Shown here piece after piece: positions 1-64,000 of a DNA stretch of 64,000 nucleotides (position 1 is the stretch's first letter; the number at the start of each line of letters is the position of its first letter). Origin of the DNA: Ignatzschineria rhizosphaerae (GTDB lineage: Bacteria > Pseudomonadota > Gammaproteobacteria > Cardiobacteriales > Wohlfahrtiimonadaceae). The translations under genes were made by a program, and so were the position numbers. The stretch covers positions 1,298,501 through 1,362,500 of the forward strand of contig NZ_CP093379.1 of NCBI RefSeq assembly GCF_022655595.1, read 5' to 3'. The notes under the pieces were generated by a model, which worked only from the letters and a program-made list of their open reading frames with translations, searched no databases and was not told where the DNA came from.

Positions 1-223
1 GATAGATGGTATCTTGAATGTTGCGCACGATCTCGTTTAAAGGATAATTTCCTAATTCATCATCTATATAGAGATTAAATGCAGGACAAACAGAAGAGAG
101 ACACTTCTCCTGCACGCCAACAAATTGCTGAAGATAATAGAGCTGAGAAGTATTTAATAATTCAGTGACTGAATCATTACCTAACAGGGTTAAATAATTC
201 TGTAGCGGCCTATTTCCTGTCAT
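1..223 (-). CDS. Unknown protein, N-terminal part (cut by window edge)
   Basis: An open frame runs from ATG at 223 to the left edge of the window (74 codons visible). An AGGTGA ribosome-binding sequence sits six bases before this ATG, which supports the start. The visible part begins MTGNRPLQNY and has a leucine- and glutamine-rich stretch followed by an acidic patch (YIDDELGNY). There is no signal peptide or membrane segment. I do not recognise the family; the C-terminal part outside the window would be needed. It is on the same strand as the SnoaL-like gene but about 100 bases downstream of it. Confidence 0.6.
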   Translation of the reverse strand, partial: MTGNRPLQNYLTLLGNDSVTELLNTSQLYYLQQFVGVQEKCLSSVCPAFNLYIDDELGNYPLNEIVRNIQDTIY

Positions 224-324
224 CAGCTATCACCTCATATACGATTTATATCATCTTTAGTATAGATAGACTCTATGACATATCAGTGACGCTATCATCA
301 TGCGATGAGGGCTAACTTATCAAA

Positions 325-717
325 TTAAGCTAATCTTGACCCGATATCTTGATCTGCTTCATCTCCCACGAGAAGCTGCGTGAGTTCTCGTACGGAGGCG
401 ATCTTTTGATCTTTAAATGTGAAAAATGCCATAACACGGACATGAAGCTTCTCCCCGCTTTTTTTAGTGACAAACACATCATGAATATCAGCCACCTTAT
501 CTCCATCTTCAATATACTCAATAAATTCGATATAAGCTGAGGCGATCACCTCTTTTAATGCCGTCACATGCCGAAAAAATCCGTCATAATCTAACATCTT
601 ACCATCTACCCACTGGGTATAATCCTTATCAAAATAAGGTCTAATAGCATCAACATCTTTAACTGGGTTAAACAGATCTTGAAAAGTACTTTCTAATAAT
701 GATTGATATTGTTTCAT
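325..717 (-). CDS. SnoaL/NTF2-like domain protein
   Basis: A 130-residue protein with the pattern of a single SnoaL/NTF2-like cone domain. An N-terminal helix (QSLLESTFQDLFNP) is followed by a YFDKDYTQWVDG segment, a central helix with H50 (FFRHVTALKEVI) and several beta strands ending in VRELTQLLVG. Members bind or convert small hydrophobic molecules, but this fold is too general to name a substrate. GAGGT lies just ahead of the start. The gene begins 12 bases after the stop of a MarR-type regulator gene, so the two form an operon and it is probably controlled by that regulator. A role in detoxifying the regulator's ligand is inference. Confidence 0.75.
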   Translation of the reverse strand: MKQYQSLLESTFQDLFNPVKDVDAIRPYFDKDYTQWVDGKMLDYDGFFRHVTALKEVIASAYIEFIEYIEDGDKVADIHDVFVTKKSGEKLHVRVMAFFTFKDQKIASVRELTQLLVGDEADQDIGSRLA

Positions 718-729
718 CTCTACCTCTTG

Positions 730-1185
730 CTAATCATTGATCTTCAGATGATCTATTAATTGATTCATAAAATCTTGTACCTGATGTAACTGATCCGCTT
801 CAAATTGCATTAAAAATTGTAAGTATTGTCTATGAGCTTTTTGGTGTAATGTAAAATGGGTTTGATTGAGTACCTTCCCGGCATCTGTTAACTGATAGAA
901 GATTGCCTTTTGATTCTCTTCTAGCTGATAAGTTCTGATTAACTGATGATCTAAAAGCTTTATTATCGCTTTTGAAATCGCCGCTTTTGTCACCCCTAGT
1001 TCATCTGTTAATAAACGGTTATTCACTAAATCATTAGATGCAATAGTTGCCAAGATATGCAATTGAGTTATCGAATAATCCCCTAGCACATTTTGTAGTT
1101 TCTCTTGCTTTTTAGCCCTTGCTGCCTCTTGCACATGCGTTAATCGAACAATTGATTGATACACTTCTTCTGCCATTTTTGTCAT
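730..1185 (-). CDS. MarR-family transcriptional regulator
   Basis: A 151-residue winged-helix regulator. The MarR core is visible as an N-terminal helix, the helix-turn-helix around residues 50-85 (ITQLHILATIA ... NRLLTDELGVTKAAISKAI), the wing (YQLEENQKAIFYQLTDAGK) and a C-terminal dimerisation helix. It is the first gene of an operon with the SnoaL-like gene. Its promoter carries two copies of a GTTAACNNGTTAAC-like palindrome (1227-1240 and 1263-1276) that overlap the -35 and flank the -10 elements, so autorepression is likely. The Shine-Dalgarno sequence is weak; ATG at 1185 or the in-frame ATG three codons later could be used. The ligand cannot be read from the sequence. Confidence 0.85.
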   Translation of the reverse strand: MTKMAEEVYQSIVRLTHVQEAARAKKQEKLQNVLGDYSITQLHILATIASNDLVNNRLLTDELGVTKAAISKAIIKLLDHQLIRTYQLEENQKAIFYQLTDAGKVLNQTHFTLHQKAHRQYLQFLMQFEADQLHQVQDFMNQLIDHLKIND

Positions 1186-1226
1186 ATTTTTAAATATCTC
1201 TATCCATTTCTGGGTATCTCTATATT

Positions 1227-1276
1227 GTTAACGAGTTAACTTTATTTCAAAAAAGCCATATTGTCAACTGGTAAAC
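1227..1276 (-). promoter_or_regulatory. MarR promoter with two operator palindromes
   Basis: On the minus strand a TTGACA -35 (1262-1267) and a TAAAGT -10 (1239-1244) are separated by 17 bases. GTTAACGAGTTAAC (1227-1240) is a perfect dyad apart from its centre and lies just after the -10. GTCAACTGGTAAAC (1263-1276) is a related copy covering the -35. The 36-base distance between the copies is between three and four helical turns. This layout suits a dimeric MarR repressor binding twice and blocking RNA polymerase. Confidence 0.7.
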
Positions 1277-1308
1277 GATATTGAAATTTGAAAAATATTT
1301 ATCATGAT

Positions 1309-1331
1309 AAAAAAAGCCCGCAATAGCGAGC
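1309..1331 (-). terminator. Terminator of the membrane-protein gene
   Basis: On the minus strand GCTCGC-TATT-GCGGGC (one G-U pair) forms a hairpin followed by seven T residues. It lies about 45 bases after the stop codon of the gene at 1377-2000. Confidence 0.7.
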
Positions 1332-1376
1332 CCTTGTCCGATAAGGCAATAAGAGTAATTTTAAATCCTTATGAAA

Positions 1377-2000
1377 TTAATAGGAGTAACCCTCATATAC
1401 AGGAACAATTTCAACAATATAAGAAGAGCGATGACTATCTCCCCAATAAATCTTATATCTTCCTTCCTCTTTCTCCATATATTCCGTTTGGACAGCGCCA
1501 TGACAAATTCTTAACCCCAAATCTTCATCAAATTCTAACTCTTGAATATTTGTCACGCTTACAAAATGAAGCCCCATATTATTAACGATCTCACTTAACA
1601 TGCTGATAACCTCACGACTCTCACAAGTCGGTAATCCACTATTGATTTTCTCCAATACATAATCAATAGCCGTGCCGAGCACCATCATTAAGACCCAGAT
1701 TAATAAGAAAGTTTGTCTCTGATTTAAAAATTTCGCTCTTTGATAAAGATACCAAGGAACCAATATAACGGTGATTCCTGCAAATATTTTCTTCTCAGGA
1801 TAGATCTCTTTTAAGTGCTCACGATCCATCACTAAGATTAAGGTGATAATCAAAATTGTGCCATAAAATAGAAGCTCCATCGATAGTGCTTCCCCATACA
1901 TCATTAAGATAAGCCCTACTAAAAAACTTAAAAATGTCACAATCAGTAAGGCAATACAATACCCATTAGAATGCTTGATATCCTTCTCTTTAACGCCCAT
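1377..2000 (-). CDS. Hypothetical four-helix membrane protein
   Basis: A 207-residue protein. Four hydrophobic segments are visible at about residues 12-34, 39-58, 71-90 and 96-115, followed by a soluble C-terminal domain of about 90 residues (from KINSGLPTCESREVISML). The C-terminal part is rich in acidic and aromatic residues and has two cysteines. AAAGGA lies five bases before the ATG, so the start is secure, and a terminator follows at 1309-1331, so it is transcribed alone. I do not recognise the family. Confidence 0.65.
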   Translation of the reverse strand: MGVKEKDIKHSNGYCIALLIVTFLSFLVGLILMMYGEALSMELLFYGTILIITLILVMDREHLKEIYPEKKIFAGITVILVPWYLYQRAKFLNQRQTFLLIWVLMMVLGTAIDYVLEKINSGLPTCESREVISMLSEIVNNMGLHFVSVTNIQELEFDEDLGLRICHGAVQTEYMEKEEGRYKIYWGDSHRSSYIVEIVPVYEGYSY

Positions 2001-2689
2001 ATTCTTCCTTTAATATTGGATTTAAGTGTCATAATATTAGCGCAAAATAAGGCATCATAAACGTCTTATTTATAAGGTTTATAAATATCAAAAAGATAGG
2101 ATCTAAAAACTAGAAAAGCCCGCTATAGAAACGGGCTTTGTTGAATGAAAAATCCTAATAAAAGGGACCAATTTTATAAAATAATTATTCCTTTTAAACT
2201 TCAAAAGGGCCAAATGTACTAACTTATAAAATAAACGTCTAAACTAAGATTTACTTCAATAATAGATAGGGTAAACGCACCTATCACTCTTCTCATTTTT
2301 AAGATTATGCTCATTTGGTCAATTTTCAAATGAGCTGCTAGATTGAAACTCAGTACTACTTAAATAACGTTGAATCAATTACCCCCTTTTAACTAGCCTA
2401 TAGGAGTTACGTACTCTTCCAGTACGTGATTTATATATAGCAAGAAGATAAGATTTGGGCAAGTAATTTTTATATAAATTTTACCTTTTTTATATCCTTT
2501 TCTAATATTATGACTAAAACAAAAGCCGTATTCCCCCTATTACTAAAGACCATTAAATCAACGGGGAAGTTTTTAGTAATCTCAATGAAGCAAGATGACG
2601 CCATTAAAAAATTCTATTTCAAGACGAAATTTATCATGTTAATCTAATAGTTAACGTTAATAACAACCACTTTAATGAGAGGGAATATT
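2001..2689. other. Long non-coding stretch with several inverted repeats
   Basis: This 690-base stretch has no convincing gene. It holds a terminator-like hairpin AAAGCCCG/CGGGCTTT (2115-2139), a hairpin ACGTACT/AGTACGT with a CTTCC loop (2409-2427), and two overlapping inverted repeats (TTCCCC 2531-2536 with GGGGAA 2563-2568; ATTACTAAA 2539-2547 with TTTAGTAAT 2572-2580). A 45-codon open frame at 2510-2647 has no ribosome-binding site and spans these repeats. A structured RNA is possible but not shown. Confidence 0.4.
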
Positions 2690-2902
2690 ATGTCATCTAA
2701 ACAATCTTCCACCATACGCTGCACAAAATGCTATAACGAAATTGAAGCCACTGTTGATAGCTTATTAAAAAACACAACGCTTATCTGCACAAACTGCGGC
2801 GATGATCTGACAGATCAAGTCAATGAATTAAAAAAGGAAGTAGGAGAGGTTGAGGAGAATACTCAAATACTCACTCAAGAGACAACAAAGCTCTCGCAAT
2901 AA
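2690..2902 (+). CDS. Small zinc-ribbon protein with coiled-coil tail
   Basis: A 70-residue protein. CTKC near residue 11 and CTNCGDD near residue 34 are spaced as a four-cysteine zinc ribbon. The C-terminal half (DQVNELKKEVGEVEENTQIL) has heptad spacing suggesting a short coiled coil for dimerisation. ATG at 2690 is preferred over the in-frame ATG at 2675 because GAGGGA lies five bases before it. It is the first of three consecutive small genes that each encode a CxxC-type zinc site. Function unknown; no DNA- or RNA-binding domain beyond the ribbon is visible. Confidence 0.7.
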   Translation: MSSKQSSTIRCTKCYNEIEATVDSLLKNTTLICTNCGDDLTDQVNELKKEVGEVEENTQILTQETTKLSQ

Positions 2903-3014
2903 TCACAAAAAATCTCTCAAAGTGATCCTACCATCATTTATGAAATAATCTTTTTACTGTTGCATCCCACTTTTAACATTCATCTACTATAATTTAGGTT
3001 AAAGAGGATAAATC

Positions 3015-3224
3015 ATGATTGATGAAATATTAAATGAGCTAGATGTTACTTTCAATTGCCCTAAATGTGAAAAACAACGTCACGTAAAAATGATTCAAAT
3101 GGAAAATGATATTCCCTGCGAATGTGGTCACTTACTTCATAAAAAAAGAGAGAATCTTAGAGAAATTCGATTGCAGATGAGCGTTACTGCAGATGGATTC
3201 AAGCGTATGACATTGAATCATTAA
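3015..3224 (+). CDS. Small zinc-ribbon protein
   Basis: A 69-residue protein with CPKC at about residue 15 and CECGH at about residue 35, a four-cysteine ribbon like that of the gene before it. The region between is short and basic (EKQRHVKMIQMEND), and the tail is a basic amphipathic segment (HKKRENLREIRLQM). AGAGGAT seven bases before the ATG supports the start. A strong terminator follows at 3241-3285. It shares architecture with the upstream gene but has no coiled coil. Function unknown. Confidence 0.7.
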   Translation: MIDEILNELDVTFNCPKCEKQRHVKMIQMENDIPCECGHLLHKKRENLREIRLQMSVTADGFKRMTLNH

Positions 3225-3240
3225 TCGATAAAATACTTAA

Positions 3241-3285
3241 TAACCCTCTATTAAAAGTCTATAATCTTAATAGAGGGTTATTTTT
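3241..3285 (+). terminator. Rho-independent terminator
   Basis: TAACCCTCTATTAA (3241-3254) pairs perfectly with TTAATAGAGGGTTA (3267-3280) and is followed by TTTTT. It ends transcription of the second zinc-ribbon gene. Confidence 0.9.
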
Positions 3286-3418
3286 GTGACGGTAAAAATT
3301 CCTCGCCTCGATCCTATTGCAAGAATATTTTAAAAATCTCAGCATCAAACAATATAATAAAATTGATTTTAATTTACATTAAAGGATAATATCTTTCTTT
3401 TAACCGTAGGGAAATATT

Positions 3419-3739
3419 ATGTCCTTTTGTCCTAAATGCCAAGAAAATCAAAAACCTGATAACCTCAAAAACTGTATGCCATGCGCTAAAAAAAGAGGAA
3501 AGCTTTTAGCTAGAATTGGGGCTTTCCTAATACTTGCGATAGGGCTATTTGTTACTATCTACTTAAAAACGACAGGCACTATCCCTCAAGAAGGGCTTAT
3601 AAAATGGCTCATTAACGATCATCACAACCCTTTAAGCTCATCTTATGAATGGCTTATCACAATAATAATGCTTGCTATTATTGCGCTTGTATCAGGGGTG
3701 TTGATCTATTTTATAACCTTAAAAAATAATAAAAAATAG
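3419..3739 (+). CDS. Membrane protein with N-terminal zinc ribbon
   Basis: A 106-residue protein. It begins MSFCPKCQENQKPDNLKNCMPCAKK, a four-cysteine ribbon of the same CxxC...CxxC type as the two small proteins upstream. Two membrane segments follow, at about residues 31-48 and 79-98. The ribbon should face the cytoplasm because of the basic stretch before the first helix (KKRGKLLAR). TAGGGA lies seven bases before the ATG. It could be a membrane sensor or anchor for the soluble ribbon proteins, but that is inference from proximity. Confidence 0.65.
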   Translation: MSFCPKCQENQKPDNLKNCMPCAKKRGKLLARIGAFLILAIGLFVTIYLKTTGTIPQEGLIKWLINDHHNPLSSSYEWLITIIMLAIIALVSGVLIYFITLKNNKK

Positions 3740-3766
3740 ATCCATAGCTGATACTCATTCCAATAA

Positions 3767-3799
3767 ATTGAAAGTAATCTATTCATGCTTACTTTCAAT
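3767..3799 (+). other. Perfect 11-bp hairpin after the zinc-ribbon membrane gene
   Basis: ATTGAAAGTAA (3767-3777) and TTACTTTCAAT (3789-3799) are perfect inverted copies. On the plus strand the hairpin is followed by A residues, not T, so it is not a standard terminator; it may stabilise the 3' end of the message or be a protein site. Confidence 0.4.
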
Positions 3800-3861
3800 A
3801 AAAAAAGCATGGTAGTAACTCTCCGTTAAGGGCAAATAGCGAACGGTTAGATACTGCATTA

Positions 3862-4341
3862 TCAATCAAATTCAGGGGTTAATAACTTTGATGTATAAGC
3901 CACTCGAAATATCCCTGCCGATTCTATAAAGGAACTTAACACCATAATAGAGCCTAAATACTCACTATTAGGCTTCTTATTCACATATACAATCAATCCT
4001 TCATTATCCCCAATAACTACCCCTTCTCCCCATTTTTTATCAAGAGATCCCAATAAAATCCCTCTATCTCTTTTTAGGGCTTCTAAATTATTAAAGATTT
4101 TTAAAAGGGAGAGACCTTCTATTTTCCCTTCTACAACTTCTATCTCTGCAGAATCGAAAAAACTATTTTCAAGCCGGTACTCATAAAGAGTGACTCTCTC
4201 ATCATCTTCTTTAAGAGTCCCTTTAGACAAATCCCCGATATAAGGGCAACCAATTTTGATGCCTTCGATCTCCTCATAAGGCTGATCACAGGCCAATGAA
4301 AATCCAAATATTAAGACCGGCAGTAAAAATAAGCGCTTCAT
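3862..4341 (-). CDS. Exported protein of the GIKIGCP family
   Basis: A 159-residue protein with a cleavable export signal (MKRLFLLPVLIFGFSLAC). The SLAC end resembles a lipobox but has Ser at -3, so lipidation at C18 is uncertain. The mature part begins with EIEGIKIGCP, a motif of pattern hxGh[KR]hGxP shared with three neighbours (4632-5129, 6026-6517, 6571-7038), and has a second shared segment, GKIEGLSL. GAGGAG lies six bases before the ATG. It is closest to the protein at 6026-6517; the two begin almost identically. It is probably periplasmic. The role is unknown; an immunity protein is one possibility given the Sel1-repeat neighbour. Confidence 0.7.
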   Translation of the reverse strand: MKRLFLLPVLIFGFSLACDQPYEEIEGIKIGCPYIGDLSKGTLKEDDERVTLYEYRLENSFFDSAEIEVVEGKIEGLSLLKIFNNLEALKRDRGILLGSLDKKWGEGVVIGDNEGLIVYVNKKPNSEYLGSIMVLSSFIESAGIFRVAYTSKLLTPEFD

Positions 4342-4631
4342 TATCTCTCCTCAAATTTTATTCTCCTGATTGTATCTTATTTTATTTACAAAAATATAAA
4401 TAATCTAAACGATAAAGCTATCGCAATTTTATTGGAATAAGCACCCACGAGACTTTGATTAATACCCACTTAACCTCTAGTTTTATAGACAATAACTGAT
4501 TGCCGCACCAAGAAAATATCATTATTTATCATGAAATTGAGTAAAAATATGACCTTAATTTTTATAAGCTTTTTATCACTTTTTAAGTATATTATTGAGC
4601 ATTTTGCTTTTCATAATAAGCATTGAAGTGA

Positions 4632-5129
4632 TCATGCATCTTTTTTTGTTTGATAACCGTCTTGCATGTCGATTTCACCAATCTCACGAACTTCAGTTTG
4701 CATAATTGAGATATTATATAAAATATCATCCTGCTCAGAATGGAAGATCAACTTTGTATCACCCTGGACATCATATTTCCGGTCTTTTTTCGATAAGCCT
4801 AATTGCGCCTCAATACTTATAATAATTGTCTCAACATCCTTCTTTTCTGCGCTCCTAGAAAAAACAAGTTCTTCCGCATGATTATCAAGCACTCTGACAT
4901 ATACCGTAGTATCGATACCATCGATGAGGATGTCTTGATAATACTTCAATGTTCCCGCCTCGGTATCCGATGTTAATGAATAATCATCAAAACCTTCAAT
5001 TTCAGAAACTGGCCCGCCTAATTTAAAGCCATGAATAACATATTCTTGACCATGGCTTATGGAAGCAACCAAACATAATATAGAACATAAAAAATACGCA
5101 TAATAATCCTCCACTTTTATCATTTTCAA
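4632..5129 (-). CDS. Exported GIKIGCP-family protein, probably frame-broken at its start
   Basis: The open frame of 165 codons carries the family motif as VIHGFKLGGP and a hydrophobic export segment before it. Its ATG at 5129 has no ribosome-binding site. A strong GGAGG (5108-5112) instead sits six bases before an ATG at 5101 that starts in another frame and stops after 14 codons. One extra base in the six-T run (plus-strand A's at 5089-5094) would join that ATG to the main frame and give a normal signal peptide, MRIFLCSILCLVASISHG, very like the paralogue's MRILLVMLFSFILAAC. So either a one-base deletion, a slippage switch or a sequence error is likely. The gene starts seven bases after the Sel1 gene ends and is in the same operon. 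Confidence 0.6.
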   Translation of the reverse strand: MKMIKVEDYYAYFLCSILCLVASISHGQEYVIHGFKLGGPVSEIEGFDDYSLTSDTEAGTLKYYQDILIDGIDTTVYVRVLDNHAEELVFSRSAEKKDVETIIISIEAQLGLSKKDRKYDVQGDTKLIFHSEQDDILYNISIMQTEVREIGEIDMQDGYQTKKDA

Positions 5130-5136
5130 AAAATTA

Positions 5137-5925
5137 TTACTCTTCAGATTTATTTAACCTTTTATAGTCATCACACCCTTTTTGACTCCCACCATCGCAA
5201 GCTTGTCTAAAATACTCTTTAGATATCATTAAATTTTTCTCGCCGCCATCGCCCTTTAAATACATATGCGCTAAATTATATTGCGCACCTGTATGTCCTT
5301 GCTTTGCTGCTAGCTCATAGCACTCTCTCGCCTTTAGAAAATCTTGCGCTACTCCCTCGCCCTTATCATACAAAACACCTAAATTATGCTGCGCTGGTGC
5401 ATATCCTTGTTGTGCTGCTAACTCATAATACTCTTTAGCTTTAACGTAATCTTGCCCTACCCCCTCGCCTCTATTATATGAAACTCCTAAATTGTATTGT
5501 GCTGCGACATGGCCCTGCTCTGCAGCTAACTCATAATATTCTCTAGCTTTCACAAAATCTTGTTTTACTCCCTCGCCCCTATCATATAAAACTCCTAAAT
5601 TATATTGAGCTTTAGAGTATCCTTGCTGTGCCGATAGCTCATAATACTCCCTAGCTTTAGCGTAATCTTGCGCGATGCCTTCCCCATAATTATACATAAC
5701 ACCTAAATTATATTGAGCTGTGGCGTGTCCTTGCTGGGCGGCTAATTCATAATATTTTTTAGCTTGAGAGTAGTTTTGGGGGACACCTTTTCCCCAATAA
5801 TGCATCGTTGCTAAAATACCTTGAGCATTCACTGATCCCTTATCCGCCAAAACTTCAAGTTCTGAGATACTCATATTAGAAAATGCGACATTTAAAAAGA
5901 AAAATATTACTAAAAGAAATCTCAT
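5137..5925 (-). CDS. Sel1-like repeat protein, exported
   Basis: A 262-residue protein. ATG at 5925 is chosen because AAGGAGG lies eight bases before it; it gives a signal peptide (MRFLLVIFFFLNVAFS). The body is about six Sel1-like repeats of 36 residues with the pattern A..NLGVhY..GEGV.QDY.KA.EYYELAAQQGh, seen at the DNA level as a 108-base tandem repeat. A last degenerate repeat ends in ACDGGSQKGCDDYKRL, with two cysteines. Such proteins are protein-binding solenoids; in other bacteria they occur as periplasmic immunity proteins or as regulators of envelope systems. The flanking exported proteins suggest a periplasmic role. The repetitive DNA can expand or contract. Confidence 0.85.
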   Translation of the reverse strand: MRFLLVIFFFLNVAFSNMSISELEVLADKGSVNAQGILATMHYWGKGVPQNYSQAKKYYELAAQQGHATAQYNLGVMYNYGEGIAQDYAKAREYYELSAQQGYSKAQYNLGVLYDRGEGVKQDFVKAREYYELAAEQGHVAAQYNLGVSYNRGEGVGQDYVKAKEYYELAAQQGYAPAQHNLGVLYDKGEGVAQDFLKARECYELAAKQGHTGAQYNLAHMYLKGDGGEKNLMISKEYFRQACDGGSQKGCDDYKRLNKSEE

Positions 5926-6025
5926 GAGTAAGCCCTCCTTACTAAGGCTTTGAACCATCAATTAACGCACTGCCACTATTTTTCCTCTGCGGCATTCATC
6001 CAAATACCCTTAGCAGACCATCTTC

Positions 6026-6517
6026 TTACCTTCTCATCCTCTTTGCGCTGTGCTTCTTTACTGCTTTTGTCCTATAAGTCGTCAGCATAGATCCATCATT
6101 TTTATCCAATATAGCGTCTACATAACTCACTAAACTTCCTTTAACTATATTATTAAAGTGCGCAATATAAATATCATCATCTTCACTAATCTGCGCTTTC
6201 CCAAAAGATTGCTCCATTTCATTAATATGGCTTGTAAAATCCTTAAAATTAACAGGCTTTCTTGTCTCTCGTAACGCAAGACCTTCGATATTGCCATCCA
6301 CTATAATGAGCCCTTCAAAATTAAAAAGCTGATCCCGATCTGTGTCCTTATAGAAAAAATCGCCACCTAATAGAGGATCTCCTTTCGTATAATCTTTAAC
6401 GTTTACGGCGCTTTTAAATGGGCACCCCACCTTGATCCCTACAATCTCTTCATAAGGTTGATTACAAGCCAACGAAAATCCGAGCATTAAAATCGGTAGT
6501 AAGAGTAATCTTTTCAT
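6026..6517 (-). CDS. Exported protein of the GIKIGCP family
   Basis: A 163-residue protein. It starts MKRLLLLPILMLGFSLAC, nearly identical to the signal sequence of the paralogue at 3862-4341, followed by NQPYEEIVGIKVGCPF. A second shared segment reads GNIEGLALRE. The C-terminus is unusually basic (KAVKKHSAKRMRR). AAGGAG lies six bases before the ATG. Two cysteines in the mature N-terminal part (C18 and C32) are conserved with that paralogue and could form a disulfide if C18 is not lipidated. Function unknown. Confidence 0.7.
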   Translation of the reverse strand: MKRLLLLPILMLGFSLACNQPYEEIVGIKVGCPFKSAVNVKDYTKGDPLLGGDFFYKDTDRDQLFNFEGLIIVDGNIEGLALRETRKPVNFKDFTSHINEMEQSFGKAQISEDDDIYIAHFNNIVKGSLVSYVDAILDKNDGSMLTTYRTKAVKKHSAKRMRR

Positions 6518-6570
6518 CTCAACTCCTTAAAGGTACTTCTTATTATTCTAAAAGAGGATTTAATATCAAA

Positions 6571-7038
6571 CTATTCATCGCACTGATCGAAAACATCATA
6601 TGCAATACTATCTATTTCTTCTGTTGTATAAAGAACTGCTAAGCTTGGGGAAAACATATAAGCTTCAATTTTAGACAACCCACCTTTCGGATTAAACTTA
6701 TAATCATCCTCCTCTAAACTATTAAGGGTAATATCAGGATCTCCGTAATTTTCGGTCATAAAATCAATATAATTTCGAATCTCATCTTCACCATCAATCC
6801 TAACCGAAACTGCAGCAACTTTACCACCTAGCTCAAAGATAGCCCCATCAGCATGCACCCCAAACGGGCTCTTATGATAAATAGTAATTTCGCACACATT
6901 TTGTTGCGTATAACTCTCTAAATCTTCAACGCTCCCAATAGGAGCGCCAATCCTAATCCCGTGAACTTCAATATCTACGCTTTTTTCACCACAAGCTGCG
7001 AGGATAAAGCTAAATAACATTACCAATAAAATACGCAA
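6571..7038 (-). CDS. Lipoprotein of the GIKIGCP family (TTG start)
   Basis: A 155-residue protein starting at TTG 7038, six bases after AGGAG. The signal sequence MRILLVMLFSFILAACG ends in a good lipobox (L-A-A-C), so this member is a likely lipoprotein. The family motif appears as VHGIRIGAP, followed by GSVEDLESYT, which matches SEIEGFDDYS of the protein at 4632-5129. The gene starts nine bases after the small membrane-protein gene ends, so they are co-transcribed. Function unknown. Confidence 0.7.
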   Translation of the reverse strand: MRILLVMLFSFILAACGEKSVDIEVHGIRIGAPIGSVEDLESYTQQNVCEITIYHKSPFGVHADGAIFELGGKVAAVSVRIDGEDEIRNYIDFMTENYGDPDITLNSLEEDDYKFNPKGGLSKIEAYMFSPSLAVLYTTEEIDSIAYDVFDQCDE

Positions 7039-7047
7039 AACTAACTC

Positions 7048-7227
7048 CTAAAATGTCAACTTCGCCAAAATAGCCATACCTACACCCACAGCGCCCCATA
7101 TCGAAAGATTGCCTAAATTTGCTTTGTATTTAAAACCGATAATTGAAAGGATCGACATCACTATAATTGATCCAAAGAATATTATTGCTGCCAGAGAAAG
7201 CATTGCCATAAAAAAATAGAACAACAT
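7048..7227 (-). CDS. Small two-helix membrane protein
   Basis: A 59-residue protein with two hydrophobic segments (about residues 2-28 and 40-58) joined by a short basic loop (GFKYKANLGN). ATG at 7227 is chosen over an upstream GTG because AAAGGTG lies six bases before it. It leads a minus-strand run of exported-protein genes. Not recognised. Confidence 0.5.
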   Translation of the reverse strand: MLFYFFMAMLSLAAIIFFGSIIVMSILSIIGFKYKANLGNLSIWGAVGVGMAILAKLTF

Positions 7228-7328
7228 AAAAATCACCTTTAAGATTAATAAATTATCCTAGTAATCTTACCTTACTTTTCAAAACAAACATAAACAGCGA
7301 AACCAAAAAGGACAGATTCCCTAAATAA

Positions 7329-7469
7329 GTTAAGCTTGGTCAAAAATCTTCTGGGTGCAAAAAAGAAATCCTAGCGTGGGTATCTATTAGCACAAGCAAG
7401 GGAATTGAATATATTTCAGAAAAAGGATGGTCAAATATTTATACCGAAAGATACGGTTTAAAAAATTAA
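7329..7469 (+). pseudogene. Remnant of an unidentified gene
   Basis: An open frame of 46 codons without a start codon, ending at TAA 7467-7469. Its translation (for example EYISEKGWSNIYTERYGLKN at the end) has normal protein-like composition. It lies between the accessory cluster and the tRNA-Met array, a usual place for remnants of integrated elements. I could not identify the parent gene. Confidence 0.3.
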
Positions 7470-7518
7470 AAATAAATGGTACACGAAATGATACATGTTT
7501 ATTTTCAAAGTAATAAAA

Positions 7519-7548
7519 AAGCCCGCTATTAAGCGGGCTTTGTACTTT
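7519..7548 (-). terminator. Terminator of the tRNA-Met operon
   Basis: AAGCCCGC (7519-7526) and GCGGGCTT (7533-7540) form a perfect hairpin followed on the minus strand by a run of six T residues. It lies 13 bases downstream of the last tRNA gene. Confidence 0.85.
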
Positions 7549-7552
7549 AATA

Positions 7553-7629
7553 TGGTGGACATAGGTAGATTCGAACTACCGACCCCAGCATTATGAGTGC
7601 TGTGCTCTAACCAACTGAGCTACATGTCC
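7553..7629 (-). tRNA. tRNA-Met (CAT), elongator type, copy 3 in transcription order
   Basis: A 77-base cloverleaf with encoded CCA. The anticodon loop reads CTCATAA with anticodon CAT. The D arm (TAGCTCAGTTGGTTAGAGC) and the anticodon-stem/variable region (ATAATGCTGGGGTC) match elongator tRNA-Met rather than initiator or Ile2 type. The last acceptor pair is a G-U. Confidence 0.93.
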
Positions 7630-7662
7630 TTAAACTTTGAAAGTAGTTTAAAACTTATATGA

Positions 7663-7739
7663 TGGTGGACATGGGTGGATTCGAACCACCGACCCCAGCA
7701 TTATGAGTGCTGTGCTCTAACCAACTGAGCTACATGTCC
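7663..7739 (-). tRNA. tRNA-Met (CAT), elongator type, middle copy
   Basis: Same sequence as its two neighbours except for three bases: a compensated pair in the T stem (GGTGG/CCACC instead of GGTAG/CTACC) and a C that turns the acceptor G-U into G-C. All changes keep the fold, so the gene is functional in sequence. CCA is encoded. Confidence 0.93.
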
Positions 7740-7772
7740 TTAAACTTTTGAAGCAGTTTAACGCTTATAATA

Positions 7773-7849
7773 TGGTGGACATAGGTAGATTCGAACTACC
7801 GACCCCAGCATTATGAGTGCTGTGCTCTAACCAACTGAGCTACATGTCC
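7773..7849 (-). tRNA. tRNA-Met (CAT), elongator type, promoter-proximal copy
   Basis: Identical to the gene at 7553-7629. It starts about ten bases after the predicted transcription start. The three genes repeat exactly every 110 bases, spacers included, which points to tandem duplication. Confidence 0.93.
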
Positions 7850-7865
7850 TTAACAACTGCAGAGA

Positions 7866-7894
7866 ATTTTATAGTGTATCACATCAACTGTCAA
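7866..7894 (-). promoter_or_regulatory. Sigma-70 promoter of the tRNA-Met array
   Basis: TTGACA (-35, 7889-7894) and TAAAAT (-10, 7866-7871) on the minus strand are 17 bases apart, and the first tRNA gene starts 16 bases downstream of the -10. Confidence 0.85.
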
Positions 7895-7985
7895 TACTAT
7901 GTTTCTATTTGCTTAGCATTTGATCTAACCTAGTGAATAACTGCTTTTTCTCACTGTTAAAACATCAAATTAGCAAGCAGAATAA

Positions 7986-8120
7986 TTAGCTTTTTAAGCC
8001 TGCCATGGTCATGAAAATACGAATGATATACGCCAAAATAAAGAGTGACCCTACACCGCCGCACCACAATAAAACTAACCAGCCTAAATTTTTTAATCTT
8101 GAAGGATGATGACTATTCAT
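7986..8120 (-). CDS. DUF2474 family small subunit of the CIO-type bd oxidase
   Basis: A 44-residue protein with one membrane segment, starting MNSHHPSRLKNLGWLVLLW and ending FMTMAGLKS. The pattern RLxxLGWLVLLWxGGV...IR.hM..AG matches DUF2474 proteins, which are encoded after cioAB/cydAB genes and act as a small accessory subunit, like CydX in E. coli. AAGGAG lies nine bases before the ATG. It is 85 bases after cydB with a hairpin between, so it is probably made at a different level from the two large subunits. Confidence 0.8.
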   Translation of the reverse strand: MNSHHPSRLKNLGWLVLLWCGGVGSLFILAYIIRIFMTMAGLKS

Positions 8121-8161
8121 AATATGACTCCTTAAGTGATTTGATAAATTTTTAAATGAAA

Positions 8162-8193
8162 ATCCCGATAAGAATGAGGGCTCTTACCGGGAT
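8162..8193 (-). terminator. Hairpin between cydB and the small subunit gene
   Basis: ATCCCGGTAAGA and TCTTATCGGGAT form a 12-bp stem (one G-U or mismatch) on the minus strand, followed by TTTTC. It could be a partial terminator or an RNA-processing stop that lowers expression of the downstream small gene. Confidence 0.6.
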
Positions 8194-8205
8194 CTTCTCT
8201 TAAAG

Positions 8206-9213
8206 TTAGTACCCTTCACCGGCAATGACTTTGCCACGGAAGATAAAGTAGGTCCAACTTAAGTAAAAAATAATGATAGGTAGCATGATCAGCGTCCCCA
8301 CTAAGCCAAACATCTGACTAGATGAGGCGGAGGCTGCCATCTCTAGCGTAATACTTGGTGGGATGATATAGGGGAAGAATAGTGAGGTATAACCCACCAT
8401 GCCACATACCATTATAAAAACTGTTAATAAAAAGCCTTTGCCGGCACTCATAGAATTACCCAGAAGCATTAAAAGCACCAAACCAATAATTATCATTGAT
8501 CCAACCACAAGATAGAGTCTTGCTCCTACTAATAATGGCATCAACTTAGTAGAAAATAGCATTGCAATCATAATGGCAATCAAGACGATAATAAGGGCAA
8601 AAATAGCAGGTTTTTTAAAACTCAAAACACGATTTTTAAGCGTATCATTACCCTTCATTGCACCCCAAAAGATCCCAATTACGGCAAACATAATGACAAG
8701 ACCCACACCGGTTAAGAGTGAAAATGGTGAAATCCAATCGGTATCTTTACCATCAAAGAAGTGGGTGCCTTGCGCCGTTGTACCAATTAAGAATCCCTCT
8801 AAGAAGGCTCCTGCCATCATGCCTTGCATTAAGGCTGCAATGTAAGATCCTACAACAAATGCAATCGTCCAGATTTTTTTGTGCCCAGCAGGTGAATGGA
8901 CTCTAAACTCAAAAGCAACACCGCGAAGAATAAGTGCAAATAACATCACCACAATAGGAAAGGTAAATGCTTCTAAAATCACCGCATAAGCTAATGGGAA
9001 TGCCCCCATTAAAGCAGCTCCTCCCAGGATTAACCAAGTTTCATTGCCATCCCAAACAGGGGAAATAGAATCAATAAACTCATCTTTTACAGCTTCTTGC
9101 TTTACAAAGGGGAGCAAGATTCCTACTCCTAAGTCAAAACCATCAGCTACGATATAGACTGCAACGCCAATAAGGATGACGAAAGCCCAGATAAACGATA
9201 AATCAAATGCCAT
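8206..9213 (-). CDS. cydB: Cytochrome bd-type (CIO) quinol oxidase subunit II
   Basis: A 335-residue integral membrane protein of normal CydB length. The N-terminus has the family signature FVILIGVAVYIVADGFDLGVG (first part), and SPVWDGNETWLILGGAALMGAFP lies at about residues 50-73. About eight membrane segments are visible. It pairs with CydA in the cytoplasmic membrane and helps bind the haems and the oxygen channel. The start ATG is one base after the cydA stop, with AAAGGAG inside the end of cydA, so the two are translationally linked. Confidence 0.95.
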   Translation of the reverse strand: MAFDLSFIWAFVILIGVAVYIVADGFDLGVGILLPFVKQEAVKDEFIDSISPVWDGNETWLILGGAALMGAFPLAYAVILEAFTFPIVVMLFALILRGVAFEFRVHSPAGHKKIWTIAFVVGSYIAALMQGMMAGAFLEGFLIGTTAQGTHFFDGKDTDWISPFSLLTGVGLVIMFAVIGIFWGAMKGNDTLKNRVLSFKKPAIFALIIVLIAIMIAMLFSTKLMPLLVGARLYLVVGSMIIIGLVLLMLLGNSMSAGKGFLLTVFIMVCGMVGYTSLFFPYIIPPSITLEMAASASSSQMFGLVGTLIMLPIIIFYLSWTYFIFRGKVIAGEGY

Positions 9214-9214
9214 T

Positions 9215-10582
9215 TTATTGATCTCCTTTACTCATATTGTCATGATCAATTGCCGTTGTTTCACTGCTATCAATCCCTCTTCTCATTAAGCGAACCATAT
9301 AGAGGTAGCCTGTAATAAAGACTAAGCTATAGACTAAGATAAATCCTAATAAGCTAATGCTCATATGAAGCGTTGTATGAGGAGATACAGCATCTGCCGT
9401 ACGAAGTAGACCATTGACAACCCAAGGCTGACGACCAACTTCCGTTACAAACCAACCGGCAAGAATTGCTAACAATCCTGAAGGCCCCATCCAAACAATG
9501 AAAGTTAACCAGCACTTATTGGTGTAAAAGGTGCCTTTCTTACGCTGATAAAGACTAATAAGTGCTGCTAATAACATGAGTCCACCAAGTGCTACCATGA
9601 TTCTAAATGCCCAAAATACAACAGGAACATTCGGACGATCGGCTTTTGACACTTCATCTAATGCCGGCACTTGATCCGTTAAGCTGTGCGTTAAAATTAA
9701 ACTTCCTAATACAGGAATCGCAATTTCAAAACGGTTTGTCTCACTCTCTGAATCTGGTAGTGCAAAAAGTACCAATGGTGTTGCGCCGTACCCTTCATTC
9801 GTCCAGTGCCCTTCCATTGCCGCAATCTTCATCGGCTGATGTTTCAAAGTATTTAAACCATGTAAGTCGCCGGCAAAAATTTGTAAGGGAATCGTAATCA
9901 CTAAGAACCACATCGACATCGAAAACATCTTTTTATATTCAGGATGTTGATTACCTTTACGAAGATGCCATGCAGCCACTGATCCAACAAAAAGCGCTGT
10001 TGTTACAAATACCGCTAATCCCATATGTACTAAACGATAAGGAAATGATGGGTTAAATACCACTGCAAACCAATCCACAGGCACAACGCGGTTATCAATG
10101 ATTTCATAACCTGCTGGCGTTTGCATCCAGCTATTTGAGGAGAGAATCCAAAACATTGAAAGGAATGTTCCAAGGGCCACCATACAAGTTGCAAAGAAGT
10201 GTGTCTTCTTGCCTACTCGATTTTCACCAAAAAGCATAACCCCAAGAAATCCTGCTTCTAAGAAGAAGGCGGTTGTCACTTCATAGGTTAAAAGTGGCCC
10301 TGTAATACCACCTGCAAAGCGTGAAAATTCGCTCCAATGGGTTCCAAACTGAAATGCCATCACAACACCAGAAACAACGCCCATTCCAAAGTTCACGGCA
10401 AAGATTTTACTCCAGAACTTATAGATATTTTCATATTTAACTTTCCCTGTCTTTAACCAAAGAAAATGAATCACCGCAAGATACGATGCAAGCCCGATCG
10501 TAATGGCCGGGAAAATAATATGAAATGAAACAGTAAAAGCGAACTGTATACGCGCCAGATCTAACGCTTCAACTCCAAACAT
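9215..10582 (-). CDS. cydA: Cytochrome bd-type (CIO) quinol oxidase subunit I
   Basis: 455 residues from ATG 10582, chosen because AGGAG lies eight bases before it; a longer frame to 10633 has no such support. H21 in RIQFAFTVSFHIIFP is the high-spin haem ligand, and GWFVTEVGRQPW near the C-terminal third marks the quinol oxidase. The Q-loop is short, as in the cyanide-insensitive (CIO) branch of the family. It oxidises ubiquinol and reduces oxygen to water without pumping protons, protecting against low oxygen, cyanide, sulfide or nitric oxide. Operon: cydA, cydB, DUF2474 gene. A 26-base palindrome lies 126 bases upstream (10708-10733). Confidence 0.95.
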   Translation of the reverse strand: MFGVEALDLARIQFAFTVSFHIIFPAITIGLASYLAVIHFLWLKTGKVKYENIYKFWSKIFAVNFGMGVVSGVVMAFQFGTHWSEFSRFAGGITGPLLTYEVTTAFFLEAGFLGVMLFGENRVGKKTHFFATCMVALGTFLSMFWILSSNSWMQTPAGYEIIDNRVVPVDWFAVVFNPSFPYRLVHMGLAVFVTTALFVGSVAAWHLRKGNQHPEYKKMFSMSMWFLVITIPLQIFAGDLHGLNTLKHQPMKIAAMEGHWTNEGYGATPLVLFALPDSESETNRFEIAIPVLGSLILTHSLTDQVPALDEVSKADRPNVPVVFWAFRIMVALGGLMLLAALISLYQRKKGTFYTNKCWLTFIVWMGPSGLLAILAGWFVTEVGRQPWVVNGLLRTADAVSPHTTLHMSISLLGFILVYSLVFITGYLYMVRLMRRGIDSSETTAIDHDNMSKGDQ

Positions 10583-10707
10583 CTTCAGAGCTCCTAAATT
10601 AAGTGAAATAGATAATTGCAGACACTCTAACAATGACCTAAATCAAAAAACAGGTGCAGTTACGGACAAGAAACTAGTACAGTTTTACAATATCGACAGA
10701 AATAAGA

Positions 10708-10733
10708 GAAGTTTCTGTAAATACAGAAACTTC
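10708..10733. promoter_or_regulatory. Perfect 11-bp inverted repeat upstream of cydA
   Basis: GAAGTTTCTGT-AAAT-ACAGAAACTTC is a perfect dyad. There is no T run after it on either strand, so it is not a standard terminator of the gene at 11010-12569. Its place about 125 bases before cydA fits an operator or an mRNA leader hairpin. No FNR-type TTGATNNNNATCAA site was seen in this leader. Confidence 0.45.
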
Positions 10734-11009
10734 CATCACATATTCTTTTAAAGTTTTCAAGAAAATCAAATGACTTTTGAAAAAATGGGCTCTTTTTATC
10801 GCTAAATACCCATACTTTTTTATAAAAAAATTCTCTAAAAGACCTAATTTTTGGCTAAAAATATGACATTTCTATTTTCCATCTACGCTCAATTGCCTAC
10901 AGTAGACAGATAACAATAGCCACAATTGTACATAATGATTGTGCTAAAGTTAGCTTAAAAAATTGATAAAACCCCATCAAAATTAAAGATAAAATCTTCA
11001 AAGGCCTCA
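10734..11009. other. Non-coding leader between the MocR-type gene and cydA
   Basis: AT-rich sequence of about 275 bases with no open frame of note. It must carry the cyd promoter, but no clear -35/-10 pair stands out. Confidence 0.4.
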
Positions 11010-12569
11010 TTAATTAATACGAGTAGATGTCCCAGCCTCTAATAATAAGGCTTCAATAAGCTGCCCTAATGTTGCCATTGCACCATCTAATTCTCCCGTC
11101 CATTTAAGCCCATAATTTAAGCGTATATGGTGACGAAACTCTTGTGATGCCGAAAAGATAGGCCCTGGCGCAATACTGATATGCTTAGCTAAAGCCCGGC
11201 GATAAAGTTCTAAAGCATCAATCTCTTTAGGCAGTGTTACCCAGAGAAAATAACCGCCCATCGGCTTTGTTGCCTTCACCCCTGATGGGAAAAACTGCGC
11301 AATCGCTTCTAGCATCCTCTCTTGTGATTTTTGAAGCTCAGCGCGAAGACGCATTAAATGACGATCATAATTACGATGTTTAAGATAATGACTAATCGCA
11401 AGCTGCGAGGGAACTGATGGGGAAATTGTGGTCATCAGTTTTAAACGTTCAATCTGCTTTGCATAACGCCCTGCCGCAACCCAACCAACCCTAAACCCTG
11501 GCGCTAAAGATTTACAAAAAGAATCACAATGAAGGACTAAACCTTCATCATCTAACTCTTTTAAATATGCCGGCAACTCACTATCGTAGTAGACTTCAGA
11601 ATAGACATCATCGACAATTACCGGCACTTGATGCGCTTTGACAAGATCATACAAAGAGACTAGATGTTCTCGTGGCATCGTACAACCCGTTGGATTTTGA
11701 TACTTTGTCATTAAAACTATCGCTTTCACATCAAAGTTATTGAGCGTATCTTCGAGGTACGCTATATCCATTCCGGTTGTCATATCAACGGGAATCTCGA
11801 TAGCTTTAAGTTGTAATCGTTCTAAAATTTGTAAAATCGCATAAAAACAAGGAGCTTCAATCGCAACTAAATCCCCAGGTTTAGTGGTTGCTTGTAATGA
11901 TAGGCTTAAAGCCTCCATGGCGCCACTTGTAATGACAAGCTCATCGCGCTGAATTCTTAACCCATTTAAGCGGTATCGCAGCTCTATTTGTCTTGCAAGC
12001 TCTCTTGAACCCCCTGGCATATCTGAAACCAATTCATAAGATGCATGCGTTAATCCTGTTAAAGACTTTGCCATACTATCGGTTAAATGATTAATGGGAA
12101 ATAGCTCAGGGCTTGGAAAAGCAGATCCAAAAGGGATATGAGAAGCATCTTTATGACTCTCTAATATTGAGAAGATAAAATCACTCATCTCAATATCTTG
12201 CTCTTTAATCGGCTTTGCAATAATGGCGCTAGATGTTTCAGAAAGAGGTGCAGCATAAGGCTGTGGTGATAAAGAGTGGTTTTGTAATAGATCTTCTACA
12301 AAATCAACGGCATTTTGTGAAAACTTTGTAATCGGCGTATCAACACTCTCTGATGCTTTAAACGCAGGATTAATATAAAATCCTGAGCGCTCTTTGGCAT
12401 AGATTACACCTTGAGTCTCTAAAAGAAAGTAAGCTTGCTGAACGGTTGCAGGACTAACGCCATAAATTTGGCTCGCTTTACGAAGAGAGGGCAATTTTTC
12501 ACTCTGCTTTAAAACGCCGGTATGAATCATCTCGCTAATTTGATTAGCAATCTTTTCATAAAGTGTCAT
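11010..12569 (-). CDS. MocR-type regulator: GntR DNA-binding domain fused to aminotransferase
   Basis: About 519 residues from ATG 12569 (AGAGA just upstream); a frame extends to ATG 12638 but adds a charged stretch without a ribosome-binding site. Residues 1-70 are a GntR winged helix (LYEKIANQISEMIHTGVL ... LPSLRKASQIYGVSPATVQQAY). The rest is a class-I aminotransferase fold, with the PLP lysine in SFCKSLAPGFRVGW and ligand residues around KYQNPTG. Members bind PLP and control genes for PLP, amino acid or GABA metabolism. It is divergent from the TSUP permease genes, which are the first candidates for control. Confidence 0.9.
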   Translation of the reverse strand: MTLYEKIANQISEMIHTGVLKQSEKLPSLRKASQIYGVSPATVQQAYFLLETQGVIYAKERSGFYINPAFKASESVDTPITKFSQNAVDFVEDLLQNHSLSPQPYAAPLSETSSAIIAKPIKEQDIEMSDFIFSILESHKDASHIPFGSAFPSPELFPINHLTDSMAKSLTGLTHASYELVSDMPGGSRELARQIELRYRLNGLRIQRDELVITSGAMEALSLSLQATTKPGDLVAIEAPCFYAILQILERLQLKAIEIPVDMTTGMDIAYLEDTLNNFDVKAIVLMTKYQNPTGCTMPREHLVSLYDLVKAHQVPVIVDDVYSEVYYDSELPAYLKELDDEGLVLHCDSFCKSLAPGFRVGWVAAGRYAKQIERLKLMTTISPSVPSQLAISHYLKHRNYDRHLMRLRAELQKSQERMLEAIAQFFPSGVKATKPMGGYFLWVTLPKEIDALELYRRALAKHISIAPGPIFSASQEFRHHIRLNYGLKWTGELDGAMATLGQLIEALLLEAGTSTRIN

Positions 12570-12886
12570 CGATCTCTTCCTATAATCCGTTTTTGTGCCG
12601 TAACGATCATATTCATTACGCTTCTTAAATAGTTCCATCTATCAAAGAATCAGCTATATTGATACAGAGCAGATAATAAAAGAATACTCGTTAATAGGAC
12701 GCTGTTTAATTCCAAAATTTTATCGATTATCTTTTAGATCATCTGCCTAGTTTCTCAATTTTCTAAAGATTCTTAACTTTCTCTCAAAAGAGAAATAAAA
12801 ATCATTCTACACAAGAAACTTGATCTATGTCTATGTTTTTCACTTTGTACCCTTTTTTTGATAAAGATTTTCCTAAAGAGCCAGCC

Positions 12887-13651
12887 ATGACCCATTTTGC
12901 CTTACCCATTACGATACTCTTTGCATTTGCCGCATTACTACATGGCTTAACGGGGCTTGGTTTCCCGATGATCACCACAAGTGTACTTGCCAATCTGATG
13001 TCATTTGAAAAGGCGATCATTATTGCGCTTCTGCCATCTTTACTGATCAATCTCATCATGTTATTGAGTCAAAATGATTGTTCTCTTTGGCAAGAGCTCT
13101 ATTACTATATTAAGCATTACTGGCTTTTGATTGCTTCTAGCATTGTGGGGGGGTATTTCGGCGTTAAACTTCTCTTACTACTTGATGTTGTCTACCTCTA
13201 TCTCCTTCTCTCATTTATCATCCTTTTTTATGTGATCACAAGCTTTATAGGGATTCGCTGGCGGATTCCTATTAATGCATTGACCTTAATCCTTTTTGGC
13301 ACCCTTGCCGGATTAATTGGTAATGCCACTAATGCAATGGCACCCCTTTTAATGATCTATCTACTCTCCACCGATAAAAGCACCAAAGAGATTATCAAAG
13401 CCGGCAATCTTGCTTACCTTACCGGGAAAATTGTCCAGTTTTGGATGTTAAAATCTGAAATTTTTGCAATGCCATCTCAAGAACTCATCGTTTTAGGCGT
13501 TATTACACTTCTCTCGCTGCTCTTTTTGTTTATTGGTATCAAATTTAGAGCGAAAGTCTCTAAAATCTTCTTTACGCGCTTAATTTTAGTGATTTTATTC
13601 ATCTTAGGAATACGCGCCGGATTTAGTGGAATAACACTACTTTTAGGGTAG
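12887..13651 (+). CDS. TSUP (TauE/SafE) family membrane permease, copy 1
   Basis: 254 residues from ATG 12887, preceded by AAAGAG; an upstream ATG at 12827 has no ribosome-binding site. Eight or so membrane segments, with the family pattern FAALLHGLTGLGFPMI near the N-terminus and the repeat GTLAGLIGNATNAMAPLLMIYLL in the middle. TSUP proteins export or import small anions such as sulfite, sulfoacetate or other organosulfur compounds. The next gene is a close paralogue. The divergent MocR-type gene may regulate both. Confidence 0.85.
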   Translation: MTHFALPITILFAFAALLHGLTGLGFPMITTSVLANLMSFEKAIIIALLPSLLINLIMLLSQNDCSLWQELYYYIKHYWLLIASSIVGGYFGVKLLLLLDVVYLYLLLSFIILFYVITSFIGIRWRIPINALTLILFGTLAGLIGNATNAMAPLLMIYLLSTDKSTKEIIKAGNLAYLTGKIVQFWMLKSEIFAMPSQELIVLGVITLLSLLFLFIGIKFRAKVSKIFFTRLILVILFILGIRAGFSGITLLLG

Positions 13652-13683
13652 GATTTATCAGCCTTTTCACGTAAAATAAAAGG

Positions 13684-14448
13684 ATGAATATCTCTCCTAT
13701 CGTTATCTCAACGATCTTTCTATTTTCAGCATTATTGCACGGTTTAACAGGCATGGGGTTTCCCATGATCCCAACCTCCATTATTGCCAATATCTCCTCA
13801 TTTGAAGAGGCAATTATCTTGGCGCTTTTCCCCGCTCTACTAATTAACATCATTATGTTAACCAGCCAAAATGATCGTCCTATCTTACAAGAACTTACCT
13901 ATTATATTCATACCTACTGGTTAATGGTACTTGCTGTAGTTGTAGGAGGCTATTTAGGAGTGAAACTCCTACTGTTTTTAGAAGCGAGCTATCTCTACCT
14001 TCTCCTCTCATCCATTATTCTTTTCTATGTTATTACCAATCTCATCAGGATTCGCTGGCGCATTACAACCAATCCTTTTACGCTCGTCTTTTTTGGATTT
14101 ATTACAGGTATTATTGGTAATGCAACCGATGCGATGGCACCATTACTCATGATCTACCTCCTCTCTACCGATAAAAGCACTAAAGAGATTATTAAAGCAG
14201 GTAATCTTGCTTATTTAACCGGAAAGGTTGTTCAATTTTGGATGTTAAAGTCGGTATTATTTACGCTTCCAAGTACTGATTTACTGATCTTAACCGGCAT
14301 TACTGGCATTACCTTATTAGCGCTTTTTATCGGCATTTATTGCCGGCGCTTTATCTCAGAGATTTTTTTTAAACGTTTAATTTTAATCATTCTCTTAATT
14401 TTAGGAATTCGTGCAGGAATAAATGGTATGATGTTGCTCTTAGGTTAG
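13684..14448 (+). CDS. TSUP (TauE/SafE) family membrane permease, copy 2
   Basis: 254 residues, closely similar along its whole length to the preceding permease. Shared stretches include LLMIYLLSTDKSTKEIIKAG and the LHGLTG.GFPMI signature. It follows 32 bases after copy 1, so this is a tandem duplication kept as an operon. AAAAGG lies right before the ATG. The substrate may differ from copy 1, or the two could form a heterodimer; neither can be read from the sequence. Confidence 0.85.
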   Translation: MNISPIVISTIFLFSALLHGLTGMGFPMIPTSIIANISSFEEAIILALFPALLINIIMLTSQNDRPILQELTYYIHTYWLMVLAVVVGGYLGVKLLLFLEASYLYLLLSSIILFYVITNLIRIRWRITTNPFTLVFFGFITGIIGNATDAMAPLLMIYLLSTDKSTKEIIKAGNLAYLTGKVVQFWMLKSVLFTLPSTDLLILTGITGITLLALFIGIYCRRFISEIFFKRLILIILLILGIRAGINGMMLLLG

Positions 14449-14499
14449 ATTTTAACGAGCTTTGCGCAGAAAATTAAAATAGCGTTACAGATAAAAAAG

Positions 14500-15354
14500 A
14501 TGAATTGCGCATTTACGATTTCTAAATATTTCTTTGGCTACTTTATTACGCCGATGGTTACCATTTCAGCTTTGGCTTTAATGGGGCTCTCTCTTATTCA
14601 CTCAGAAAATGTTTGGCTCGTCTCTCTTGGCATCTTTTATTTTATTATTTTACTGATTATCCCCTTTATTAATATCGGAAGATGGCTCTATCTGTCAGCC
14701 TCAGAAGCTTTTATGATCACAATGGTTTGGGGCAGCTTTATTCTCTATCTCACACTATTTAGTCATGTTAATCCTCTTTACCCCTTTTTAATGGCGCTAC
14801 TGCCGATTATTCCGACCTTTAAAGCCATTGGGGATCGTGTTTTAGAATTAGGCAGAAAACTGATCTCTCTAAAGCTTTTTAAAGGCGATTATCTTAAAGA
14901 TCGCAATGCTGATCAATATCAATTAGAAGATATTGATCAGATGTCTGGCGAAGCATTTGAGCATTACATTGCTAATCTTATCTCTTTTTATGATTTTAAA
15001 AAGATTCGTGTTTCAAGCTATAGCAATGATAAAGGCTTAGATATCTACGCTGAACAAGATAAATTACGCTATGGATTTCAATGTAAACGTTGGGGTAAAA
15101 ATGTCACATTATCAGCCGTGCAAGAGATCTATACCGCTAAAGATCTCTATGAACTTGATAAAATCATTGTCATTACCAATAGTGGCTTCACTAAAGCGGC
15201 CATTGATGCGGCCATTAAGCTCGATGTGATTCTGATTGATCGTAAGCGTTTAGGCGAGATGATTCGCAATATTCAGCCCGCTAAAATGAGAAATAAGCCG
15301 CAAGAAGTTGCGAAAGCTCGAAGCTCTAAAAACAGAACAAAAATTACGCTTTAG
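14500..15354 (+). CDS. Membrane-anchored Mrr-like restriction endonuclease
   Basis: 284 residues. The N-terminal 110 residues have about three to four membrane segments. From about residue 147 a Mrr-type PD-(D/E)XK domain follows: MSGEAFEHYIANLI (helix with the conserved E), then KGLDIYAEQ and FQCKRW, which give the D and QxK catalytic residues, and a C-terminal strand IIVITNSGFTKAAIDAA typical of Mrr_cat. Such proteins cut modified or foreign DNA; the membrane anchor would put the nuclease at the cell envelope, where incoming DNA arrives. It lies 51 bases after the TSUP pair, with a weak ribosome-binding site. No methylase or partner gene is next to it. Confidence 0.8.
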   Translation: MNCAFTISKYFFGYFITPMVTISALALMGLSLIHSENVWLVSLGIFYFIILLIIPFINIGRWLYLSASEAFMITMVWGSFILYLTLFSHVNPLYPFLMALLPIIPTFKAIGDRVLELGRKLISLKLFKGDYLKDRNADQYQLEDIDQMSGEAFEHYIANLISFYDFKKIRVSSYSNDKGLDIYAEQDKLRYGFQCKRWGKNVTLSAVQEIYTAKDLYELDKIIVITNSGFTKAAIDAAIKLDVILIDRKRLGEMIRNIQPAKMRNKPQEVAKARSSKNRTKITL

Positions 15355-15470
15355 TTCGCTATTAATAAGCCTTAATGAATCATCCTAATGGATCATAAAT
15401 TCAATATATAGGGATAGGTTCCCTTCCGCCACAAGATCAGCCCTTTTAAACCAAAAATATTATCAAGACA

Positions 15471-15507
15471 TTTAGTCTGTAATAGCGTTAATAGCATTAC
15501 AGACTAA
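15471..15507. repeat. Perfect 13-bp inverted repeat
   Basis: TTTAGTCTGTAAT (15471-15483) and ATTACAGACTAAA (15495-15507) are perfect inverted copies around a 11-base centre. There is no T run on either side. It lies between the nuclease gene and a degenerate repeat-A copy. Its role is unknown. Confidence 0.5.
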
Positions 15508-15520
15508 AGTACTGATCAAA

Positions 15521-15686
15521 TATCGTAAAATTGGTTTAATAAAAGCCAGTCTAAAATAGCAGGCATAGGACGATAAAGGTGCGTCTTAAACAGAGCCCTG
15601 TAAGATGCCGGATGGAATATATTTCTATTATTAATAGCCCGATGCCCGGCATTTAAATCAGCCTGTTGTGAACCTATTTTACTATC
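15521..15686 (-). mobile_element. Repeat A, degenerate copy
   Basis: Ends TATCGTAAAATTGGTTTAA and, reversed, GATAGTAAAATAGGTTCAC resemble the terminal inverted repeats of the five better copies. The inside shares GATGCCGGATGGAA and a GATGC-CCGGCA segment with the copies at 51667 and 53443. Overall it is diverged and older. Confidence 0.5.
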
Positions 15687-15689
15687 ATT

Positions 15690-16847
15690 TTACACATCCA
15701 CCTTTTGCCAGTTTTTATCCCCTTTTAGAGGTGGTAAATAAGAGAGCCCTTGTAGATTTTGGCGCCACAAATCAGATGGAATCCGATATTTTTCTTTCTG
15801 CAAAGGATCGATCACTGTTTCAATCTCAGCTTCACGCCCTTCAAGGATTTTTGTCGCAAAATCGGGATTAATCATCACTGTTTTACCAAAAGCGATAAAC
15901 TCTGCCCAACCCGTTTCAAAAGCAGCTAGGGCATCATCTGCTGTGAATAAATTCCCAATCCCAATTAAAGGGAGTTTTCCGGCAATGCGCTCATGGATTA
16001 ACTGCATACGCGTTAGATTTGTATCCGCACCTCTACGCGCATTTTTAAAGAAATCCCACAAAGAGATATGAAGATACTGTAAGGGCTTTTCTACTAAAGC
16101 ATCAATCAAGGCAAAGGTTTCCACCATTGTTAAACCATTATCCCCCGGCTCTTCTGGTGAAAAACGGTAACCAATAATAAAATCGTTTCTTTGATGCTGA
16201 TCTTTCACTTTTGCCACAGCATCGACGATCGCTAATGGAAAACGCATGCGCTTTTCAAGCGATCCGCCCCACTCATCTTGCCGGCGATTGGTTTTTGCTG
16301 AGTAAAATTGTTGCACTAAATAATTATTAGCACCATGAATTTCAATACCATCAAATCCTGCTTTAATCGCAAGATCTGTGGCATTAGCAAAGTCTTGAAT
16401 AATTCTCTCTATCTCTAGCGCCGTTAACTCATGCAAGCCATCATCATTCTTATCATCTCGGTTTACGGAAGGCACGACGATCTCGGCATCACCAATGAGC
16501 GCTTTAAGCGCTAACCTTCCCCCATGATGTATTTGTAAAATCGCTTTTGCGCCTTGCGCCTGAATCATTTGAGCCACTTTTTTTAAGCTTTCAAGATCTT
16601 CTTCGCCAATGGCTTCTGGCTGTCCTACAAAAGCCTTTCCTTCAGGAGAAACAAGCGTCGCAGCAGCAATAAACATCCCAAAATCTTCGGCGCGCCCTTC
16701 TAAAAACTGCGCTTCTTCATGACTCAAACTCCCATCTGGGTTTGAAGCATAGTGGGTCATCGGCGCGACAACTAATCTGTTTTTAATAGATACCCCATTA
16801 TTCAATGTATAAGACTGAAAAAGTGGCATATATTTTTGATTCATCAT
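15690..16847 (-). CDS. NADH:flavin oxidoreductase / Old Yellow Enzyme family
   Basis: 385 residues forming one (beta/alpha)8 FMN barrel. Seen motifs: NRLVVAPMTHYAS near the N-terminus, ILQIHHGGR around residue 100, GIEIHGANNYLVQQFYS around residue 175 with substrate-binding H and N, and NRRQDEWGGSLEKRMRF, the family signature. It lacks an added FAD/NAD domain, so it is of the short YqjM/YqiG kind. These enzymes reduce alpha,beta-unsaturated carbonyls or nitro compounds. It stands alone; GAGGT lies seven bases before the ATG. Confidence 0.88.
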   Translation of the reverse strand: MMNQKYMPLFQSYTLNNGVSIKNRLVVAPMTHYASNPDGSLSHEEAQFLEGRAEDFGMFIAAATLVSPEGKAFVGQPEAIGEEDLESLKKVAQMIQAQGAKAILQIHHGGRLALKALIGDAEIVVPSVNRDDKNDDGLHELTALEIERIIQDFANATDLAIKAGFDGIEIHGANNYLVQQFYSAKTNRRQDEWGGSLEKRMRFPLAIVDAVAKVKDQHQRNDFIIGYRFSPEEPGDNGLTMVETFALIDALVEKPLQYLHISLWDFFKNARRGADTNLTRMQLIHERIAGKLPLIGIGNLFTADDALAAFETGWAEFIAFGKTVMINPDFATKILEGREAEIETVIDPLQKEKYRIPSDLWRQNLQGLSYLPPLKGDKNWQKVDV

Positions 16848-17280
16848 TTGAATACCTCAAGTTAATAACTATAAGTTCAATAAGTTATATGAGGGCATAT
16901 TATCATTTCTCAAGTTTTATACAGCCATACCCGGCATTTTGTCTATTCTAAAAAACAGTTTTCTAATAATCGTTCAATTTTTTAAGAAGCTTTTCAACAC
17001 TCTGTAAACTGATCTTTTTAAACTGATTTCTTTAAAGAGAAATTTTTAAAAAGAAATAAACGGCATGTTATTAAAAATCGCCTCTAAAAAAAACTAATAT
17101 TAAATTTTAAGAATCTATTCGCCTTCGTTACTTCTAACAAGCATACAATAAAAAAGCTTTGGCAATGTTAGGGATTCCCTTTCACTACCAAAGCTTTCTT
17201 AATCTGATGAGATGACTCTTAATAAATCAGATTAAATCATCGACCGTTAAATCATCTCAAAATCTTTACTATCTCAACGA
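16848..17280. other. Intergenic stretch with two hairpins
   Basis: No gene is seen in these 430 bases. The left half is AT-rich and must hold the promoter of the flavin oxidoreductase. The right half holds the HutD gene's terminator (17153-17197) and a second inverted repeat, TAATCTGAT/AATCAGATTA, at about 17199-17237. Confidence 0.5.
17153..17197 (-). terminator. Terminator hairpin after the HutD gene
   Basis: AAAGCTTTGG (17153-17162) pairs with CCAAAGCTTT (17188-17197). On the minus strand the stem is followed by TTTTTTATTG. The 25-base loop is long. Confidence 0.65.
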
Positions 17281-17862
17281 TTACTTTTTATATACTTCTG
17301 TCACTAACATACACACATCTTTCTCAGCTTCACCTGTTAAGACGATATCCGCACCATCACGCTCTTTAAAGAGTACTGAATCATATTCAGCAAGCGTTAC
17401 CACATCGCCTTCAAATACAAGTTTGCAACCTTCAAAAACAGTAATTAAAGTGAAATCGCCTTTACGGTTATACACTTCCCCATTTTTAAGGGTGACACAA
17501 GCTAATTCATGCGAAACAGATGCATCGCGGCTCATCACGTTATAATCTAATACAGGGCCATCTGCGCTCAAGACTTCTGCATGATCCCCGCCATCAAATG
17601 TCACAACAGGACCTTGAAAAGCCAATCTCTTTTGCGCTTCACCTAATTTAAGCTCCGCACTTTTTCCTGAAAGCACGCTTAAACTTCTAGAAACCCCAGG
17701 ATAATGGGAAAAACTACCAGGGAAGATAATTGCTGCAGCACTCACGCGCCATTCAAAGTTTGAAAGATCTGCATCTAATGGCCAAATCACGATTTGACGC
17801 GTTGTTCCTAATCCATTTTTCCAAGGCTCTTCATTTAATGTGCTGTATTTGATGAGTTCCAT
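17281..17862 (-). CDS. HutD/Ves family cupin-fold protein
   Basis: 193 residues with the HutD/Ves pattern: EPWKNGLGTTRQIVIWP at residues 12-28 (family PWKNGGGxTR), FEWRVSAAAI and FPGVSRSLSVLSG-like FSHYPGVSRSLSVLSG, ending in two cupin-like halves. In Pseudomonas hutD sits in the histidine-utilisation operon, and E. coli Ves is cold-inducible; the biochemical role is not settled. No hut genes are in this window, so it is an orphan member. It is transcribed alone. Confidence 0.85.
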   Translation of the reverse strand: MELIKYSTLNEEPWKNGLGTTRQIVIWPLDADLSNFEWRVSAAAIIFPGSFSHYPGVSRSLSVLSGKSAELKLGEAQKRLAFQGPVVTFDGGDHAEVLSADGPVLDYNVMSRDASVSHELACVTLKNGEVYNRKGDFTLITVFEGCKLVFEGDVVTLAEYDSVLFKERDGADIVLTGEAEKDVCMLVTEVYKK

Positions 17863-18102
17863 ATTGCTTTTAAGCCCTCTTATCTTATAGATCGTAAAAT
17901 TATCAATTTGTTGTAAGTTTCTACTGATTTTTTCAAATCTTGTATTTCTTAATGATTGCTACAATGATATTGATTTTTAGCGCTTTTTGCAAAGATTCTT
18001 CCCTTTTTTCTCATCCTTTAGGAGATTTTATTTTTTTATTGGGATTTTCATGAAAAAACCTTAAAATATGCTCTTTAAACACTCAAAAGGATGATCTATA
18101 CA

Positions 18103-19944
18103 ATGTGTGGAATTTTTGGCGCAATTAGTCACAATCACAACATTCTTCCCACCCTTTTAAATGGATTAGAGCAGCTCGAATACCGCGGCTATGATTCTGC
18201 AGGTATTGCCTTTTTAACAGATCATCATCTTGAGCGTATTCGCGCTATTGGACGAGTTGAAAATCTTAAAGAAAGCGCTGCTAACTATCAAAGCCATATC
18301 GCGATTGGGCACACTCGCTGGGCAACGCATGGCGGCGTTAGTGTTGAGAATGCGCATCCTCATCGATCTGAACATCTGATGATTGTGCATAACGGCATTA
18401 TTGATGCCTATGAAGAGCATAAAAAACGCCTAACTTTAGAAGGTTACCAATTCACTTCAGAAACGGATACCGAAGTTTTAGTGCATCTTCTTCATGAAGC
18501 GATGCAATCAACCCATGATCTACTATTAGCGGTCAAAAAAGTTGTTCAAAGCGTGACCGGCAATTATGTGCTTTTAGTCATGAATCAAAATGATAGCGAA
18601 TCGCTTATCGCTACGATGCAAGGTTGCCCCTTAATCCTCGGCCTAAAAGAGGATACAACTTTTATCGCCTCTGATATTGCGGCGATTATTCCTGAAACCA
18701 ATCGCCTTATCTATCTTGAACAAGGGGATTGTGTTGTGATGAAAGCTGGTAATATCGCTTATTTTAGTAATCAAGCCGAGCAGATATTAACGTCACAAGA
18801 GATTGCAGGAAAAATCCAAATCTCAGATCTCTCCACAGAGAAACTCGATATTGGGCATTATGAGCACTTCATGCTAAAAGAGATCTTTGAGCAGCCTCAT
18901 GTGATCGAAAAAACTGCGTTAAAAGCGCTAGAGCAAGAGTTTGCCCCATCACTCTTTGGTGATAAAGCCCCCGCAATCTTCCCAGAAGTAAAGCGCATTC
19001 AAATCCTTGCTTGCGGCACCTCTTATTTTGCTGGGATAGTGGCAAAATATTGGCTAGAGACGATTGCCAAAATCCCTACCATTGTTGAAATCTCTAGTGA
19101 GTATCGTTATCGAGAGGTTATTATTGAAGCAGGGACAATGATTGTGACTATCTCGCAATCAGGGGAAACGCTAGATACAATCGAAGCTAAAAAACATGCC
19201 TTTGAAAATGGGGCTTTTGCCTCACTTGCTATCTGTAACGTTAAAGAGAGTGTTCTCCCAAGAACCAGTGATTGCCGTTTCTATACCGAAGCCGGCATTG
19301 AAGTTGGCGTTGCCTCCACCAAAGCATTTACCACGCAATTAACAGCGCTCTTTATCCTTGCTAATGCGCTTGCCAAATCCCAAGCAAAACTCACTGAAAA
19401 ATTACTACAAACCAATCTACAAAGACTCCATGAATTGCCGGCAATGATTGCTCAGAGCTTTAACTGCCAAGAAACTGCCAGCCAGTGGGGAGCGCTACTT
19501 CAATCTGCAAAAAGTGCGCTCTATCTTGGTCGTGGAATTCATTTCCCCATTGCGGCAGAAGGGGCGTTAAAACTCAAAGAGATCAGCTATATTCATGCAG
19601 AGTCTTATCCTGCCGGCGAGCTAAAACATGGCCCGCTTGCGCTTGTGGATGATCATATGCCAATTATTGCCCTATTACCTCATGATGCGCTATTTGAGAA
19701 AGTTCGCGCCAATTTACATGAAGTCCTCGCCCGTAAAGGTAAACTCTTCATCATCACCGATAGCAAAGTCCCACTTGATGATCTTAAAGGCGCGCACATC
19801 ATGCATGTGCCGGAAGTTAGCGATGCACTAAGCCCGATCTTGCTCACCATTCCCGTACAACTTGTCGCTTATTATGCGGCGCTTGTGCGAGGTGAAGATA
19901 TCGATAAACCAAGAAACCTTGCTAAATCGCTAACGGTTGAGTAG
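18103..19944 (+). CDS. glmS: Glutamine--fructose-6-phosphate aminotransferase
   Basis: 613 residues. The start is ATG 18103, since Cys2 (MCGIFGAI) must become the N-terminal nucleophile; an in-frame ATG 12 bases earlier would hide it. The N-terminal class-II glutamine amidotransferase domain shows GYDSAGIAF, HTRWATHG and HNGIIDAYEEHK. Two SIS sugar-isomerase domains follow (LACGTSYFAG..., ISQSGETLDTIEA, LGRGIHFPIAAEGALKLKEISYIHAESY) and the end is NLAKSLTVE. It makes glucosamine-6-phosphate, the entry to peptidoglycan and LPS synthesis. No glmU or glmS ribozyme is next to it; the leader is short. A terminator follows at 20087-20121. Confidence 0.98.
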   Translation: MCGIFGAISHNHNILPTLLNGLEQLEYRGYDSAGIAFLTDHHLERIRAIGRVENLKESAANYQSHIAIGHTRWATHGGVSVENAHPHRSEHLMIVHNGIIDAYEEHKKRLTLEGYQFTSETDTEVLVHLLHEAMQSTHDLLLAVKKVVQSVTGNYVLLVMNQNDSESLIATMQGCPLILGLKEDTTFIASDIAAIIPETNRLIYLEQGDCVVMKAGNIAYFSNQAEQILTSQEIAGKIQISDLSTEKLDIGHYEHFMLKEIFEQPHVIEKTALKALEQEFAPSLFGDKAPAIFPEVKRIQILACGTSYFAGIVAKYWLETIAKIPTIVEISSEYRYREVIIEAGTMIVTISQSGETLDTIEAKKHAFENGAFASLAICNVKESVLPRTSDCRFYTEAGIEVGVASTKAFTTQLTALFILANALAKSQAKLTEKLLQTNLQRLHELPAMIAQSFNCQETASQWGALLQSAKSALYLGRGIHFPIAAEGALKLKEISYIHAESYPAGELKHGPLALVDDHMPIIALLPHDALFEKVRANLHEVLARKGKLFIITDSKVPLDDLKGAHIMHVPEVSDALSPILLTIPVQLVAYYAALVRGEDIDKPRNLAKSLTVE

Positions 19945-20086
19945 TTATAATCACTTTATTAATTGATTAGGCACTTTTAAACCGATTTTTTATATTAAAT
20001 GGTAGTTCTAATATAAAAAAGGAATAAGAAATTCTTCAATTTACCAAAATTTTTAAACAAATTTTTTATAAACGCAACAATGATAT

Positions 20087-20121
20087 AAGCCAAATCCTCT
20101 AAGAGTGATTTGGCTTTTTAT
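20087..20121 (+). terminator. Terminator of glmS
   Basis: AAGCCAAATC and GATTTGGCTT form a perfect 10-bp stem with a 10-base loop followed by TTTTA on the plus strand. Confidence 0.9.
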
Positions 20122-20123
20122 TA

Positions 20124-20675
20124 TCAATAAGGTATTGCATTAATAGATCCCTGCTTTTTAGGTAACACAAAAAATAATGCAACACTACTAATGATGAATC
20201 CATAAATTCCAGCAGTAACGATATTTCCACTCAGAATTATCACAACAATATCAAGTAGCAGACTAAAAACTAAAATTGTCAAAAATGTTCGCTCTAACCG
20301 GAAAATCAGAATCAGCAAAAATAGTATCAAACCGACCGGCAAGGACCAAGTCAGCCCATAGATTATCACTCCCATAATAACGATTCCTACAAATTCCCGT
20401 ATATGGACATCGGCATCTACCTCAAGTAAAAATAACGATAGAAATGGAAGCAATATCCCAAACAATAATGTCGGATAAAGAACAGAGGCTACGAAGAGAT
20501 ACCATTTTTCTCTACGACTAAAAATTCGTCGATTCTTATCATCTCTTCGAATACCTAAAGAGAGCGTTAAAGTATCTGAAAACTGATTACGATAACGGTA
20601 AAACCATATGGCAAAAACAAATAGAAAAATTAAAACAGTAACAGCAAAGATAAAACCTACATGTTGAATGACCAT
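20124..20675 (-). CDS. Hypothetical membrane protein
   Basis: 183 residues with about five hydrophobic segments: residues 4-26, 60-85, 92-112, 115-128 and 132-172 (two). A basic loop (GIRRDDKNRRIFSRREKW) after the first helix should be cytoplasmic. CGGAG lies ahead of the ATG. The family is not recognised. Its stop is only a few bases from the glmS terminator, so it is convergent with glmS. Confidence 0.6.
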   Translation of the reverse strand: MVIQHVGFIFAVTVLIFLFVFAIWFYRYRNQFSDTLTLSLGIRRDDKNRRIFSRREKWYLFVASVLYPTLLFGILLPFLSLFLLEVDADVHIREFVGIVIMGVIIYGLTWSLPVGLILFLLILIFRLERTFLTILVFSLLLDIVVIILSGNIVTAGIYGFIISSVALFFVLPKKQGSINAIPY

Positions 20676-20789
20676 TTATAACTTCTCCGCATGCTCATTA
20701 ATTGATGAGCAATACCCACTATTTTTCTGCTACAAAATCGCAATCTTATCGCAATCAGATTCTGAAAATTCCATTATCTAGATGATAGT

Positions 20790-21902
20790 CTACTCCTTAT
20801 TTTCTATCGCCGCCTCTTGCCCACAATTATAGCAAGGTGCATGGCTCTCTTCCCCTACCGCGATAATTCTAAAGTCACCAAGGCATTCCCGGCAAAGCGG
20901 AATAATGGCATTCCCCTTAATATAGCGATCAGAAACAACATCATTTGAAACCTGATAATAAACGACATTCGATGGCGAAATATCTAACAGCTTCATAAAA
21001 TCATCAGCATAATGCCGGCGATGCTCTTTCAGTTTATACACAGCATCACGCAATGCTTGTAAGTTCTCTAAATTAGGGGCTTCTTCCATCTGCCTAAATT
21101 GCTTATCAATCTCATCATCGTGCGCTTCAATTTCTAACTTCATCGCCACAAACTGATTAATAAACCCTTGAGTCTGCTTCTCTTTATGCATCTTAAGTTT
21201 TTTAATGATTCTGATGGAATTTGCCATCTCATCTGCAAAAGAGGCTGAGCTATTAAAGAGCTTTAAAAAATGCTCAATATCCGGATCATCAGAGAGATTA
21301 GGATAACGTATGATATGATCAATCTCGCTCCAACCCTCTTCAAACAGTGTACGCATCTGAATCTCTGTATAAACTCGATCATCCTTATCACCTGTTTCGA
21401 TAATATAGTGGATAGATCGATAGCCAACATCATGCTCTTTTTTAACAAACTGACTATCAGGAAGGTAGCTCGTATCATCCCCTAAGCGATAAAAATAGGT
21501 TGGCGTTTCATAAAAATGATATTTTTCACGAATATAATTATCGAGCATTAACGCATCATCTTTAAAAAGATGTAATACCCGAATCCCGATTAAGTCGGTA
21601 ATAATATTGGCGTAATTCTCTACCGTAATATCTTGGTATTTTGCAGATTGTTGCAGTTGTTTTCTTAAAATTTTTGCCATCAAATGCTCTGGATCTTTTA
21701 TCCGCCAGCGCACTGAATGCATATGTTTATTTAAGAGTAATTTTGACGCTATATGAGATGCCGCAATCGACAACTCACGATCTTGTGATTCATGGTGCTT
21801 ACCGATCTCTAACAGATCTTCCCACTGAATTTTAGTACGGCTAAAAGTATCAATCGGAAGGTGGTATTCTGTTAAAAACTCTTCAGGTGTCCAATTATTC
21901 AT
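20790..21902 (-). CDS. Stand-alone RelA/SpoT-domain protein with C-terminal zinc ribbon
   Basis: 370 residues. A RelA/SpoT nucleotidyltransferase domain spans about residues 45-200: RIKDPEHLMAKIL (substrate-binding basic residues), ITDLIGIRVL (101-110), GYRSIHYIIE (160-169) and VYTEIQMRTLFEEGWSEIDH (178-197), with the catalytic E/Q pattern kept. There is no HD hydrolase domain and no TGS/ACT regulatory part. A helical stretch follows, and the end carries CREC...CYNC, a four-cysteine zinc site. So it could make (p)ppGpp or a related product but not degrade it. Related single-domain enzymes include small alarmone synthetases and toxic ToxSAS proteins. No antitoxin-like gene is adjacent. Confidence 0.85.
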   Translation of the reverse strand: MNNWTPEEFLTEYHLPIDTFSRTKIQWEDLLEIGKHHESQDRELSIAASHIASKLLLNKHMHSVRWRIKDPEHLMAKILRKQLQQSAKYQDITVENYANIITDLIGIRVLHLFKDDALMLDNYIREKYHFYETPTYFYRLGDDTSYLPDSQFVKKEHDVGYRSIHYIIETGDKDDRVYTEIQMRTLFEEGWSEIDHIIRYPNLSDDPDIEHFLKLFNSSASFADEMANSIRIIKKLKMHKEKQTQGFINQFVAMKLEIEAHDDEIDKQFRQMEEAPNLENLQALRDAVYKLKEHRRHYADDFMKLLDISPSNVVYYQVSNDVVSDRYIKGNAIIPLCRECLGDFRIIAVGEESHAPCYNCGQEAAIENKE

Positions 21903-22036
21903 AATGACTCAACTTTGATTAACAAGTGAATCATTATCGCAAAGAAATCTTAGCATTACCTTAAAATAGAACTTTTAGTTCAATATCTTAAACTTAACCC
22001 CTTCATCCTAAACACTAATTTTAGCCTGCATGATAC

Positions 22037-23122
22037 TTACTGAATCTCCGCCTTTTTCGAATAATTGGGTAATAATGCCAATATATTGTCAGAGGCAACT
22101 TTCTTTGCAACAGGTGCCGGCAATGCTTGTAAAAACTTATTAAAGTCTTGAATAATTCTAGGTTGAGAGTCAAATTTTCCAACTACATCTGATCCTAAAA
22201 CAAAGCGATTAGGATATTGCGTTACTAAATCAACCCATTTTGGATTAGGTTCTCCATTTTTCAATAATAGATACTCATCTAACATCGTCCAAGAGAGATC
22301 TATATAAAGATTAGGATAATCTGCTAGTAGCTCTGAAACTAAAGTATGTAAGAATGTTAAATAGCCTTGTTGCCGGTGAATCGCTTGACTTGTGCCGGCA
22401 TGCGCCCAGATAAAGTTTACTTTAGGATATTCACTTAACGCATCCGTTAACTCCTCTTCATATATCGGAAGACGCTCGCGCTTTGAAGTGATATTGCTGT
22501 GAAGCACCACCGGCAACTGATACTCTTGCGCTACTTGATACACTTTCATCATCGCTTCATTGTTCACTCTTGGCGGCACATCCATCATCAATGCCGTTAA
22601 ATCATCGTGACGCGTAAAAACTTCACCAATGCCTTGCCAGAAATCAGGATGACGCTCTAATAACTGACGAATATACTTTGCTGCATGTTTATCATTAGGA
22701 TTAAATCCTGTAATAAAAGGAATTAAACGTGCCTGATTCTTAGGTGATGCTTGAGTCACTGCATCATAGACTAAAAAATCGGTTGCGCTATACCAATAAA
22801 CGGGCGCATCATCTCCAGCATAGTAGCGAGGTTTTTGTGGCTCATCTTCATGCCACTGCTTTGCCACCGGAATACCCATAATGACGCTATGACTGATATT
22901 GCCTTGATCCATATTGTCAATTAATGCCGGAATGCCCTCTGAATCTTGAAAAAAATCGACTAAATGAACATGACTATCAATATAGCTGCGTTCACTTGCG
23001 ATGCTTAATGATGTCATCATCAAAATAACCATCGGCAATGACTGAAAAAGTGGCTTTAATTTCACAAAAAACCTTAAAACCACCAATGATAAAATCACGA
23101 CTAATTTTGGCTGCAGTTTCAT
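22037..23122 (-). CDS. Exported or membrane-anchored amidohydrolase-family protein
   Basis: 361 residues from ATG 23122 (AAGGAT six bases before). The N-terminus has basic residues and one or two hydrophobic segments (KLVVILSLVVLRFFVKL... LPMVILMMTSLSIA), so it is anchored or exported. The body is a metal-dependent TIM barrel of the amidohydrolase-2 kind: DSHVHLVD (HxH metal site), VVLHSN, IWAHAGTS and LGSDVVG near the C-terminus. These enzymes hydrolyse or decarboxylate small molecules; the substrate cannot be named. The export signal is unusual for this family. Confidence 0.75.
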   Translation of the reverse strand: MKLQPKLVVILSLVVLRFFVKLKPLFQSLPMVILMMTSLSIASERSYIDSHVHLVDFFQDSEGIPALIDNMDQGNISHSVIMGIPVAKQWHEDEPQKPRYYAGDDAPVYWYSATDFLVYDAVTQASPKNQARLIPFITGFNPNDKHAAKYIRQLLERHPDFWQGIGEVFTRHDDLTALMMDVPPRVNNEAMMKVYQVAQEYQLPVVLHSNITSKRERLPIYEEELTDALSEYPKVNFIWAHAGTSQAIHRQQGYLTFLHTLVSELLADYPNLYIDLSWTMLDEYLLLKNGEPNPKWVDLVTQYPNRFVLGSDVVGKFDSQPRIIQDFNKFLQALPAPVAKKVASDNILALLPNYSKKAEIQ

Positions 23123-23299
23123 TATAATCCTTAAACTTGACTGGCATAAGTTCATAGTTAAACCCTATCAAGTTAGAATTATCTACGCAATCAACAACGA
23201 AGCATCTTTACTATCAATACCATACCTCAAAATCTCTAAGAGATTGATCATAAAGCCGATAATTACGTAGCGATCAACAATTAAGAGAAAGCACAAAAA

Positions 23300-23941
23300 T
23301 TATGCAATTATTGGTAAAACAATCTTGGGCTCCGCCCGCATCATATAATTAGCATCCACGAAGGCATAACTGATTTTCCCAGTTGGCTCAATAATATAAG
23401 TTGCGGGTATCGGCAATTTAAAAGAATCATCACCATTAAACTCGTTTAAATCTGCGCCAATAGCTTTATAGATCTCTTGAATAGAAGATTCCAACTGAAA
23501 TACTAAACCAAACTTTTGCGCTTTCTCATTATCGGCATCGGTAACAAACTGGTGATTTAATCCTTGAGCTTCCTTCAATTGATCATTAAAGCGCTTTTTT
23601 TGCGGAGAGATAAAGAGAAACTGCGATGCGTTCATCTCTTTTGCGGATTCTGAAAAAAGCGTTTGATAAGCTTCAAGCTCTGCCATGCAAAATGGGCACC
23701 AATTGCCTCGAAAGAAGTTAAGAACGACTGTGCCATTTTCTAATAAGCTTGCAAGATCTGTCATTTTACCATCAAGCTCTATCTCAAAATTAGGAGCCAT
23801 ATCCCCCACTTTAAGCGCTTTATCAGCAATATTAGAAGCCATTAATGATTGTAGGCTCTCCCCAAAGGCTGCTAAAATCTCTGCCGGCACTTGTGTTGCT
23901 AGATCTTTTTGTATCGCTTGTAATTTTTGTTCGAGTTTCAT
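23300..23941 (-). CDS. Peroxiredoxin-like AhpC/TSA domain protein
   Basis: 213 residues. The thioredoxin-fold core starts at GDMAPNFEIELDGK and holds the redox centre FFRGNWCPFCMAELEAYQ, a CxxC site, followed by LFISPQKKRFNDQLKEA and a cis-Pro region near the C-terminus (IPATYIIEPTGKISYAF). It should reduce peroxides using cysteine. It lies 18 bases after the end of a MarR-type gene and is its operon partner. AAGGA lies seven bases before the start. Confidence 0.85.
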   Translation of the reverse strand: MKLEQKLQAIQKDLATQVPAEILAAFGESLQSLMASNIADKALKVGDMAPNFEIELDGKMTDLASLLENGTVVLNFFRGNWCPFCMAELEAYQTLFSESAKEMNASQFLFISPQKKRFNDQLKEAQGLNHQFVTDADNEKAQKFGLVFQLESSIQEIYKAIGADLNEFNGDDSFKLPIPATYIIEPTGKISYAFVDANYMMRAEPKIVLPIIA

Positions 23942-23959
23942 TGTTTATCCTTAGCGCAT

Positions 23960-24445
23960 TTAAAAATTATGAATAACATTATGGGTAATTTTGTCTAAAA
24001 GTAGGTTTAATTGGCTCTTTTCTTCATCCGTTAAAGGAGAAGCTATCGCTTCTATCCAAGCCGTATGCTCCTTTAGCGCTTCAGCTATCACCATTTCGCC
24101 TTTCGCCGTTAAGCTCACGGCATATTTACGTCTATCTTCCGGCACGCTCTCTTTTTCAATTAATTGATCTTTAAAAAGAGCATTCAGTTGTTGGGTCATC
24201 GATCCTTTTGAAACGCCGCAAAACTCAGCGATCTCAAGCGGTGATAACGTCCCTTTTTTCTGAAGTAACGTTAAAACTAATAATCTAGACTCCGATAATT
24301 GATATTTCTCCAATCTCTCAGCACAGGATCGATCGATCACTTTAGTGGTTGATAAGAGCTTCATGCAAAGCGCAAGATTATTGAGCTCCTGCGCCTCCTT
24401 ATTCCCTGTTAAGGCAATAAATGTTTGGTATTTTTGGTCTAACAT
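23960..24445 (-). CDS. MarR-family regulator of the peroxiredoxin gene
   Basis: 161 residues. The winged helix is seen at about residues 50-110 (LLVLTLLQKKGTLSPLEIAEFCGVSKGSMTQQL, then PEDRRKYAVSLTAKG for the wing). Cysteines at about residues 27, 40 and 75 (one within the DNA-binding region) and a peroxiredoxin gene just downstream suggest a thiol-based redox switch like OhrR or similar MarR proteins; this is inference. It probably also controls itself; a short ATACGTAT palindrome lies 27 bases upstream of the start. Confidence 0.82.
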   Translation of the reverse strand: MLDQKYQTFIALTGNKEAQELNNLALCMKLLSTTKVIDRSCAERLEKYQLSESRLLVLTLLQKKGTLSPLEIAEFCGVSKGSMTQQLNALFKDQLIEKESVPEDRRKYAVSLTAKGEMVIAEALKEHTAWIEAIASPLTDEEKSQLNLLLDKITHNVIHNF

Positions 24446-24471
24446 TAATAACTTTCCAAAATATAGTAAGT

Positions 24472-24479
24472 ATACGTAT
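24472..24479. promoter_or_regulatory. Possible MarR operator core
   Basis: ATACGTAT is self-complementary and lies within a wider partial dyad (AAGTATACGTATT on one strand) in the leader of the MarR gene. Short, so the call is weak. Confidence 0.3.
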
Positions 24480-24557
24480 TAATTTTAGAGAATCATAAAT
24501 GAAGATAAAAAAACTGTCAATTAAAATCGATTGGAGCTTTAGTACAAACAATAAAAA

Positions 24558-24593
24558 GCCTAGCGAAAAGGAGGAGAACGCTAGGCAGTTTTT
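24558..24593 (-). terminator. Bidirectional terminator after the RND operon
   Basis: GCCTAGCG (24558-24565) and CGCTAGGC (24579-24586) form a perfect stem; T runs follow on both strands (TTTTTATTG on the minus, AGTTTTTTT on the plus). Confidence 0.88.
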
Positions 24594-24650
24594 TTGTCTT
24601 AAGCTTATAAGTTGGCTATTTAATTAACGCTATGTAGTTAACCCATCTGA

Positions 24651-27600
24651 CTAATGACTTTTTAAAACCTTATCAATCTCCATCTGTCGGTAGTTTTCAC
24701 CACTATTTTGCAAATCCCTACCTAACCACAGATAAATCAATGGTAAGACAAATAGCGTAAAGATCGTACCGATTAACATACCGGTAATAATCACCAGTCC
24801 TAATCCTGAGCGGCTTACCGCGCCGGCGCCACTTGCAAAAAGCAGAGGAATTAACCCAAAGACTAAGGCTGCAGTTGTCATAATCACCGGGCGAAGACGA
24901 ATTTTTGTCGATTCGATAATGGCGTTGAGCTTTGATAACCCCTCTTCTTGTAGGTTATTGGCAAACTCCACAATTAAAATTCCATGCTTACTAATCAGCC
25001 CAATTAGCGTCACAAGCCCGATCTGGGTATAGATATTGAGGCTCGCAAAACCCAAAGCTAATGGTAGTAATGCCCCGAAGATTGAGAGAGGAACCGTCAT
25101 CAAAATAATAAAGGCATCTTTTACCGATTCATACTGCGCCGCTAACACTAAGAAGATCATCATAATCGCGGCCATGAAGGCATAGACTAACGCATTGCCC
25201 TCTTGCGTAAATTGGCGCGAATCAGATTGCCAATCATGGCTAAATTCAGCAGGCAAGTCTGCCATTAGACCTTCCAGAAAAGTCACCGCTTCGCCCATTG
25301 TGATATCGGGCGCTAAAATAGCTTCTAACGTTGCCGCATTTTGCTGATTAAATTGCCCTAGCTGATTCGGCTCGACTTTCTCATGGATATTAATGAGTGT
25401 TGAAAGCGGAATCAGATCGCCACTCATTCCCCGAACATAGTGTGAATTGAGTTTAGAAACCACATCTCGCTGATCTGGCATACTTTGAGGAATCACATCA
25501 TAAGCGCGCCCTTCCATGCCAAAGCGGTTGATATAATTCTCCCCCACTAAAATAGAGAGTGAATCGCCAATCTCCTGCAAAGAAACCCCTAAAGAGGCGG
25601 CTTTAAGGCGGTCAATCTCAATCTCCACTACGGGATTATTATAGTAAAGATTACTATCTACCACGACAAATAAACCGCTCTCCCATGCTTTCGCTTTTAG
25701 CGCTTCGATCTCATTATAAAGGCTCTCATAATCCCCCGGCGTTCTTAGTACTAATTGCACCGGCAATCCGCCCGATGATCCTGGAAGCGCCGCTAGTTGA
25801 AAGACGAAGATCGAGCTTCCTTCTACATCATTGACGCGCGCTTGTAGCTCAGATTGCACCTCAGCTGCGGATCTACTTCGTTTATCCCACTCATGAAGAA
25901 TAATTCCCCCGATGCTACTAGAAGGAAGTGCGCCGCCATTAATGATCCAGCTACTTTCTGTTTCTGGAATCGATCTAAAGATCTCTTCCAGCTTTAAATT
26001 AAATTTCTCGGTATACGCTAAATTACTATGTTGCGGCCCTTTAACGGCTGTTAGTAAGTTTGCCTGATCTTCCATCGGCGCTAACTCTTTCTCAGCACTT
26101 TGATAGAGATAAGGAATTGAAGCCACGATTGCAATAATCATCATGCTCGTCACCATTTTATAGTTCAAAGAACCTCGTAGTAACTTTTCATAACCATTGG
26201 CAAATGCCGTAAAGAATTTATCTGCCAATTTAGCCATTTTACCAGCATCACTTTGTGGCTTTAAAAGATAAGAGCTCATCACCGGCGATAAGGTTAAAGC
26301 TATCACGCCAGAAACTAACACAGATCCCGCGAGCGTTAATGCAAACTCTTTAAAGAGTGAGCCCGTTAATCCGCCCATAAAACCAATCGGTGCATAAACA
26401 GCGGCAAGCGTAATGGTCATGGCGATCACAGGTCCCACAACTTCTCTTGCAGCGATAATGGAAGCTGCTACTGGAGATTTTCCTTCATCAATATGCCGAT
26501 GAATATTCTCCACAACAACAATCGCATCATCAACCACAAGCCCTATTGCTAAAATCATGGCAAGGAGCGTTAATAAATTCACCGAAAAACCAAATAGATA
26601 CATCAATCCTGCAGCGCCAAGCATCGATAACGGAATCGTTGCAACCGGAATCAATACACTTCTAAAAGATCCTAAACAGAGATAAATTACTAAAACGACA
26701 ATCACCAATGTTTCAAAGAGCGTTTGAATCACGGCATTAATCGAAGCATCAATAAAACGGGCTGTTTCAAAAGAGAGATTAACCGCCGCACCGGCCGGCA
26801 AAGTCTTCTCAATTGCCGGTAATAGCTTTTTAATGCCATCAACAATGACAAGAGGGTTCGCACTTGGCGTCGGGAAAAATCCTAAATAAACCGCAGAAGT
26901 CCCATCATGAAATGCGCTCGTATCTGTAGAGGCTGAAGTGAGCTCTACAACAGCGACATCTTTTAATCTCGATACCCCCGTTTCATCTTGAGTAATCACA
27001 AGTTCCTCAAACTCTTTAAGAGAGCCTAAATCACTATTAACCCGAATATTGGTAATCACATATTCGCCATCTATTCTCCCGGGCGTTGCTTGATAGTTAT
27101 TACGAAGCAATGCTCTTGAGAGATCTGATGCGGTTAAATTTCGCCCGGTGAGTTTATCAACGTCCACCCAAATTCGCATCGATAACTCTTGCCCGCCGTA
27201 AACGGTAAGCTTAGCAACGCCTGGAATCCCAGAAAAAAGCGGCTCAACAACGCGCGAGATATATTCTGTCATCTCAGATGCCGGAATCTCGGCGCCAGAA
27301 AAAGCAACGTAAGCCACTGCCGTTGAATCCCCTGCCGTTCTTTCAATCACAGGGTCATACGCTTCTTTCGGCAATTTATAACGAATCTGATTCACTTTTG
27401 CCATCGCTTCAGTTAATGCAATGCTTGAATCTTGATTGAGTAACATTCTTGCCGTGACAACGCTCATACCATCGGTTGATGTTGAGGTAAGATAATCAAT
27501 TCCTTCAACTGATGAGACCGCATGAGAGATCGGTTGGGTGATAAACCCTTGGATCATCTCCGCAGAAGCGCCGGGATAACTCGTTGAAACCGTAATCGTT

Positions 27601-27728
27601 GAACTTTCTAATAAAGGATATTGGCGAATGGGTAATTTATTAAATGCAAAAATCCCAATCATCACCATCAATAAGCTGATTGCAAGTGATAAGATGGGTC
27701 TTGCTATAAAAAGATCTGTAAATTTCAT
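24651..27728 (-). CDS. RND efflux transporter, inner-membrane pump (HAE1 type)
   Basis: 1025 residues, the normal length. The N-terminus (FTDLFIARPILSLAISLLM) and the large periplasmic loops match AcrB/MexI-type pumps. The proton-relay helix 4 is seen as LAIGLVVDDAIVVVENIHRH, with the two aspartates, and GLISKHGILIVEFAN has the relay lysine. It trimerises and pumps drugs, dyes or redox-active compounds out through a membrane-fusion protein and an outer-membrane channel; no channel gene is here. It is second in a two-gene operon under a SoxR-type promoter (29059-29089), so its substrates may be redox-cycling molecules. Confidence 0.95.
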   Translation of the reverse strand: MKFTDLFIARPILSLAISLLMVMIGIFAFNKLPIRQYPLLESSTITVSTSYPGASAEMIQGFITQPISHAVSSVEGIDYLTSTSTDGMSVVTARMLLNQDSSIALTEAMAKVNQIRYKLPKEAYDPVIERTAGDSTAVAYVAFSGAEIPASEMTEYISRVVEPLFSGIPGVAKLTVYGGQELSMRIWVDVDKLTGRNLTASDLSRALLRNNYQATPGRIDGEYVITNIRVNSDLGSLKEFEELVITQDETGVSRLKDVAVVELTSASTDTSAFHDGTSAVYLGFFPTPSANPLVIVDGIKKLLPAIEKTLPAGAAVNLSFETARFIDASINAVIQTLFETLVIVVLVIYLCLGSFRSVLIPVATIPLSMLGAAGLMYLFGFSVNLLTLLAMILAIGLVVDDAIVVVENIHRHIDEGKSPVAASIIAAREVVGPVIAMTITLAAVYAPIGFMGGLTGSLFKEFALTLAGSVLVSGVIALTLSPVMSSYLLKPQSDAGKMAKLADKFFTAFANGYEKLLRGSLNYKMVTSMMIIAIVASIPYLYQSAEKELAPMEDQANLLTAVKGPQHSNLAYTEKFNLKLEEIFRSIPETESSWIINGGALPSSSIGGIILHEWDKRSRSAAEVQSELQARVNDVEGSSIFVFQLAALPGSSGGLPVQLVLRTPGDYESLYNEIEALKAKAWESGLFVVVDSNLYYNNPVVEIEIDRLKAASLGVSLQEIGDSLSILVGENYINRFGMEGRAYDVIPQSMPDQRDVVSKLNSHYVRGMSGDLIPLSTLINIHEKVEPNQLGQFNQQNAATLEAILAPDITMGEAVTFLEGLMADLPAEFSHDWQSDSRQFTQEGNALVYAFMAAIMMIFLVLAAQYESVKDAFIILMTVPLSIFGALLPLALGFASLNIYTQIGLVTLIGLISKHGILIVEFANNLQEEGLSKLNAIIESTKIRLRPVIMTTAALVFGLIPLLFASGAGAVSRSGLGLVIITGMLIGTIFTLFVLPLIYLWLGRDLQNSGENYRQMEIDKVLKSH

Positions 27729-27770
27729 ATTTTTTCCTATTGATCTAACTAACTTGATCAGTCTGATCTT

Positions 27771-28970
27771 TTACTGCGTTGCCATGTTACTAATAGCAAA
27801 TTGCGGCACTTCAAAGGATAAAGTATCGCTCTCAACTACCTCGACAAAGGCGCCATCACCAAGCTTATGCTGCCCTGAAATGACAACCTTTTCACCGGCA
27901 TTGATGCCCTTTGTAATTTCAACAAAACCTCGCTGTTTCTCCCCAATCTCAACACGCACGGCTTTCACTTGCTCAGAGCCATCTTCATTTTTTTGCATCA
28001 CTAACACAGAGCTACCATAAATCGTATAAGTTAATGCCGTTTCCGGGATTAAGAGCGCATCAATTGCTTCCCCTTCTACAAACGCTTTGACAAACATACC
28101 GCTTTTAAGTTCTGGGTAAATTTCTGCAATATCTTTTTCTGCTGAATTTCTCGCAATAACCGTCGCTTGCACAGAGATTAAACGTGCATTACTAATTAAG
28201 GGATCAATGGCGGATACTTTTGCCGGATAGGAGCGATTTAAAGCGCTAATATAGAGCTCAGCGGGCTGATCTACGGTTAAAAATTCCGCATACTTTTCAT
28301 CTAAGGTAAAGTTTGCACGAAACTCAGACCCATCCACTAAAGTTGTGAGTTTTTGTCCCGGATTAATAATATCGCCAAGATGAACTTGCTTAATACCAAT
28401 CGTTCCTGAAAATGGTGCACGAATCGCTTTTTCGGCAATTGCGGCATCTATATTGGCAAGAGAGGCATCGATCTGCATTAATTGAGAATAAGCCTCATCA
28501 TATTTAGAGACATCTACCGCTTTCTCTTTCACTAAACGCTCATAACGCTTTACTTGCGTTTCAATATAATGGCGCTCAGCAACTAATCTTGCCCGTTCAC
28601 TCTTTTCTCGCTGATCATTGAGCTGGACTAATAATTGCCCCTTTTGAACAACTTCCCCTGATTCAAAATTGATCGACTCAACACGCCCCGAAACTTCGGA
28701 AGCAATCCATACTTCATTAATAGCTTCTAATTCCCCAACCCCCTCAAAGAGATTAGGAAGCTGATAATACTGCGCATCAAAAAGTGCGACCTTTGCCGGC
28801 GGATAAGCCCATCCACCCTCCTTAGCCAGCAGATAACCTTTTAAATTATATCCGCCAATAGCAATAACTCCCATAATGGCAATTATCAGAAGATTCTTGC
28901 CTCTTTTAGACTGAACACCTTTTTGTGATGCAGACTTTTTCGCTTCATGAAGCTGATTTACCTGATTCAT
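27771..28970 (-). CDS. RND efflux periplasmic adaptor (membrane fusion protein)
   Basis: 399 residues. One N-terminal membrane anchor (NLLIIAIMGVIAIGGYNL), then a lipoyl half-motif (GRVESINFESGEVVQKGQLLVQLND), a coiled-coil hairpin (ERHYIETQVKRYERLVKEKA...), the second lipoyl half (IRAPFSGTIGIKQVHLGDIINPG), a beta-barrel and a membrane-proximal domain. This is the MexH type. It links the RND pump to an outer-membrane channel. It starts 112 bases downstream of the SoxR box and is the first gene of the operon; the pump gene follows after about 40 bases. Confidence 0.95.
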   Translation of the reverse strand: MNQVNQLHEAKKSASQKGVQSKRGKNLLIIAIMGVIAIGGYNLKGYLLAKEGGWAYPPAKVALFDAQYYQLPNLFEGVGELEAINEVWIASEVSGRVESINFESGEVVQKGQLLVQLNDQREKSERARLVAERHYIETQVKRYERLVKEKAVDVSKYDEAYSQLMQIDASLANIDAAIAEKAIRAPFSGTIGIKQVHLGDIINPGQKLTTLVDGSEFRANFTLDEKYAEFLTVDQPAELYISALNRSYPAKVSAIDPLISNARLISVQATVIARNSAEKDIAEIYPELKSGMFVKAFVEGEAIDALLIPETALTYTIYGSSVLVMQKNEDGSEQVKAVRVEIGEKQRGFVEITKGINAGEKVVISGQHKLGDGAFVEVVESDTLSFEVPQFAISNMATQ

Positions 28971-29058
28971 TTCCCTATTTCCTTATGTTTAAATATTGAT
29001 TTCATAGAAGTTAACTTCCTGAAATGCCTCTTAAATGAACTTGTGATAATTGCTGGGA

Positions 29059-29089
29059 AGTATAAAACCTCAACTTAACTTGAGGTCAA
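29059..29089 (-). promoter_or_regulatory. SoxR box and SoxR-dependent promoter
   Basis: CCTCAACTTAACTTGAGG (29068-29085) differs at one position from the classical SoxR operator. On the minus strand it lies in the spacer between TTGACC (-35, 29084-29089) and TATACT (-10, 29059-29064). The spacer is 19 bases, the overlong spacing typical of MerR/SoxR-activated promoters. It points to the RND operon, so SoxR should activate the efflux pump; it may also limit its own synthesis. Confidence 0.92.
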
Positions 29090-29142
29090 GCATCAAAAAT
29101 GAGATATTTAGGGAGCATTAAACTATTTAAGAAGGGGAAATT

Positions 29143-29661
29143 ATGGCAACCACCAAATATGATACAAATCGGCTCATGACGATTGGAGAGGTTTCTGAAA
29201 GAAGTGGCGTTCCCATCTCTACCATTCACTTTTATGAAGAGAAAGGATTAATCAAAAGTACCCGAAATGCTGCCAATCATCGCCGCTTTCGCTCTTATGT
29301 CTTACGATATATCGCCATTATTAAAATTGCGCAGCTTACCGGCATCTCGCTAGCGGATGTGAAAAGAACATTAGGTGAATATCCTGAAGATGCAAAACTC
29401 AATGTTGATGCTTGGCAGAAGATCTCCTCTTCATGGCGAGAGGATTTAGATGCAAGAATCACTTATCTGATTCGTCTTCGAGATGAGCTTGATAGCTGCA
29501 TTGGTTGCGGCTGCTTATCGATGGATAGCTGTCCGCTTCGCAATCCAAATGACTTCTTAGGCGAGAAACAATCAGGGCCTGTTATTTTAGAGCGAGATCT
29601 TGATACAAAGCGTGATGATCTATTACCGGAGTTTCAAGATCTACATCCTATTACCAAATAA
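29143..29661 (+). CDS. soxR: Redox-sensing transcriptional activator SoxR
   Basis: 172 residues. MerR-type winged helix at residues 12-80 (MTIGEVSERSGVPISTIHFYEEKGLI), a dimerisation helix, and the [2Fe-2S] cluster site CIGCGCLSMDSCPLRNPND at about residues 118-136 with the four cysteines in C-x2-C-x-C-x5-C spacing. Redox-cycling compounds oxidise the cluster and switch on the promoter. The gene is divergent from the RND operon, with the SoxR box between. AGAAGGGG lies ahead of the ATG. No soxS is seen, as in most non-enteric bacteria where SoxR acts directly on efflux genes. Confidence 0.96.
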   Translation: MATTKYDTNRLMTIGEVSERSGVPISTIHFYEEKGLIKSTRNAANHRRFRSYVLRYIAIIKIAQLTGISLADVKRTLGEYPEDAKLNVDAWQKISSSWREDLDARITYLIRLRDELDSCIGCGCLSMDSCPLRNPNDFLGEKQSGPVILERDLDTKRDDLLPEFQDLHPITK

Positions 29662-29782
29662 CCTCTTACCAAAAAAATGATCAGAAATTACACGCAAAGG
29701 TAGCTATTCGTTAGCGCCCTCTCTATAATTTCTCTCCATAAGGATAGAAAATCATTACAATAACTCACAAGGAATGGAGATT

Positions 29783-30454
29783 ATGCAAGAATTTGTTCGT
29801 GAAAAACTAACGCTTCCCAATGATGGAAAAAAATTATTACTCCACTCTTGTTGTGCCCCTTGCTCCGGCGAAGTGATGGAAGCGATGGTTGCTTCAGGGA
29901 TAGATTTTACAATCTACTTCTATAATCCCAATATTCACCCCTTAAAAGAGTATGAGATCCGCAAGGAAGAGAATATCCGCTTTGCCGAGAAATTTGGCAT
30001 TCCTTTTATTGATGCAGACTATGATCGTGATAACTGGTTCGAGCGCGCAAAAGGAATGGAGATGGAGCCTGAGCGTGGTATTCGTTGCACCATGTGTTTT
30101 GATATGCGCTTTGAAAGATCAGCACTTTATGCTTATGAAAATGGCTTTGATGTGATGACAAGCTCACTTGGCATCTCTCGCTGGAAAGATATGAACCAGA
30201 TTAATGATTGTGGCGTTCGCGCGGCTGATAAATACCCAGGATTAACCTACTGGGATTATAACTGGCGTAAAGGCGGCGGCTCTGCAAGAATGATCGAAAT
30301 CAGTAAGCGCGAAGAGTTCTACCAACAAGAGTATTGTGGTTGTGCTTACTCACTACGAGATACAAATAAATTCCGTAGAAGCCGTGGTAGAGATTCAATT
30401 AAACTTGGTGTTCTCTACTATACCAACGATCAAAAAACACAGACAGAGCAGTAA
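29783..30454 (+). CDS. queH: Epoxyqueuosine reductase QueH
   Basis: 223 residues from ATG 29783; AAGGA lies at the right distance, unlike for the ATG nine bases earlier. The family cysteines are visible: HSCCAPCSG near the N-terminus, [13 protein letters not shown] in the middle, and EYCGCAYSL near the C-terminus, which hold the Fe-S cluster and the metal pair. QueH performs the last step of queuosine synthesis in tRNA and replaces the cobalamin-dependent QueG. It is transcribed alone. Confidence 0.92.
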
Positions 30455-30574
30455 GTATTCCTAAATTTAATCTGCAATAGATTCCTTACCCCCTTTAAAA
30501 AACTGCATATATTGCCGGCATTTAAAGAGGGTTATGATTATTATAGTTTAGGAAAAAACTATAAAGGCTTATCG

Positions 30575-31093
30575 TTACTCTTTACACTCAACTTCAAATG
30601 GGCCGGATGATAAAACCCGAAGCGCATCAATACTCGCGTACCCTTCTGCTGTTTTAGGTCCAAAATAACCAATAGATGTTGCTTGCACCTTAATAGGCCC
30701 TGTAACGGCGCATCCTTTTTCTTCAAACTTTGGATCATTTAAGTCTGTTTTAATGCCGAGATAAACAGCCGCTCTTGCAGTTTCTTGCGGCGTCATTTTA
30801 AAGTGTTTATTCAAAACAAAACGACTATTTTGTCCCTTATCAGGATTACCAATTAATACAGGTATCTTTGTTAGATCTTTTTCCGCAATATCAAACTCAA
30901 AGCGATAGCCAAAAAGAGAGCTAGGCTCATAGTAGAGTGTTCCCTCTAAAATTTGAGATCCCACATAATAACTATAATCCCCTTGCTCTAAGGCTTGCTG
31001 AAAAGGAATTTCTGTAAAACTCGCATCATCCGTTTGGGCTTGTGCGGTCACCCCAAAACCTACTAGTAAAGCGCTTAAAATCAATTGTTTCAT
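30575..31093 (-). CDS. Exported protein of unknown function
   Basis: 172 residues from ATG 31093, with GGGAGG eight bases before. The signal peptide MKQLILSALLVGFGVTAQAQ ends in AQA, a good signal peptidase I site. The mature part has mixed beta content, including EGTLYYEPSSLFGYRFEFDI and CAVTGPIKVQATSIGYFGP, and two cysteines that may form a disulfide. The strand pattern resembles proteins of the DUF4431 kind, but this is not sure. Confidence 0.65.
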   Translation of the reverse strand: MKQLILSALLVGFGVTAQAQTDDASFTEIPFQQALEQGDYSYYVGSQILEGTLYYEPSSLFGYRFEFDIAEKDLTKIPVLIGNPDKGQNSRFVLNKHFKMTPQETARAAVYLGIKTDLNDPKFEEKGCAVTGPIKVQATSIGYFGPKTAEGYASIDALRVLSSGPFEVECKE

Positions 31094-31162
31094 AACTTCC
31101 TCCCATCCATTAACTTTTATCATCACCTTTTCATTTTAACGAATTAAACAAAAATTACCTGA

Positions 31163-31669
31163 TTAAAGTCCACAGCAATCTAAATTATCAATTGTCTCAA
31201 TACATTCTGCCGCATCCGCCACAACGACTAACTTATTCAAAAAGACGGGGTTTTCCTCAAAAAAGTGATCTAAGCGAGCCTCAAATTTTTTAGAAAACTT
31301 TAATAATTCAATTGTGTTTTTCCAGCTCTCTATAGGCTTTTTCTTGGTCAATTTAGCCAAAAGATACCGTTTAACTAAACGAAAAACTATACGCGAATAC
31401 GGAGTTTTTACCCGAAAAATCACAGAAGAAGCCTCAAAAAATGCCATCATCCGTCTATCATATGCGCCTTCCATGATCCATTCATTTTGCTTTAGGATCA
31501 GCGTGATTTGATGACTCATGACTTCTTCTTGATTCTTCACATAATTATCTTGCGTTAAATCCCAATAGATAGCATCAAACTCATAAGCTTTTATTGCATA
31601 ATGGCTTCCAAGTGCTGCTGCAATTGTACTTTTCCCAACACCTGATGGCCCAACGATCGCTATCTTCAT
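31163..31669 (-). CDS. P-loop NTPase, adenylate-kinase-like (FlaR type)
   Basis: 168 residues from ATG 31669, with GAGG upstream. The Walker A motif is GPSGVGKST (residues 7-15). EFDAIYWD and WIMEGAYDRRMMAF follow as in DNA topology modulation protein FlaR and similar small kinases. The C-terminal part has the lid-like basic segment VKRYLLAKLTKKK. It probably phosphorylates a nucleotide or a small substrate. It ends CC (DNLDCCGL). It is a single gene between terminators. Confidence 0.75.
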   Translation of the reverse strand: MKIAIVGPSGVGKSTIAAALGSHYAIKAYEFDAIYWDLTQDNYVKNQEEVMSHQITLILKQNEWIMEGAYDRRMMAFFEASSVIFRVKTPYSRIVFRLVKRYLLAKLTKKKPIESWKNTIELLKFSKKFEARLDHFFEENPVFLNKLVVVADAAECIETIDNLDCCGL

Positions 31670-31720
31670 TATAAACACCTCTTTTAATACACTTTTAATA
31701 GCCGATTAATCTTTGAATAA

Positions 31721-31753
31721 AAAAGCGAAAGATCATGATTATCTTTCGCTTTT
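31721..31753 (-). terminator. Bidirectional terminator after the purine permease
   Basis: AAAAGCGAAAGAT and ATCTTTCGCTTTT are perfect 13-bp inverted copies around a 7-base loop, with T runs on both strands. Confidence 0.9.
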
Positions 31754-31841
31754 TGGCAATGTATTCGTTTAAATAACAGTAGATAAACATCAATAGATGT
31801 ATCATTTTTAACTATTTATAAGTTTTAATGACGATTTATCA

Positions 31842-33176
31842 TTACTCTTCATCTTGAACGATTTCACGCCCTGGCAAAATAAGATTTAAGATAAGCGCTG
31901 AGAGTGAACCAACTGTAATTCCTGACTTAAAGATGACTTGAATAAACTCTGGTAAATCATTCAATACTTCAGGGCGCATGGTGACCATTAAGCCCAAACC
32001 AAGTGATACAGAGATGACAAGACCATTACGTTTATTAATCTCCACACGGCCAAGTACTTGAATACCGGCTGTAATAATCATTGCAAACATCATCAATCCC
32101 GCGCCTCCCAATACAGGTAGCGGAATTGAAACAACTAATGCCCCAAAAATTGGGAAGATCCCGGCAAGCACTAATAAAACACCCGCCATCGCAACAACAA
32201 AGCGGCTAGCAACCCCTGTTAAAGAGATAATACCGATATTTTGCGCAAAAGTTGAAAATGGTGTTGTCGACATTAATGCCGCAAAAGCAGAACCTAAACC
32301 TTCACACAGGATTCCGCTCTTCATGCGTTTGCCAGATACTTTCGTCTGTGTTGCTTCACCTAGTGCTAAAAAGTTCCCACTTGATTCAACAATGGTGACA
32401 AGGTAGGCAATACTCATCCCAATAATACCGGAAATTGGAAATGCAAAACCGTATTCAAAGAGTTTTGGAAGGGCGAATACAGGTGCTTCTTCAATACCAG
32501 AAAAATTAATTAAGCCTAGTTCAAGTCCAAAACCTTTCTCTAAAACAATTACAGCAATATAGCCGACAACCATTCCAATAACGATTGAAGCGGAAGCAAA
32601 AATCCCTCTTCCCCATTGTGTTAAAGCAATCACCACAAAAAGGACAAAAAATGCTACTAAAAGATTAGAAGCCGAAGCATATTGTGTGCTTCCAACCTGG
32701 CCACCAGCAAACCAGTCAAGCCCAACTGGCAGTAGGCTTAACCCAATCATCGCCACAACCGTTCCTGTAACCACAGGTGGAAATAGCTTACGGATTTGCG
32801 GCATAAAGAAACTACCAATAATCATCACAAGTGAAGCGACTAATGAAGAGCCTAAAATGCCGGCAACCCCATATTCACTATTACCAATTGCAATAGCTGA
32901 GGCAACAAAGGTAAAACTTGTCCCCATAACTGCAGGTAATCTCAAACCTATTGGGCCAATACCTCTTGATTGTACAAACGTCACAGCACCTGAGACTAAA
33001 AGTGCGGCATTTACTAACGCGATTTTTTCTGCGCCACTTAATCCAAGTGCGCTACCAATCACTAAAGGAACAGCAATAATACCGCCTAAAGCGGCAAGGA
33101 GATGTTGAGCGGCAAGAAGGAGGGAGATACCAAAAGGAGGCTTATCTTCAAGATGATATAAAAGTTGGTCTTTCAT
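31842..33176 (-). CDS. NCS2 purine permease (xanthine/uric acid type)
   Basis: 444 residues with about 14 membrane segments. The NAT signature appears as QNIGIISLTGVASR (QNxGxxxxTG), preceded by TTPFSTFA, and the N-terminal LLLAAQHLLAALGGIIAVPL is characteristic. The variant is closest to xanthine/urate H+ symporters of the XanP/UapA type rather than uracil permeases, but specificity is inferred from motifs only. It is a single gene; no purine riboswitch is seen in the 240-base leader. Confidence 0.88.
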   Translation of the reverse strand: MKDQLLYHLEDKPPFGISLLLAAQHLLAALGGIIAVPLVIGSALGLSGAEKIALVNAALLVSGAVTFVQSRGIGPIGLRLPAVMGTSFTFVASAIAIGNSEYGVAGILGSSLVASLVMIIGSFFMPQIRKLFPPVVTGTVVAMIGLSLLPVGLDWFAGGQVGSTQYASASNLLVAFFVLFVVIALTQWGRGIFASASIVIGMVVGYIAVIVLEKGFGLELGLINFSGIEEAPVFALPKLFEYGFAFPISGIIGMSIAYLVTIVESSGNFLALGEATQTKVSGKRMKSGILCEGLGSAFAALMSTTPFSTFAQNIGIISLTGVASRFVVAMAGVLLVLAGIFPIFGALVVSIPLPVLGGAGLMMFAMIITAGIQVLGRVEINKRNGLVISVSLGLGLMVTMRPEVLNDLPEFIQVIFKSGITVGSLSALILNLILPGREIVQDEE

Positions 33177-33416
33177 GGAGTTGATGGGTCTCTAGATGAA
33201 AAGAAATGAGGAAAATTTTAGCTCAAAGGATCTACATTAAAATCCTAGAGGAACTATTAGGCGCATATTATACACCGATAAAATAAAAGGACCGGATAAT
33301 TCATTAGCTTAATCAAATTTTTGTAAAAATTTAAGAGCATCTCGCCAAATAGCACCATAAAACTTAAAAGTGATAATCCTCGGTGATAAGGTTATCTCTC
33401 GCTATTAACACAGATC

Positions 33417-34568
33417 TTAATGCTTTACTTTAAGCGCCACGATATCCGTTACAGGAATTGAGCGATTCCACTCAAAACAGCTTGGGCAGCTCCACTGCAT
33501 CGCTTTTGTGGTATAGCCACATGATTCACAACGAAACTGGGCATATTGGTCTAACATTTCTCTAAAAGTTTTCTCAACCAAAATCGCATCGGTGCGCTCT
33601 TGTTGATATTTTTGTAATTTATTAAGCAGCATCAAACCATAAAGATTACTCTCTTTTTTCAATACTGATTGTAAATACTCAACCCCCGCCTCAAACGATT
33701 CATTAAGAATCAAATAGTGTGTTTTCCATGCTTTTAACACAATATGATCATTCACGATAATGGCTCTCTCTAACCACTCGTAAAAATATTCAGGGCGCTT
33801 ATTACGAGATGATAATTCATAAACCATCGGCGTAATCACCGGCAATAGCTCGGTTCTTTGACCCTCTATTAACATTAAAGATTCTAAAGAGGCCTCAAAA
33901 TTTTCATAATAATAAAGGGCATAAGCTCGTATTAAATTAGCTCTCGCGCAATCATTATCGGCTAACAAAGCTTTATCAAGCCAGAGCGTTAAACGATCTA
34001 AATTAGGCGGATCTTGTAATAACAGCTCTTCTTCTGCTAGCTCACAATAAAGATGCGCCATTTCAGCTAATAGATCTTCTGTTAAAGGGGTTACCTGCTC
34101 CAACATCGCAATGCTTTGTAACCATTCGCGTTGTTGTTTATAGACTTTACTAAGCTTGAGAAGTGCTACTTTTTTATAATTTTCAGATTCTAATAGTAAT
34201 CGTAAGGTACTCTCCCCACGATCGAGCATCCCTGCGGCTAAATAATCTTCAGCAAGGGAGAGATAAACTTTCTCTGTTAAAGCTTTAGTCGGTGCCTCTT
34301 TAATTAGGTATTCATGAAGATTTATCGCTTTATCAATCTCTCCACGTTTTCTAAAAACATCCCCTAACATTAAGCTGAAATTAAGGTTATCAGCATCATA
34401 ATCAGGTGGTAATGTTAAAAGCTGATCATCAACCTCTTGGCTCTCTTCAATAAAATAACGAAGATTAAGATAGCGTAGCATCTTCTGTTTTTTGACATTA
34501 TCTCGCTTAGCTGCCAGCCAACCAATCAAAAGTCCTAATGGTAAAAGAAGCCAAATATATTCAAACAT
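33417..34568 (-). CDS. lapB: Lipopolysaccharide assembly protein LapB (YciM)
   Basis: 383 residues. One N-terminal membrane anchor (YIWLLLPLGLLIGWLAAKR), a long array of TPR helices (about residues 60-340), and a C-terminal rubredoxin-like zinc domain, FRCESCGYTTKAMQWSCPSCFEWNR, with four cysteines. LapB presents LpxC to FtsH for degradation and so balances LPS with phospholipid. It follows lapA by 100 bases on the same strand, as in other gammaproteobacteria. Confidence 0.95.
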   Translation of the reverse strand: MFEYIWLLLPLGLLIGWLAAKRDNVKKQKMLRYLNLRYFIEESQEVDDQLLTLPPDYDADNLNFSLMLGDVFRKRGEIDKAINLHEYLIKEAPTKALTEKVYLSLAEDYLAAGMLDRGESTLRLLLESENYKKVALLKLSKVYKQQREWLQSIAMLEQVTPLTEDLLAEMAHLYCELAEEELLLQDPPNLDRLTLWLDKALLADNDCARANLIRAYALYYYENFEASLESLMLIEGQRTELLPVITPMVYELSSRNKRPEYFYEWLERAIIVNDHIVLKAWKTHYLILNESFEAGVEYLQSVLKKESNLYGLMLLNKLQKYQQERTDAILVEKTFREMLDQYAQFRCESCGYTTKAMQWSCPSCFEWNRSIPVTDIVALKVKH

Positions 34569-34668
34569 AAATTAGTGCAAAACCACCACTTCGTGTAAAT
34601 CACCATCCATAGACCAAAGCGATCGCCAATTGATGCCTCTTACTAAAAGCGTTATCTGACAACGATCA

Positions 34669-34968
34669 TTATAAGACATGGGTCTTTCTTTTTAATTCTG
34701 CATTCTCTTTCTCAAGACGTTTTACAGAATTTTTTAACCCCATATTGCTAAAAACACGGGAGATATTTAAAAGTGCTAAAACCCCAATCGTAAAGAGTGC
34801 TCCTATCATAAAAATAACGCAGATAAAAAGAGAGGTATTTAAGGTCGCATCGCCAATAAGATAATTAAAAGAGACCTGGCTATCACGGTTAACATAGAAG
34901 ACAATAAATACGACTGCAAAAATCAGCACCCAAACCGCAATTTTTAGCCAAAAATAGATACGCTTCAT
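34669..34968 (-). CDS. lapA: Lipopolysaccharide assembly protein LapA (YciS)
   Basis: 99 residues from ATG 34968, the usual length; the open frame continues upstream but with non-homologous sequence, and AGGAT lies ahead of this ATG. Two membrane segments (WLKIAVWVLIFAVVFIVFYV and LFICVIFMIGALFTIGVLALL) with NRDSQVSFNYLIGD between, then a coiled-coil cytoplasmic tail (KNSVKRLEKENAELKRK). This is the DUF1049/LapA layout. It partners LapB. Confidence 0.92.
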   Translation of the reverse strand: MKRIYFWLKIAVWVLIFAVVFIVFYVNRDSQVSFNYLIGDATLNTSLFICVIFMIGALFTIGVLALLNISRVFSNMGLKNSVKRLEKENAELKRKTHVL

Positions 34969-35383
34969 AATCTTATCGATCCTTTCCCATGTTCTATATA
35001 TAATAACTGTGTCACTGTAGCATAATTTCATCATGCGAGCTTTGCATTTTACCCTTATCATGGTAAATTATAAAGCGTTATCGAAGATTGAAAATATAGT
35101 AAAGTATCTAACTTCTTAAGTATTCAAAAGACGAAAAGTATTTAATTTGCTAAATCCTCATTTAGCCTTGTCCACCTTAAGAAACATTACTGATCTCATA
35201 GCGCCTTTGATGCATATATTAAAATAACGCCTATGCAACGCTATGCGACCCTACTAAAACTTCTACTATAATAATTTGCTTCACCATATATATAATTTTA
35301 AATGATTAACTAATTGAACGAGAATAAGAACATCATCAATATTCTCTTTTTGATACTGAATATATTATAAAAAACAGACTTAA
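34969..35383. other. Divergent intergenic region, nothing certain
   Basis: A 415-base AT-rich stretch between lapA and the degenerate DEAD-box gene. It must hold two divergent promoters, but I see no strong -35/-10 pair, hairpin or open frame. Confidence 0.4.
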
Positions 35384-37273
35384 ATGAATTCTATGAAAGA
35401 AACGATATTGACACGTTGGAACGATTTATCCGTGGCAGCGAAAGAAATCTTGCGCAATAAAGAACCTATAAACTTCTCTAATACGCCTCCTGCGCTAGAG
35501 CTACTGAGTCAAATTTCTCAACTAACGTCTCAAGATACTACTCAAAAGCAGCTCATTGTAACGTACCATATTAGTGATGCTATTTTTGTTCAAATGTTTC
35601 TTCAAGAAGCGAATCCTGATCTTACTATTGAAGCAATTTTACCTCACAAAATTAATACAGATATAGCTCTTGATACCAATATCATTATTGCCCCGTTCTC
35701 GCTCTTTTTAGTCAATGAGGCATGCCATGAAAAAATGCCACTTACTGAATTTGATACCATTACTTTTGATCAAAAAGTTGCGCCTGAATTTCTCACACAA
35801 TACTTAATGGATCATGAGAGTTATAAAACACTCTTCAATGAAGATCATAAAGCCCTAATTCTCTTTACTGATTTCCAAAGTATTACCTCAGCAATATCGC
35901 CAGTTGAGGCGGTGAATCCTTTAGAGACAATTAAACCTAAAGGCGCCAAAATCTCTTTAGGCAAGTCTCAAGAAAAAGCCAAACAAAAAGAGAACGTTCA
36001 AGAGGACGTGACTGAAAAAACAGAAAAAGAGCTTAAAGCATTAAAAGACTCTAAGAAAAAAGTAGAAGCTACTGATAAAAAAGACGAGGAAGCGTCTATC
36101 AAAGAGCCTGCTAAAAAAGCAACGACCAAAAAAGATCAAAATCAGAGTATTGAAGATGAAAAAGCTATCGAGACCGCTGACCCTTCTGCATTTATTGCGG
36201 TAGTTGCCAGAAATGTACAACGCCAATATATTCGTGATTACATCCGTGAACATAATCTACAACATGTCTTAATCGTTACCCACAATCGTCAATCAGCGAG
36301 ATTATTAGAAAAATATCTCTATCGTGCTCGTATTCGTAGCCGCGTTGTTCACGAAAAAATTGATGATGAAACTGCAACAAGCCTTTTTGATCGCTATAAC
36401 GATGGTCAGTTTACAGCAATGATTTTAATGCACCGAGTGGTAGAGGAACTTGCTGCAAAAATTCAAAAATGTGATGCGGTTATTTTCTTAGATTTCCCAA
36501 CGGTATATTCAGAATATGCAGAGCGCTTAAATTTTGTCCAAACAAACTTTAAGCCGCAGCACTTTATCTCAATCTCAACAGAGAATGATAGAGCATGGGT
36601 GCAAGCATTATTAGAAGAGTACCCTGATCTTAATCTACCTATTGAAGAGATTGATATTAAGCCCCCTAAAAAGCGCGACAATAAACCAAAGCCTAAACAC
36701 GATAAAGCGCAGACAGTAGAGGCTGAAAATATCTCAGAAACACCTGATGCAACAGCTGTGGAAGAAACCTCTCCTCAAGAAAGTGAGAACGAAAAAGAAG
36801 ATAATCCTCGTGATCGCCGAAACAATCGTCGTAATCAAGGCCGTCAAAATCGTAATGATCAGCGTAATGAACGTAATAATGATCGCCGTGACAATAAACC
36901 ACGTAATAATCGTAGAAGACAAGAACAAGCAGCAAATAGCTCACAAAATGAGGGAAATCAGGAGTTTGGGGATAGCCAGAGCGATTTCTTTAGTGCTAAC
37001 CAAGATGAGATTGTGAATCACAACCGCCTACCTTTTGAAGCAGGATCATTTGAAGCCAATATCGCTAGAGAAAATCGCCGTCGTGGACGCGATGCCTTTA
37101 ATACCCCTGGCGGTATTGGTCAATCAACAAATGGTAACTTCTTGCAAAATATCACTCAAGGATTTAACCAAAACGGTAATAGTAACTCGCAACCTCAAAA
37201 TAGACGTAGCAACAGCAGTAATAACAACAATAATAATCGCAATCGTCCAAGAAAAAATAACCGTAAGAAGTAA
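35384..37273 (+). CDS. Degenerate DEAD-box RNA-helicase-like protein with Arg/Asn-rich tail
   Basis: 629 residues. Residues 1-165 look like a RecA-like first domain but no Walker A (GxGKT) or DEAD box is present. A Lys/Glu-rich linker covers about 185-265. Residues 267-400 resemble helicase domain 2: HVLIVTHNRQSARLLEKYLYR, then VIFLDFPTVYSEYAERLNFVQ where motif V/VI (D.P..YVHR.GR) would be, but the arginine finger region is lost. From about 425 the chain is disordered and rich in Arg, Asn and Gln (RNNRRNQGRQNRNDQ), with poly-Asn near the end, like RNA-binding tails of RhlB/RhlE-type helicases. So it probably binds RNA without ATPase activity. greB follows 68 bases later on the same strand. 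Confidence 0.7.
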   Translation: MNSMKETILTRWNDLSVAAKEILRNKEPINFSNTPPALELLSQISQLTSQDTTQKQLIVTYHISDAIFVQMFLQEANPDLTIEAILPHKINTDIALDTNIIIAPFSLFLVNEACHEKMPLTEFDTITFDQKVAPEFLTQYLMDHESYKTLFNEDHKALILFTDFQSITSAISPVEAVNPLETIKPKGAKISLGKSQEKAKQKENVQEDVTEKTEKELKALKDSKKKVEATDKKDEEASIKEPAKKATTKKDQNQSIEDEKAIETADPSAFIAVVARNVQRQYIRDYIREHNLQHVLIVTHNRQSARLLEKYLYRARIRSRVVHEKIDDETATSLFDRYNDGQFTAMILMHRVVEELAAKIQKCDAVIFLDFPTVYSEYAERLNFVQTNFKPQHFISISTENDRAWVQALLEEYPDLNLPIEEIDIKPPKKRDNKPKPKHDKAQTVEAENISETPDATAVEETSPQESENEKEDNPRDRRNNRRNQGRQNRNDQRNERNNDRRDNKPRNNRRRQEQAANSSQNEGNQEFGDSQSDFFSANQDEIVNHNRLPFEAGSFEANIARENRRRGRDAFNTPGGIGQSTNGNFLQNITQGFNQNGNSNSQPQNRRSNSSNNNNNNRNRPRKNNRKK

Positions 37274-37341
37274 GTCGTTACTTGTTGGAATAAGACTCTT
37301 TATTGAGATCAACAAATAAAGATAAAAAGGATTAATAAAAC

Positions 37342-37857
37342 ATGGGGATTAACCTTATTACGCAAGAAGGGATGGAGATTCTACAAAAAGAACTCGATTT
37401 TTTATGGCGCATAGAACGCCCTGAGATCACACAAAAAGTGACTTGGGCCGCAGGATTAGGCGATCGTTCTGAAAATGCGGATTATCAATTTAATAAACAA
37501 AAACTTAGAGAAATTGATCGACGAGTTCGGCATCTTCGTAAGCGATTAGAAGTTCTTCGCCCTGTCCCTTATTCACCACAACAAGAAGGGAAAGTCTTCT
37601 TTGGCGCTTGGGTAAAATTAGTTGATGATGAAGATAATACACTCTTCTTTCGTATCGTTGGTGCTGATGAGATTGCGCATCATCAAGATTATTCATCTAT
37701 TAATTCACCGATTGCTAAATCCTGTCTTGGCAAAGAGATTGATGATGAGGTCTATGTACAGACAGAGCTTTTAAAAAAACGTTGGTATATTGATAATATC
37801 TTTTATGGTGCACCGGAATTAGTGAAAGAAAAAATCATTGCTGCTAAAGAGAAATAG
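37342..37857 (+). CDS. greB: Transcription elongation factor GreB
   Basis: 171 residues. N-terminal coiled coil with the acidic tip motif GLGDRSENADYQFNKQKLREIDRRVRHLRKRLE (DRSENADY holds the catalytic acidic residues), then the FKBP-like C-terminal domain (VFFGAWVKLVDDED ... ISSINSPIAKSCLGKEIDDEV with minor variation). It enters the RNA polymerase secondary channel and stimulates cleavage of backtracked RNA. AAAGGA lies ahead of the ATG. The DEAD-box-like gene is just upstream and may be co-transcribed, linking both to RNA metabolism. Confidence 0.95.
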   Translation: MGINLITQEGMEILQKELDFLWRIERPEITQKVTWAAGLGDRSENADYQFNKQKLREIDRRVRHLRKRLEVLRPVPYSPQQEGKVFFGAWVKLVDDEDNTLFFRIVGADEIAHHQDYSSINSPIAKSCLGKEIDDEVYVQTELLKKRWYIDNIFYGAPELVKEKIIAAKEK

Positions 37858-37893
37858 CAAAAAATTTGCTGTTAAGTTATGACAAAATTATTA

Positions 37894-37925
37894 AAAGGGC
37901 TAATGATAAATCGTTAGCCCTTTTT
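37894..37925. terminator. Bidirectional terminator between greB and arsB
   Basis: AAAGGGCTAA (37894-37903) and TTAGCCCTTT (37914-37923) form a perfect stem with T runs after it on the plus strand and a shorter one on the minus strand; the genes converge here. Confidence 0.85.
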
Positions 37926-37961
37926 GAATCGCTTATTACGCCATTTTAATAACCTCTATGA

Positions 37962-39257
37962 TTAAAAAAACGTCAAACGCAGCACCAGCGCACTTAAAGT
38001 TACAAATAACACCGGCAATGTTAAAACTATACCTACCCTAAAATAGTAGCCCCAAGTAATTTTCATATTCTTAGTCGCTAATACGTGAAGCCATAGTAAT
38101 GTTGCTAAACTTCCTATCGGCGTAATTTTAGGCCCTAAATCACTACCAATAACATTCGCATAAATCATCGCTTCTTTTGTTAATCCTGAAGCTGTTGAAG
38201 CATCTATCGATAATACACCGATTAAGACAGTGGGAAGATTATTCATCACTGAAGAAAGCGCTGCCGAGATAAATCCTGTGCCTATTGCCCCGCTCCAAAC
38301 CCCGTGATCTGAGAGCTTATTCAACATCAATATTAAATAATCCATAATGCCAGCATTACGTAGTCCGAACACCACCAAATACATTCCTAATGAAAAAATC
38401 ACAATTTGCCATGGCGCAGAAACGATCACCTTTTTAACATTAATAATCTTTTGTTGGCGTGCAATCAATAACAAGGTACAAGCGCCAATGCCGGCAATTG
38501 CACTAACAGGAACATTAATCATATCGGAGATAAAAAATCCGATTAATAGCAATACTAACACTATCCAACCTGCGATAAATGTCCGGTAATCTTTAATGGC
38601 TGATTGCGGTTTTGCTGTCAAATAGATCTGCTTAGCAGGATATTGAAAAGCGAGATCTTTACGATAAAAGAGATAAAGCACCATTAATGTCGCAATAATC
38701 GAGACCATATTTACAGGAATCATCACGGATGCATATTCCCCAAAACTAATATTGTAATAATCAGCAGAGACGATATTCACTAAGTTAGAGACAGTTAAAG
38801 GTAAGCTTGCACTATCTGCAATAAAGCCAGCTCCCATCACAAATGCCAATGTCGACGCGCGACTAATCCCTAGCTGCACTAAGATCGCCATTACAATGGG
38901 CGTTAAAATAAGCGCAGCTCCATCATTTGCGAAAAAAGCTGAAATTACTGCACCAAGTAAAATCATCAAAAGAAAGAGCTTGCGCCCACTGCCACCACCA
39001 AAATGTGCAATATGGAGCGCAGCCCATTTAAAAAATCCAGCTTCATCTAACAGTAAGCTAATGATAATAATTGCAATAAATGTTAAAACAGCATTCCAGA
39101 TAATATCCCAGACAATTATAATATCTGAAAATTCAATGACCCCAAAAATAAGCGCAATAATAGCCCCAAAGGTTGCACTATAGCCAATACCCAGCCCTTT
39201 AGGCTGCCAAATGACTAAGGTAATTGTTATTATAAAAATCACTAAAGCTAAAATCAT
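37962..39257 (-). CDS. arsB: Arsenite efflux pump ArsB
   Basis: 431 residues, the usual length, with about 12 membrane segments. Family features are [20 protein letters not shown] (around residue 105) and [17 protein letters not shown] plus [23 protein letters not shown] in the second half. It exports As(III) and Sb(III) from the cytoplasm. It begins 11 bases after arsR ends and is under its control. No arsC or arsA is in the operon, so arsenate reduction must rely on another enzyme. Confidence 0.95.
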
Positions 39258-39268
39258 CTTTGACTCAC

Positions 39269-39631
39269 CTACTGTACACGCTTAGCATTAGAAAAAAGTT
39301 GCATTAATTGCGGATAATCACTCGGTGAAATATCACAACAACCACTCGACTCTACGCAACAAGCATCTAAGAGAAAGTTAATTAAGGTAAAAACTTCCGG
39401 CATTTTTATACTATAACGTACAAATCTTCCCTCTTTTTGCATCTTAATCACGCCAGCATGATAGAGGGCTTTTAAATGAAAAGAGAGATTTGTATTGGGT
39501 AAATCAAGCTTTTCTGCAATATCACCTGCAACTAAACCTTGATCTCCATGTTGTACTAATAACTTAAAAATTTGTAGCCGCACTTTTGAAGATAAAGCTT
39601 CAAAAATAATCGCTGCTCGATCACTATCCAT
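39269..39631 (-). CDS. arsR: ArsR-family arsenite-responsive repressor
   Basis: 120 residues. Winged helix ([18 protein letters not shown], then [21 protein letters not shown] as the recognition part). The classic CVC metal site of E. coli ArsR is missing; instead CC at residues 91-92 and CC at 98-99 ([12 protein letters not shown]) lie near the C-terminus, like the Cys95/Cys96/Cys102 site of Acidithiobacillus ferrooxidans ArsR. A 38-base palindrome with 16-bp arms lies just upstream (39687-39724) and is the likely operator. Confidence 0.92.
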
Positions 39632-39686
39632 AATGGTTCTCTTATTGTCGATTGAGGATGTTACTTGTTAGTAGCGTAGCACACTT

Positions 39687-39724
39687 AATTTCAATATTTC
39701 AATAATATTTGAAATATTGAAATT
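39687..39724. promoter_or_regulatory. ArsR operator palindrome
   Basis: AATTTCAATATTTCAA (39687-39702) and TTGAAATATTGAAATT (39709-39724) are perfect 16-bp inverted copies with a six-base centre, 55 bases upstream of the arsR start. Each arm holds a nested TTCAATATTTCAA half-dyad, so two dimers could bind. Confidence 0.75.
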
Positions 39725-39799
39725 ATGTTCAAAACAGGCTGATTTAAATGCAAAAAAATTAATAGTGAAATAAGATCAATAGAAGACTTGCTATAGTGA

Positions 39800-39956
39800 T
39801 ATAGCAGAATCAATTTAAAAGCAATTGAATCAGATTGCCGGCATATCAGTTATGAGAAGCGCAAGAATCGTTCTATCCGGCATCTTGCAAGCTAATTTGA
39901 CAAACTCTACACTGCTTTACTTTTAAAATCGCGTTCCTTAAACCAAATTGGCTATA
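39800..39956 (+). mobile_element. Repeat A (MITE-like) copy
   Basis: About 157 bases, bounded by TATAGCAGAATCAATTTAA and, at the other end, TTAAACCAAATTGGCTATA. The inside shares CAGATTGCCGG, TATGAGAAGCGCAAGAATCG and GCAAGCTAATTTG with the other copies. It lies between arsR and the trmB terminator. Confidence 0.75.
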
Positions 39957-40013
39957 TTTGGATTCCAAAAGCGCTTTCAAAGCAACATTTAAAAGTACTT
40001 TATGAAAAAAGAA

Positions 40014-40044
40014 AAAAGCGGTAACTTTTTATCGCGCCGCTTTT
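40014..40044 (-). terminator. Terminator of the ispG-trmB operon
   Basis: AAAAGCGG (40014-40021) and CCGCTTTT (40037-40044) pair; on the minus strand the stem is followed by a T-rich run (TTCTTTTTTC). Confidence 0.7.
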
Positions 40045-40083
40045 GAAATCTTTAATAAAGACCTTTACCTATTTAGACCTTGC

Positions 40084-40782
40084 CTATTTCTTTAAAAAGA
40101 CTAAATCCCAAACACCGTGACCTAAACGAATCCCGCGCGCTTCAAACTTTGTTGGCAAACGATGCGTTGGATTTTCAACAAATCCTTCCACACTATTTTC
40201 ATAATCTGGCGCTGCTTGCATCACTTCCATCATATGCTCAGCATAAGGTTCCCAATCAGTTGCTAAGCAGAGTCTGCCACCTTTTTGGAGTTTTTGAGCA
40301 ATAAGCGCAACAAATTCTGGCTGAATAATACGGCGCTTATTATGTTTTTTCTTATGCCAAGGATCGGGGAAAAATACTTGCACACATTCCAAACTCCCAT
40401 CGGGAATACAATTTTTTAAAATATGTACCGCATCATAATCAATGGCACGAATATTTTTTAAATCACGCGCCTCCACATCTAATAAAAGACGACCAACCCC
40501 CGGGCGGTGAACTTCTAACCCTAGGAAATCACGCATAGGATCTGCTTCTGCCATATTAGAAAATGACATACCATCACCAAAGCCGATCTCTAAAGTTCGA
40601 GGTGTACCAGTGCGGCCAAATAAAGCATCAAGATCCCAAAGCCCATCAACCTTATCATGCGTAATAAGATAAGGACTTTCTGCTAAGATACGCTCTTGCC
40701 CTTTCGTTAAGCGCCCTTCTCTTTTGACAAATGAGCGAATCGCACGAAGCGGTCTATTACTGTTGTTTTCTGTATTTTCCAT
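40084..40782 (-). CDS. trmB: tRNA (guanine-N7-)-methyltransferase
   Basis: 232 residues from ATG 40782. SAM-binding motif [12 protein letters not shown] around residues 62-73, then [10 protein letters not shown], the family motif [18 protein letters not shown] at about residues 137-154, and [12 protein letters not shown]. It methylates G46 in the variable loop of tRNAs. The start overlaps the end of ispG by 26 bases, so the two are translationally linked; this gene order is unusual for E. coli but gives a simple two-gene operon here. Confidence 0.96.
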
Positions 40783-41983
40783 CAATATATTCGTTTATTA
40801 TCTGTTTAAATTCATTAGCGATATTCTCGCCTTTTAATGTTACTGAGCGCTCACCATCTACATAAACTGGCGCGACAGGTTTTTCCCCATTTCCCGGCAA
40901 GCTAATACCAATATTAGCCATTTTTGACTCGCCAGGGCCATTAACAATACAGCCCATGACGGCAACGACCATCTTTTCAACGCCATCATATTCTGTTTTC
41001 CAAGTGGGCATATTATTATCAATATAAGATTGTATCTCTTGTGCTAGATATTGGAAATCATCACTACTAGTACGTCCACAACCTGGGCATGCAACCACTT
41101 TTGGCGTAAAAGCGCGGATCTGAAGACTTTGCAAAATCTCTTTCCCCACTAATACTTCTTCAGTTCTCGGAGCATTGGGCTCTGGCGTTAATGAGATACG
41201 AATCGTATCACCAATGCCTTGCTGAAGCAGAACGGCTAAGGCTGACGCTGAAGCGACCGTTCCTTTCATCCCCATTCCCGCTTCTGTTAAACCTAAATGA
41301 AGTGGTACATTTGTTTTACCCGCAATATCTTGATAAACCTTAATGAGCTGTTGGCTTTGACTTACTTTGACAGAGAGAATAATACTCTCATCTGTCATTC
41401 CGATATCTTTTGCAAAAGCGATACTTTCAAGCGCTGAAACAATCATCGCTTCACACATCAATTCATCATTGGATAAAGGCATCGCCTTTTTTAAATTCTC
41501 ATCTAATAGGCGCTTTAAAACCTCAGGATCTAAGCTTCCCCAGTTAACGCCGATACGGACAGGTTTTTGATGCTTTAAGGCTTCTTCCACGATTAACGTA
41601 AACTGCTCATCTTTACGGGCGCCTCGCCCCACATTTCCTGGATTAATCCGTAGCTTAGCAAGCGCTTTAGCGCAAGCTGGCTCTGCCTGTAAAAGACGAT
41701 GACCATTAAAGTGAAAATCCCCAACAACCGGCGTTGTATAGCCTAATGTATCGAGCTTTTCGACAATAAACGGTACAGCTTTTGCCGCAGCTTCAGTATT
41801 TACCGTCACTCGTACTAATTCAGATCCTGCATCGGCAAGCTCAATAATTTGAGAAACTGTGGCATCTACATCTTCTGTATTGGTGTTCGTCATCGATTGC
41901 ACACGGATCGGATACTCTGATCCAATTCCGATATTGCCCACCATTACTTGGCTTGTAGGTCGTCTTTTAATGGTAAAAACCAT
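40757..41983 (-). CDS. ispG: 4-hydroxy-3-methylbut-2-en-1-yl diphosphate synthase (IspG/GcpE)
   Basis: 408 residues. TIM-barrel part from [18 protein letters not shown], with [10 protein letters not shown], and the [4Fe-4S] part with CPGCGRTS at about 293-300 and [18 protein letters not shown] near the C-terminus, which supply the three cysteines and the glutamate ligand. It performs the sixth step of the MEP isoprenoid pathway. AAAGGA lies ahead of the ATG. trmB follows with overlap. Confidence 0.97.
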
Positions 41984-42119
41984 GAAACAATCCTTTAAAG
42001 GTAATAAAAATATTTGCGAGCTATTATCGCTAATATCGCGTCATTGCACAAGGGGACCTTCTGCCCGATTCTTTGATATAATCATATTTCCCAAATTAGG
42101 CAGTCAATAAGGTTTTATT

Positions 42120-42557
42120 ATGTCGTATCTTGTTTATAAAGCATTACATATCATTTTTATGGTGACTTGGTTTGCAGGGCTCTTTTATCTCCCGAGAATC
42201 TTTGTCTATCACGCCTCTAATAAGAGCCCTGATACGAGCGAAACCTTCAAAGTAATGGAGAGAAAGCTGATGATCATGACCAACATTGGCGGAGCACTAA
42301 CAATTATCTTTGGGCTCATTTTAATTATGAAAAACCCGGCTTTAATGAAAATGGGTTGGCTTCACTTTAAACTCACGCTTGTCTTTTTGCTCTTAATTTA
42401 TCACTACTTTTGCTATCACTATGTTTTAGCTTTTAGGCATGATAAAAATAGACATAGTCATAAGTTTTACCGCTACTTCAATGAATTTCCGAGCCTAATC
42501 TTAATTATGGTTGTTTTTTTAGTGATCTTAAAAGGGATTCCTTTTATTCATTTCTAA
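42120..42557 (+). CDS. hemJ: Protoporphyrinogen IX oxidase HemJ
   Basis: 145 residues with four membrane segments. The family start is LVYKALHIIFMVTWFAGLFYLPRIFVYH, where the first histidine is a haem ligand, then ERKLM and WLHFKLTLVFLLLIYHYFCY with the conserved K. It oxidises protoporphyrinogen IX in haem synthesis and replaces HemG or HemY. It is divergent from ispG. A strong terminator follows. Confidence 0.92.
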   Translation: MSYLVYKALHIIFMVTWFAGLFYLPRIFVYHASNKSPDTSETFKVMERKLMIMTNIGGALTIIFGLILIMKNPALMKMGWLHFKLTLVFLLLIYHYFCYHYVLAFRHDKNRHSHKFYRYFNEFPSLILIMVVFLVILKGIPFIHF

Positions 42558-42586
42558 AGCGAAGTACTCAATAGCTCACAAACAGC

Positions 42587-42615
42587 AAAGGATCACTTAA
42601 AAGTGATCCTTTTTT
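42587..42615 (+). terminator. Terminator of hemJ
   Basis: AAAGGATCACTT and AAGTGATCCTTT are perfect 12-bp inverted copies with a two-base loop, followed by TTT. Confidence 0.9.
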
Positions 42616-42664
42616 ATGCATTAATATTTATCCCTAATGGTAATTTAACTTACTTTAAGGCAAA

Positions 42665-43123
42665 TTAAAGCGCCTTCACTGCCGCTAATACTTCCTCTGC
42701 ATGCCCCGGTACTTTTACTTTTCGCCATTCTTGTAAAATCTCCCCTTTGTTATTGAGAATAAATGTACTGCGCTCAATACCAAAGCCGATCTTACCGAAC
42801 ATGTTTTTCTCTTTAATCACATCAAAAGCTTTACAGAGTGTCTCATCAGGATCTGAAAGAAGTGGGAACTGCAGGTCAAATTTCTCTACAAATTTAATAT
42901 GAGAATTTTTACTATCACGAGAAGCCCCTAATACGGCACAGTTAAGCGCTTTAAATTCCGCTAAAAGCTGATTAAAATCTTGCACCTCATTACTACAGCC
43001 TGGCGTATTATCTTTTGGATAAAAGAAAAGCACGATGTGATCGGCTTTAAGCTCAGACAATGCCACCGCCTCTGTTTGTGTTTCATAGGCTGTTGTAAAT
43101 ACTGTTTTAGCTAATTGCGCCAT
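42665..43123 (-). CDS. bcp: Thioredoxin-dependent thiol peroxidase (Bcp/PrxQ)
   Basis: 152 residues from ATG 43123; CGGAG lies at the right distance, and the six codons upstream of it are not conserved in type. The peroxidatic cysteine is in FFYPKDNTPGCSNEVQDF. The normal resolving cysteine five residues later is missing here (position taken by F/Q), while a second Cys occurs in ALNCAVLGASRD, so resolution may use that residue or thioredoxin directly. It reduces hydroperoxides. Transcribed alone. Confidence 0.9.
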   Translation of the reverse strand: MAQLAKTVFTTAYETQTEAVALSELKADHIVLFFYPKDNTPGCSNEVQDFNQLLAEFKALNCAVLGASRDSKNSHIKFVEKFDLQFPLLSDPDETLCKAFDVIKEKNMFGKIGFGIERSTFILNNKGEILQEWRKVKVPGHAEEVLAAVKAL

Positions 43124-43261
43124 TTTTGTACTCCGTTTCATATAATTAAAGGTTGATTCAATTCACTTTGTATCAATGTTTTATTTTATTAGTCATAACT
43201 TCTAATTTATTGATACAGACCTTTTTCAATATAGCATGGAAATAATCTAAGGAAACTCTCA

Positions 43262-44458
43262 ATGTTAGATTCGTGGCTCACGCTCTTTTATACACCTTAT
43301 ATTGGCGCTAAACGCTTTAGACAACTCATTGATCACTTTGGATCAGCAGAAGCTGCCGTTCAGGCCGATCACTTAGAATGGCAAGCTGCCGGCATTCCAG
43401 CCTCTGTCACTCAGTATCGTTATAAAAATTATCAAGACAAAGTAAACCAAGCCCTACAATGGCAAGAAACAAAGGATCATTTTATTATGACCTTTCATGA
43501 TCCACAATATCCTCCCCTTTTAAAAGAGATTCACGATCCGCCTATGATTCTCTTTATTAAAGGTAAGGTCGAAATTCTCTCAACACCTCAAATTGCCATT
43601 GTAGGTGCAAGAAAACCGACAGAAGAAGGGCTCTATAATACCCATCTTTTTGCCACAGAACTTGCTTTAGCAGGATTAACGGTCACTAGTGGTCTTGCGC
43701 TTGGCATTGATCAAGCGGCCCATCACGCTACCATTAAAATAGAAAAACCCACTATCGCAGTATTAGGAACTGGCTTAAATGAGATCTACCCTAAAGCACA
43801 CGTGCCATTAAGTGAAGAGATCCTCCAAAAGGGCGGCGCTTTAGTTAGTGAATACCCGCTACATATGCCGCCAAAAGCACAGAACTTTCCCCGCCGAAAT
43901 AGAATTATTGCAGGTCTTTCTCTTGGAACATTAGTCATTGAAGCGGCACAAAAATCAGGCTCCTTAATTACAGCGAGATTAAGTATGGAAGAAAACCGTG
44001 AGGTCTTTGCCATACCAGGCTCTATTCATCAGCCGCAATCTAGAGGCTGTCATCAGCTAATTAGGGAAGGAGCGGCTTTAGTAGAATCGACCATAGATAT
44101 TCGTACCGCCCTATCTGGTTGGGTAGAAACAACCGATTCTGAGCGACAAGCGGATCTTTTTAAAAATCAAGATCAAGCTAACGAAACGTTCATCACTAAG
44201 AGACATCAAAAATCACCGCAAAAAAATAGTATACGCAAAGATCCCACCGAGAATATTAATCACAACAAGACCGCTGAAAAATCATTACCAAAAGAACATC
44301 CGCAACATGCGCTCTATGCGCTGCTAAAGAGTGCTAAATCGATCAATCAACTTGTCGCACTGCTTAATATTGATGCCTCCCAAATTACAGCCGATTTAAT
44401 GATGCTTGAGATTGAAGATTTAATTGTGAGCGATCAAGGATTTTATCAACAAAAATAA
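43262..44458 (+). CDS. dprA: DNA processing protein DprA (Smf)
   Basis: 398 residues. N-terminal SAM-like helices, then the Rossmann-like core IAIVGARKPTEEGLYNTHLFATEL, GLALGIDQAAHHATI, the family segment PPKAQNFPRRNRIIAGLS and VIEAAQKSGSLITARLSMEENREVFAIPG. After a low-complexity linker (about 300-340) a DML1-like winged helix ends the protein. It protects incoming single strands and loads RecA during natural transformation. AAGGAA lies ahead of the ATG. Its presence fits a DNA-uptake ability, relevant to the CCGGCA motif excess. Confidence 0.95.
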   Translation: MLDSWLTLFYTPYIGAKRFRQLIDHFGSAEAAVQADHLEWQAAGIPASVTQYRYKNYQDKVNQALQWQETKDHFIMTFHDPQYPPLLKEIHDPPMILFIKGKVEILSTPQIAIVGARKPTEEGLYNTHLFATELALAGLTVTSGLALGIDQAAHHATIKIEKPTIAVLGTGLNEIYPKAHVPLSEEILQKGGALVSEYPLHMPPKAQNFPRRNRIIAGLSLGTLVIEAAQKSGSLITARLSMEENREVFAIPGSIHQPQSRGCHQLIREGAALVESTIDIRTALSGWVETTDSERQADLFKNQDQANETFITKRHQKSPQKNSIRKDPTENINHNKTAEKSLPKEHPQHALYALLKSAKSINQLVALLNIDASQITADLMMLEIEDLIVSDQGFYQQK

Positions 44459-44502
44459 GATCAAAGGTTATGTTACTCTTTAACCAATCACTGACTTTAA
44501 TC

Positions 44503-45189
44503 TTATAGGTAAGTCTCTATTAAGTGATCGATTTGGCGAATAAATTCAGCCCTAGAAAAACTTTTTACATAACAGCCTCGCCGATCCATCAATAAAATAT
44601 CCGCTGCTTGGCTAAAAAGATTCGTAAAACCTCTCCCCTTACCGATATTCTCAAAAAATGGCTTAGGAATATGTGTAATATACAAAATATTAGCGGCTTC
44701 AAAATCTTTCAATAAACTCTCTGCTACCTCTCCTACAACCACCGCCCGATTAGCAATACCCTTTTGTATCATAAATTCACAAAACTGCCCTACACTCTCT
44801 TCATTGCCTTTATAAAAATAGAAGATTCTTGCAATACCTAAAAGCTGATTCAATCCATACATTTGATCTGCCTGTTGCCACTCAAAATAGGGAAATGAAT
44901 CCCCTAAAATTAAAGTGCTATCATGCGCAAATACAGAATTTTTACTATTTTTTAAATACTCATCAAATAACCAAAGTCGCGCTAAAGCATCCTCTTGAGT
45001 GAATGGTTGCATTTTCTGATAAAAGCGCTGAATCCGCCAACTATCTAACATCCCTATCTGTACTCTAAAGGGGCGCCCAAGCATCACTCTTTTTAGCACT
45101 TCAGTCTCTATGTGAAACTGCGATAACGGAGAGATATAATGTCGCTCTAATTGCTTTAAAATTTGCTCTTTTTGACTGCGATTAACCAT
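44503..45189 (-). CDS. Hypothetical protein
   Basis: 228 residues if ATG 45189 is used; an open frame continues upstream but runs into a terminator hairpin, so the upstream part is not coding. No signal peptide or membrane segment. Visible blocks include GRPFRVQIGMLDSWRIQRFYQKM, LILGDSFPYFEWQQADQMYG and DILLMDRRGCYVKSFSRAEFIRQI. The alternation of strands and helices suggests an alpha/beta fold. The family is not recognised. It converges with dprA. Confidence 0.55.
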   Translation of the reverse strand: MVNRSQKEQILKQLERHYISPLSQFHIETEVLKRVMLGRPFRVQIGMLDSWRIQRFYQKMQPFTQEDALARLWLFDEYLKNSKNSVFAHDSTLILGDSFPYFEWQQADQMYGLNQLLGIARIFYFYKGNEESVGQFCEFMIQKGIANRAVVVGEVAESLLKDFEAANILYITHIPKPFFENIGKGRGFTNLFSQAADILLMDRRGCYVKSFSRAEFIRQIDHLIETYL

Positions 45190-45240
45190 AATCTCATTGA
45201 TCTCACAATATAGGTAATGATTGAGGATCTCTGCTAAACA

Positions 45241-45270
45241 AAAGGCGCTTATCAAAAGCGCCTTTATCCC
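45241..45270 (-). terminator. Terminator of the Bax-inhibitor-like gene
   Basis: AAAGGCGCTT (45241-45250) and AAGCGCCTTT (45256-45265) form a perfect stem followed on the minus strand by TTTTGTTT. Confidence 0.8.
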
Positions 45271-45344
45271 TCAATTTTAACATCTTGATCTGTATCTACC
45301 CTTTTAAAGCGATAGATACAAATTGTTTTATTTACACAATTTAA

Positions 45345-46034
45345 TTAATCGTTACTTGCCAAAATAAGGCGAAGTAAGCTTGAGAAGATATTATAAAGTG
45401 AAATATAGATATCTAAAGCCACGCTAATGTAGTTATCTTCCCCACCTCTAACAACGCTATTGATGCGCCATAAGATAATTGCACCTGAAAATGGAATAAT
45501 TAACATTGATAATACAAGGTTAATCATTGGCATTTTAAGGAAGAGGAAGTTAAGTGCAATCGTTGCAATCATTACAATCCCAACAGCACCGACATATTTA
45601 CCAATTGGTGAAAAGTCTTTCGTTTTATCTCCACCAAGGATTGCAAGAACTAAGAATAATCCCGCTGTACCACCTGCGGCAATACCAATATATTGCCAAC
45701 CTTGTGCGCTTCTTAATGCCATCGTAAGAAGAGGTCCTAGCATCATTCCCATTAAAAATGTAAACACAAACATTAAGACCAATCCCATCACCGATCTTTT
45801 GTTAGCTTCTATCGCAAATGATAAACCATAAAATGCCACCATAAACCCAACAAAAAATAGAATAGGGCTTGAGATCATTAAGTTTAAGACGAGATTTGTC
45901 TGAACTGAAATAAATGCACCAATAATGGTTGGAATTAACGAAAGGGCAACAAGCGTATACGCTTGGCGAAGCACCTTATGCATTCCTTGACGCTCAACAC
46001 CACTATAGGCATCTGTTTGATAATAATTATTCAT
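45345..46034 (-). CDS. Bax inhibitor-1 / YccA-like membrane protein
   Basis: 229 residues with seven membrane segments; the UPF0005/BI-1 pattern is seen in GMMLGPLLTMAL and in the C-terminal part GAIILWRINSVVRGGEDNYISVALDIYISLYNIFSSLLRLI. YccA binds FtsH and limits its protease activity in E. coli. AGGAG lies ahead of the ATG. It is transcribed alone, divergent from lptD. Confidence 0.92.
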   Translation of the reverse strand: MNNYYQTDAYSGVERQGMHKVLRQAYTLVALSLIPTIIGAFISVQTNLVLNLMISSPILFFVGFMVAFYGLSFAIEANKRSVMGLVLMFVFTFLMGMMLGPLLTMALRSAQGWQYIGIAAGGTAGLFLVLAILGGDKTKDFSPIGKYVGAVGIVMIATIALNFLFLKMPMINLVLSMLIIPFSGAIILWRINSVVRGGEDNYISVALDIYISLYNIFSSLLRLILASND

Positions 46035-46228
46035 TCAATAAACTCCTAGCGTTATTAAATTTATCAACAATAAAGAAGCAATTCTTATAAGGAACCGCTA
46101 TATCACCTTAATTGTAGCATCTTTGCATGAAAATTAGCGAGCATTTCGATTGAAATTCAGCGTAAAAAATGCGATTCTACTCCCCATTCGATATCTTTAT
46201 ATCTATCGATTCTTCTAGGAGAATCTTT

Positions 46229-48541
46229 TTGACGAGCATTCCTGTTGTGCCCCAAAATAAAATTGTACACTCTAAATTGGCAATCGCCCTACTCATAGCA
46301 CTCCCTTCAATAGGATTTGCTGAACCTATTGCGTGCCAAATATCACCTCTTGCACAATATTTAACGCCGGAAACAAATAATTCCAAAGCACAAATGATCG
46401 TCAATGCAGATCAAGGCTACCTCACTGATAGTGAAGGAAAACTTGAAGGTAATGCAGAGATCTTTTATGGCAATGATAAAATTGATAGCCAAAGTTTTAC
46501 AATTGATCGCGTCCATCAAATTGTGACCTCTTCAGGAGATCATGTTCGCTATGCAACGCCGGGAGCTGTCCTAGTTGGAAGTAAGATCATCCATCTTCTT
46601 CCAAAAAATGAAACGCATCTTTCAAATGCACAATATTACTTAAAGGCAGAACCTAATATTCAAGGTCGAGCCTCTCAAATTGACCATAGAGGCAACTTAC
46701 AAAATACGCTGCTTAAAGAAGCAACCTATTCCACATGTGCCGTTGATAACGAAATCTGGAAAGTTCGTGCTAAAGATCTCGATATCAACCATGCAACAGG
46801 AAGAGCTGAAGCTTATAATGCGACGTTTGATTTATTAGGCGTTCCCGTACTATATGCACCTTATCTCTCTTTTCCTATTGATGGTAAAAGACATAGCGGT
46901 TTTCTCTTCCCTGAAGTCTCTATTAGCAAAAGTAGCGGTTTAGAATTATTTATTCCTTACTATTTTAATATCGCGCCCAATATGGATGCAATATTAGCGC
47001 CTGGATTAATCTCTAAGCGTGGTTTTGGCGTTAAAGGTAACTTCCGTTATCTAAATGAATGGCAAGAGATGGAGCTTTCGGGAACTTATATCACGAAAGA
47101 CCGTCTCTATGATCACAAAAAACGTTGGATCATCAAGGGTGAGCAATCTTTAAATTTTACAAAAAAATTCACCGGAAATATCCTCTATCAAAATATATCT
47201 GATGAAGATTATCTTCGTGATATAGAAGATCAAACAGGCTTATTAGATGATACAACTTTAGAGCGCCATGCTGTATTAGACTATCGTACAGAAAATTGGA
47301 CGGCAAAGTTGCGTGTTCAGGACTTTATTGTGACCGACCGAGAAATCATCCCCTACAATCCTTACGCAAGAATGCCACAACTCCTTTTCAATAGTAGTTG
47401 GAATCTTAAAGGACTAAACTTTGGAATTGAATCAGAGTTTGTACGCTTTTCAGCCAAAAATGATCATCTTTTAGATATCTCAAGGCCCCACTCGGCAACA
47501 AGAATTGATCTAATGCCAAGCGTTAGCTATCGTTTTGAAAACTCATGGGCTTTTATTGAGCCGACGGCTCGCTTTCGCTTCACACAATATGACCTCTCTT
47601 ATCGCCATGATGTTAATCGTCAAGGCAAAAAGGATCGCTTCTCAAGATCACTACCAATTCTTAGCCTAGATGCGGGGATATTTTTAGAGAAAAATATTAG
47701 TTTTGATAAACTCTTTGGCGGTGGTGATTTTGTACAAACACTAGAACCTAGACTTTTCTATCTCTATGCGCCTTATCGAAATCAGAGCCATATTCCCTTA
47801 TTTGATACTTCAGAAATCACTCCTAGTTATTACAACTTATTTAACTACAATGATTTCTATGGAGCAGATAGACAATCGAATGCAAATCAATTAACGACCG
47901 CATTTACGACTCGTATTTTTGACGAATCAAATGGTGCAGAAAAGTTTTATCTTTCTATGGGGCAGACACAATATTTTACCAACCCTAGAATCACCTTAGG
48001 CAATGATCTTAACGAAAATGATGACAAAATACGCCGATCATCATTTTTTGCACAAACAAATATGGAAGTTTTACCAAACCTGCGAGTTGGTGGAAGCGTC
48101 GAATGGTCACCTAATACCAACCAAACCACTCGCGCAACATTTGATATTAATTACAGGCCAGATGATCGTAAAATGTTTAACATTGGCTATCGTTACAATC
48201 GTGATTTAAATTTACATGATGATAACACCCAAATCGATCAAATTGATGCCTCTTTCTTCTGGCAACTTAATAATCGCTGGGCAGTTGCAGGTCGCTATAA
48301 CTACGCCTTTAGTGAATCAAAAATGATTGATAGCCAGCTAGGAGTTGAATACGGAGATTGTTGTGTAACAACTCGCGTTGCCGCCCGTTACTATCGTAAT
48401 AACATCTATGATAGTAAAAAGCAGTGGCGTATCTATCTTGAATTTGACCTAAGCGGTATGGGTAATGTTGGTCAAAATACCGAGAAACTGTGGGAACAGA
48501 GCATTACTGGCTTTAAACCTCGCCGCAATCGCTACTTCTAA
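46229..48541 (+). CDS. lptD: LPS assembly outer-membrane protein LptD
   Basis: 770 residues from TTG 46229, chosen because AGGAG lies seven to eight bases before it and it yields a proper signal peptide (KLAIALLIALPSIGFAEP); a longer frame to ATG 46169 has no ribosome-binding site. The periplasmic OstA/jellyroll domain (VNADQGYLTDSEGKLEGNAE...) is followed by the 26-strand barrel (from AYNATFDLLGVPVLYAPYLSFPID). Four cysteines match the E. coli disulfide set: one just after the signal peptide, one in YSTCAVDNE, and a CC pair near the end (YGDCCVTTRV). With LptE it inserts LPS into the outer leaflet. surA does not follow as it does in E. coli. Confidence 0.97.
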   Translation: MTSIPVVPQNKIVHSKLAIALLIALPSIGFAEPIACQISPLAQYLTPETNNSKAQMIVNADQGYLTDSEGKLEGNAEIFYGNDKIDSQSFTIDRVHQIVTSSGDHVRYATPGAVLVGSKIIHLLPKNETHLSNAQYYLKAEPNIQGRASQIDHRGNLQNTLLKEATYSTCAVDNEIWKVRAKDLDINHATGRAEAYNATFDLLGVPVLYAPYLSFPIDGKRHSGFLFPEVSISKSSGLELFIPYYFNIAPNMDAILAPGLISKRGFGVKGNFRYLNEWQEMELSGTYITKDRLYDHKKRWIIKGEQSLNFTKKFTGNILYQNISDEDYLRDIEDQTGLLDDTTLERHAVLDYRTENWTAKLRVQDFIVTDREIIPYNPYARMPQLLFNSSWNLKGLNFGIESEFVRFSAKNDHLLDISRPHSATRIDLMPSVSYRFENSWAFIEPTARFRFTQYDLSYRHDVNRQGKKDRFSRSLPILSLDAGIFLEKNISFDKLFGGGDFVQTLEPRLFYLYAPYRNQSHIPLFDTSEITPSYYNLFNYNDFYGADRQSNANQLTTAFTTRIFDESNGAEKFYLSMGQTQYFTNPRITLGNDLNENDDKIRRSSFFAQTNMEVLPNLRVGGSVEWSPNTNQTTRATFDINYRPDDRKMFNIGYRYNRDLNLHDDNTQIDQIDASFFWQLNNRWAVAGRYNYAFSESKMIDSQLGVEYGDCCVTTRVAARYYRNNIYDSKKQWRIYLEFDLSGMGNVGQNTEKLWEQSITGFKPRRNRYF

Positions 48542-48562
48542 ATCATCAAAATACAAACTACT

Positions 48563-48602
48563 AAAAATCCCTATCACGGCATCTCTTGATAGGGATTTTT
48601 AT
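48563..48602 (+). terminator. Terminator of lptD
   Basis: AAAAATCCCTATC (48563-48575) and GATAGGGATTTTT (48588-48600) form a perfect 13-bp stem. Confidence 0.9.
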
Positions 48603-48616
48603 ACGCTATGCTGTTT

Positions 48617-48776
48617 TATAGTAAAATCGGTTTAAAAGTGATTACGCTAGATTGCCGGAGTATCGGTTATGAGAGCACAAGAATCGTTCTATCCAGCAAT
48701 GTGCAAGCTAATTTGGTACACACTCTGTACCCTTAATACTATTTAAAATAGTGTTTCTTCAACCGAATCGACTATA
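48617..48776 (+). mobile_element. Repeat A (MITE-like) copy
   Basis: 160 bases bounded by TATAGTAAAATCGGTTTAA and TCAACCGAATCGACTATA, which are inverted copies of each other. The inside carries an inverted repeat ACTATTT/AAATAGT near the right end and the shared TGCCGG and GCAAGCTAATTTG segments. It follows the lptD terminator directly. Confidence 0.8.
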
Positions 48777-48848
48777 TCTTCGGTTAAAGGGCTATTTCTC
48801 AGCGAGAGGAAATGCTTGCATTCTTCTGACTATCTTGTGCCTGCAATT

Positions 48849-49016
48849 TATAACTATTACGCATTAAATTCCGATACGAACCGAAAAGGCTTAAAACTGC
48901 TGGCACGTAATTTCAAAAAAAATGTCAGTATTCGCCCCAGCTGCTCATCAACCCATTTTAGGAGGATGACTAACTAATAAATTTTGACCTCTGATTTTAT
49001 TTGAAACCCACTATAA
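48849..49016 (+). repeat. Repeat B copy 1
   Basis: 168 bases from TATAACTATTACGCATTAAA to GAAACCCACTATA. About 90 percent of positions match the copies at 53584 and 62511. A reading frame (ending RPSCSSTHFRRMTN, stop) is open across it and extends about 60 bases upstream in this copy only; copy 2 breaks it. It may be the relic of a transposase end. Confidence 0.75.
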
Positions 49017-49064
49017 ATCAAAAGCTTCTCTTAACCCTATCTCACTATAAAAAGAATATCACCC

Positions 49065-49730
49065 ATGACAAAAACATTTATCTTTATTCGCCATGGTCAA
49101 AGCATGTCTAATGCAGGAAAAGTAGATAATACGGATAAAAGTCACAATCAAAACATCCTAGCAAATCATCAAATCCCCTTAACTCCTAAGGGAATGCATC
49201 AATCACAACAACTTGCAGATCAGTGGATGTATAAACCTCACCATATTTATTGCTCTGAGTTTACAAGAGCCCACCAAACCGCCATGCCTTTTTGCCAAAA
49301 GTTTCATATGCCGGCAACACAAATTCCCTCACTTAACGAATTTGATGCTATCGGTTTTGATATTGCTGAAAAACTCAATCCTGAAGAGCACTTAACACTC
49401 ATTAAGCGTTATTGGCAAACTGCTGATCCAAAAGAGCGCATAGGATTTACCGGTGAAACTTATGAGGAGTTTTGTCATAAAGTGATGCAATTTAGATCAT
49501 CACTACCAGAACTTATTGATCAAAGTATCATCATTGGCCATGGTATGTGGTTTGCACAGTTTATTTGGCAAACCTTAGGGTTAGATGAGGGTAAACCTCT
49601 GCAAAATATGCATCAGTTTGGTAAATTTTTCCTCAACACTTCAATTCCTAATCTTTCCCAATTTTATATTTCTTCGATAGATCAACGAATCGCTATTCAA
49701 AAACTGACAAATTCCAACAAATTCGATTAA
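49065..49730 (+). CDS. Histidine phosphatase superfamily protein
   Basis: 221 residues. The catalytic motif FIRHGQSMSN is at residues 6-15 and the second histidine is in IIGHGMWFAQF; arginine R65 in SEFTRAHQTA is typical of the branch. It is of the phosphoglycerate-mutase/CobC/SixA fold and should remove phosphate from a sugar, nucleotide or protein. The substrate is unknown. A weak terminator-like hairpin follows at 49911. Confidence 0.85.
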   Translation: MTKTFIFIRHGQSMSNAGKVDNTDKSHNQNILANHQIPLTPKGMHQSQQLADQWMYKPHHIYCSEFTRAHQTAMPFCQKFHMPATQIPSLNEFDAIGFDIAEKLNPEEHLTLIKRYWQTADPKERIGFTGETYEEFCHKVMQFRSSLPELIDQSIIIGHGMWFAQFIWQTLGLDEGKPLQNMHQFGKFFLNTSIPNLSQFYISSIDQRIAIQKLTNSNKFD

Positions 49731-49910
49731 TAATATTAATCAAACACCCTAAATGAATAATTTCTACTAGCGAAAATAGCGACGATAATTAAGAGCTACA
49801 TGGCTGTTTTAGCCAGCAATGCTATACAAACTTTTAAAAATTAGAATTAAGGATGATTTAAATTTTAAAAATGGGTAGCCATCTATCTAAAAAAGTGTAA
49901 AATTCCCCGA

Positions 49911-49937
49911 ACCTCAGAAACTAAATGAGGTTTTTTT
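49911..49937 (+). terminator. Short terminator
   Basis: ACCTCA (49911-49916) and TGAGGT (49926-49931) pair and are followed by seven T residues. The six-bp stem is short. Confidence 0.55.
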
Positions 49938-50048
49938 ATGGGAACGCCATTTCTCATAATTTGATACAAGGGGGCAATAATTCATTTGAATTAACGCGGC
50001 TAATTTATCTCTCTTAACATGCGATCTAAAGCTGGGGGAAATAAACTT

Positions 50049-51491
50049 ATGTTACTAAAATCCAAAGCGTTATCTCCTAACGCAATCTCTACACCTACAA
50101 CACTTTCCTCACCTGCAAGACTACAAAAAACATTAGTATTGTGGCAGCTCATTATGATTGGTCTAGCATATATGCAACCAATGACTGTCTTTGATACCTT
50201 TGGGATTGTAAGCATGCAAACGGGAGCACATGTTCCAACTGCTTATATCATCACGCTTATTGCGATGATGTTTACAGCACTGAGCTATGGAAAAATGGTT
50301 CGCTATTATCCATCGGCGGGATCTGCTTATACCTATGCCCAAAAGTCATTGAATCCAAATCTTGGATTTGTGATTGGTTGGTGTACGATGCTTGATTATC
50401 TCTTTAACCCGATGATCAATATCTTACTGGCAACGATTTACCTTAAAACATTAATCAGCGATGATATCAGTATCTGGTATTACGTGATTCCATTAACCAT
50501 TGCGATGACTTATGTAAATTATCGCGGTGTTGAATTAGTGGCGAATGTGAATACCTTAATTGTATTCTGTCAGCTACTTCTAATGGGAATCTTTATTGCA
50601 CTTGTCATTAAAGGCTTAATGTTCGATGGCGTGGGTCACGGTACTATTGCTAGCACAAAACCATTCTTCACACCTGATATGCAAATTGGTGCAGTTGCCG
50701 CAGGTTCTGCGATCCTCTGCTTCTCATTCTTAGGATTTGATGGCTTAAGCTCTCTTTCTGAAGAGACAAAAAATGCTGCTAAAACAGTTCCAAGAGCAAT
50801 TTTCTTAACCACTTTTATCGGCGGTTTAATCTTTATCGGCATGACATACTTCATGCAACTCTACTTCCAAGGTTATGTTTTTGCAAATCCTGAAGAGAGC
50901 CAACCTGAAGTCCTTCTTTATGTCGGTGAAAGATCATTAACAAGCTTTGTTGCCGCAACCTTCTTCCAATCAGTTGGATTATGGCTTGCTGTACTTGCTG
51001 TTTGTGCCTCAGGAATTGCCGCACATACTGGCGTTTCACGCATGATGTATGTTATGGGTCGTGATGGTGTTTTACCACCTAAAGTATTTGGTTACATTAA
51101 CCCGAAATACAAAACCCCATCAATCAATATTGTCATCGTTGGAATTGTCTGTTTAACTGCCGGCTTCTTTGACTTAAACTTTGCATTACACTTAGTGAAC
51201 TTCGGTGCTTTAACCGCATTCTTCTTCGTGAATCTTTGTGTGGTTGTCCAATATTACATTCGTGATAGTCAGCGTTACACTTTTGGTCATAATATTCATT
51301 ACCTACTCTTCCCGATGTTAGGTATGGCATTTATTATCTACCTCTGGTTTAACCTTGAATATACAGCGCTTGTCATTGGATTAGTTTGGGGCATGATTGG
51401 ATTAGTCTACCTTGCGTTTATCACAAAAGGCTTTACACAATATCCAAAAGAGTTCATCAACCGCAATCGCAATCCTGAGCCAGAGATCTAG
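50049..51491 (+). CDS. APC-superfamily amino acid/amine permease
   Basis: 480 residues from ATG 50049, with GGGGGA upstream; ATG 50019 has no site. Twelve membrane segments. The first helix motif is IGLAYMQPMTVFDTFGIVS, followed by YPSAGSAYTYAQKSLNPNLGFVIGWC and FSFLGFDGLSSLSEETKNAAKTVPRAI (the E of helix 6 loop), and GVSRMMYVMGRDGVLPP. This is the PuuP/YifK-like branch, importing an amino acid or putrescine with protons. Single gene with its own terminator. Confidence 0.9.
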   Translation: MLLKSKALSPNAISTPTTLSSPARLQKTLVLWQLIMIGLAYMQPMTVFDTFGIVSMQTGAHVPTAYIITLIAMMFTALSYGKMVRYYPSAGSAYTYAQKSLNPNLGFVIGWCTMLDYLFNPMINILLATIYLKTLISDDISIWYYVIPLTIAMTYVNYRGVELVANVNTLIVFCQLLLMGIFIALVIKGLMFDGVGHGTIASTKPFFTPDMQIGAVAAGSAILCFSFLGFDGLSSLSEETKNAAKTVPRAIFLTTFIGGLIFIGMTYFMQLYFQGYVFANPEESQPEVLLYVGERSLTSFVAATFFQSVGLWLAVLAVCASGIAAHTGVSRMMYVMGRDGVLPPKVFGYINPKYKTPSINIVIVGIVCLTAGFFDLNFALHLVNFGALTAFFFVNLCVVVQYYIRDSQRYTFGHNIHYLLFPMLGMAFIIYLWFNLEYTALVIGLVWGMIGLVYLAFITKGFTQYPKEFINRNRNPEPEI

Positions 51492-51587
51492 CTTTCAAAA
51501 AGTATCTTGATAAAGGATGATCAAAGATAATGCGAAGGAGATGCGCAGATAATCATTGAAAATGCTATCAATATGCTCAAAATATCG

Positions 51588-51614
51588 AAGACCTCACATT
51601 TAGAGGTCTTTTTT
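51588..51614 (+). terminator. Terminator of the permease gene
   Basis: AAGACCTC (51588-51595) and GAGGTCTT (51603-51610) pair, followed by TTTT. Confidence 0.85.
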
Positions 51615-51666
51615 ATTGCTCAAAATTCCTTATCAACTAACGGATCTTAAGCATCAGTATTTTACT

Positions 51667-51825
51667 TATAATCGATTCGGTTTAAGGAACCCTATTTTAA
51701 AAGTAAAATAGCACAGCGCATGAATCAAACCTACTTGCATGATGCCGGATAGAACCATTCTTGCGCTTCTCATAATCGATGCGCCGGCAATCTGATTCAG
51801 TCACTTTTAAGCCGATTTTACTACA
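51667..51825 (-). mobile_element. Repeat A (MITE-like) copy
   Basis: 159 bases in reverse orientation relative to the copy at 48617. Ends are TATAATCGATTCGGTTTAA and TTTTAAGCCGATTTTACTACA. It lies between the permease terminator and the acidic-protein gene. Confidence 0.78.
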
Positions 51826-51968
51826 ATCAAAAATGAGGCTTAAATTCTCACCCAAAAATTAAAAAATTTTGCTAATCTTATTGCTCTTTGAGAGCCATTA
51901 TTTATTACCAAAACTACTACAATGACATTCTTAACACAGATGCATCCCAATTTTTTTAGGAGAACATT

Positions 51969-52310
51969 ATGGAAGATTTAGACCTACAGCGTATTCACCC
52001 TTTTGAAATTCTCCAATATGAAGAGAACCTTTTTGGTCTTTATTTCCCGATTCATGATCGTTATGAAATTTTTGATGATCTTGAGCTGGAAAATAGTAGT
52101 TCAACGTGGGTAGATATCATCGAATATTATCTTGAAAATGAACTCATTGATCTGCAAGGCGCTTTTAGTTATGAACCTAATGAGGAGAGTTGTGAACTAC
52201 GAGGAAGTTTTGAAAACATTAAAGAGTTTGTCCTAAACTTCCGCCCTCTCTACTTTAGTGATGATCAGCTCACGCTTTTGATCCAAGAGATGCAAGAAAA
52301 CTGGTACTGA
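51969..52310 (+). CDS. Small strongly acidic protein
   Basis: 113 residues with about twice as many acidic as basic residues (EDLDLQRIHPFEILQYEENLF at the start). Blocks include FDDLELENSSSTWVDIIEYYLENELIDLQGAF and ESCELRGSFENIKEFVLNFRP. Soluble, no signal. AGGAG lies ahead of the ATG. Size and charge are like those of cytoplasmic immunity proteins to nuclease toxins, but no toxin gene is near, so this is only a possibility. Not recognised. Confidence 0.6.
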   Translation: MEDLDLQRIHPFEILQYEENLFGLYFPIHDRYEIFDDLELENSSSTWVDIIEYYLENELIDLQGAFSYEPNEESCELRGSFENIKEFVLNFRPLYFSDDQLTLLIQEMQENWY

Positions 52311-52452
52311 TTTTGTAAAAGTTTTAATAGAATGTTGATCATTTCGGGATTTGCCGATATGTTATATCGTAATACATGATTCTTCTATCATCCTTTTTAC
52401 TTATTAAAAGGGAATGATAAAAGAATACCTCCCTCAATGAACAAGGAGAGAT

Positions 52453-53433
52453 ATGAAATATTCTATTTTAGACTTAGCTAACATCAATCAACATCAAACG
52501 CCAAAAGATGCTTTTGAACGTGCCGTTGCACTAGCACAATTAGGGGAGAAGGAAGGCTTTCACCGTTATTGGGTTGCGGAACATCATAACATGGTCAATA
52601 TCGCAAGCTCCGCTACAGCTGTTTTAATTGGCCATATTGCGGAAAAAACAACATCCATCCGCGTCGGCTCTGGTGGTATTATGCTGCCAAACCATGCCCC
52701 TCTTATGGTTGCTGAAGCTTTTGGAACTTTAGAGACACTCTATCCTCAACGCATTGATTTAGGATTAGGGCGCGCACCTGGTACTGATCAAATTACCTCT
52801 CATGCACTTCGCCGGGATCCTAGCCGAGCAGATCAATTTCCCAATGAGGTAATGGAACTTCTCACCTATTTTCATCCCGTTGATAACCAAAGAATTCATG
52901 CCATTCCCGGTATGAATCTAGATATTCCTATTTGGATTTTAGGCTCTAGCCTCTTTGGCGCACAATTAGCAGCACATTTAGGGCTTCCTTATGCCTTTGC
53001 AGGACACTTTGCCCCCGCTCAGATGCAAGCTGCTCTTAAGATCTACCGTGAACGTTTTCAGCCTTCTCAATATCTTGATCAGCCTTACTCGATGCTCTGC
53101 TTAAATGGAATACTTGCCGATACTCAAGAAGAGGCTGAATATGAGTTTACAACCATGCAACAAAGCTTCACTCAACTCATAAGAGATGACCGAAAACTCA
53201 CTCCCCCGCCCATTAAAGAGATGGATGATTATTGGAATCCACTAGAAAAACGCCAAGTCTCCTCCATGTTAAGATTATCAGCGGTAGGCGACAAAGAGAC
53301 TGCTCATGATTTCATTGCCGAGCTTTTAACCGAGATAGAAGTTGATGAGTTAATGTTTGCCGGCGTCATTTATGATGCTGAAAAGCGTCTGCACTCTTTT
53401 AAACTTATTAGCGAAGTGATGAATAGTTTATAA
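52453..53433 (+). CDS. Luciferase-like flavin monooxygenase (YhbW type)
   Basis: 326 residues, a single TIM barrel. Family segments: [13 protein letters not shown] at residues 36-48 (with the HH near the flavin), [46 protein letters not shown] at about 77-122, and the C-terminal [15 protein letters not shown]. These enzymes use FMNH2 and oxygen on an unknown substrate. AAGGAG lies ahead of the ATG. It is preceded by an imperfect hairpin at about 52377-52425. Confidence 0.88.
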
Positions 53434-53442
53434 AGCGTAAAG

Positions 53443-53588
53443 TATAGTCGACTCGGTTTAAGAAACACTAAAACAAGACAATGCGTGAATCAAACACGCT
53501 TGCATGATGCCAGATAGAACCATTCTTGCGCTTCTCATAACAGATGCGCCGGCAATCTAATTTAGTCACTTTTAAACCGATTTTATAG
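53443..53588 (-). mobile_element. Repeat A copy fused to a repeat B copy
   Basis: Begins TATAGTCGACTCGGTTTAA and ends in TTTTAAACCGATTTTATAG, where the last bases also form the start of repeat B copy 2. The end is a few bases shorter than in other copies, which suggests one element inserted into the TATA end of the other. Confidence 0.75.
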
Positions 53589-53751
53589 CTATTATGCATT
53601 AAATTCAGATACGAACCGAAAAAGGCTTAAAACTGCTGGCACGTCATTTCAAAAAACATGCAAGCATTCGACCCAGCTGCTCATCAACCTATTTTAGGAG
53701 GATGACTAACTAATCAATTTTGACCTCTGATTTTATTTGGAAATCCCTATA
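53584..53751 (+). repeat. Repeat B copy 2
   Basis: 168 bases from TATAGCTATTATGCATTAAA to GGAAATCCCTATA. One extra A in the GAAAAAGG run breaks the reading frame that is open in the other copies, so the element is not under protein selection now. Confidence 0.8.
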
Positions 53752-53770
53752 CTATAACGACTCTTAACCC

Positions 53771-54649
53771 TTAATAACGATGATATGAGTGATACCACTT
53801 TGGAATCATCTTCTCACAAGTCATATCATCGTACATCTCTAAAATCTCTTGTGCTTGCTTGATCATCACAGCAACTTGCCGAGAACCATAAGGCAATGCC
53901 CAGGAAATTGAGCCTAAGCTATTGCCAGCAATATAGAGCGCTAATAATTCCCAAAAAGCTAGCGGGATCTCTCGGTTGAAGTATCCATCAATTATTCCGG
54001 ATGCAAACGCTGGAAATGCCATACACCAAACGATTCGATTAAACTCTTCCCACGGATCCCCATAATCACTACGATCAAAATCGATAATTATCAGTTTCCC
54101 ATCAATATTGCCAACATGAAAATCCCCATGCTGAAATACAATCGGACGATCCTCTAACAAATGCCGGTACTGATTGACATAATCAATAAAAATCTGCCCC
54201 TTTTCATACTGAATCGCCCCTTTTAAATAGCGATCGATTCTCTGATCTAATTTATCATTAAATTTTTTTGCCCAATCAAACTGTACTCGACGCTCTAGTG
54301 GAATATGATGAATTTTCCTTAAAGCCTCACCTGCGATAACCCCAAACTGATATTGCTGCACTTTTGGCAAAGACTCTATCACCTCTAAAAGATCTTGACC
54401 TTCAATCCACTCATAAAGCACATAACACCCCTCATCACAGATCCCTATCTCCACAGCGTTACAAAGATTTAATCCAAGGCTCGCAATTTTTTGCATATTA
54501 TTAAACTCTTGAATTTTCGCATCATAACGCTCAATATCAGAAACTCTTAAAAGATAAGCCTGTCCATCACTTGTCATCACCCGATACTTTCGATCGTCAG
54601 ACCAACCTTTCTCTATGAGGGATCTTTCAATAATTTGCTCATATAACAT
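53771..54649 (-). CDS. Aminoglycoside-phosphotransferase-like kinase
   Basis: 292 residues with the APH/choline-kinase fold. Catalytic loop HGDFHVGNID at about residues 175-184 and the DFG-like metal site IIDFDRSDYGDPWEEFNR at about 189-206. The N-terminal lobe has YLLRVSDIERYDAK and VLYEWIEGQDLLEVI (hinge). It phosphorylates a small molecule such as an antibiotic, choline, a sugar or a metabolite; the target is not known. Single gene convergent with the repeat-B element. Confidence 0.85.
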   Translation of the reverse strand: MLYEQIIERSLIEKGWSDDRKYRVMTSDGQAYLLRVSDIERYDAKIQEFNNMQKIASLGLNLCNAVEIGICDEGCYVLYEWIEGQDLLEVIESLPKVQQYQFGVIAGEALRKIHHIPLERRVQFDWAKKFNDKLDQRIDRYLKGAIQYEKGQIFIDYVNQYRHLLEDRPIVFQHGDFHVGNIDGKLIIIDFDRSDYGDPWEEFNRIVWCMAFPAFASGIIDGYFNREIPLAFWELLALYIAGNSLGSISWALPYGSRQVAVMIKQAQEILEMYDDMTCEKMIPKWYHSYHRY

Positions 54650-54721
54650 GTCGATACTCTCGTAATTTCAGATTGATTAATACAAAAAGGATGAAAAAGT
54701 GCCTTTAAATCTCTTCAAATA

Positions 54722-55162
54722 TTATGAGATTTCCAGCAAAAATGTGACCGGTCCATCATTAATAAGCGAAACTTGCATATCAGCGCCAAACTCTCCCGTT
54801 TCAACACTCTCAAGCTGAGTTTTGGCATATTTAACCGCATAATCAAATAATGCAATCCCTAATGCCGGTGGTGCTGCGGTTGTAAAACTGGGGCGTAATC
54901 CCTTTTTAGTATCAGCCGCTAAGGTAAATTGTGAAACTAACAACAACTCTCCCTGAATATCGATTAGCGATAGATTCATCTTCCCCGCCTCATCACTAAA
55001 AACTCGATATTTTAAGAGTTTATCGATCCCTCTTTCCACAATTGCAGAGTTATCTTCCGGCTCAATTCCTACTAATGCTAATAATCCTTGTGATATTTCA
55101 CCAATGGTCTTTCCCTCAACTGCAACATCTGCGCGCTTTACCCGTTGCAATAATATCTTCAT
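54722..55162 (-). CDS. dtd: D-aminoacyl-tRNA deacylase
   Basis: 146 residues from ATG 55162, with GGGGG upstream. Family motifs [20 protein letters not shown] at about residues 77-96 and [10 protein letters not shown] near the end (the Gly-cisPro pair at GP). It frees tRNA from D-amino acids and glycine mischarged on tRNA-Ala. It is divergent from the HAD gene. Confidence 0.96.
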
Positions 55163-55299
55163 CACTAGCCCCCTATCTTATTTAATATTTTCGATTAATC
55201 CTTGCTATGATAACAATCATCATAAAACGTCGTTGATTAAAGACAAGACTTCCCATAATAAAAGCAGTACTTTCACTAATAACGAGGATTATCATCACT

Positions 55300-55905
55300 A
55301 TGAGCTTTAAAGATATTCGCCATATTCGGCACTGGATTTTCGATATGGATGGCACCTTAACGATCGCTGTTCATGATTTCTCCATGATTAAAAAAGTCCT
55401 TGAGATTCCAGAAGAGGAAGATATCTTAGTGAATTTAGAAAAGCTTCCAGAAGCGGATAAAAATGCAAGATTGCGCTGGCTTGCAGAATATGAACTCAAA
55501 ATGGCAAAGCAATCTATTGCCGCTACAGGCGCTCCTGAGCTTTTAACATACCTCAATCAACAATCCTCTGATTTAGCGATCTTAACGCGAAATCTACAAG
55601 ATTTAGCTTTTATAACGTTAGAAGCCATTGAAGCAGATCATTACTTTGAAAAAAGTCTTATTTTTGGACGAGAAAATGCCGCGCCAAAACCATCTCCTGA
55701 TGGCATCTTACAAATTATTGAAAAATGGGGAATCTCTCCGACAGAAACAGTCATTGTTGGCGATCATGAATATGATCTTGCCAGCGGTAAAAATGCCGGC
55801 ATTCAGACAATCTTAGTTAATCATGAAAGCAATATCTACCCAGAATTAGCCGACTTCTTCTTTCCAAGTTGTCATGACCTTCTCGCTTACCTGCAAAATC
55901 AGTAA
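55300..55905 (+). CDS. HAD-superfamily hydrolase
   Basis: 201 residues. Motif I is IFDMDGTLT (nucleophile D15), motif II ILTRN, motif III lysine in APKPSPDGIL and motif IV VGDHEYDLASGKNAG, in the order of subfamily IA phosphatases such as phosphoglycolate phosphatase. The cap domain is helical (residues 20-85). GAGGAT lies ahead of the ATG. The substrate is unknown. It precedes coaX on the same strand by 115 bases. Confidence 0.88.
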   Translation: MSFKDIRHIRHWIFDMDGTLTIAVHDFSMIKKVLEIPEEEDILVNLEKLPEADKNARLRWLAEYELKMAKQSIAATGAPELLTYLNQQSSDLAILTRNLQDLAFITLEAIEADHYFEKSLIFGRENAAPKPSPDGILQIIEKWGISPTETVIVGDHEYDLASGKNAGIQTILVNHESNIYPELADFFFPSCHDLLAYLQNQ

Positions 55906-56020
55906 GATAAAATAGAAGATTATTGAGAGATATTTAGACTAAATCATGGATAAAGGTGAATTCATAGGCAAAATGTCTATAATGAGAACCTTTATTTTGT
56001 ATATTAAAGAGCGTGGAATC

Positions 56021-56785
56021 ATGAAGCTACTTCTTGTAGACATTGGCAATACGACAGCAGATTTTCGGGTTTATAATACTCAAGATAGGAGTTTAACGCC
56101 GTTAATTCGTCCCTTAAGTCAAGATCAGGTTTTAAGTGATACCAAAACAATCACAGAGAAACTAAAAGCTTTTGATCTTGATTTCTCAGCAATCGTCTAT
56201 GTCTCGGTTGTACCTGGGCTTAATGATCTTATTCGGGAGATTGGGAAAAATTTCCAAATTCCTGTCTATAGCTTACGTCATGATCTCCCTGTTGATTGGA
56301 CGCGCTTTAAACTCAAAAATATCCACCTATTAGGGGCTGATTTTGTCGCAAATTTTTATGGCTTAGAAGCAACTTATGGCTTTAAAAACTGTGTAGTGGT
56401 CGCTCTTGGCACTGCAACCACTACATTTGTCGTGCAAGATGGCTTTTTTATTGGTACAACCATCTCTCCTGGCATTCAATCGAGTTTAAAGGGGCTTTTT
56501 TCCCAAGCTGCCCTATTATCTGAGATGAATTATGAGCAGCAAGCAGCTTCTCTTGGCTTTAATACCTTTGAATCAATTAGCATTGGCACCATTAACGGCC
56601 ATTACTACATGATTAAAGGCTTAATTGAAGAGATGAAAAAAGATTATCAAATTGATGAAGTAATCTTTACAGGTGGAAATTTAAACTACTACATAGATGC
56701 CCCTAAAAATCGCGATATCATCTTTGATGAGACCTTAATCTTTAAAGGCTTAGTCTCTCTTTACAAACAAATGCAAGCTCAATAA
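56021..56785 (+). CDS. coaX: Type III pantothenate kinase
   Basis: 254 residues from ATG 56021, where the family start MKLLLVDIGNTTADF lies; a frame extends further upstream but without homology. ASKHA fold: phosphate-1 motif DIGNT, GADFVANFYG (catalytic D of GAD), then LGTATTTFVV (phosphate-2) and ISPGIQSSLKGL. It phosphorylates pantothenate, the first step to coenzyme A, and is insensitive to CoA feedback. Followed ten bases later by a DUF2695 gene, so co-transcribed. Confidence 0.93.
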   Translation: MKLLLVDIGNTTADFRVYNTQDRSLTPLIRPLSQDQVLSDTKTITEKLKAFDLDFSAIVYVSVVPGLNDLIREIGKNFQIPVYSLRHDLPVDWTRFKLKNIHLLGADFVANFYGLEATYGFKNCVVVALGTATTTFVVQDGFFIGTTISPGIQSSLKGLFSQAALLSEMNYEQQAASLGFNTFESISIGTINGHYYMIKGLIEEMKKDYQIDEVIFTGGNLNYYIDAPKNRDIIFDETLIFKGLVSLYKQMQAQ

Positions 56786-56795
56786 TTAACAAGTC

Positions 56796-57083
56796 ATGAA
56801 TGATAAAGCCCGTAAAAAAGCCCTCTTAAAAGCGTGGCAAGCAGAGGTTCAAAGAAAATTTGAGGCAAGCTTGCCAATGACTAGATTACAATTTGCCACG
56901 CTCTTTGATGCGCTTGATCAAATTTTAGAAACTCATGATTGCGATCATACTAATCAACATACCCGAAATATTTTAAGAACGATGAAATTGCCAAACATAG
57001 AGATCGTTATTACCTGGTTACAAGAATATGGCGGATATTGTGATTGTGAGGTTTTATGGAATGTTGAGGATCATTTTCAATAA
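56796..57083 (+). CDS. DUF2695 family protein
   Basis: 95 residues. The C-terminal half, HDCDHTNQHTRNILRTMKLPNIEIVITWLQEYGGYCDCEVLWNV when read across residues 47-90, has the DUF2695 pattern (CDHT ... WLxExGGYCDCEVL) with three or four cysteines likely to bind metal. The N-terminal half is a basic helix. It follows coaX by 10 bases. Its function is not known. Confidence 0.75.
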   Translation: MNDKARKKALLKAWQAEVQRKFEASLPMTRLQFATLFDALDQILETHDCDHTNQHTRNILRTMKLPNIEIVITWLQEYGGYCDCEVLWNVEDHFQ

Positions 57084-57171
57084 CAGCGTTTCATAATGGT
57101 GATCTAAAGCCCTTATTATCATATTCTCTTGGCATCCATCTTATTCTATTGCGATAATAATGATTAGAATA

Positions 57172-57330
57172 TATAGTGAGATCGGTTTAAAAGTGGCGGA
57201 ATCAGATTGCCGGACATCGATTATGAGAAGCTCAAAAATAGTTCTCTCCGGCAACGTGCAAGCTAATTTGATACGCTTTTTCAACCCTTAATATTTTTAA
57301 AATAGTGTTTCTTAAACCAAATCTACTATA
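57172..57330 (+). mobile_element. Repeat A (MITE-like) copy
   Basis: 159 bases between TATAGTGAGATCGGTTTAA and TTAAACCAAATCTACTATA. Shared inside segments: AGATTGCCGGA, TATGAGAAGC, CCGGCAACGTGCAAGCTAAT and ATTTTTAAAATAGTGTTTC. It separates the coaX operon from lpxK. Confidence 0.8.
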
Positions 57331-57463
57331 ACTTCCTAGGGAAAAATAAGATCCGCATAATGCCCTTTCAAGATTATGTTTAATAAAGGGGTTATAGGTT
57401 GATAAAATAAGTGCCTTATCTTCTCCATTAACAATGAACCTAGGTAAAAGAGGAAAATTGATC

Positions 57464-58492
57464 ATGCTCAAAACTCCTAAATTTTGGCAATCAAAAGGGA
57501 TGCTCTCAACCCTTCTCTTTCCGCTTGCAAAAATCTATCAATGGGTCTCCTACCAAGATTTACAAAACAAGGCTAAAAAAGCCCAAAAACTTCCTAAACC
57601 AACCATTGTTATCGGCAATATTAATGTTGGCGGCACCGGAAAAACGCCGGCAACCATCACCATTACTAAAGCGCTACAAGATCGAGGAATTAAAGTTGGG
57701 ATTCTCTCACGCGGATTTGGCCGAAAAATACAGATGCTTCATATTGCAACCGCTAAATCTACGGCTTTAGAAATGGGGGATGAACCTTATCTTATCTACC
57801 AAAAAACACAAGCACCTATGGCTATCGATGCTTCACGTTACGAAGCGGGAATGGCACTTTTAAAAGCCCACCCTGAGATTGAATGCTTCATTTGCGATGA
57901 TGCACTACAACATCGTCAGCTTGTAAGGGATATTGAGATTATTGTTGTTGGCAAACAAGGGTTTGGTAATGAACGCATTTTTCCAGCAGGGCCACTTAGA
58001 GAACCTCTTTCTCGACTTGAAAAAGCTGATTATATTTTAAGCAATGGTGCAAATATTGAGCTTCTGCAAAAAGTCACAACTACGCCTATTATCTCCTTAC
58101 ATTCCGAGCTATTAGCGCCGGTGAACTTAATCTCTGGTATACAAAAACCATTTACAGAATTTAAAAAAATCCCCTTTACGGCAATTGCCGGTATTGCACA
58201 TCCTGAAAATTTCTATAATATGCTTCGTGATAAAGGACTAGAATTTACTGTGTGTAGCTTCCCGGATCATCATCAATATGCTGAAGCTGATTTCAGTCCT
58301 ATTAAAACAGCTATCCTCATGACCGAAAAAGATGCGACCAAATGCCAAGATCTCAAGCGAGATAACCTTTGGGCTGTGGCGCTTGAAAATAAGATTTGTT
58401 CGAAATTTATTGATACACTAGTAATGAATATTCATGATCAAAATTCGATACATTCAAAATCTACTAAAAGTATTGAATCATCAATATTTTGA
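57464..58492 (+). CDS. lpxK: Tetraacyldisaccharide 4'-kinase
   Basis: 342 residues from ATG 57464 with GAGG upstream. The Walker A motif is VIGNINVGGTGKTP at about residues 47-60, then ILSRGFGRK, MGDEPYLI and the catalytic DDALQHRQL with IFPAGPLREPLSRLEKAD. The DDGLQH glycine of most members is alanine here. It adds the 4'-phosphate of lipid A at the inner membrane; the N-terminal hydrophobic helix (LSTLLFPLAKIYQWV) anchors it. msbA, its usual neighbour, is absent. Confidence 0.95.
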   Translation: MLKTPKFWQSKGMLSTLLFPLAKIYQWVSYQDLQNKAKKAQKLPKPTIVIGNINVGGTGKTPATITITKALQDRGIKVGILSRGFGRKIQMLHIATAKSTALEMGDEPYLIYQKTQAPMAIDASRYEAGMALLKAHPEIECFICDDALQHRQLVRDIEIIVVGKQGFGNERIFPAGPLREPLSRLEKADYILSNGANIELLQKVTTTPIISLHSELLAPVNLISGIQKPFTEFKKIPFTAIAGIAHPENFYNMLRDKGLEFTVCSFPDHHQYAEADFSPIKTAILMTEKDATKCQDLKRDNLWAVALENKICSKFIDTLVMNIHDQNSIHSKSTKSIESSIF

Positions 58493-58613
58493 TCTTTTTA
58501 TGTTTTAAAATACTTCAAGACTTAAAATTCATATTGGTATCTTAATCTACTAATTAACAATAAATATTACGTATTTAAAACACATTATCGGACTGATAGG
58601 AACCTGATTAGAA

Positions 58614-58919
58614 ATGACACAAGAGATGTTTCATGCAACAACCACTTTCCCTTTAACCGATCCTATGCGCCTGATTCGCAGATTATGCAAACATTGGGCC
58701 CATAAAATCACGACAGAATATAGCGACAGCGAAGGTTCTGTAGACTTTGGCGATCAAAAAACTGCCAAACTTTATGCCAATGAAGGCACGTTAACAATTA
58801 AAATTTCAACACCCACTAAGAGTGATCTAGAGACGATACAAGATGTCGTAGAAAGACATGTCGTTCGAATGATTCCCGAAGAGGAGATCACGAAGATCAA
58901 GTGGGAGTTATCCCTATAA
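58614..58919 (+). CDS. DUF2218 family protein
   Basis: 101 residues. Seen: RLIRRLCKHWAHKI at residues 19-32, then FGDQKTAKLYANEGTLTIKI and a C-terminal helix VVERHVVRMIPEEE. The pattern matches DUF2218, small proteins often linked to metal or siderophore genes; no such genes are near. It ends 13 bases before rnr and is probably in the same transcript. Confidence 0.75.
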   Translation: MTQEMFHATTTFPLTDPMRLIRRLCKHWAHKITTEYSDSEGSVDFGDQKTAKLYANEGTLTIKISTPTKSDLETIQDVVERHVVRMIPEEEITKIKWELSL

Positions 58920-58932
58920 GGAAATAACATTA

Positions 58933-61302
58933 GTGAATGATATAACCAAAGATTTAGCATATTTTGCCAAATACTTTCAAAATGATGCGGAATATAGCGC
59001 CCAAAAAGAACAATATGGCCGCGCAATTCCTAGCCGAGATTTTATCTTAGAGCTCCTTCAAAACCAGCCTAATATTGGTTTTGAAGAGGTTGCATCAATT
59101 TTTAAACTTCGTAAAAACTGGGAGCTTGATGCCTTAGAAAATCGCTTAAACGCTATGATTCGACAAGGCACTCTCTACCTAGATTCTAAAGAAAAACTCC
59201 AATTCATCAATCCAGATAAAACATATATCGGCACTGTTTCAGGACATGCTGAAGGTTATGGATTCCTTGATGTAAAAGGCGAACCTTCCCTCTTCATCCC
59301 TCCCCATGAGATGAAAAATGTACTACATGGTGATACTGCTGAAGCTGCTATTACCGGCGTTGATAATCGTGGGCGCAGAATTGTTTCAGTCATTAAAGTG
59401 ATTGAACACGGCCTCACTGAGATGATTGGTCGATTCTATCGCCATGAAGGCGTCTCTTCTGTCATTCCTGAAAACCGTAAAGTTACTCAAGAGTTTTTAA
59501 TTGATGAAGCTAATACTTTAAAAGCTAAAAACTTAGATATTGTCCGCATTAAAATTACCGATTACCCTAGCGAAAATACTATTGCAAAAGCCGAAGTCAC
59601 GGAAGTTTTCGGTGAAGAGATGACGGTGGATATTGAGATTATGCAAGCCATTTTAGAGCATAATATTCCGCATCAATTCTCTAAAGAGACAGAAAAAGAG
59701 ATCCAAGAGATTCCAGATACTGTCTTAGCAAAAGAGCTTACTACTCGTAAAGATTATCGTGATCTGCCACTTGTAACGATTGATGGCATTACAGCGCGAG
59801 ATTTTGATGATGCGGTTTATTGTGAAAAACTAGAGAATGGTCATCATAAACTCTATGTTGCGATTTCTGATGTTGCCCATTATGTTCTCCGCAATTCAGC
59901 GATTGACCAAGATGCATATCTTCGCTCCACATCGGTTTATTTCCCAAATCATGTGGTGCCGATGCTCCATCAAAAACTCTCTAACGGCATCTGCTCGCTC
60001 AATCCTGATGTTGATCGCTTAATTATGATGGCCGAACTCACCATTGATCAAAGTGGTGATCTCACCCATTATGAGTTTTTTGAAGGGGTGATGCGCTCTA
60101 AAGCACGCCTTACTTATGAACTTGTGCAAGAAATTGTCGATGGTGATGGTGCCCTTCGTGAAACTTACGACACGCTGGTTCCACATCTTGACAATCTGTA
60201 TGCGCTTTATAAAATTCTTAGAAGAGCCCGTAATGAGCGCGGAACAATTGATTTTGATACGGTTGAAACATTAGTCTTATATGATGAAGATGGAGAGATT
60301 GATAAAATTGTGCCAGATGCGCGTTTTGACTCCCATAAAATCATTGAAGAGTGCATGATTACTGCCAATATTGCCGCTGCAAAATTTATTGAGGAATCCA
60401 AACTCTCAGTACTTTATCGTGTGCATCCACACCCTGATAGCGCCAAACTCAAATCCCTTCGTGAATTTTTAAAAGAGTTTAAGCTCGGCCTTTCAGGTGG
60501 CGATGAACCCTCACCAATGGATTATGCCAATACGCTTGAAGCCGCCAAAGAATTACCGGCATTTAATATGATTCAAACGGTAATGCTCCGCTCTTTAAGC
60601 CAAGCAATTTATCAGCCAGAAAATGATGGGCACTTTGGGTTAGCACTCACCCATTATGCGCACTTTACAGCACCTATTCGCCGCTATCCTGATCTGATTA
60701 CCCATCGTGCTATTAAACTTGTTTTACAAAACGGTGACAAAGAACAATTCTACCCTGAAAAACATATGGTTCAGATGGGTGAGCATACTTCAATGGCAGA
60801 ACGCCGCGCGGATGATGCAACACGTGATGTGATGGATTGGCTCAAGGCAAAATATCTAGAGCGATTTATTGGAGATGAGTTCGATGGAAAAATCACCAGC
60901 ATTACAAGCTTTGGAATGTTTGTAGAGCTTGAGAATATCTTTATTGAAGGATTAGTGCACATCTCTCAACTCCAAGGGGATTACTTCATCTATGATGATG
61001 CTCGCCATAGACTCATTGGAGAGAGAACTCGCCAGCAATATCGCTTAAGTGATCCTGTGCGTGTTAAAGTGGTTGAATCAAATCCGGAAACTAAGCATAT
61101 CGACTTTGAACTGATCTCTCCTGTCGTTGAGGGGGGCAATGATAAGAAAAGTGCCGGTGAAAGAGCTGTTCCTAAGAGATCTCGAGGAAAAGGTAATAAT
61201 GACTCAGATAAAAAATCTCGTCATAAAAAATCAGGGCGTATCCAACGAGATGATGCCGCTGGTAAAAAGTCGAAAAAGAGACGGAAAAAAGCTAAGCGCT
61301 AA
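58933..61302 (+). CDS. rnr: Ribonuclease R
   Basis: 789 residues from GTG 58933, with AAGGA nine bases before. N-terminal winged helix and two cold-shock domains (GTVSGHAEGYGFLDV), the RNB core with the metal aspartates in TIDGITARDFDDAVYCE at about 277-293, HYAHFTAPIRRYPDLITHR at about 572-590, an S1 domain (GKITSITSFGMFVELENIFIEGLVHIS) and a lysine-rich tail from about residue 735. It degrades structured RNA 3' to 5'. The tail is typical of RNase R and binds trans-translation factors. Confidence 0.97.
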   Translation: MNDITKDLAYFAKYFQNDAEYSAQKEQYGRAIPSRDFILELLQNQPNIGFEEVASIFKLRKNWELDALENRLNAMIRQGTLYLDSKEKLQFINPDKTYIGTVSGHAEGYGFLDVKGEPSLFIPPHEMKNVLHGDTAEAAITGVDNRGRRIVSVIKVIEHGLTEMIGRFYRHEGVSSVIPENRKVTQEFLIDEANTLKAKNLDIVRIKITDYPSENTIAKAEVTEVFGEEMTVDIEIMQAILEHNIPHQFSKETEKEIQEIPDTVLAKELTTRKDYRDLPLVTIDGITARDFDDAVYCEKLENGHHKLYVAISDVAHYVLRNSAIDQDAYLRSTSVYFPNHVVPMLHQKLSNGICSLNPDVDRLIMMAELTIDQSGDLTHYEFFEGVMRSKARLTYELVQEIVDGDGALRETYDTLVPHLDNLYALYKILRRARNERGTIDFDTVETLVLYDEDGEIDKIVPDARFDSHKIIEECMITANIAAAKFIEESKLSVLYRVHPHPDSAKLKSLREFLKEFKLGLSGGDEPSPMDYANTLEAAKELPAFNMIQTVMLRSLSQAIYQPENDGHFGLALTHYAHFTAPIRRYPDLITHRAIKLVLQNGDKEQFYPEKHMVQMGEHTSMAERRADDATRDVMDWLKAKYLERFIGDEFDGKITSITSFGMFVELENIFIEGLVHISQLQGDYFIYDDARHRLIGERTRQQYRLSDPVRVKVVESNPETKHIDFELISPVVEGGNDKKSAGERAVPKRSRGKGNNDSDKKSRHKKSGRIQRDDAAGKKSKKRRKKAKR

Positions 61303-61346
61303 AATTAATACGATATAATATCGTCTCGCTTTACTTAAGAACCATA

Positions 61347-61375
61347 AAAGTCATCGCAAAAGCGGTGACTTTTTG
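61347..61375 (+). terminator. Terminator of rnr
   Basis: AAAGTCATCGC (61347-61357) and GCGGTGACTTT (61362-61372) pair with one T-G, then TTTGTTTT. Confidence 0.8.
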
Positions 61376-61410
61376 TTTTAAACTCTCACAGCTATTGCTA
61401 ATACCTAAAG

Positions 61411-62508
61411 ATGATACAGCTCGCTCGTAAAATTATACATGTTGATATGGATGCATTTTATGCCTCTGTTGAGCAACACGATCATCTCGAATATCGCGGA
61501 AAACCTCTGGTTGTTGGTTTTTCAGAAGGTCGAGGAGTTATTGCTGCGGCAAGTTATGAAGCAAGAAAATATGGTATTCACTCAGCATTACCGACCAAAA
61601 AAGCCTTAGAGCTCTGCCCTCATCTTATTTTTGCTGCACCTAGATTCTCCCGGTATCGAGAAGTTTCACAAGCGATTCGTAAGATCTTTTATGAATATAC
61701 CCCTCTTGTGGAGCCTCTCTCTTTAGATGAAGCTTTTTTAGATGTCACTGATAACCTTAAAGGAATAGACTCAGCTGAGCAGATCGCTCTAGAAATTAAA
61801 GAAAAGATCTTTAATACTTTAGGGTTAACGGCTTCTGCGGGCGTCTCTTACAATAAATTTCTAGCTAAAATTGCTTCTGATGTGAATAAACCTAATGGCT
61901 TATTTATCATTACAGAAAGCAATACACTGCCCTTTTTAAAAACGCTTCGCATTGAAGATTTCTTTGGCGTCGGTAAGGTCACTGCTAAAAAAATGCATGA
62001 ATTAGGGATTAAAACAGGTCATGATCTTTATCAGATGCCAAAAGAGACACTCATTCATCACTTTGGTAAAGCCGGAAAAAGCTACTATCATTACGCTAGA
62101 GGCATCGATCATCGAATGGTTGATCCATTTCAGCCACAAAAATCTCTGGGCGTTGAAGAGACCTTCTTTGATGATTTAACCTTAAAAGAGGAGATCATTG
62201 AAGAACTAGAAATTGTTGCTAAGGAGTTGATCACAAGATCGATTCAGAGCCAATTTCTAGGTCGTAATTGCACGCTAAAAATTCGCTATCGAGATTTTAC
62301 GCAAATCTCCCGCAGTCAAACAACCCATTTCCCATTAGGGCATAATCTCGAGGAGTTGTGGCAGGTAACCTTATTGCTTTTAGAGAATATCCAACTTAAA
62401 CCCCAAAAAGGGATTCGTTTAATTGGTCTTTCCATTGCCAATATTGATTTAGAAAAAGAAGCGCTCAATAACGAGCTAAATCAATTACAAATCCCCCTAA
62501 TTTCATAA
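61411..62508 (+). CDS. dinB: DNA polymerase IV
   Basis: 365 residues. Y-family motifs: HVDMDAFYASVE (metal aspartate) at about residues 10-21, ASYEARKYGIHSALP, SLDEAFLDV (second acidic pair) and SAGVSYNKFLAKIASDVNKPNG, then the HhH segment FFGVGKVTAKKMHELGI and a little-finger domain. The very end, NQLQIPLIS, fits a beta-clamp-binding QLxI/L motif. It performs error-prone bypass synthesis. I see no clear LexA box in the short leader. Confidence 0.95.
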   Translation: MIQLARKIIHVDMDAFYASVEQHDHLEYRGKPLVVGFSEGRGVIAAASYEARKYGIHSALPTKKALELCPHLIFAAPRFSRYREVSQAIRKIFYEYTPLVEPLSLDEAFLDVTDNLKGIDSAEQIALEIKEKIFNTLGLTASAGVSYNKFLAKIASDVNKPNGLFIITESNTLPFLKTLRIEDFFGVGKVTAKKMHELGIKTGHDLYQMPKETLIHHFGKAGKSYYHYARGIDHRMVDPFQPQKSLGVEETFFDDLTLKEEIIEELEIVAKELITRSIQSQFLGRNCTLKIRYRDFTQISRSQTTHFPLGHNLEELWQVTLLLLENIQLKPQKGIRLIGLSIANIDLEKEALNNELNQLQIPLIS

Positions 62509-62510
62509 TC

Positions 62511-62677
62511 TATAGCTATTATGCATTAAATTCCGATACGAATCGAAAAGGCTTAAAGTTGCTGGCACGTAATTTAAAAAAACATGTAAGCATTCGCCCC
62601 AGCTGCTCATCAATCTATTTTAGAAGGATGACTAACTAATAAATTTTGACCTCTGATTTTATTTGGAAATCACTATA
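62511..62677 (+). repeat. Repeat B copy 3
   Basis: 167 bases from TATAGCTATTATGCATTAAA to GGAAATCACTATA, three bases after the dinB stop. The internal reading frame is open here, ending in RRMTN and a stop, with some replacements that do not look constrained. Confidence 0.8.
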
Positions 62678-62722
62678 TTACGCTAATCAAGAAAATCTTA
62701 ATACCTCAATCAGAGCCTTTTT

Positions 62723-63607
62723 CTATTTAATCCACTCTTCTGCTAAGGCTTCTTTCCACCATGATAAGGCTAATCCTTCATCATGTGTTCGCCATGCTAA
62801 ATAGAGATTTTCCTCTTTATGCGCTTCCATCACCGGCAGCTCAATAAGCTCACCGCTTTTAAGCTCATGCCTTACCGCATATTTAGGGACAAAACCATGC
62901 CCAATACCGCGCTTTTGTAGCAAAATCTTATCCTCTAATGTGCTAACTGTTATACGTTTTTGCCCCTCATAGACCCCCACAGTTCTAAGTGGCATATAAC
63001 GAGCACTATCGGTAACAATAATGGCGGTATGGTCTAAAAGATCACACTTTGTTAATATCCCTTCCTTCTTTGCTAAAGGATGATAAGGCGCAACACAAAA
63101 GATAAAAGGGACAACCCCAATAGGATAGGTACTATATCCCCCACCAGAAGGTCCCTCACCCACAGCCACAATAATATCCGCCCGAAACTTTAATAAAGCT
63201 TCCCAAGCACCCATCATCACTTCCCGTGAGATATTCACTTCCGTTGCTACTTGAGAGGTTTTAAAACGGCTTAATAATGATGCCACGCGCTCCATAGGAA
63301 AAATCGCATCTAGTGCGATATTTAAAGAAACTTCCACACCGCTTGCCATCTTATTTAATCGAGTTTCAAGGTCGGTCACTGCGGTTAAAAGTGTTCGCCC
63401 TTCTTCTAATAGAACCGTTCCTAGCTCTGTTAATGTGACATGAGGCCCGTTTCTTTCAAAAAACTTAAATCCCATCTGCTCTTCGATCTTCGCAACACTA
63501 TAAGAGATGGTGGAAGGCGCTTTATGCAAAATTTCAGACGCCTTAGAAAAAGAGCCACTTTTGGCAATTGTATCAATAATTTTAATCGCTTCTAAAGTTA
63601 GCTTCAT
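62723..63607 (-). CDS. LysR-family transcriptional regulator
   Basis: 294 residues from ATG 63607, with AGAGGA upstream; a longer open frame exists but lies over the promoter. Winged helix at residues 1-60 ([44 protein letters not shown]), then the periplasmic-binding-protein-like effector domain from about residue 90. It is divergent from a pirin gene, a common pairing in Proteobacteria, so it probably activates that gene in response to a small ligand. Confidence 0.9.
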
Positions 63608-63629
63608 GATATTCCTCTTCTTTTTCACA

Positions 63630-63644
63630 TTCGAATATATCGAA
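63630..63644. promoter_or_regulatory. Candidate LysR operator
   Basis: TTCGAATATATCGAA is a 15-base dyad (TTCGA/TCGAA) in the region between the LysR and pirin genes, 23 bases before the LysR start. Position and symmetry fit a self-control site; a second, weaker site nearer the pirin gene was not clear. Confidence 0.4.
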
Positions 63645-63803
63645 CATAAGGCGCAGATAATTCCAGTATTGAGATCATTAATCACTTCTATAATAAGAGA
63701 TGACAAGGGTATGTTATCACAGATCTTATTATTGATTTTGTTCATAATACTATCCAAATATTCAATAATATCATTTTATAAACTTATTTATGAGGAGGTT
63801 CTC

Positions 63804-64000
63804 ATGATAGATATTCGAAAACGCAATGAACGCGGTCATGCTGATCATGGTTGGCTTAACTCATGGCATACATTCTCGTTCTCTAACTATTTTGATCCTA
63901 AGCAGGTGGGGTTTTCAGATCTCTTAGTCATTAATGATGACACCGTCGCCCCTGGAAGAGGCTTTGGCGCTCATCCACACGACAATATGGAGATCTTTAG
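63804..64000 (+). CDS. Pirin family protein (cut by window edge)
   Basis: 65 codons visible. It starts [20 protein letters not shown] and carries the cupin metal-binding signature [13 protein letters not shown] with the two histidines and the glutamate. This is the YhhW/quercetinase-like pirin start. GAGGAGG lies six bases before the ATG. Likely an oxidoreductase or dioxygenase acting on flavonoid-like or other compounds, controlled by the divergent LysR protein. Confidence 0.92.

Follow-up and report, generated by a model that had tools for sequence, protein, structure and literature searches.

Pseudo-enzymes are well studied among kinases. Bacterial helicase domains that have lost their ATPase motifs and become binding modules include the UvrB-like module of Mfd, AddB, and RecC; these differ from the protein described here in that they belong to other helicase families, are DNA-directed, and are parts of larger enzymes. 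Among DEAD-box proteins, Utp25 has been called the first fully validated pseudohelicase (PMC9539457), and our literature search for bacterial DEAD-box pseudohelicases found no example. In Pseudomonas, the C-terminal region of RhlE2 was reported to be both necessary and sufficient for RNase E binding (PMC11964227).

The window (the whole stretch of 64,000 nucleotides analyzed here) comes from the genome of Ignatzschineria rhizosphaerae, a single contig of 3.07 Mb, and encodes a pseudohelicase: a protein that keeps a predicted helicase fold, has lost the catalytic motifs, and is under purifying selection. Its closest analogue in kind is Utp25/Def of the SSU-processome, which shares the dead two-domain DEAD-box fold and a disordered arm, and whose Utp25_C profile weakly matches 8/16 orthologues of the window protein. 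However, Utp25 is eukaryotic, its disordered arm is N-terminal, and the two proteins most likely lost activity independently. RhlE, the closest sequence relative of domain 2, also has two RecA domains, and the RhlE of this genome carries an Arg/Asn-rich tail. In contrast to RhlE, the pseudohelicase lacks the Q motif, P-loop, DEAD, SAT, motif V, and arginine fingers, has a 96-aa linker and its own C-terminal motif, and is kept where RhlE is lost. RhlE2 of Pseudomonas aeruginosa belongs to the RhlE clade and uses its C-terminal region to bind RNase E (PMC11964227). It is, however, an RNA helicase with a motor, and a search of 273 other gammaproteobacterial genomes found no match to the C-terminal motif of the pseudohelicase. 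The fold, motif loss, selection, distribution, and single origin presented below were all established by computation.

Gene and Protein Organization

The gene and its neighbors are as follows, with the evidence in brackets.

33417..34568, minus strand: lapB-like gene, divergent neighbor (Pfam Zn_ribbon_LapB; locus maps)
34669..35061, minus strand: lapA-like gene, divergent neighbor, kept in the pseudohelicase-carrying genera (Pfam LapA_dom)
35384..37273, plus strand: pseudohelicase gene, probably RhlE-derived (intact ORF of 629 aa)
35489..35893, plus strand: degenerate, putative RecA-like domain 1, residues ~36-170 (hhalign register, AlphaFold2, Foldseek, VIA)
35894..36181, plus strand: Lys/Glu-rich linker, residues 171-266, predicted disordered and poorly conserved (composition, pLDDT, dN/dS)
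36182..36670, plus strand: RecA-like domain 2, residues ~267-429, predicted Helicase_C fold (Pfam Helicase_C, VIA, dN/dS, comparison with RhlE)
36671..37000, plus strand: Asn/Arg/Gln-rich tail preceding the C-terminal motif, predicted disordered (composition, pLDDT 28-45)
37001..37102, plus strand: conserved C-terminal motif, residues ~540-573 (alignment, dN/dS, no match among 273 other gammaproteobacterial genomes)
37342..37857, plus strand: greB, 171 aa, starting 69 bp past the pseudohelicase gene, in the same orientation; a lineage-specific neighbor (NCBIfam GreB)

The linker contains 22 Lys and 15 Glu among its 96 residues, and the region 431-629 contains 42 Asn, 28 Arg, and 17 Gln among 199. 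The net charge is no more than +8 in the tail and -12 in the acidic domain 1, which counts against the adaptor role proposed below. The Lys/Glu-rich linker and the long Arg/Asn/Gln-rich tail had both been described in the original prediction, and composition bears this out, with both segments predicted to be disordered.

An AT-rich gap of 322 bp (35062-35383) lies upstream of the gene. In the Ignatzschineria copies, no clear Shine-Dalgarno sequence precedes the start codon, and the upstream region yielded neither a conserved leader RNA nor an Rfam match at the gathering score. Elsewhere in the window, the listed ORFs of ispG and of the methyltransferase-like gene that follows it overlap by 29 bp (40757-40785), the latter ORF having a TTG start.

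Helicase Motifs and Predicted Fold

Walker A (AxTGxGKT), DEAD, SAT, and HRxGRxxR are all missing in register from 16/16 full-length orthologues, as had been proposed for the window protein with respect to Walker A, DEAD, and the arginine finger. Of motif VI, every copy retains the first arginine (R381) and nothing more. The sequence AKISLGKS at residue 188 is a loose P-loop match; it falls in the linker and is found in this species only. Domain 1 lacks the Q motif and the P-loop strand. Its relics in the window protein are TYHISDAI (Ia), APFSLF (Ib), FDQKV (II), and FTDF (III), and relics of motifs II (IDEAI) and III (ASDF) persist in two species. Aligned with hhalign against a profile of active DEAD-box proteins, domain 1 preserves the order Ia, Ib, II, III and scores 22.3, a value reached by 2/200 shuffles (null 13.9 +/- 2.3).

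Against the same kind of profile, domain 2 scores 109 (shuffled-column null 14.8 +/- 2.7). Pfam Helicase_C is the sole significant Pfam match of the window protein, at 23.9 bits against a cut-off of 23.5 over residues 281-380, and it matches all 16 orthologues (best E 4.7e-11). The NCBIfam family cut-offs are missed (RhlE1, 14.5 bits vs 750; RhlB, 16.8 vs 564), and phmmer found no match to the pseudohelicase among PDB sequences. Motifs IVa, V, and VI are destroyed in domain 2. Twenty-two of its positions are invariant in the 16 copies, and 11 of these hold a residue absent there from the ten RhlE compared. The invariant arginines are at 280, 284, 302, 320, and 381, and new invariant residues are Tyr282, Tyr313, Phe368, and Trp405; Y282, R284, R302, Y313, R320, F368, and W405 are among the 11 non-RhlE positions. 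Judged by its sequence, domain 2 has been rebuilt and then fixed, rather than merely eroded.

Structure models were built from six Ignatzschineria sequences only, which lowers their confidence. In the AlphaFold2 model, pLDDT is mostly 72-91 in domain 2, moderate in domain 1, ~30 in the linker, and 28-45 in the tail; residues 1-175 modeled alone reach a mean of 66, and mostly 63-84 over residues 51-170. With both domains as query, Foldseek matched the DEAD-box chains of CshA (E 1.6e-11 and 4.0e-11) and DbpA (8.6e-11), as well as DDX21. Domain 2 superposes on Hera (3i32) with a VIA Z of 18.1 and an rmsd of 2.3 over 151 residues. Domain 1 alone matched the N-domains of SF2 proteins (RIG-I, MDA5, DbpA, Hera, CshA) in Foldseek at E 6.5e-4 and weaker, and in VIA its Z reached 10.9 (rmsd 3.5 over 136 residues). 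According to these models, tandem RecA-like domains of the DEAD-box type are present, the assignment of domain 1 combining a moderate-confidence model with a marginal sequence match. The earlier view that domain 2 still resembles helicase domain 2 thus agrees with Helicase_C in all 16 copies and with the Hera superposition, and structure prediction and structural search returned RecA-like folds for both domains.

Selection and the C-Terminal Motif

In comparisons of pairs, dN/dS ranges from 0.009 to 0.037 for domain 2 and from 0 to 0.027 for the C-terminal motif; for the linker it lies mostly at 0.1-0.8. Some pairs have nearly saturated synonymous sites, which makes these values rough, but the moderately divergent pairs (L038/L042, L045/L048, L047/L049) agree. 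As yardsticks, the same genomes give comparably low values for greB (0.022-0.124), ispG (0.012-0.025), and domain 2 of the active RhlE (0.022-0.060), and 0.041-0.112 for lapB. The reading frame is open in all 16 full-length copies. The gene is under strong purifying selection, and the original prediction was right that a frame intact for 629 codons is kept by selection. The C-terminal motif reads IVNxNRxPFxxxSFEAxxxRxNxxR, with the invariant core IVNxNRxPF...SFEA...N..R.

Distribution and Gene Neighborhood

The family is Ignatzschineriaceae, in the order Cardiobacteriales of the Gammaproteobacteria; we designate its genera beyond Ignatzschineria g2, g3, and g4. Orthologues are found in 17/18 family genomes: 9/9 Ignatzschineria (the window's own included), so that the expected conservation in relatives was seen, 2/2 g4, and 6/6 g2. 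One g2 copy is a fragment at a contig end, beside lapB; the other 16 are full-length. The pseudohelicase was not found in the single g3 genome, which is 80% complete and in which a DnaB-like helicase gene adjoins lapA, nor in 14 genomes from the other families of the order. The constant neighbors of the pseudohelicase are the divergent genes lapA-lapB. An active helicase beside lapA-lapB in the order's other families was rejected as a candidate, with no match to the pseudohelicase profile there. A mobile origin of the pseudohelicase is unsupported, with no plasmid or phage matches.

The greB gene of the window is intact, and its product scores 200.5 bits with NCBIfam GreB (cut-offs 171-188). 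Downstream of the pseudohelicase, g4 and those Ignatzschineria loci that were read carry greB or its 5' fragment; in g2, greB lies on contigs other than that of the pseudohelicase. In three Ignatzschineria genomes (G001, G007, G008), the adjoining greB is cut to its first 47 codons while the pseudohelicase is intact. Within the order, strong GreB matches came from this family only, the eight genomes tested from other families scoring at GreA level (E 1e-14 to 1e-18).

An Element in greB

As a separate observation, greB is split after codon 47 (window equivalent ~37480) in G001, G007, G008, and G016. In G007 and G016, its 3' part adjoins genes for a tyrosine recombinase (445 aa), an Integrase_2 protein (906 aa), and a 204-aa protein. 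The same block holds a complete second greB (52-54% identical) and genes for Cas7fv, Cas5fv, and Cas6f, followed by 60-bp-spaced repeats (9 overlapping register copies in L151, 2 in L150). Beside the Cas6f gene and the repeats, an ORF of 415-432 aa without a Pfam match runs on the opposite strand (L150:5441-6688, L151:2467-3765), and an MmeI-like restriction-modification gene is next in L150. Neither Cas1 nor Cas3 was recognized among the genes scanned in the block. The loci concerned are L150:5441-15212, L151:2467-12697, L043, L044, L037, and L152-L155. This is probably an integrating element, a mobile type I-Fv CRISPR carrier that would insert into greB, breaking an essential-type gene, and supply a substitute copy; its pieces lie on separate contigs.

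Origin and Relation to RhlE

Four active DEAD-box proteins are encoded in this genome, RhlB-, RhlE-, DbpA-, and CsdA-like; RhlE and DbpA are above an NCBIfam cut-off, and the RhlB- and CsdA-like proteins were named by best match. A domain-2 profile of the pseudohelicase gives 62 bits with RhlE, 29 with RhlB, 20 with DbpA, and 14 with the CsdA-like protein of this genome, and 53-62, 21-43, 16-29, and 14-27 bits, respectively, across the family. In the tree, the pseudohelicases form one clade (support 100/100), showing a single origin. Since domain 2 is closest to RhlE, we most likely see a catalytically dead paralogue of RhlE. A long branch separates the clade from the active helicases; descent from RhlE is accordingly likely but short of proven, and the attachment to RhlE is less secure than the clade itself.

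An active RhlE (at least 59% identity) is encoded in 10/18 family genomes and missing in 8, whose completeness is 94-100% (G002, G006, G007, G009, G011, G012, G013, and G016); other DEAD-box proteins persist in these 8. The RhlE-less genomes belong to g1, g2, and g4, a scatter that suggests several RhlE losses within the family. INDEPENDENCE from RhlE is seen in the retention of the pseudohelicase in 8/8 family genomes without an active RhlE; it therefore cannot serve only to regulate RhlE.

Proposed Role and Alternatives

We propose, with a probability of roughly 0.55, that the protein is a non-catalytic RNA/RNP adaptor that arose from an RhlE duplicate and uses its C-terminal motif for docking. 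Even when it turns over no ATP, a DEAD-box protein can still bind or bridge, and an adaptor would be the simplest role; RNA binding, docking, and the partner are what we infer. The duplicate would have lost ATP binding and hydrolysis before Ignatzschineria, g2, and g4 split, and would then have been retained for a non-catalytic job. The rebuilt RecA2, with its new invariant Arg, Tyr, Phe, and Trp and no ATP-driven closing, would hold RNA or RNP together with the Asn/Arg-rich tail, independently of an ATP cycle, while the IVNxNRxPFxxxSFEAxxxRxN motif would dock the protein to a fixed RNA-processing partner. Candidate partners are RNase E and a ribosome precursor, and the data are compatible with a role in either RNA decay or ribosome assembly. 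Of the two, RNase E comes first because the C-terminal region of RhlE2 binds it (PMC11964227), and by this analogy a degradosome role is possible. A stand-in for a missing RNase E scaffold was considered and rejected: RNase E frames are 959-1336 aa in the 10/10 genomes tested, and since RNase E here keeps its long C-terminal region, the pseudohelicase is not replacing an absent scaffold.

Among the other explanations is an assembly factor for the ribosome, similar in kind to Utp25: a catalytically dead DEAD-box protein that would bind an assembly intermediate and bring in active factors or set their position. The part that RhlE plays in E. coli ribosome maturation counts in favor of such a factor. 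So do the weak Utp25_C matches (best E 4.3e-4; the window protein itself is not matched) and the precedent of Utp25, a pseudohelicase that is essential for ribosome assembly although its DEAD-box motifs are dispensable (PMC9539457). However, independent decay of two Helicase_C domains may be all that lies behind the Utp25_C match, and no link to ribosome genes was seen. We regard this role as rather unlikely. A factor acting with GreB on RNA polymerase, as the original prediction had suggested, would fit the same-strand placement 69 bp apart and the recurrence of greB, or its 5' fragment, beside the gene. The special link with GreB did not hold up, however, with greB on other contigs in g2 and reduced to 47 codons next to an intact pseudohelicase in three Ignatzschineria; such a factor now has only a slim chance.

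A role as inhibitor of the active RhlE paralogue, or as its obligate partner, would be in keeping with RhlE ancestry, but retention in the 8 RhlE-less genomes means that RhlE is not the sole target. Other DEAD-box proteins could still be targets, and on balance this function is very improbable. As for a decaying pseudogene or an artifact, which the loss of all catalytic motifs might suggest, it is refuted by the selection data, along with the open frames of all 16 full-length copies and the fixed position beside lapA-lapB.

For the adaptor, we tentatively suggest, as something that may well prove wrong, that this lineage-specific pseudohelicase gained a new motif for binding a partner and took over from RhlE a non-catalytic role, either in RNA decay or in ribosome assembly, and that RhlE then became dispensable and was lost several times. 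The protein is a real, strongly selected, and new bacterial instance of a rare kind. Because it is shared by three genera and has persisted better than the active RhlE, it offers a direct test of whether the clamp or scaffold role of DEAD-box proteins is separable from the motor.
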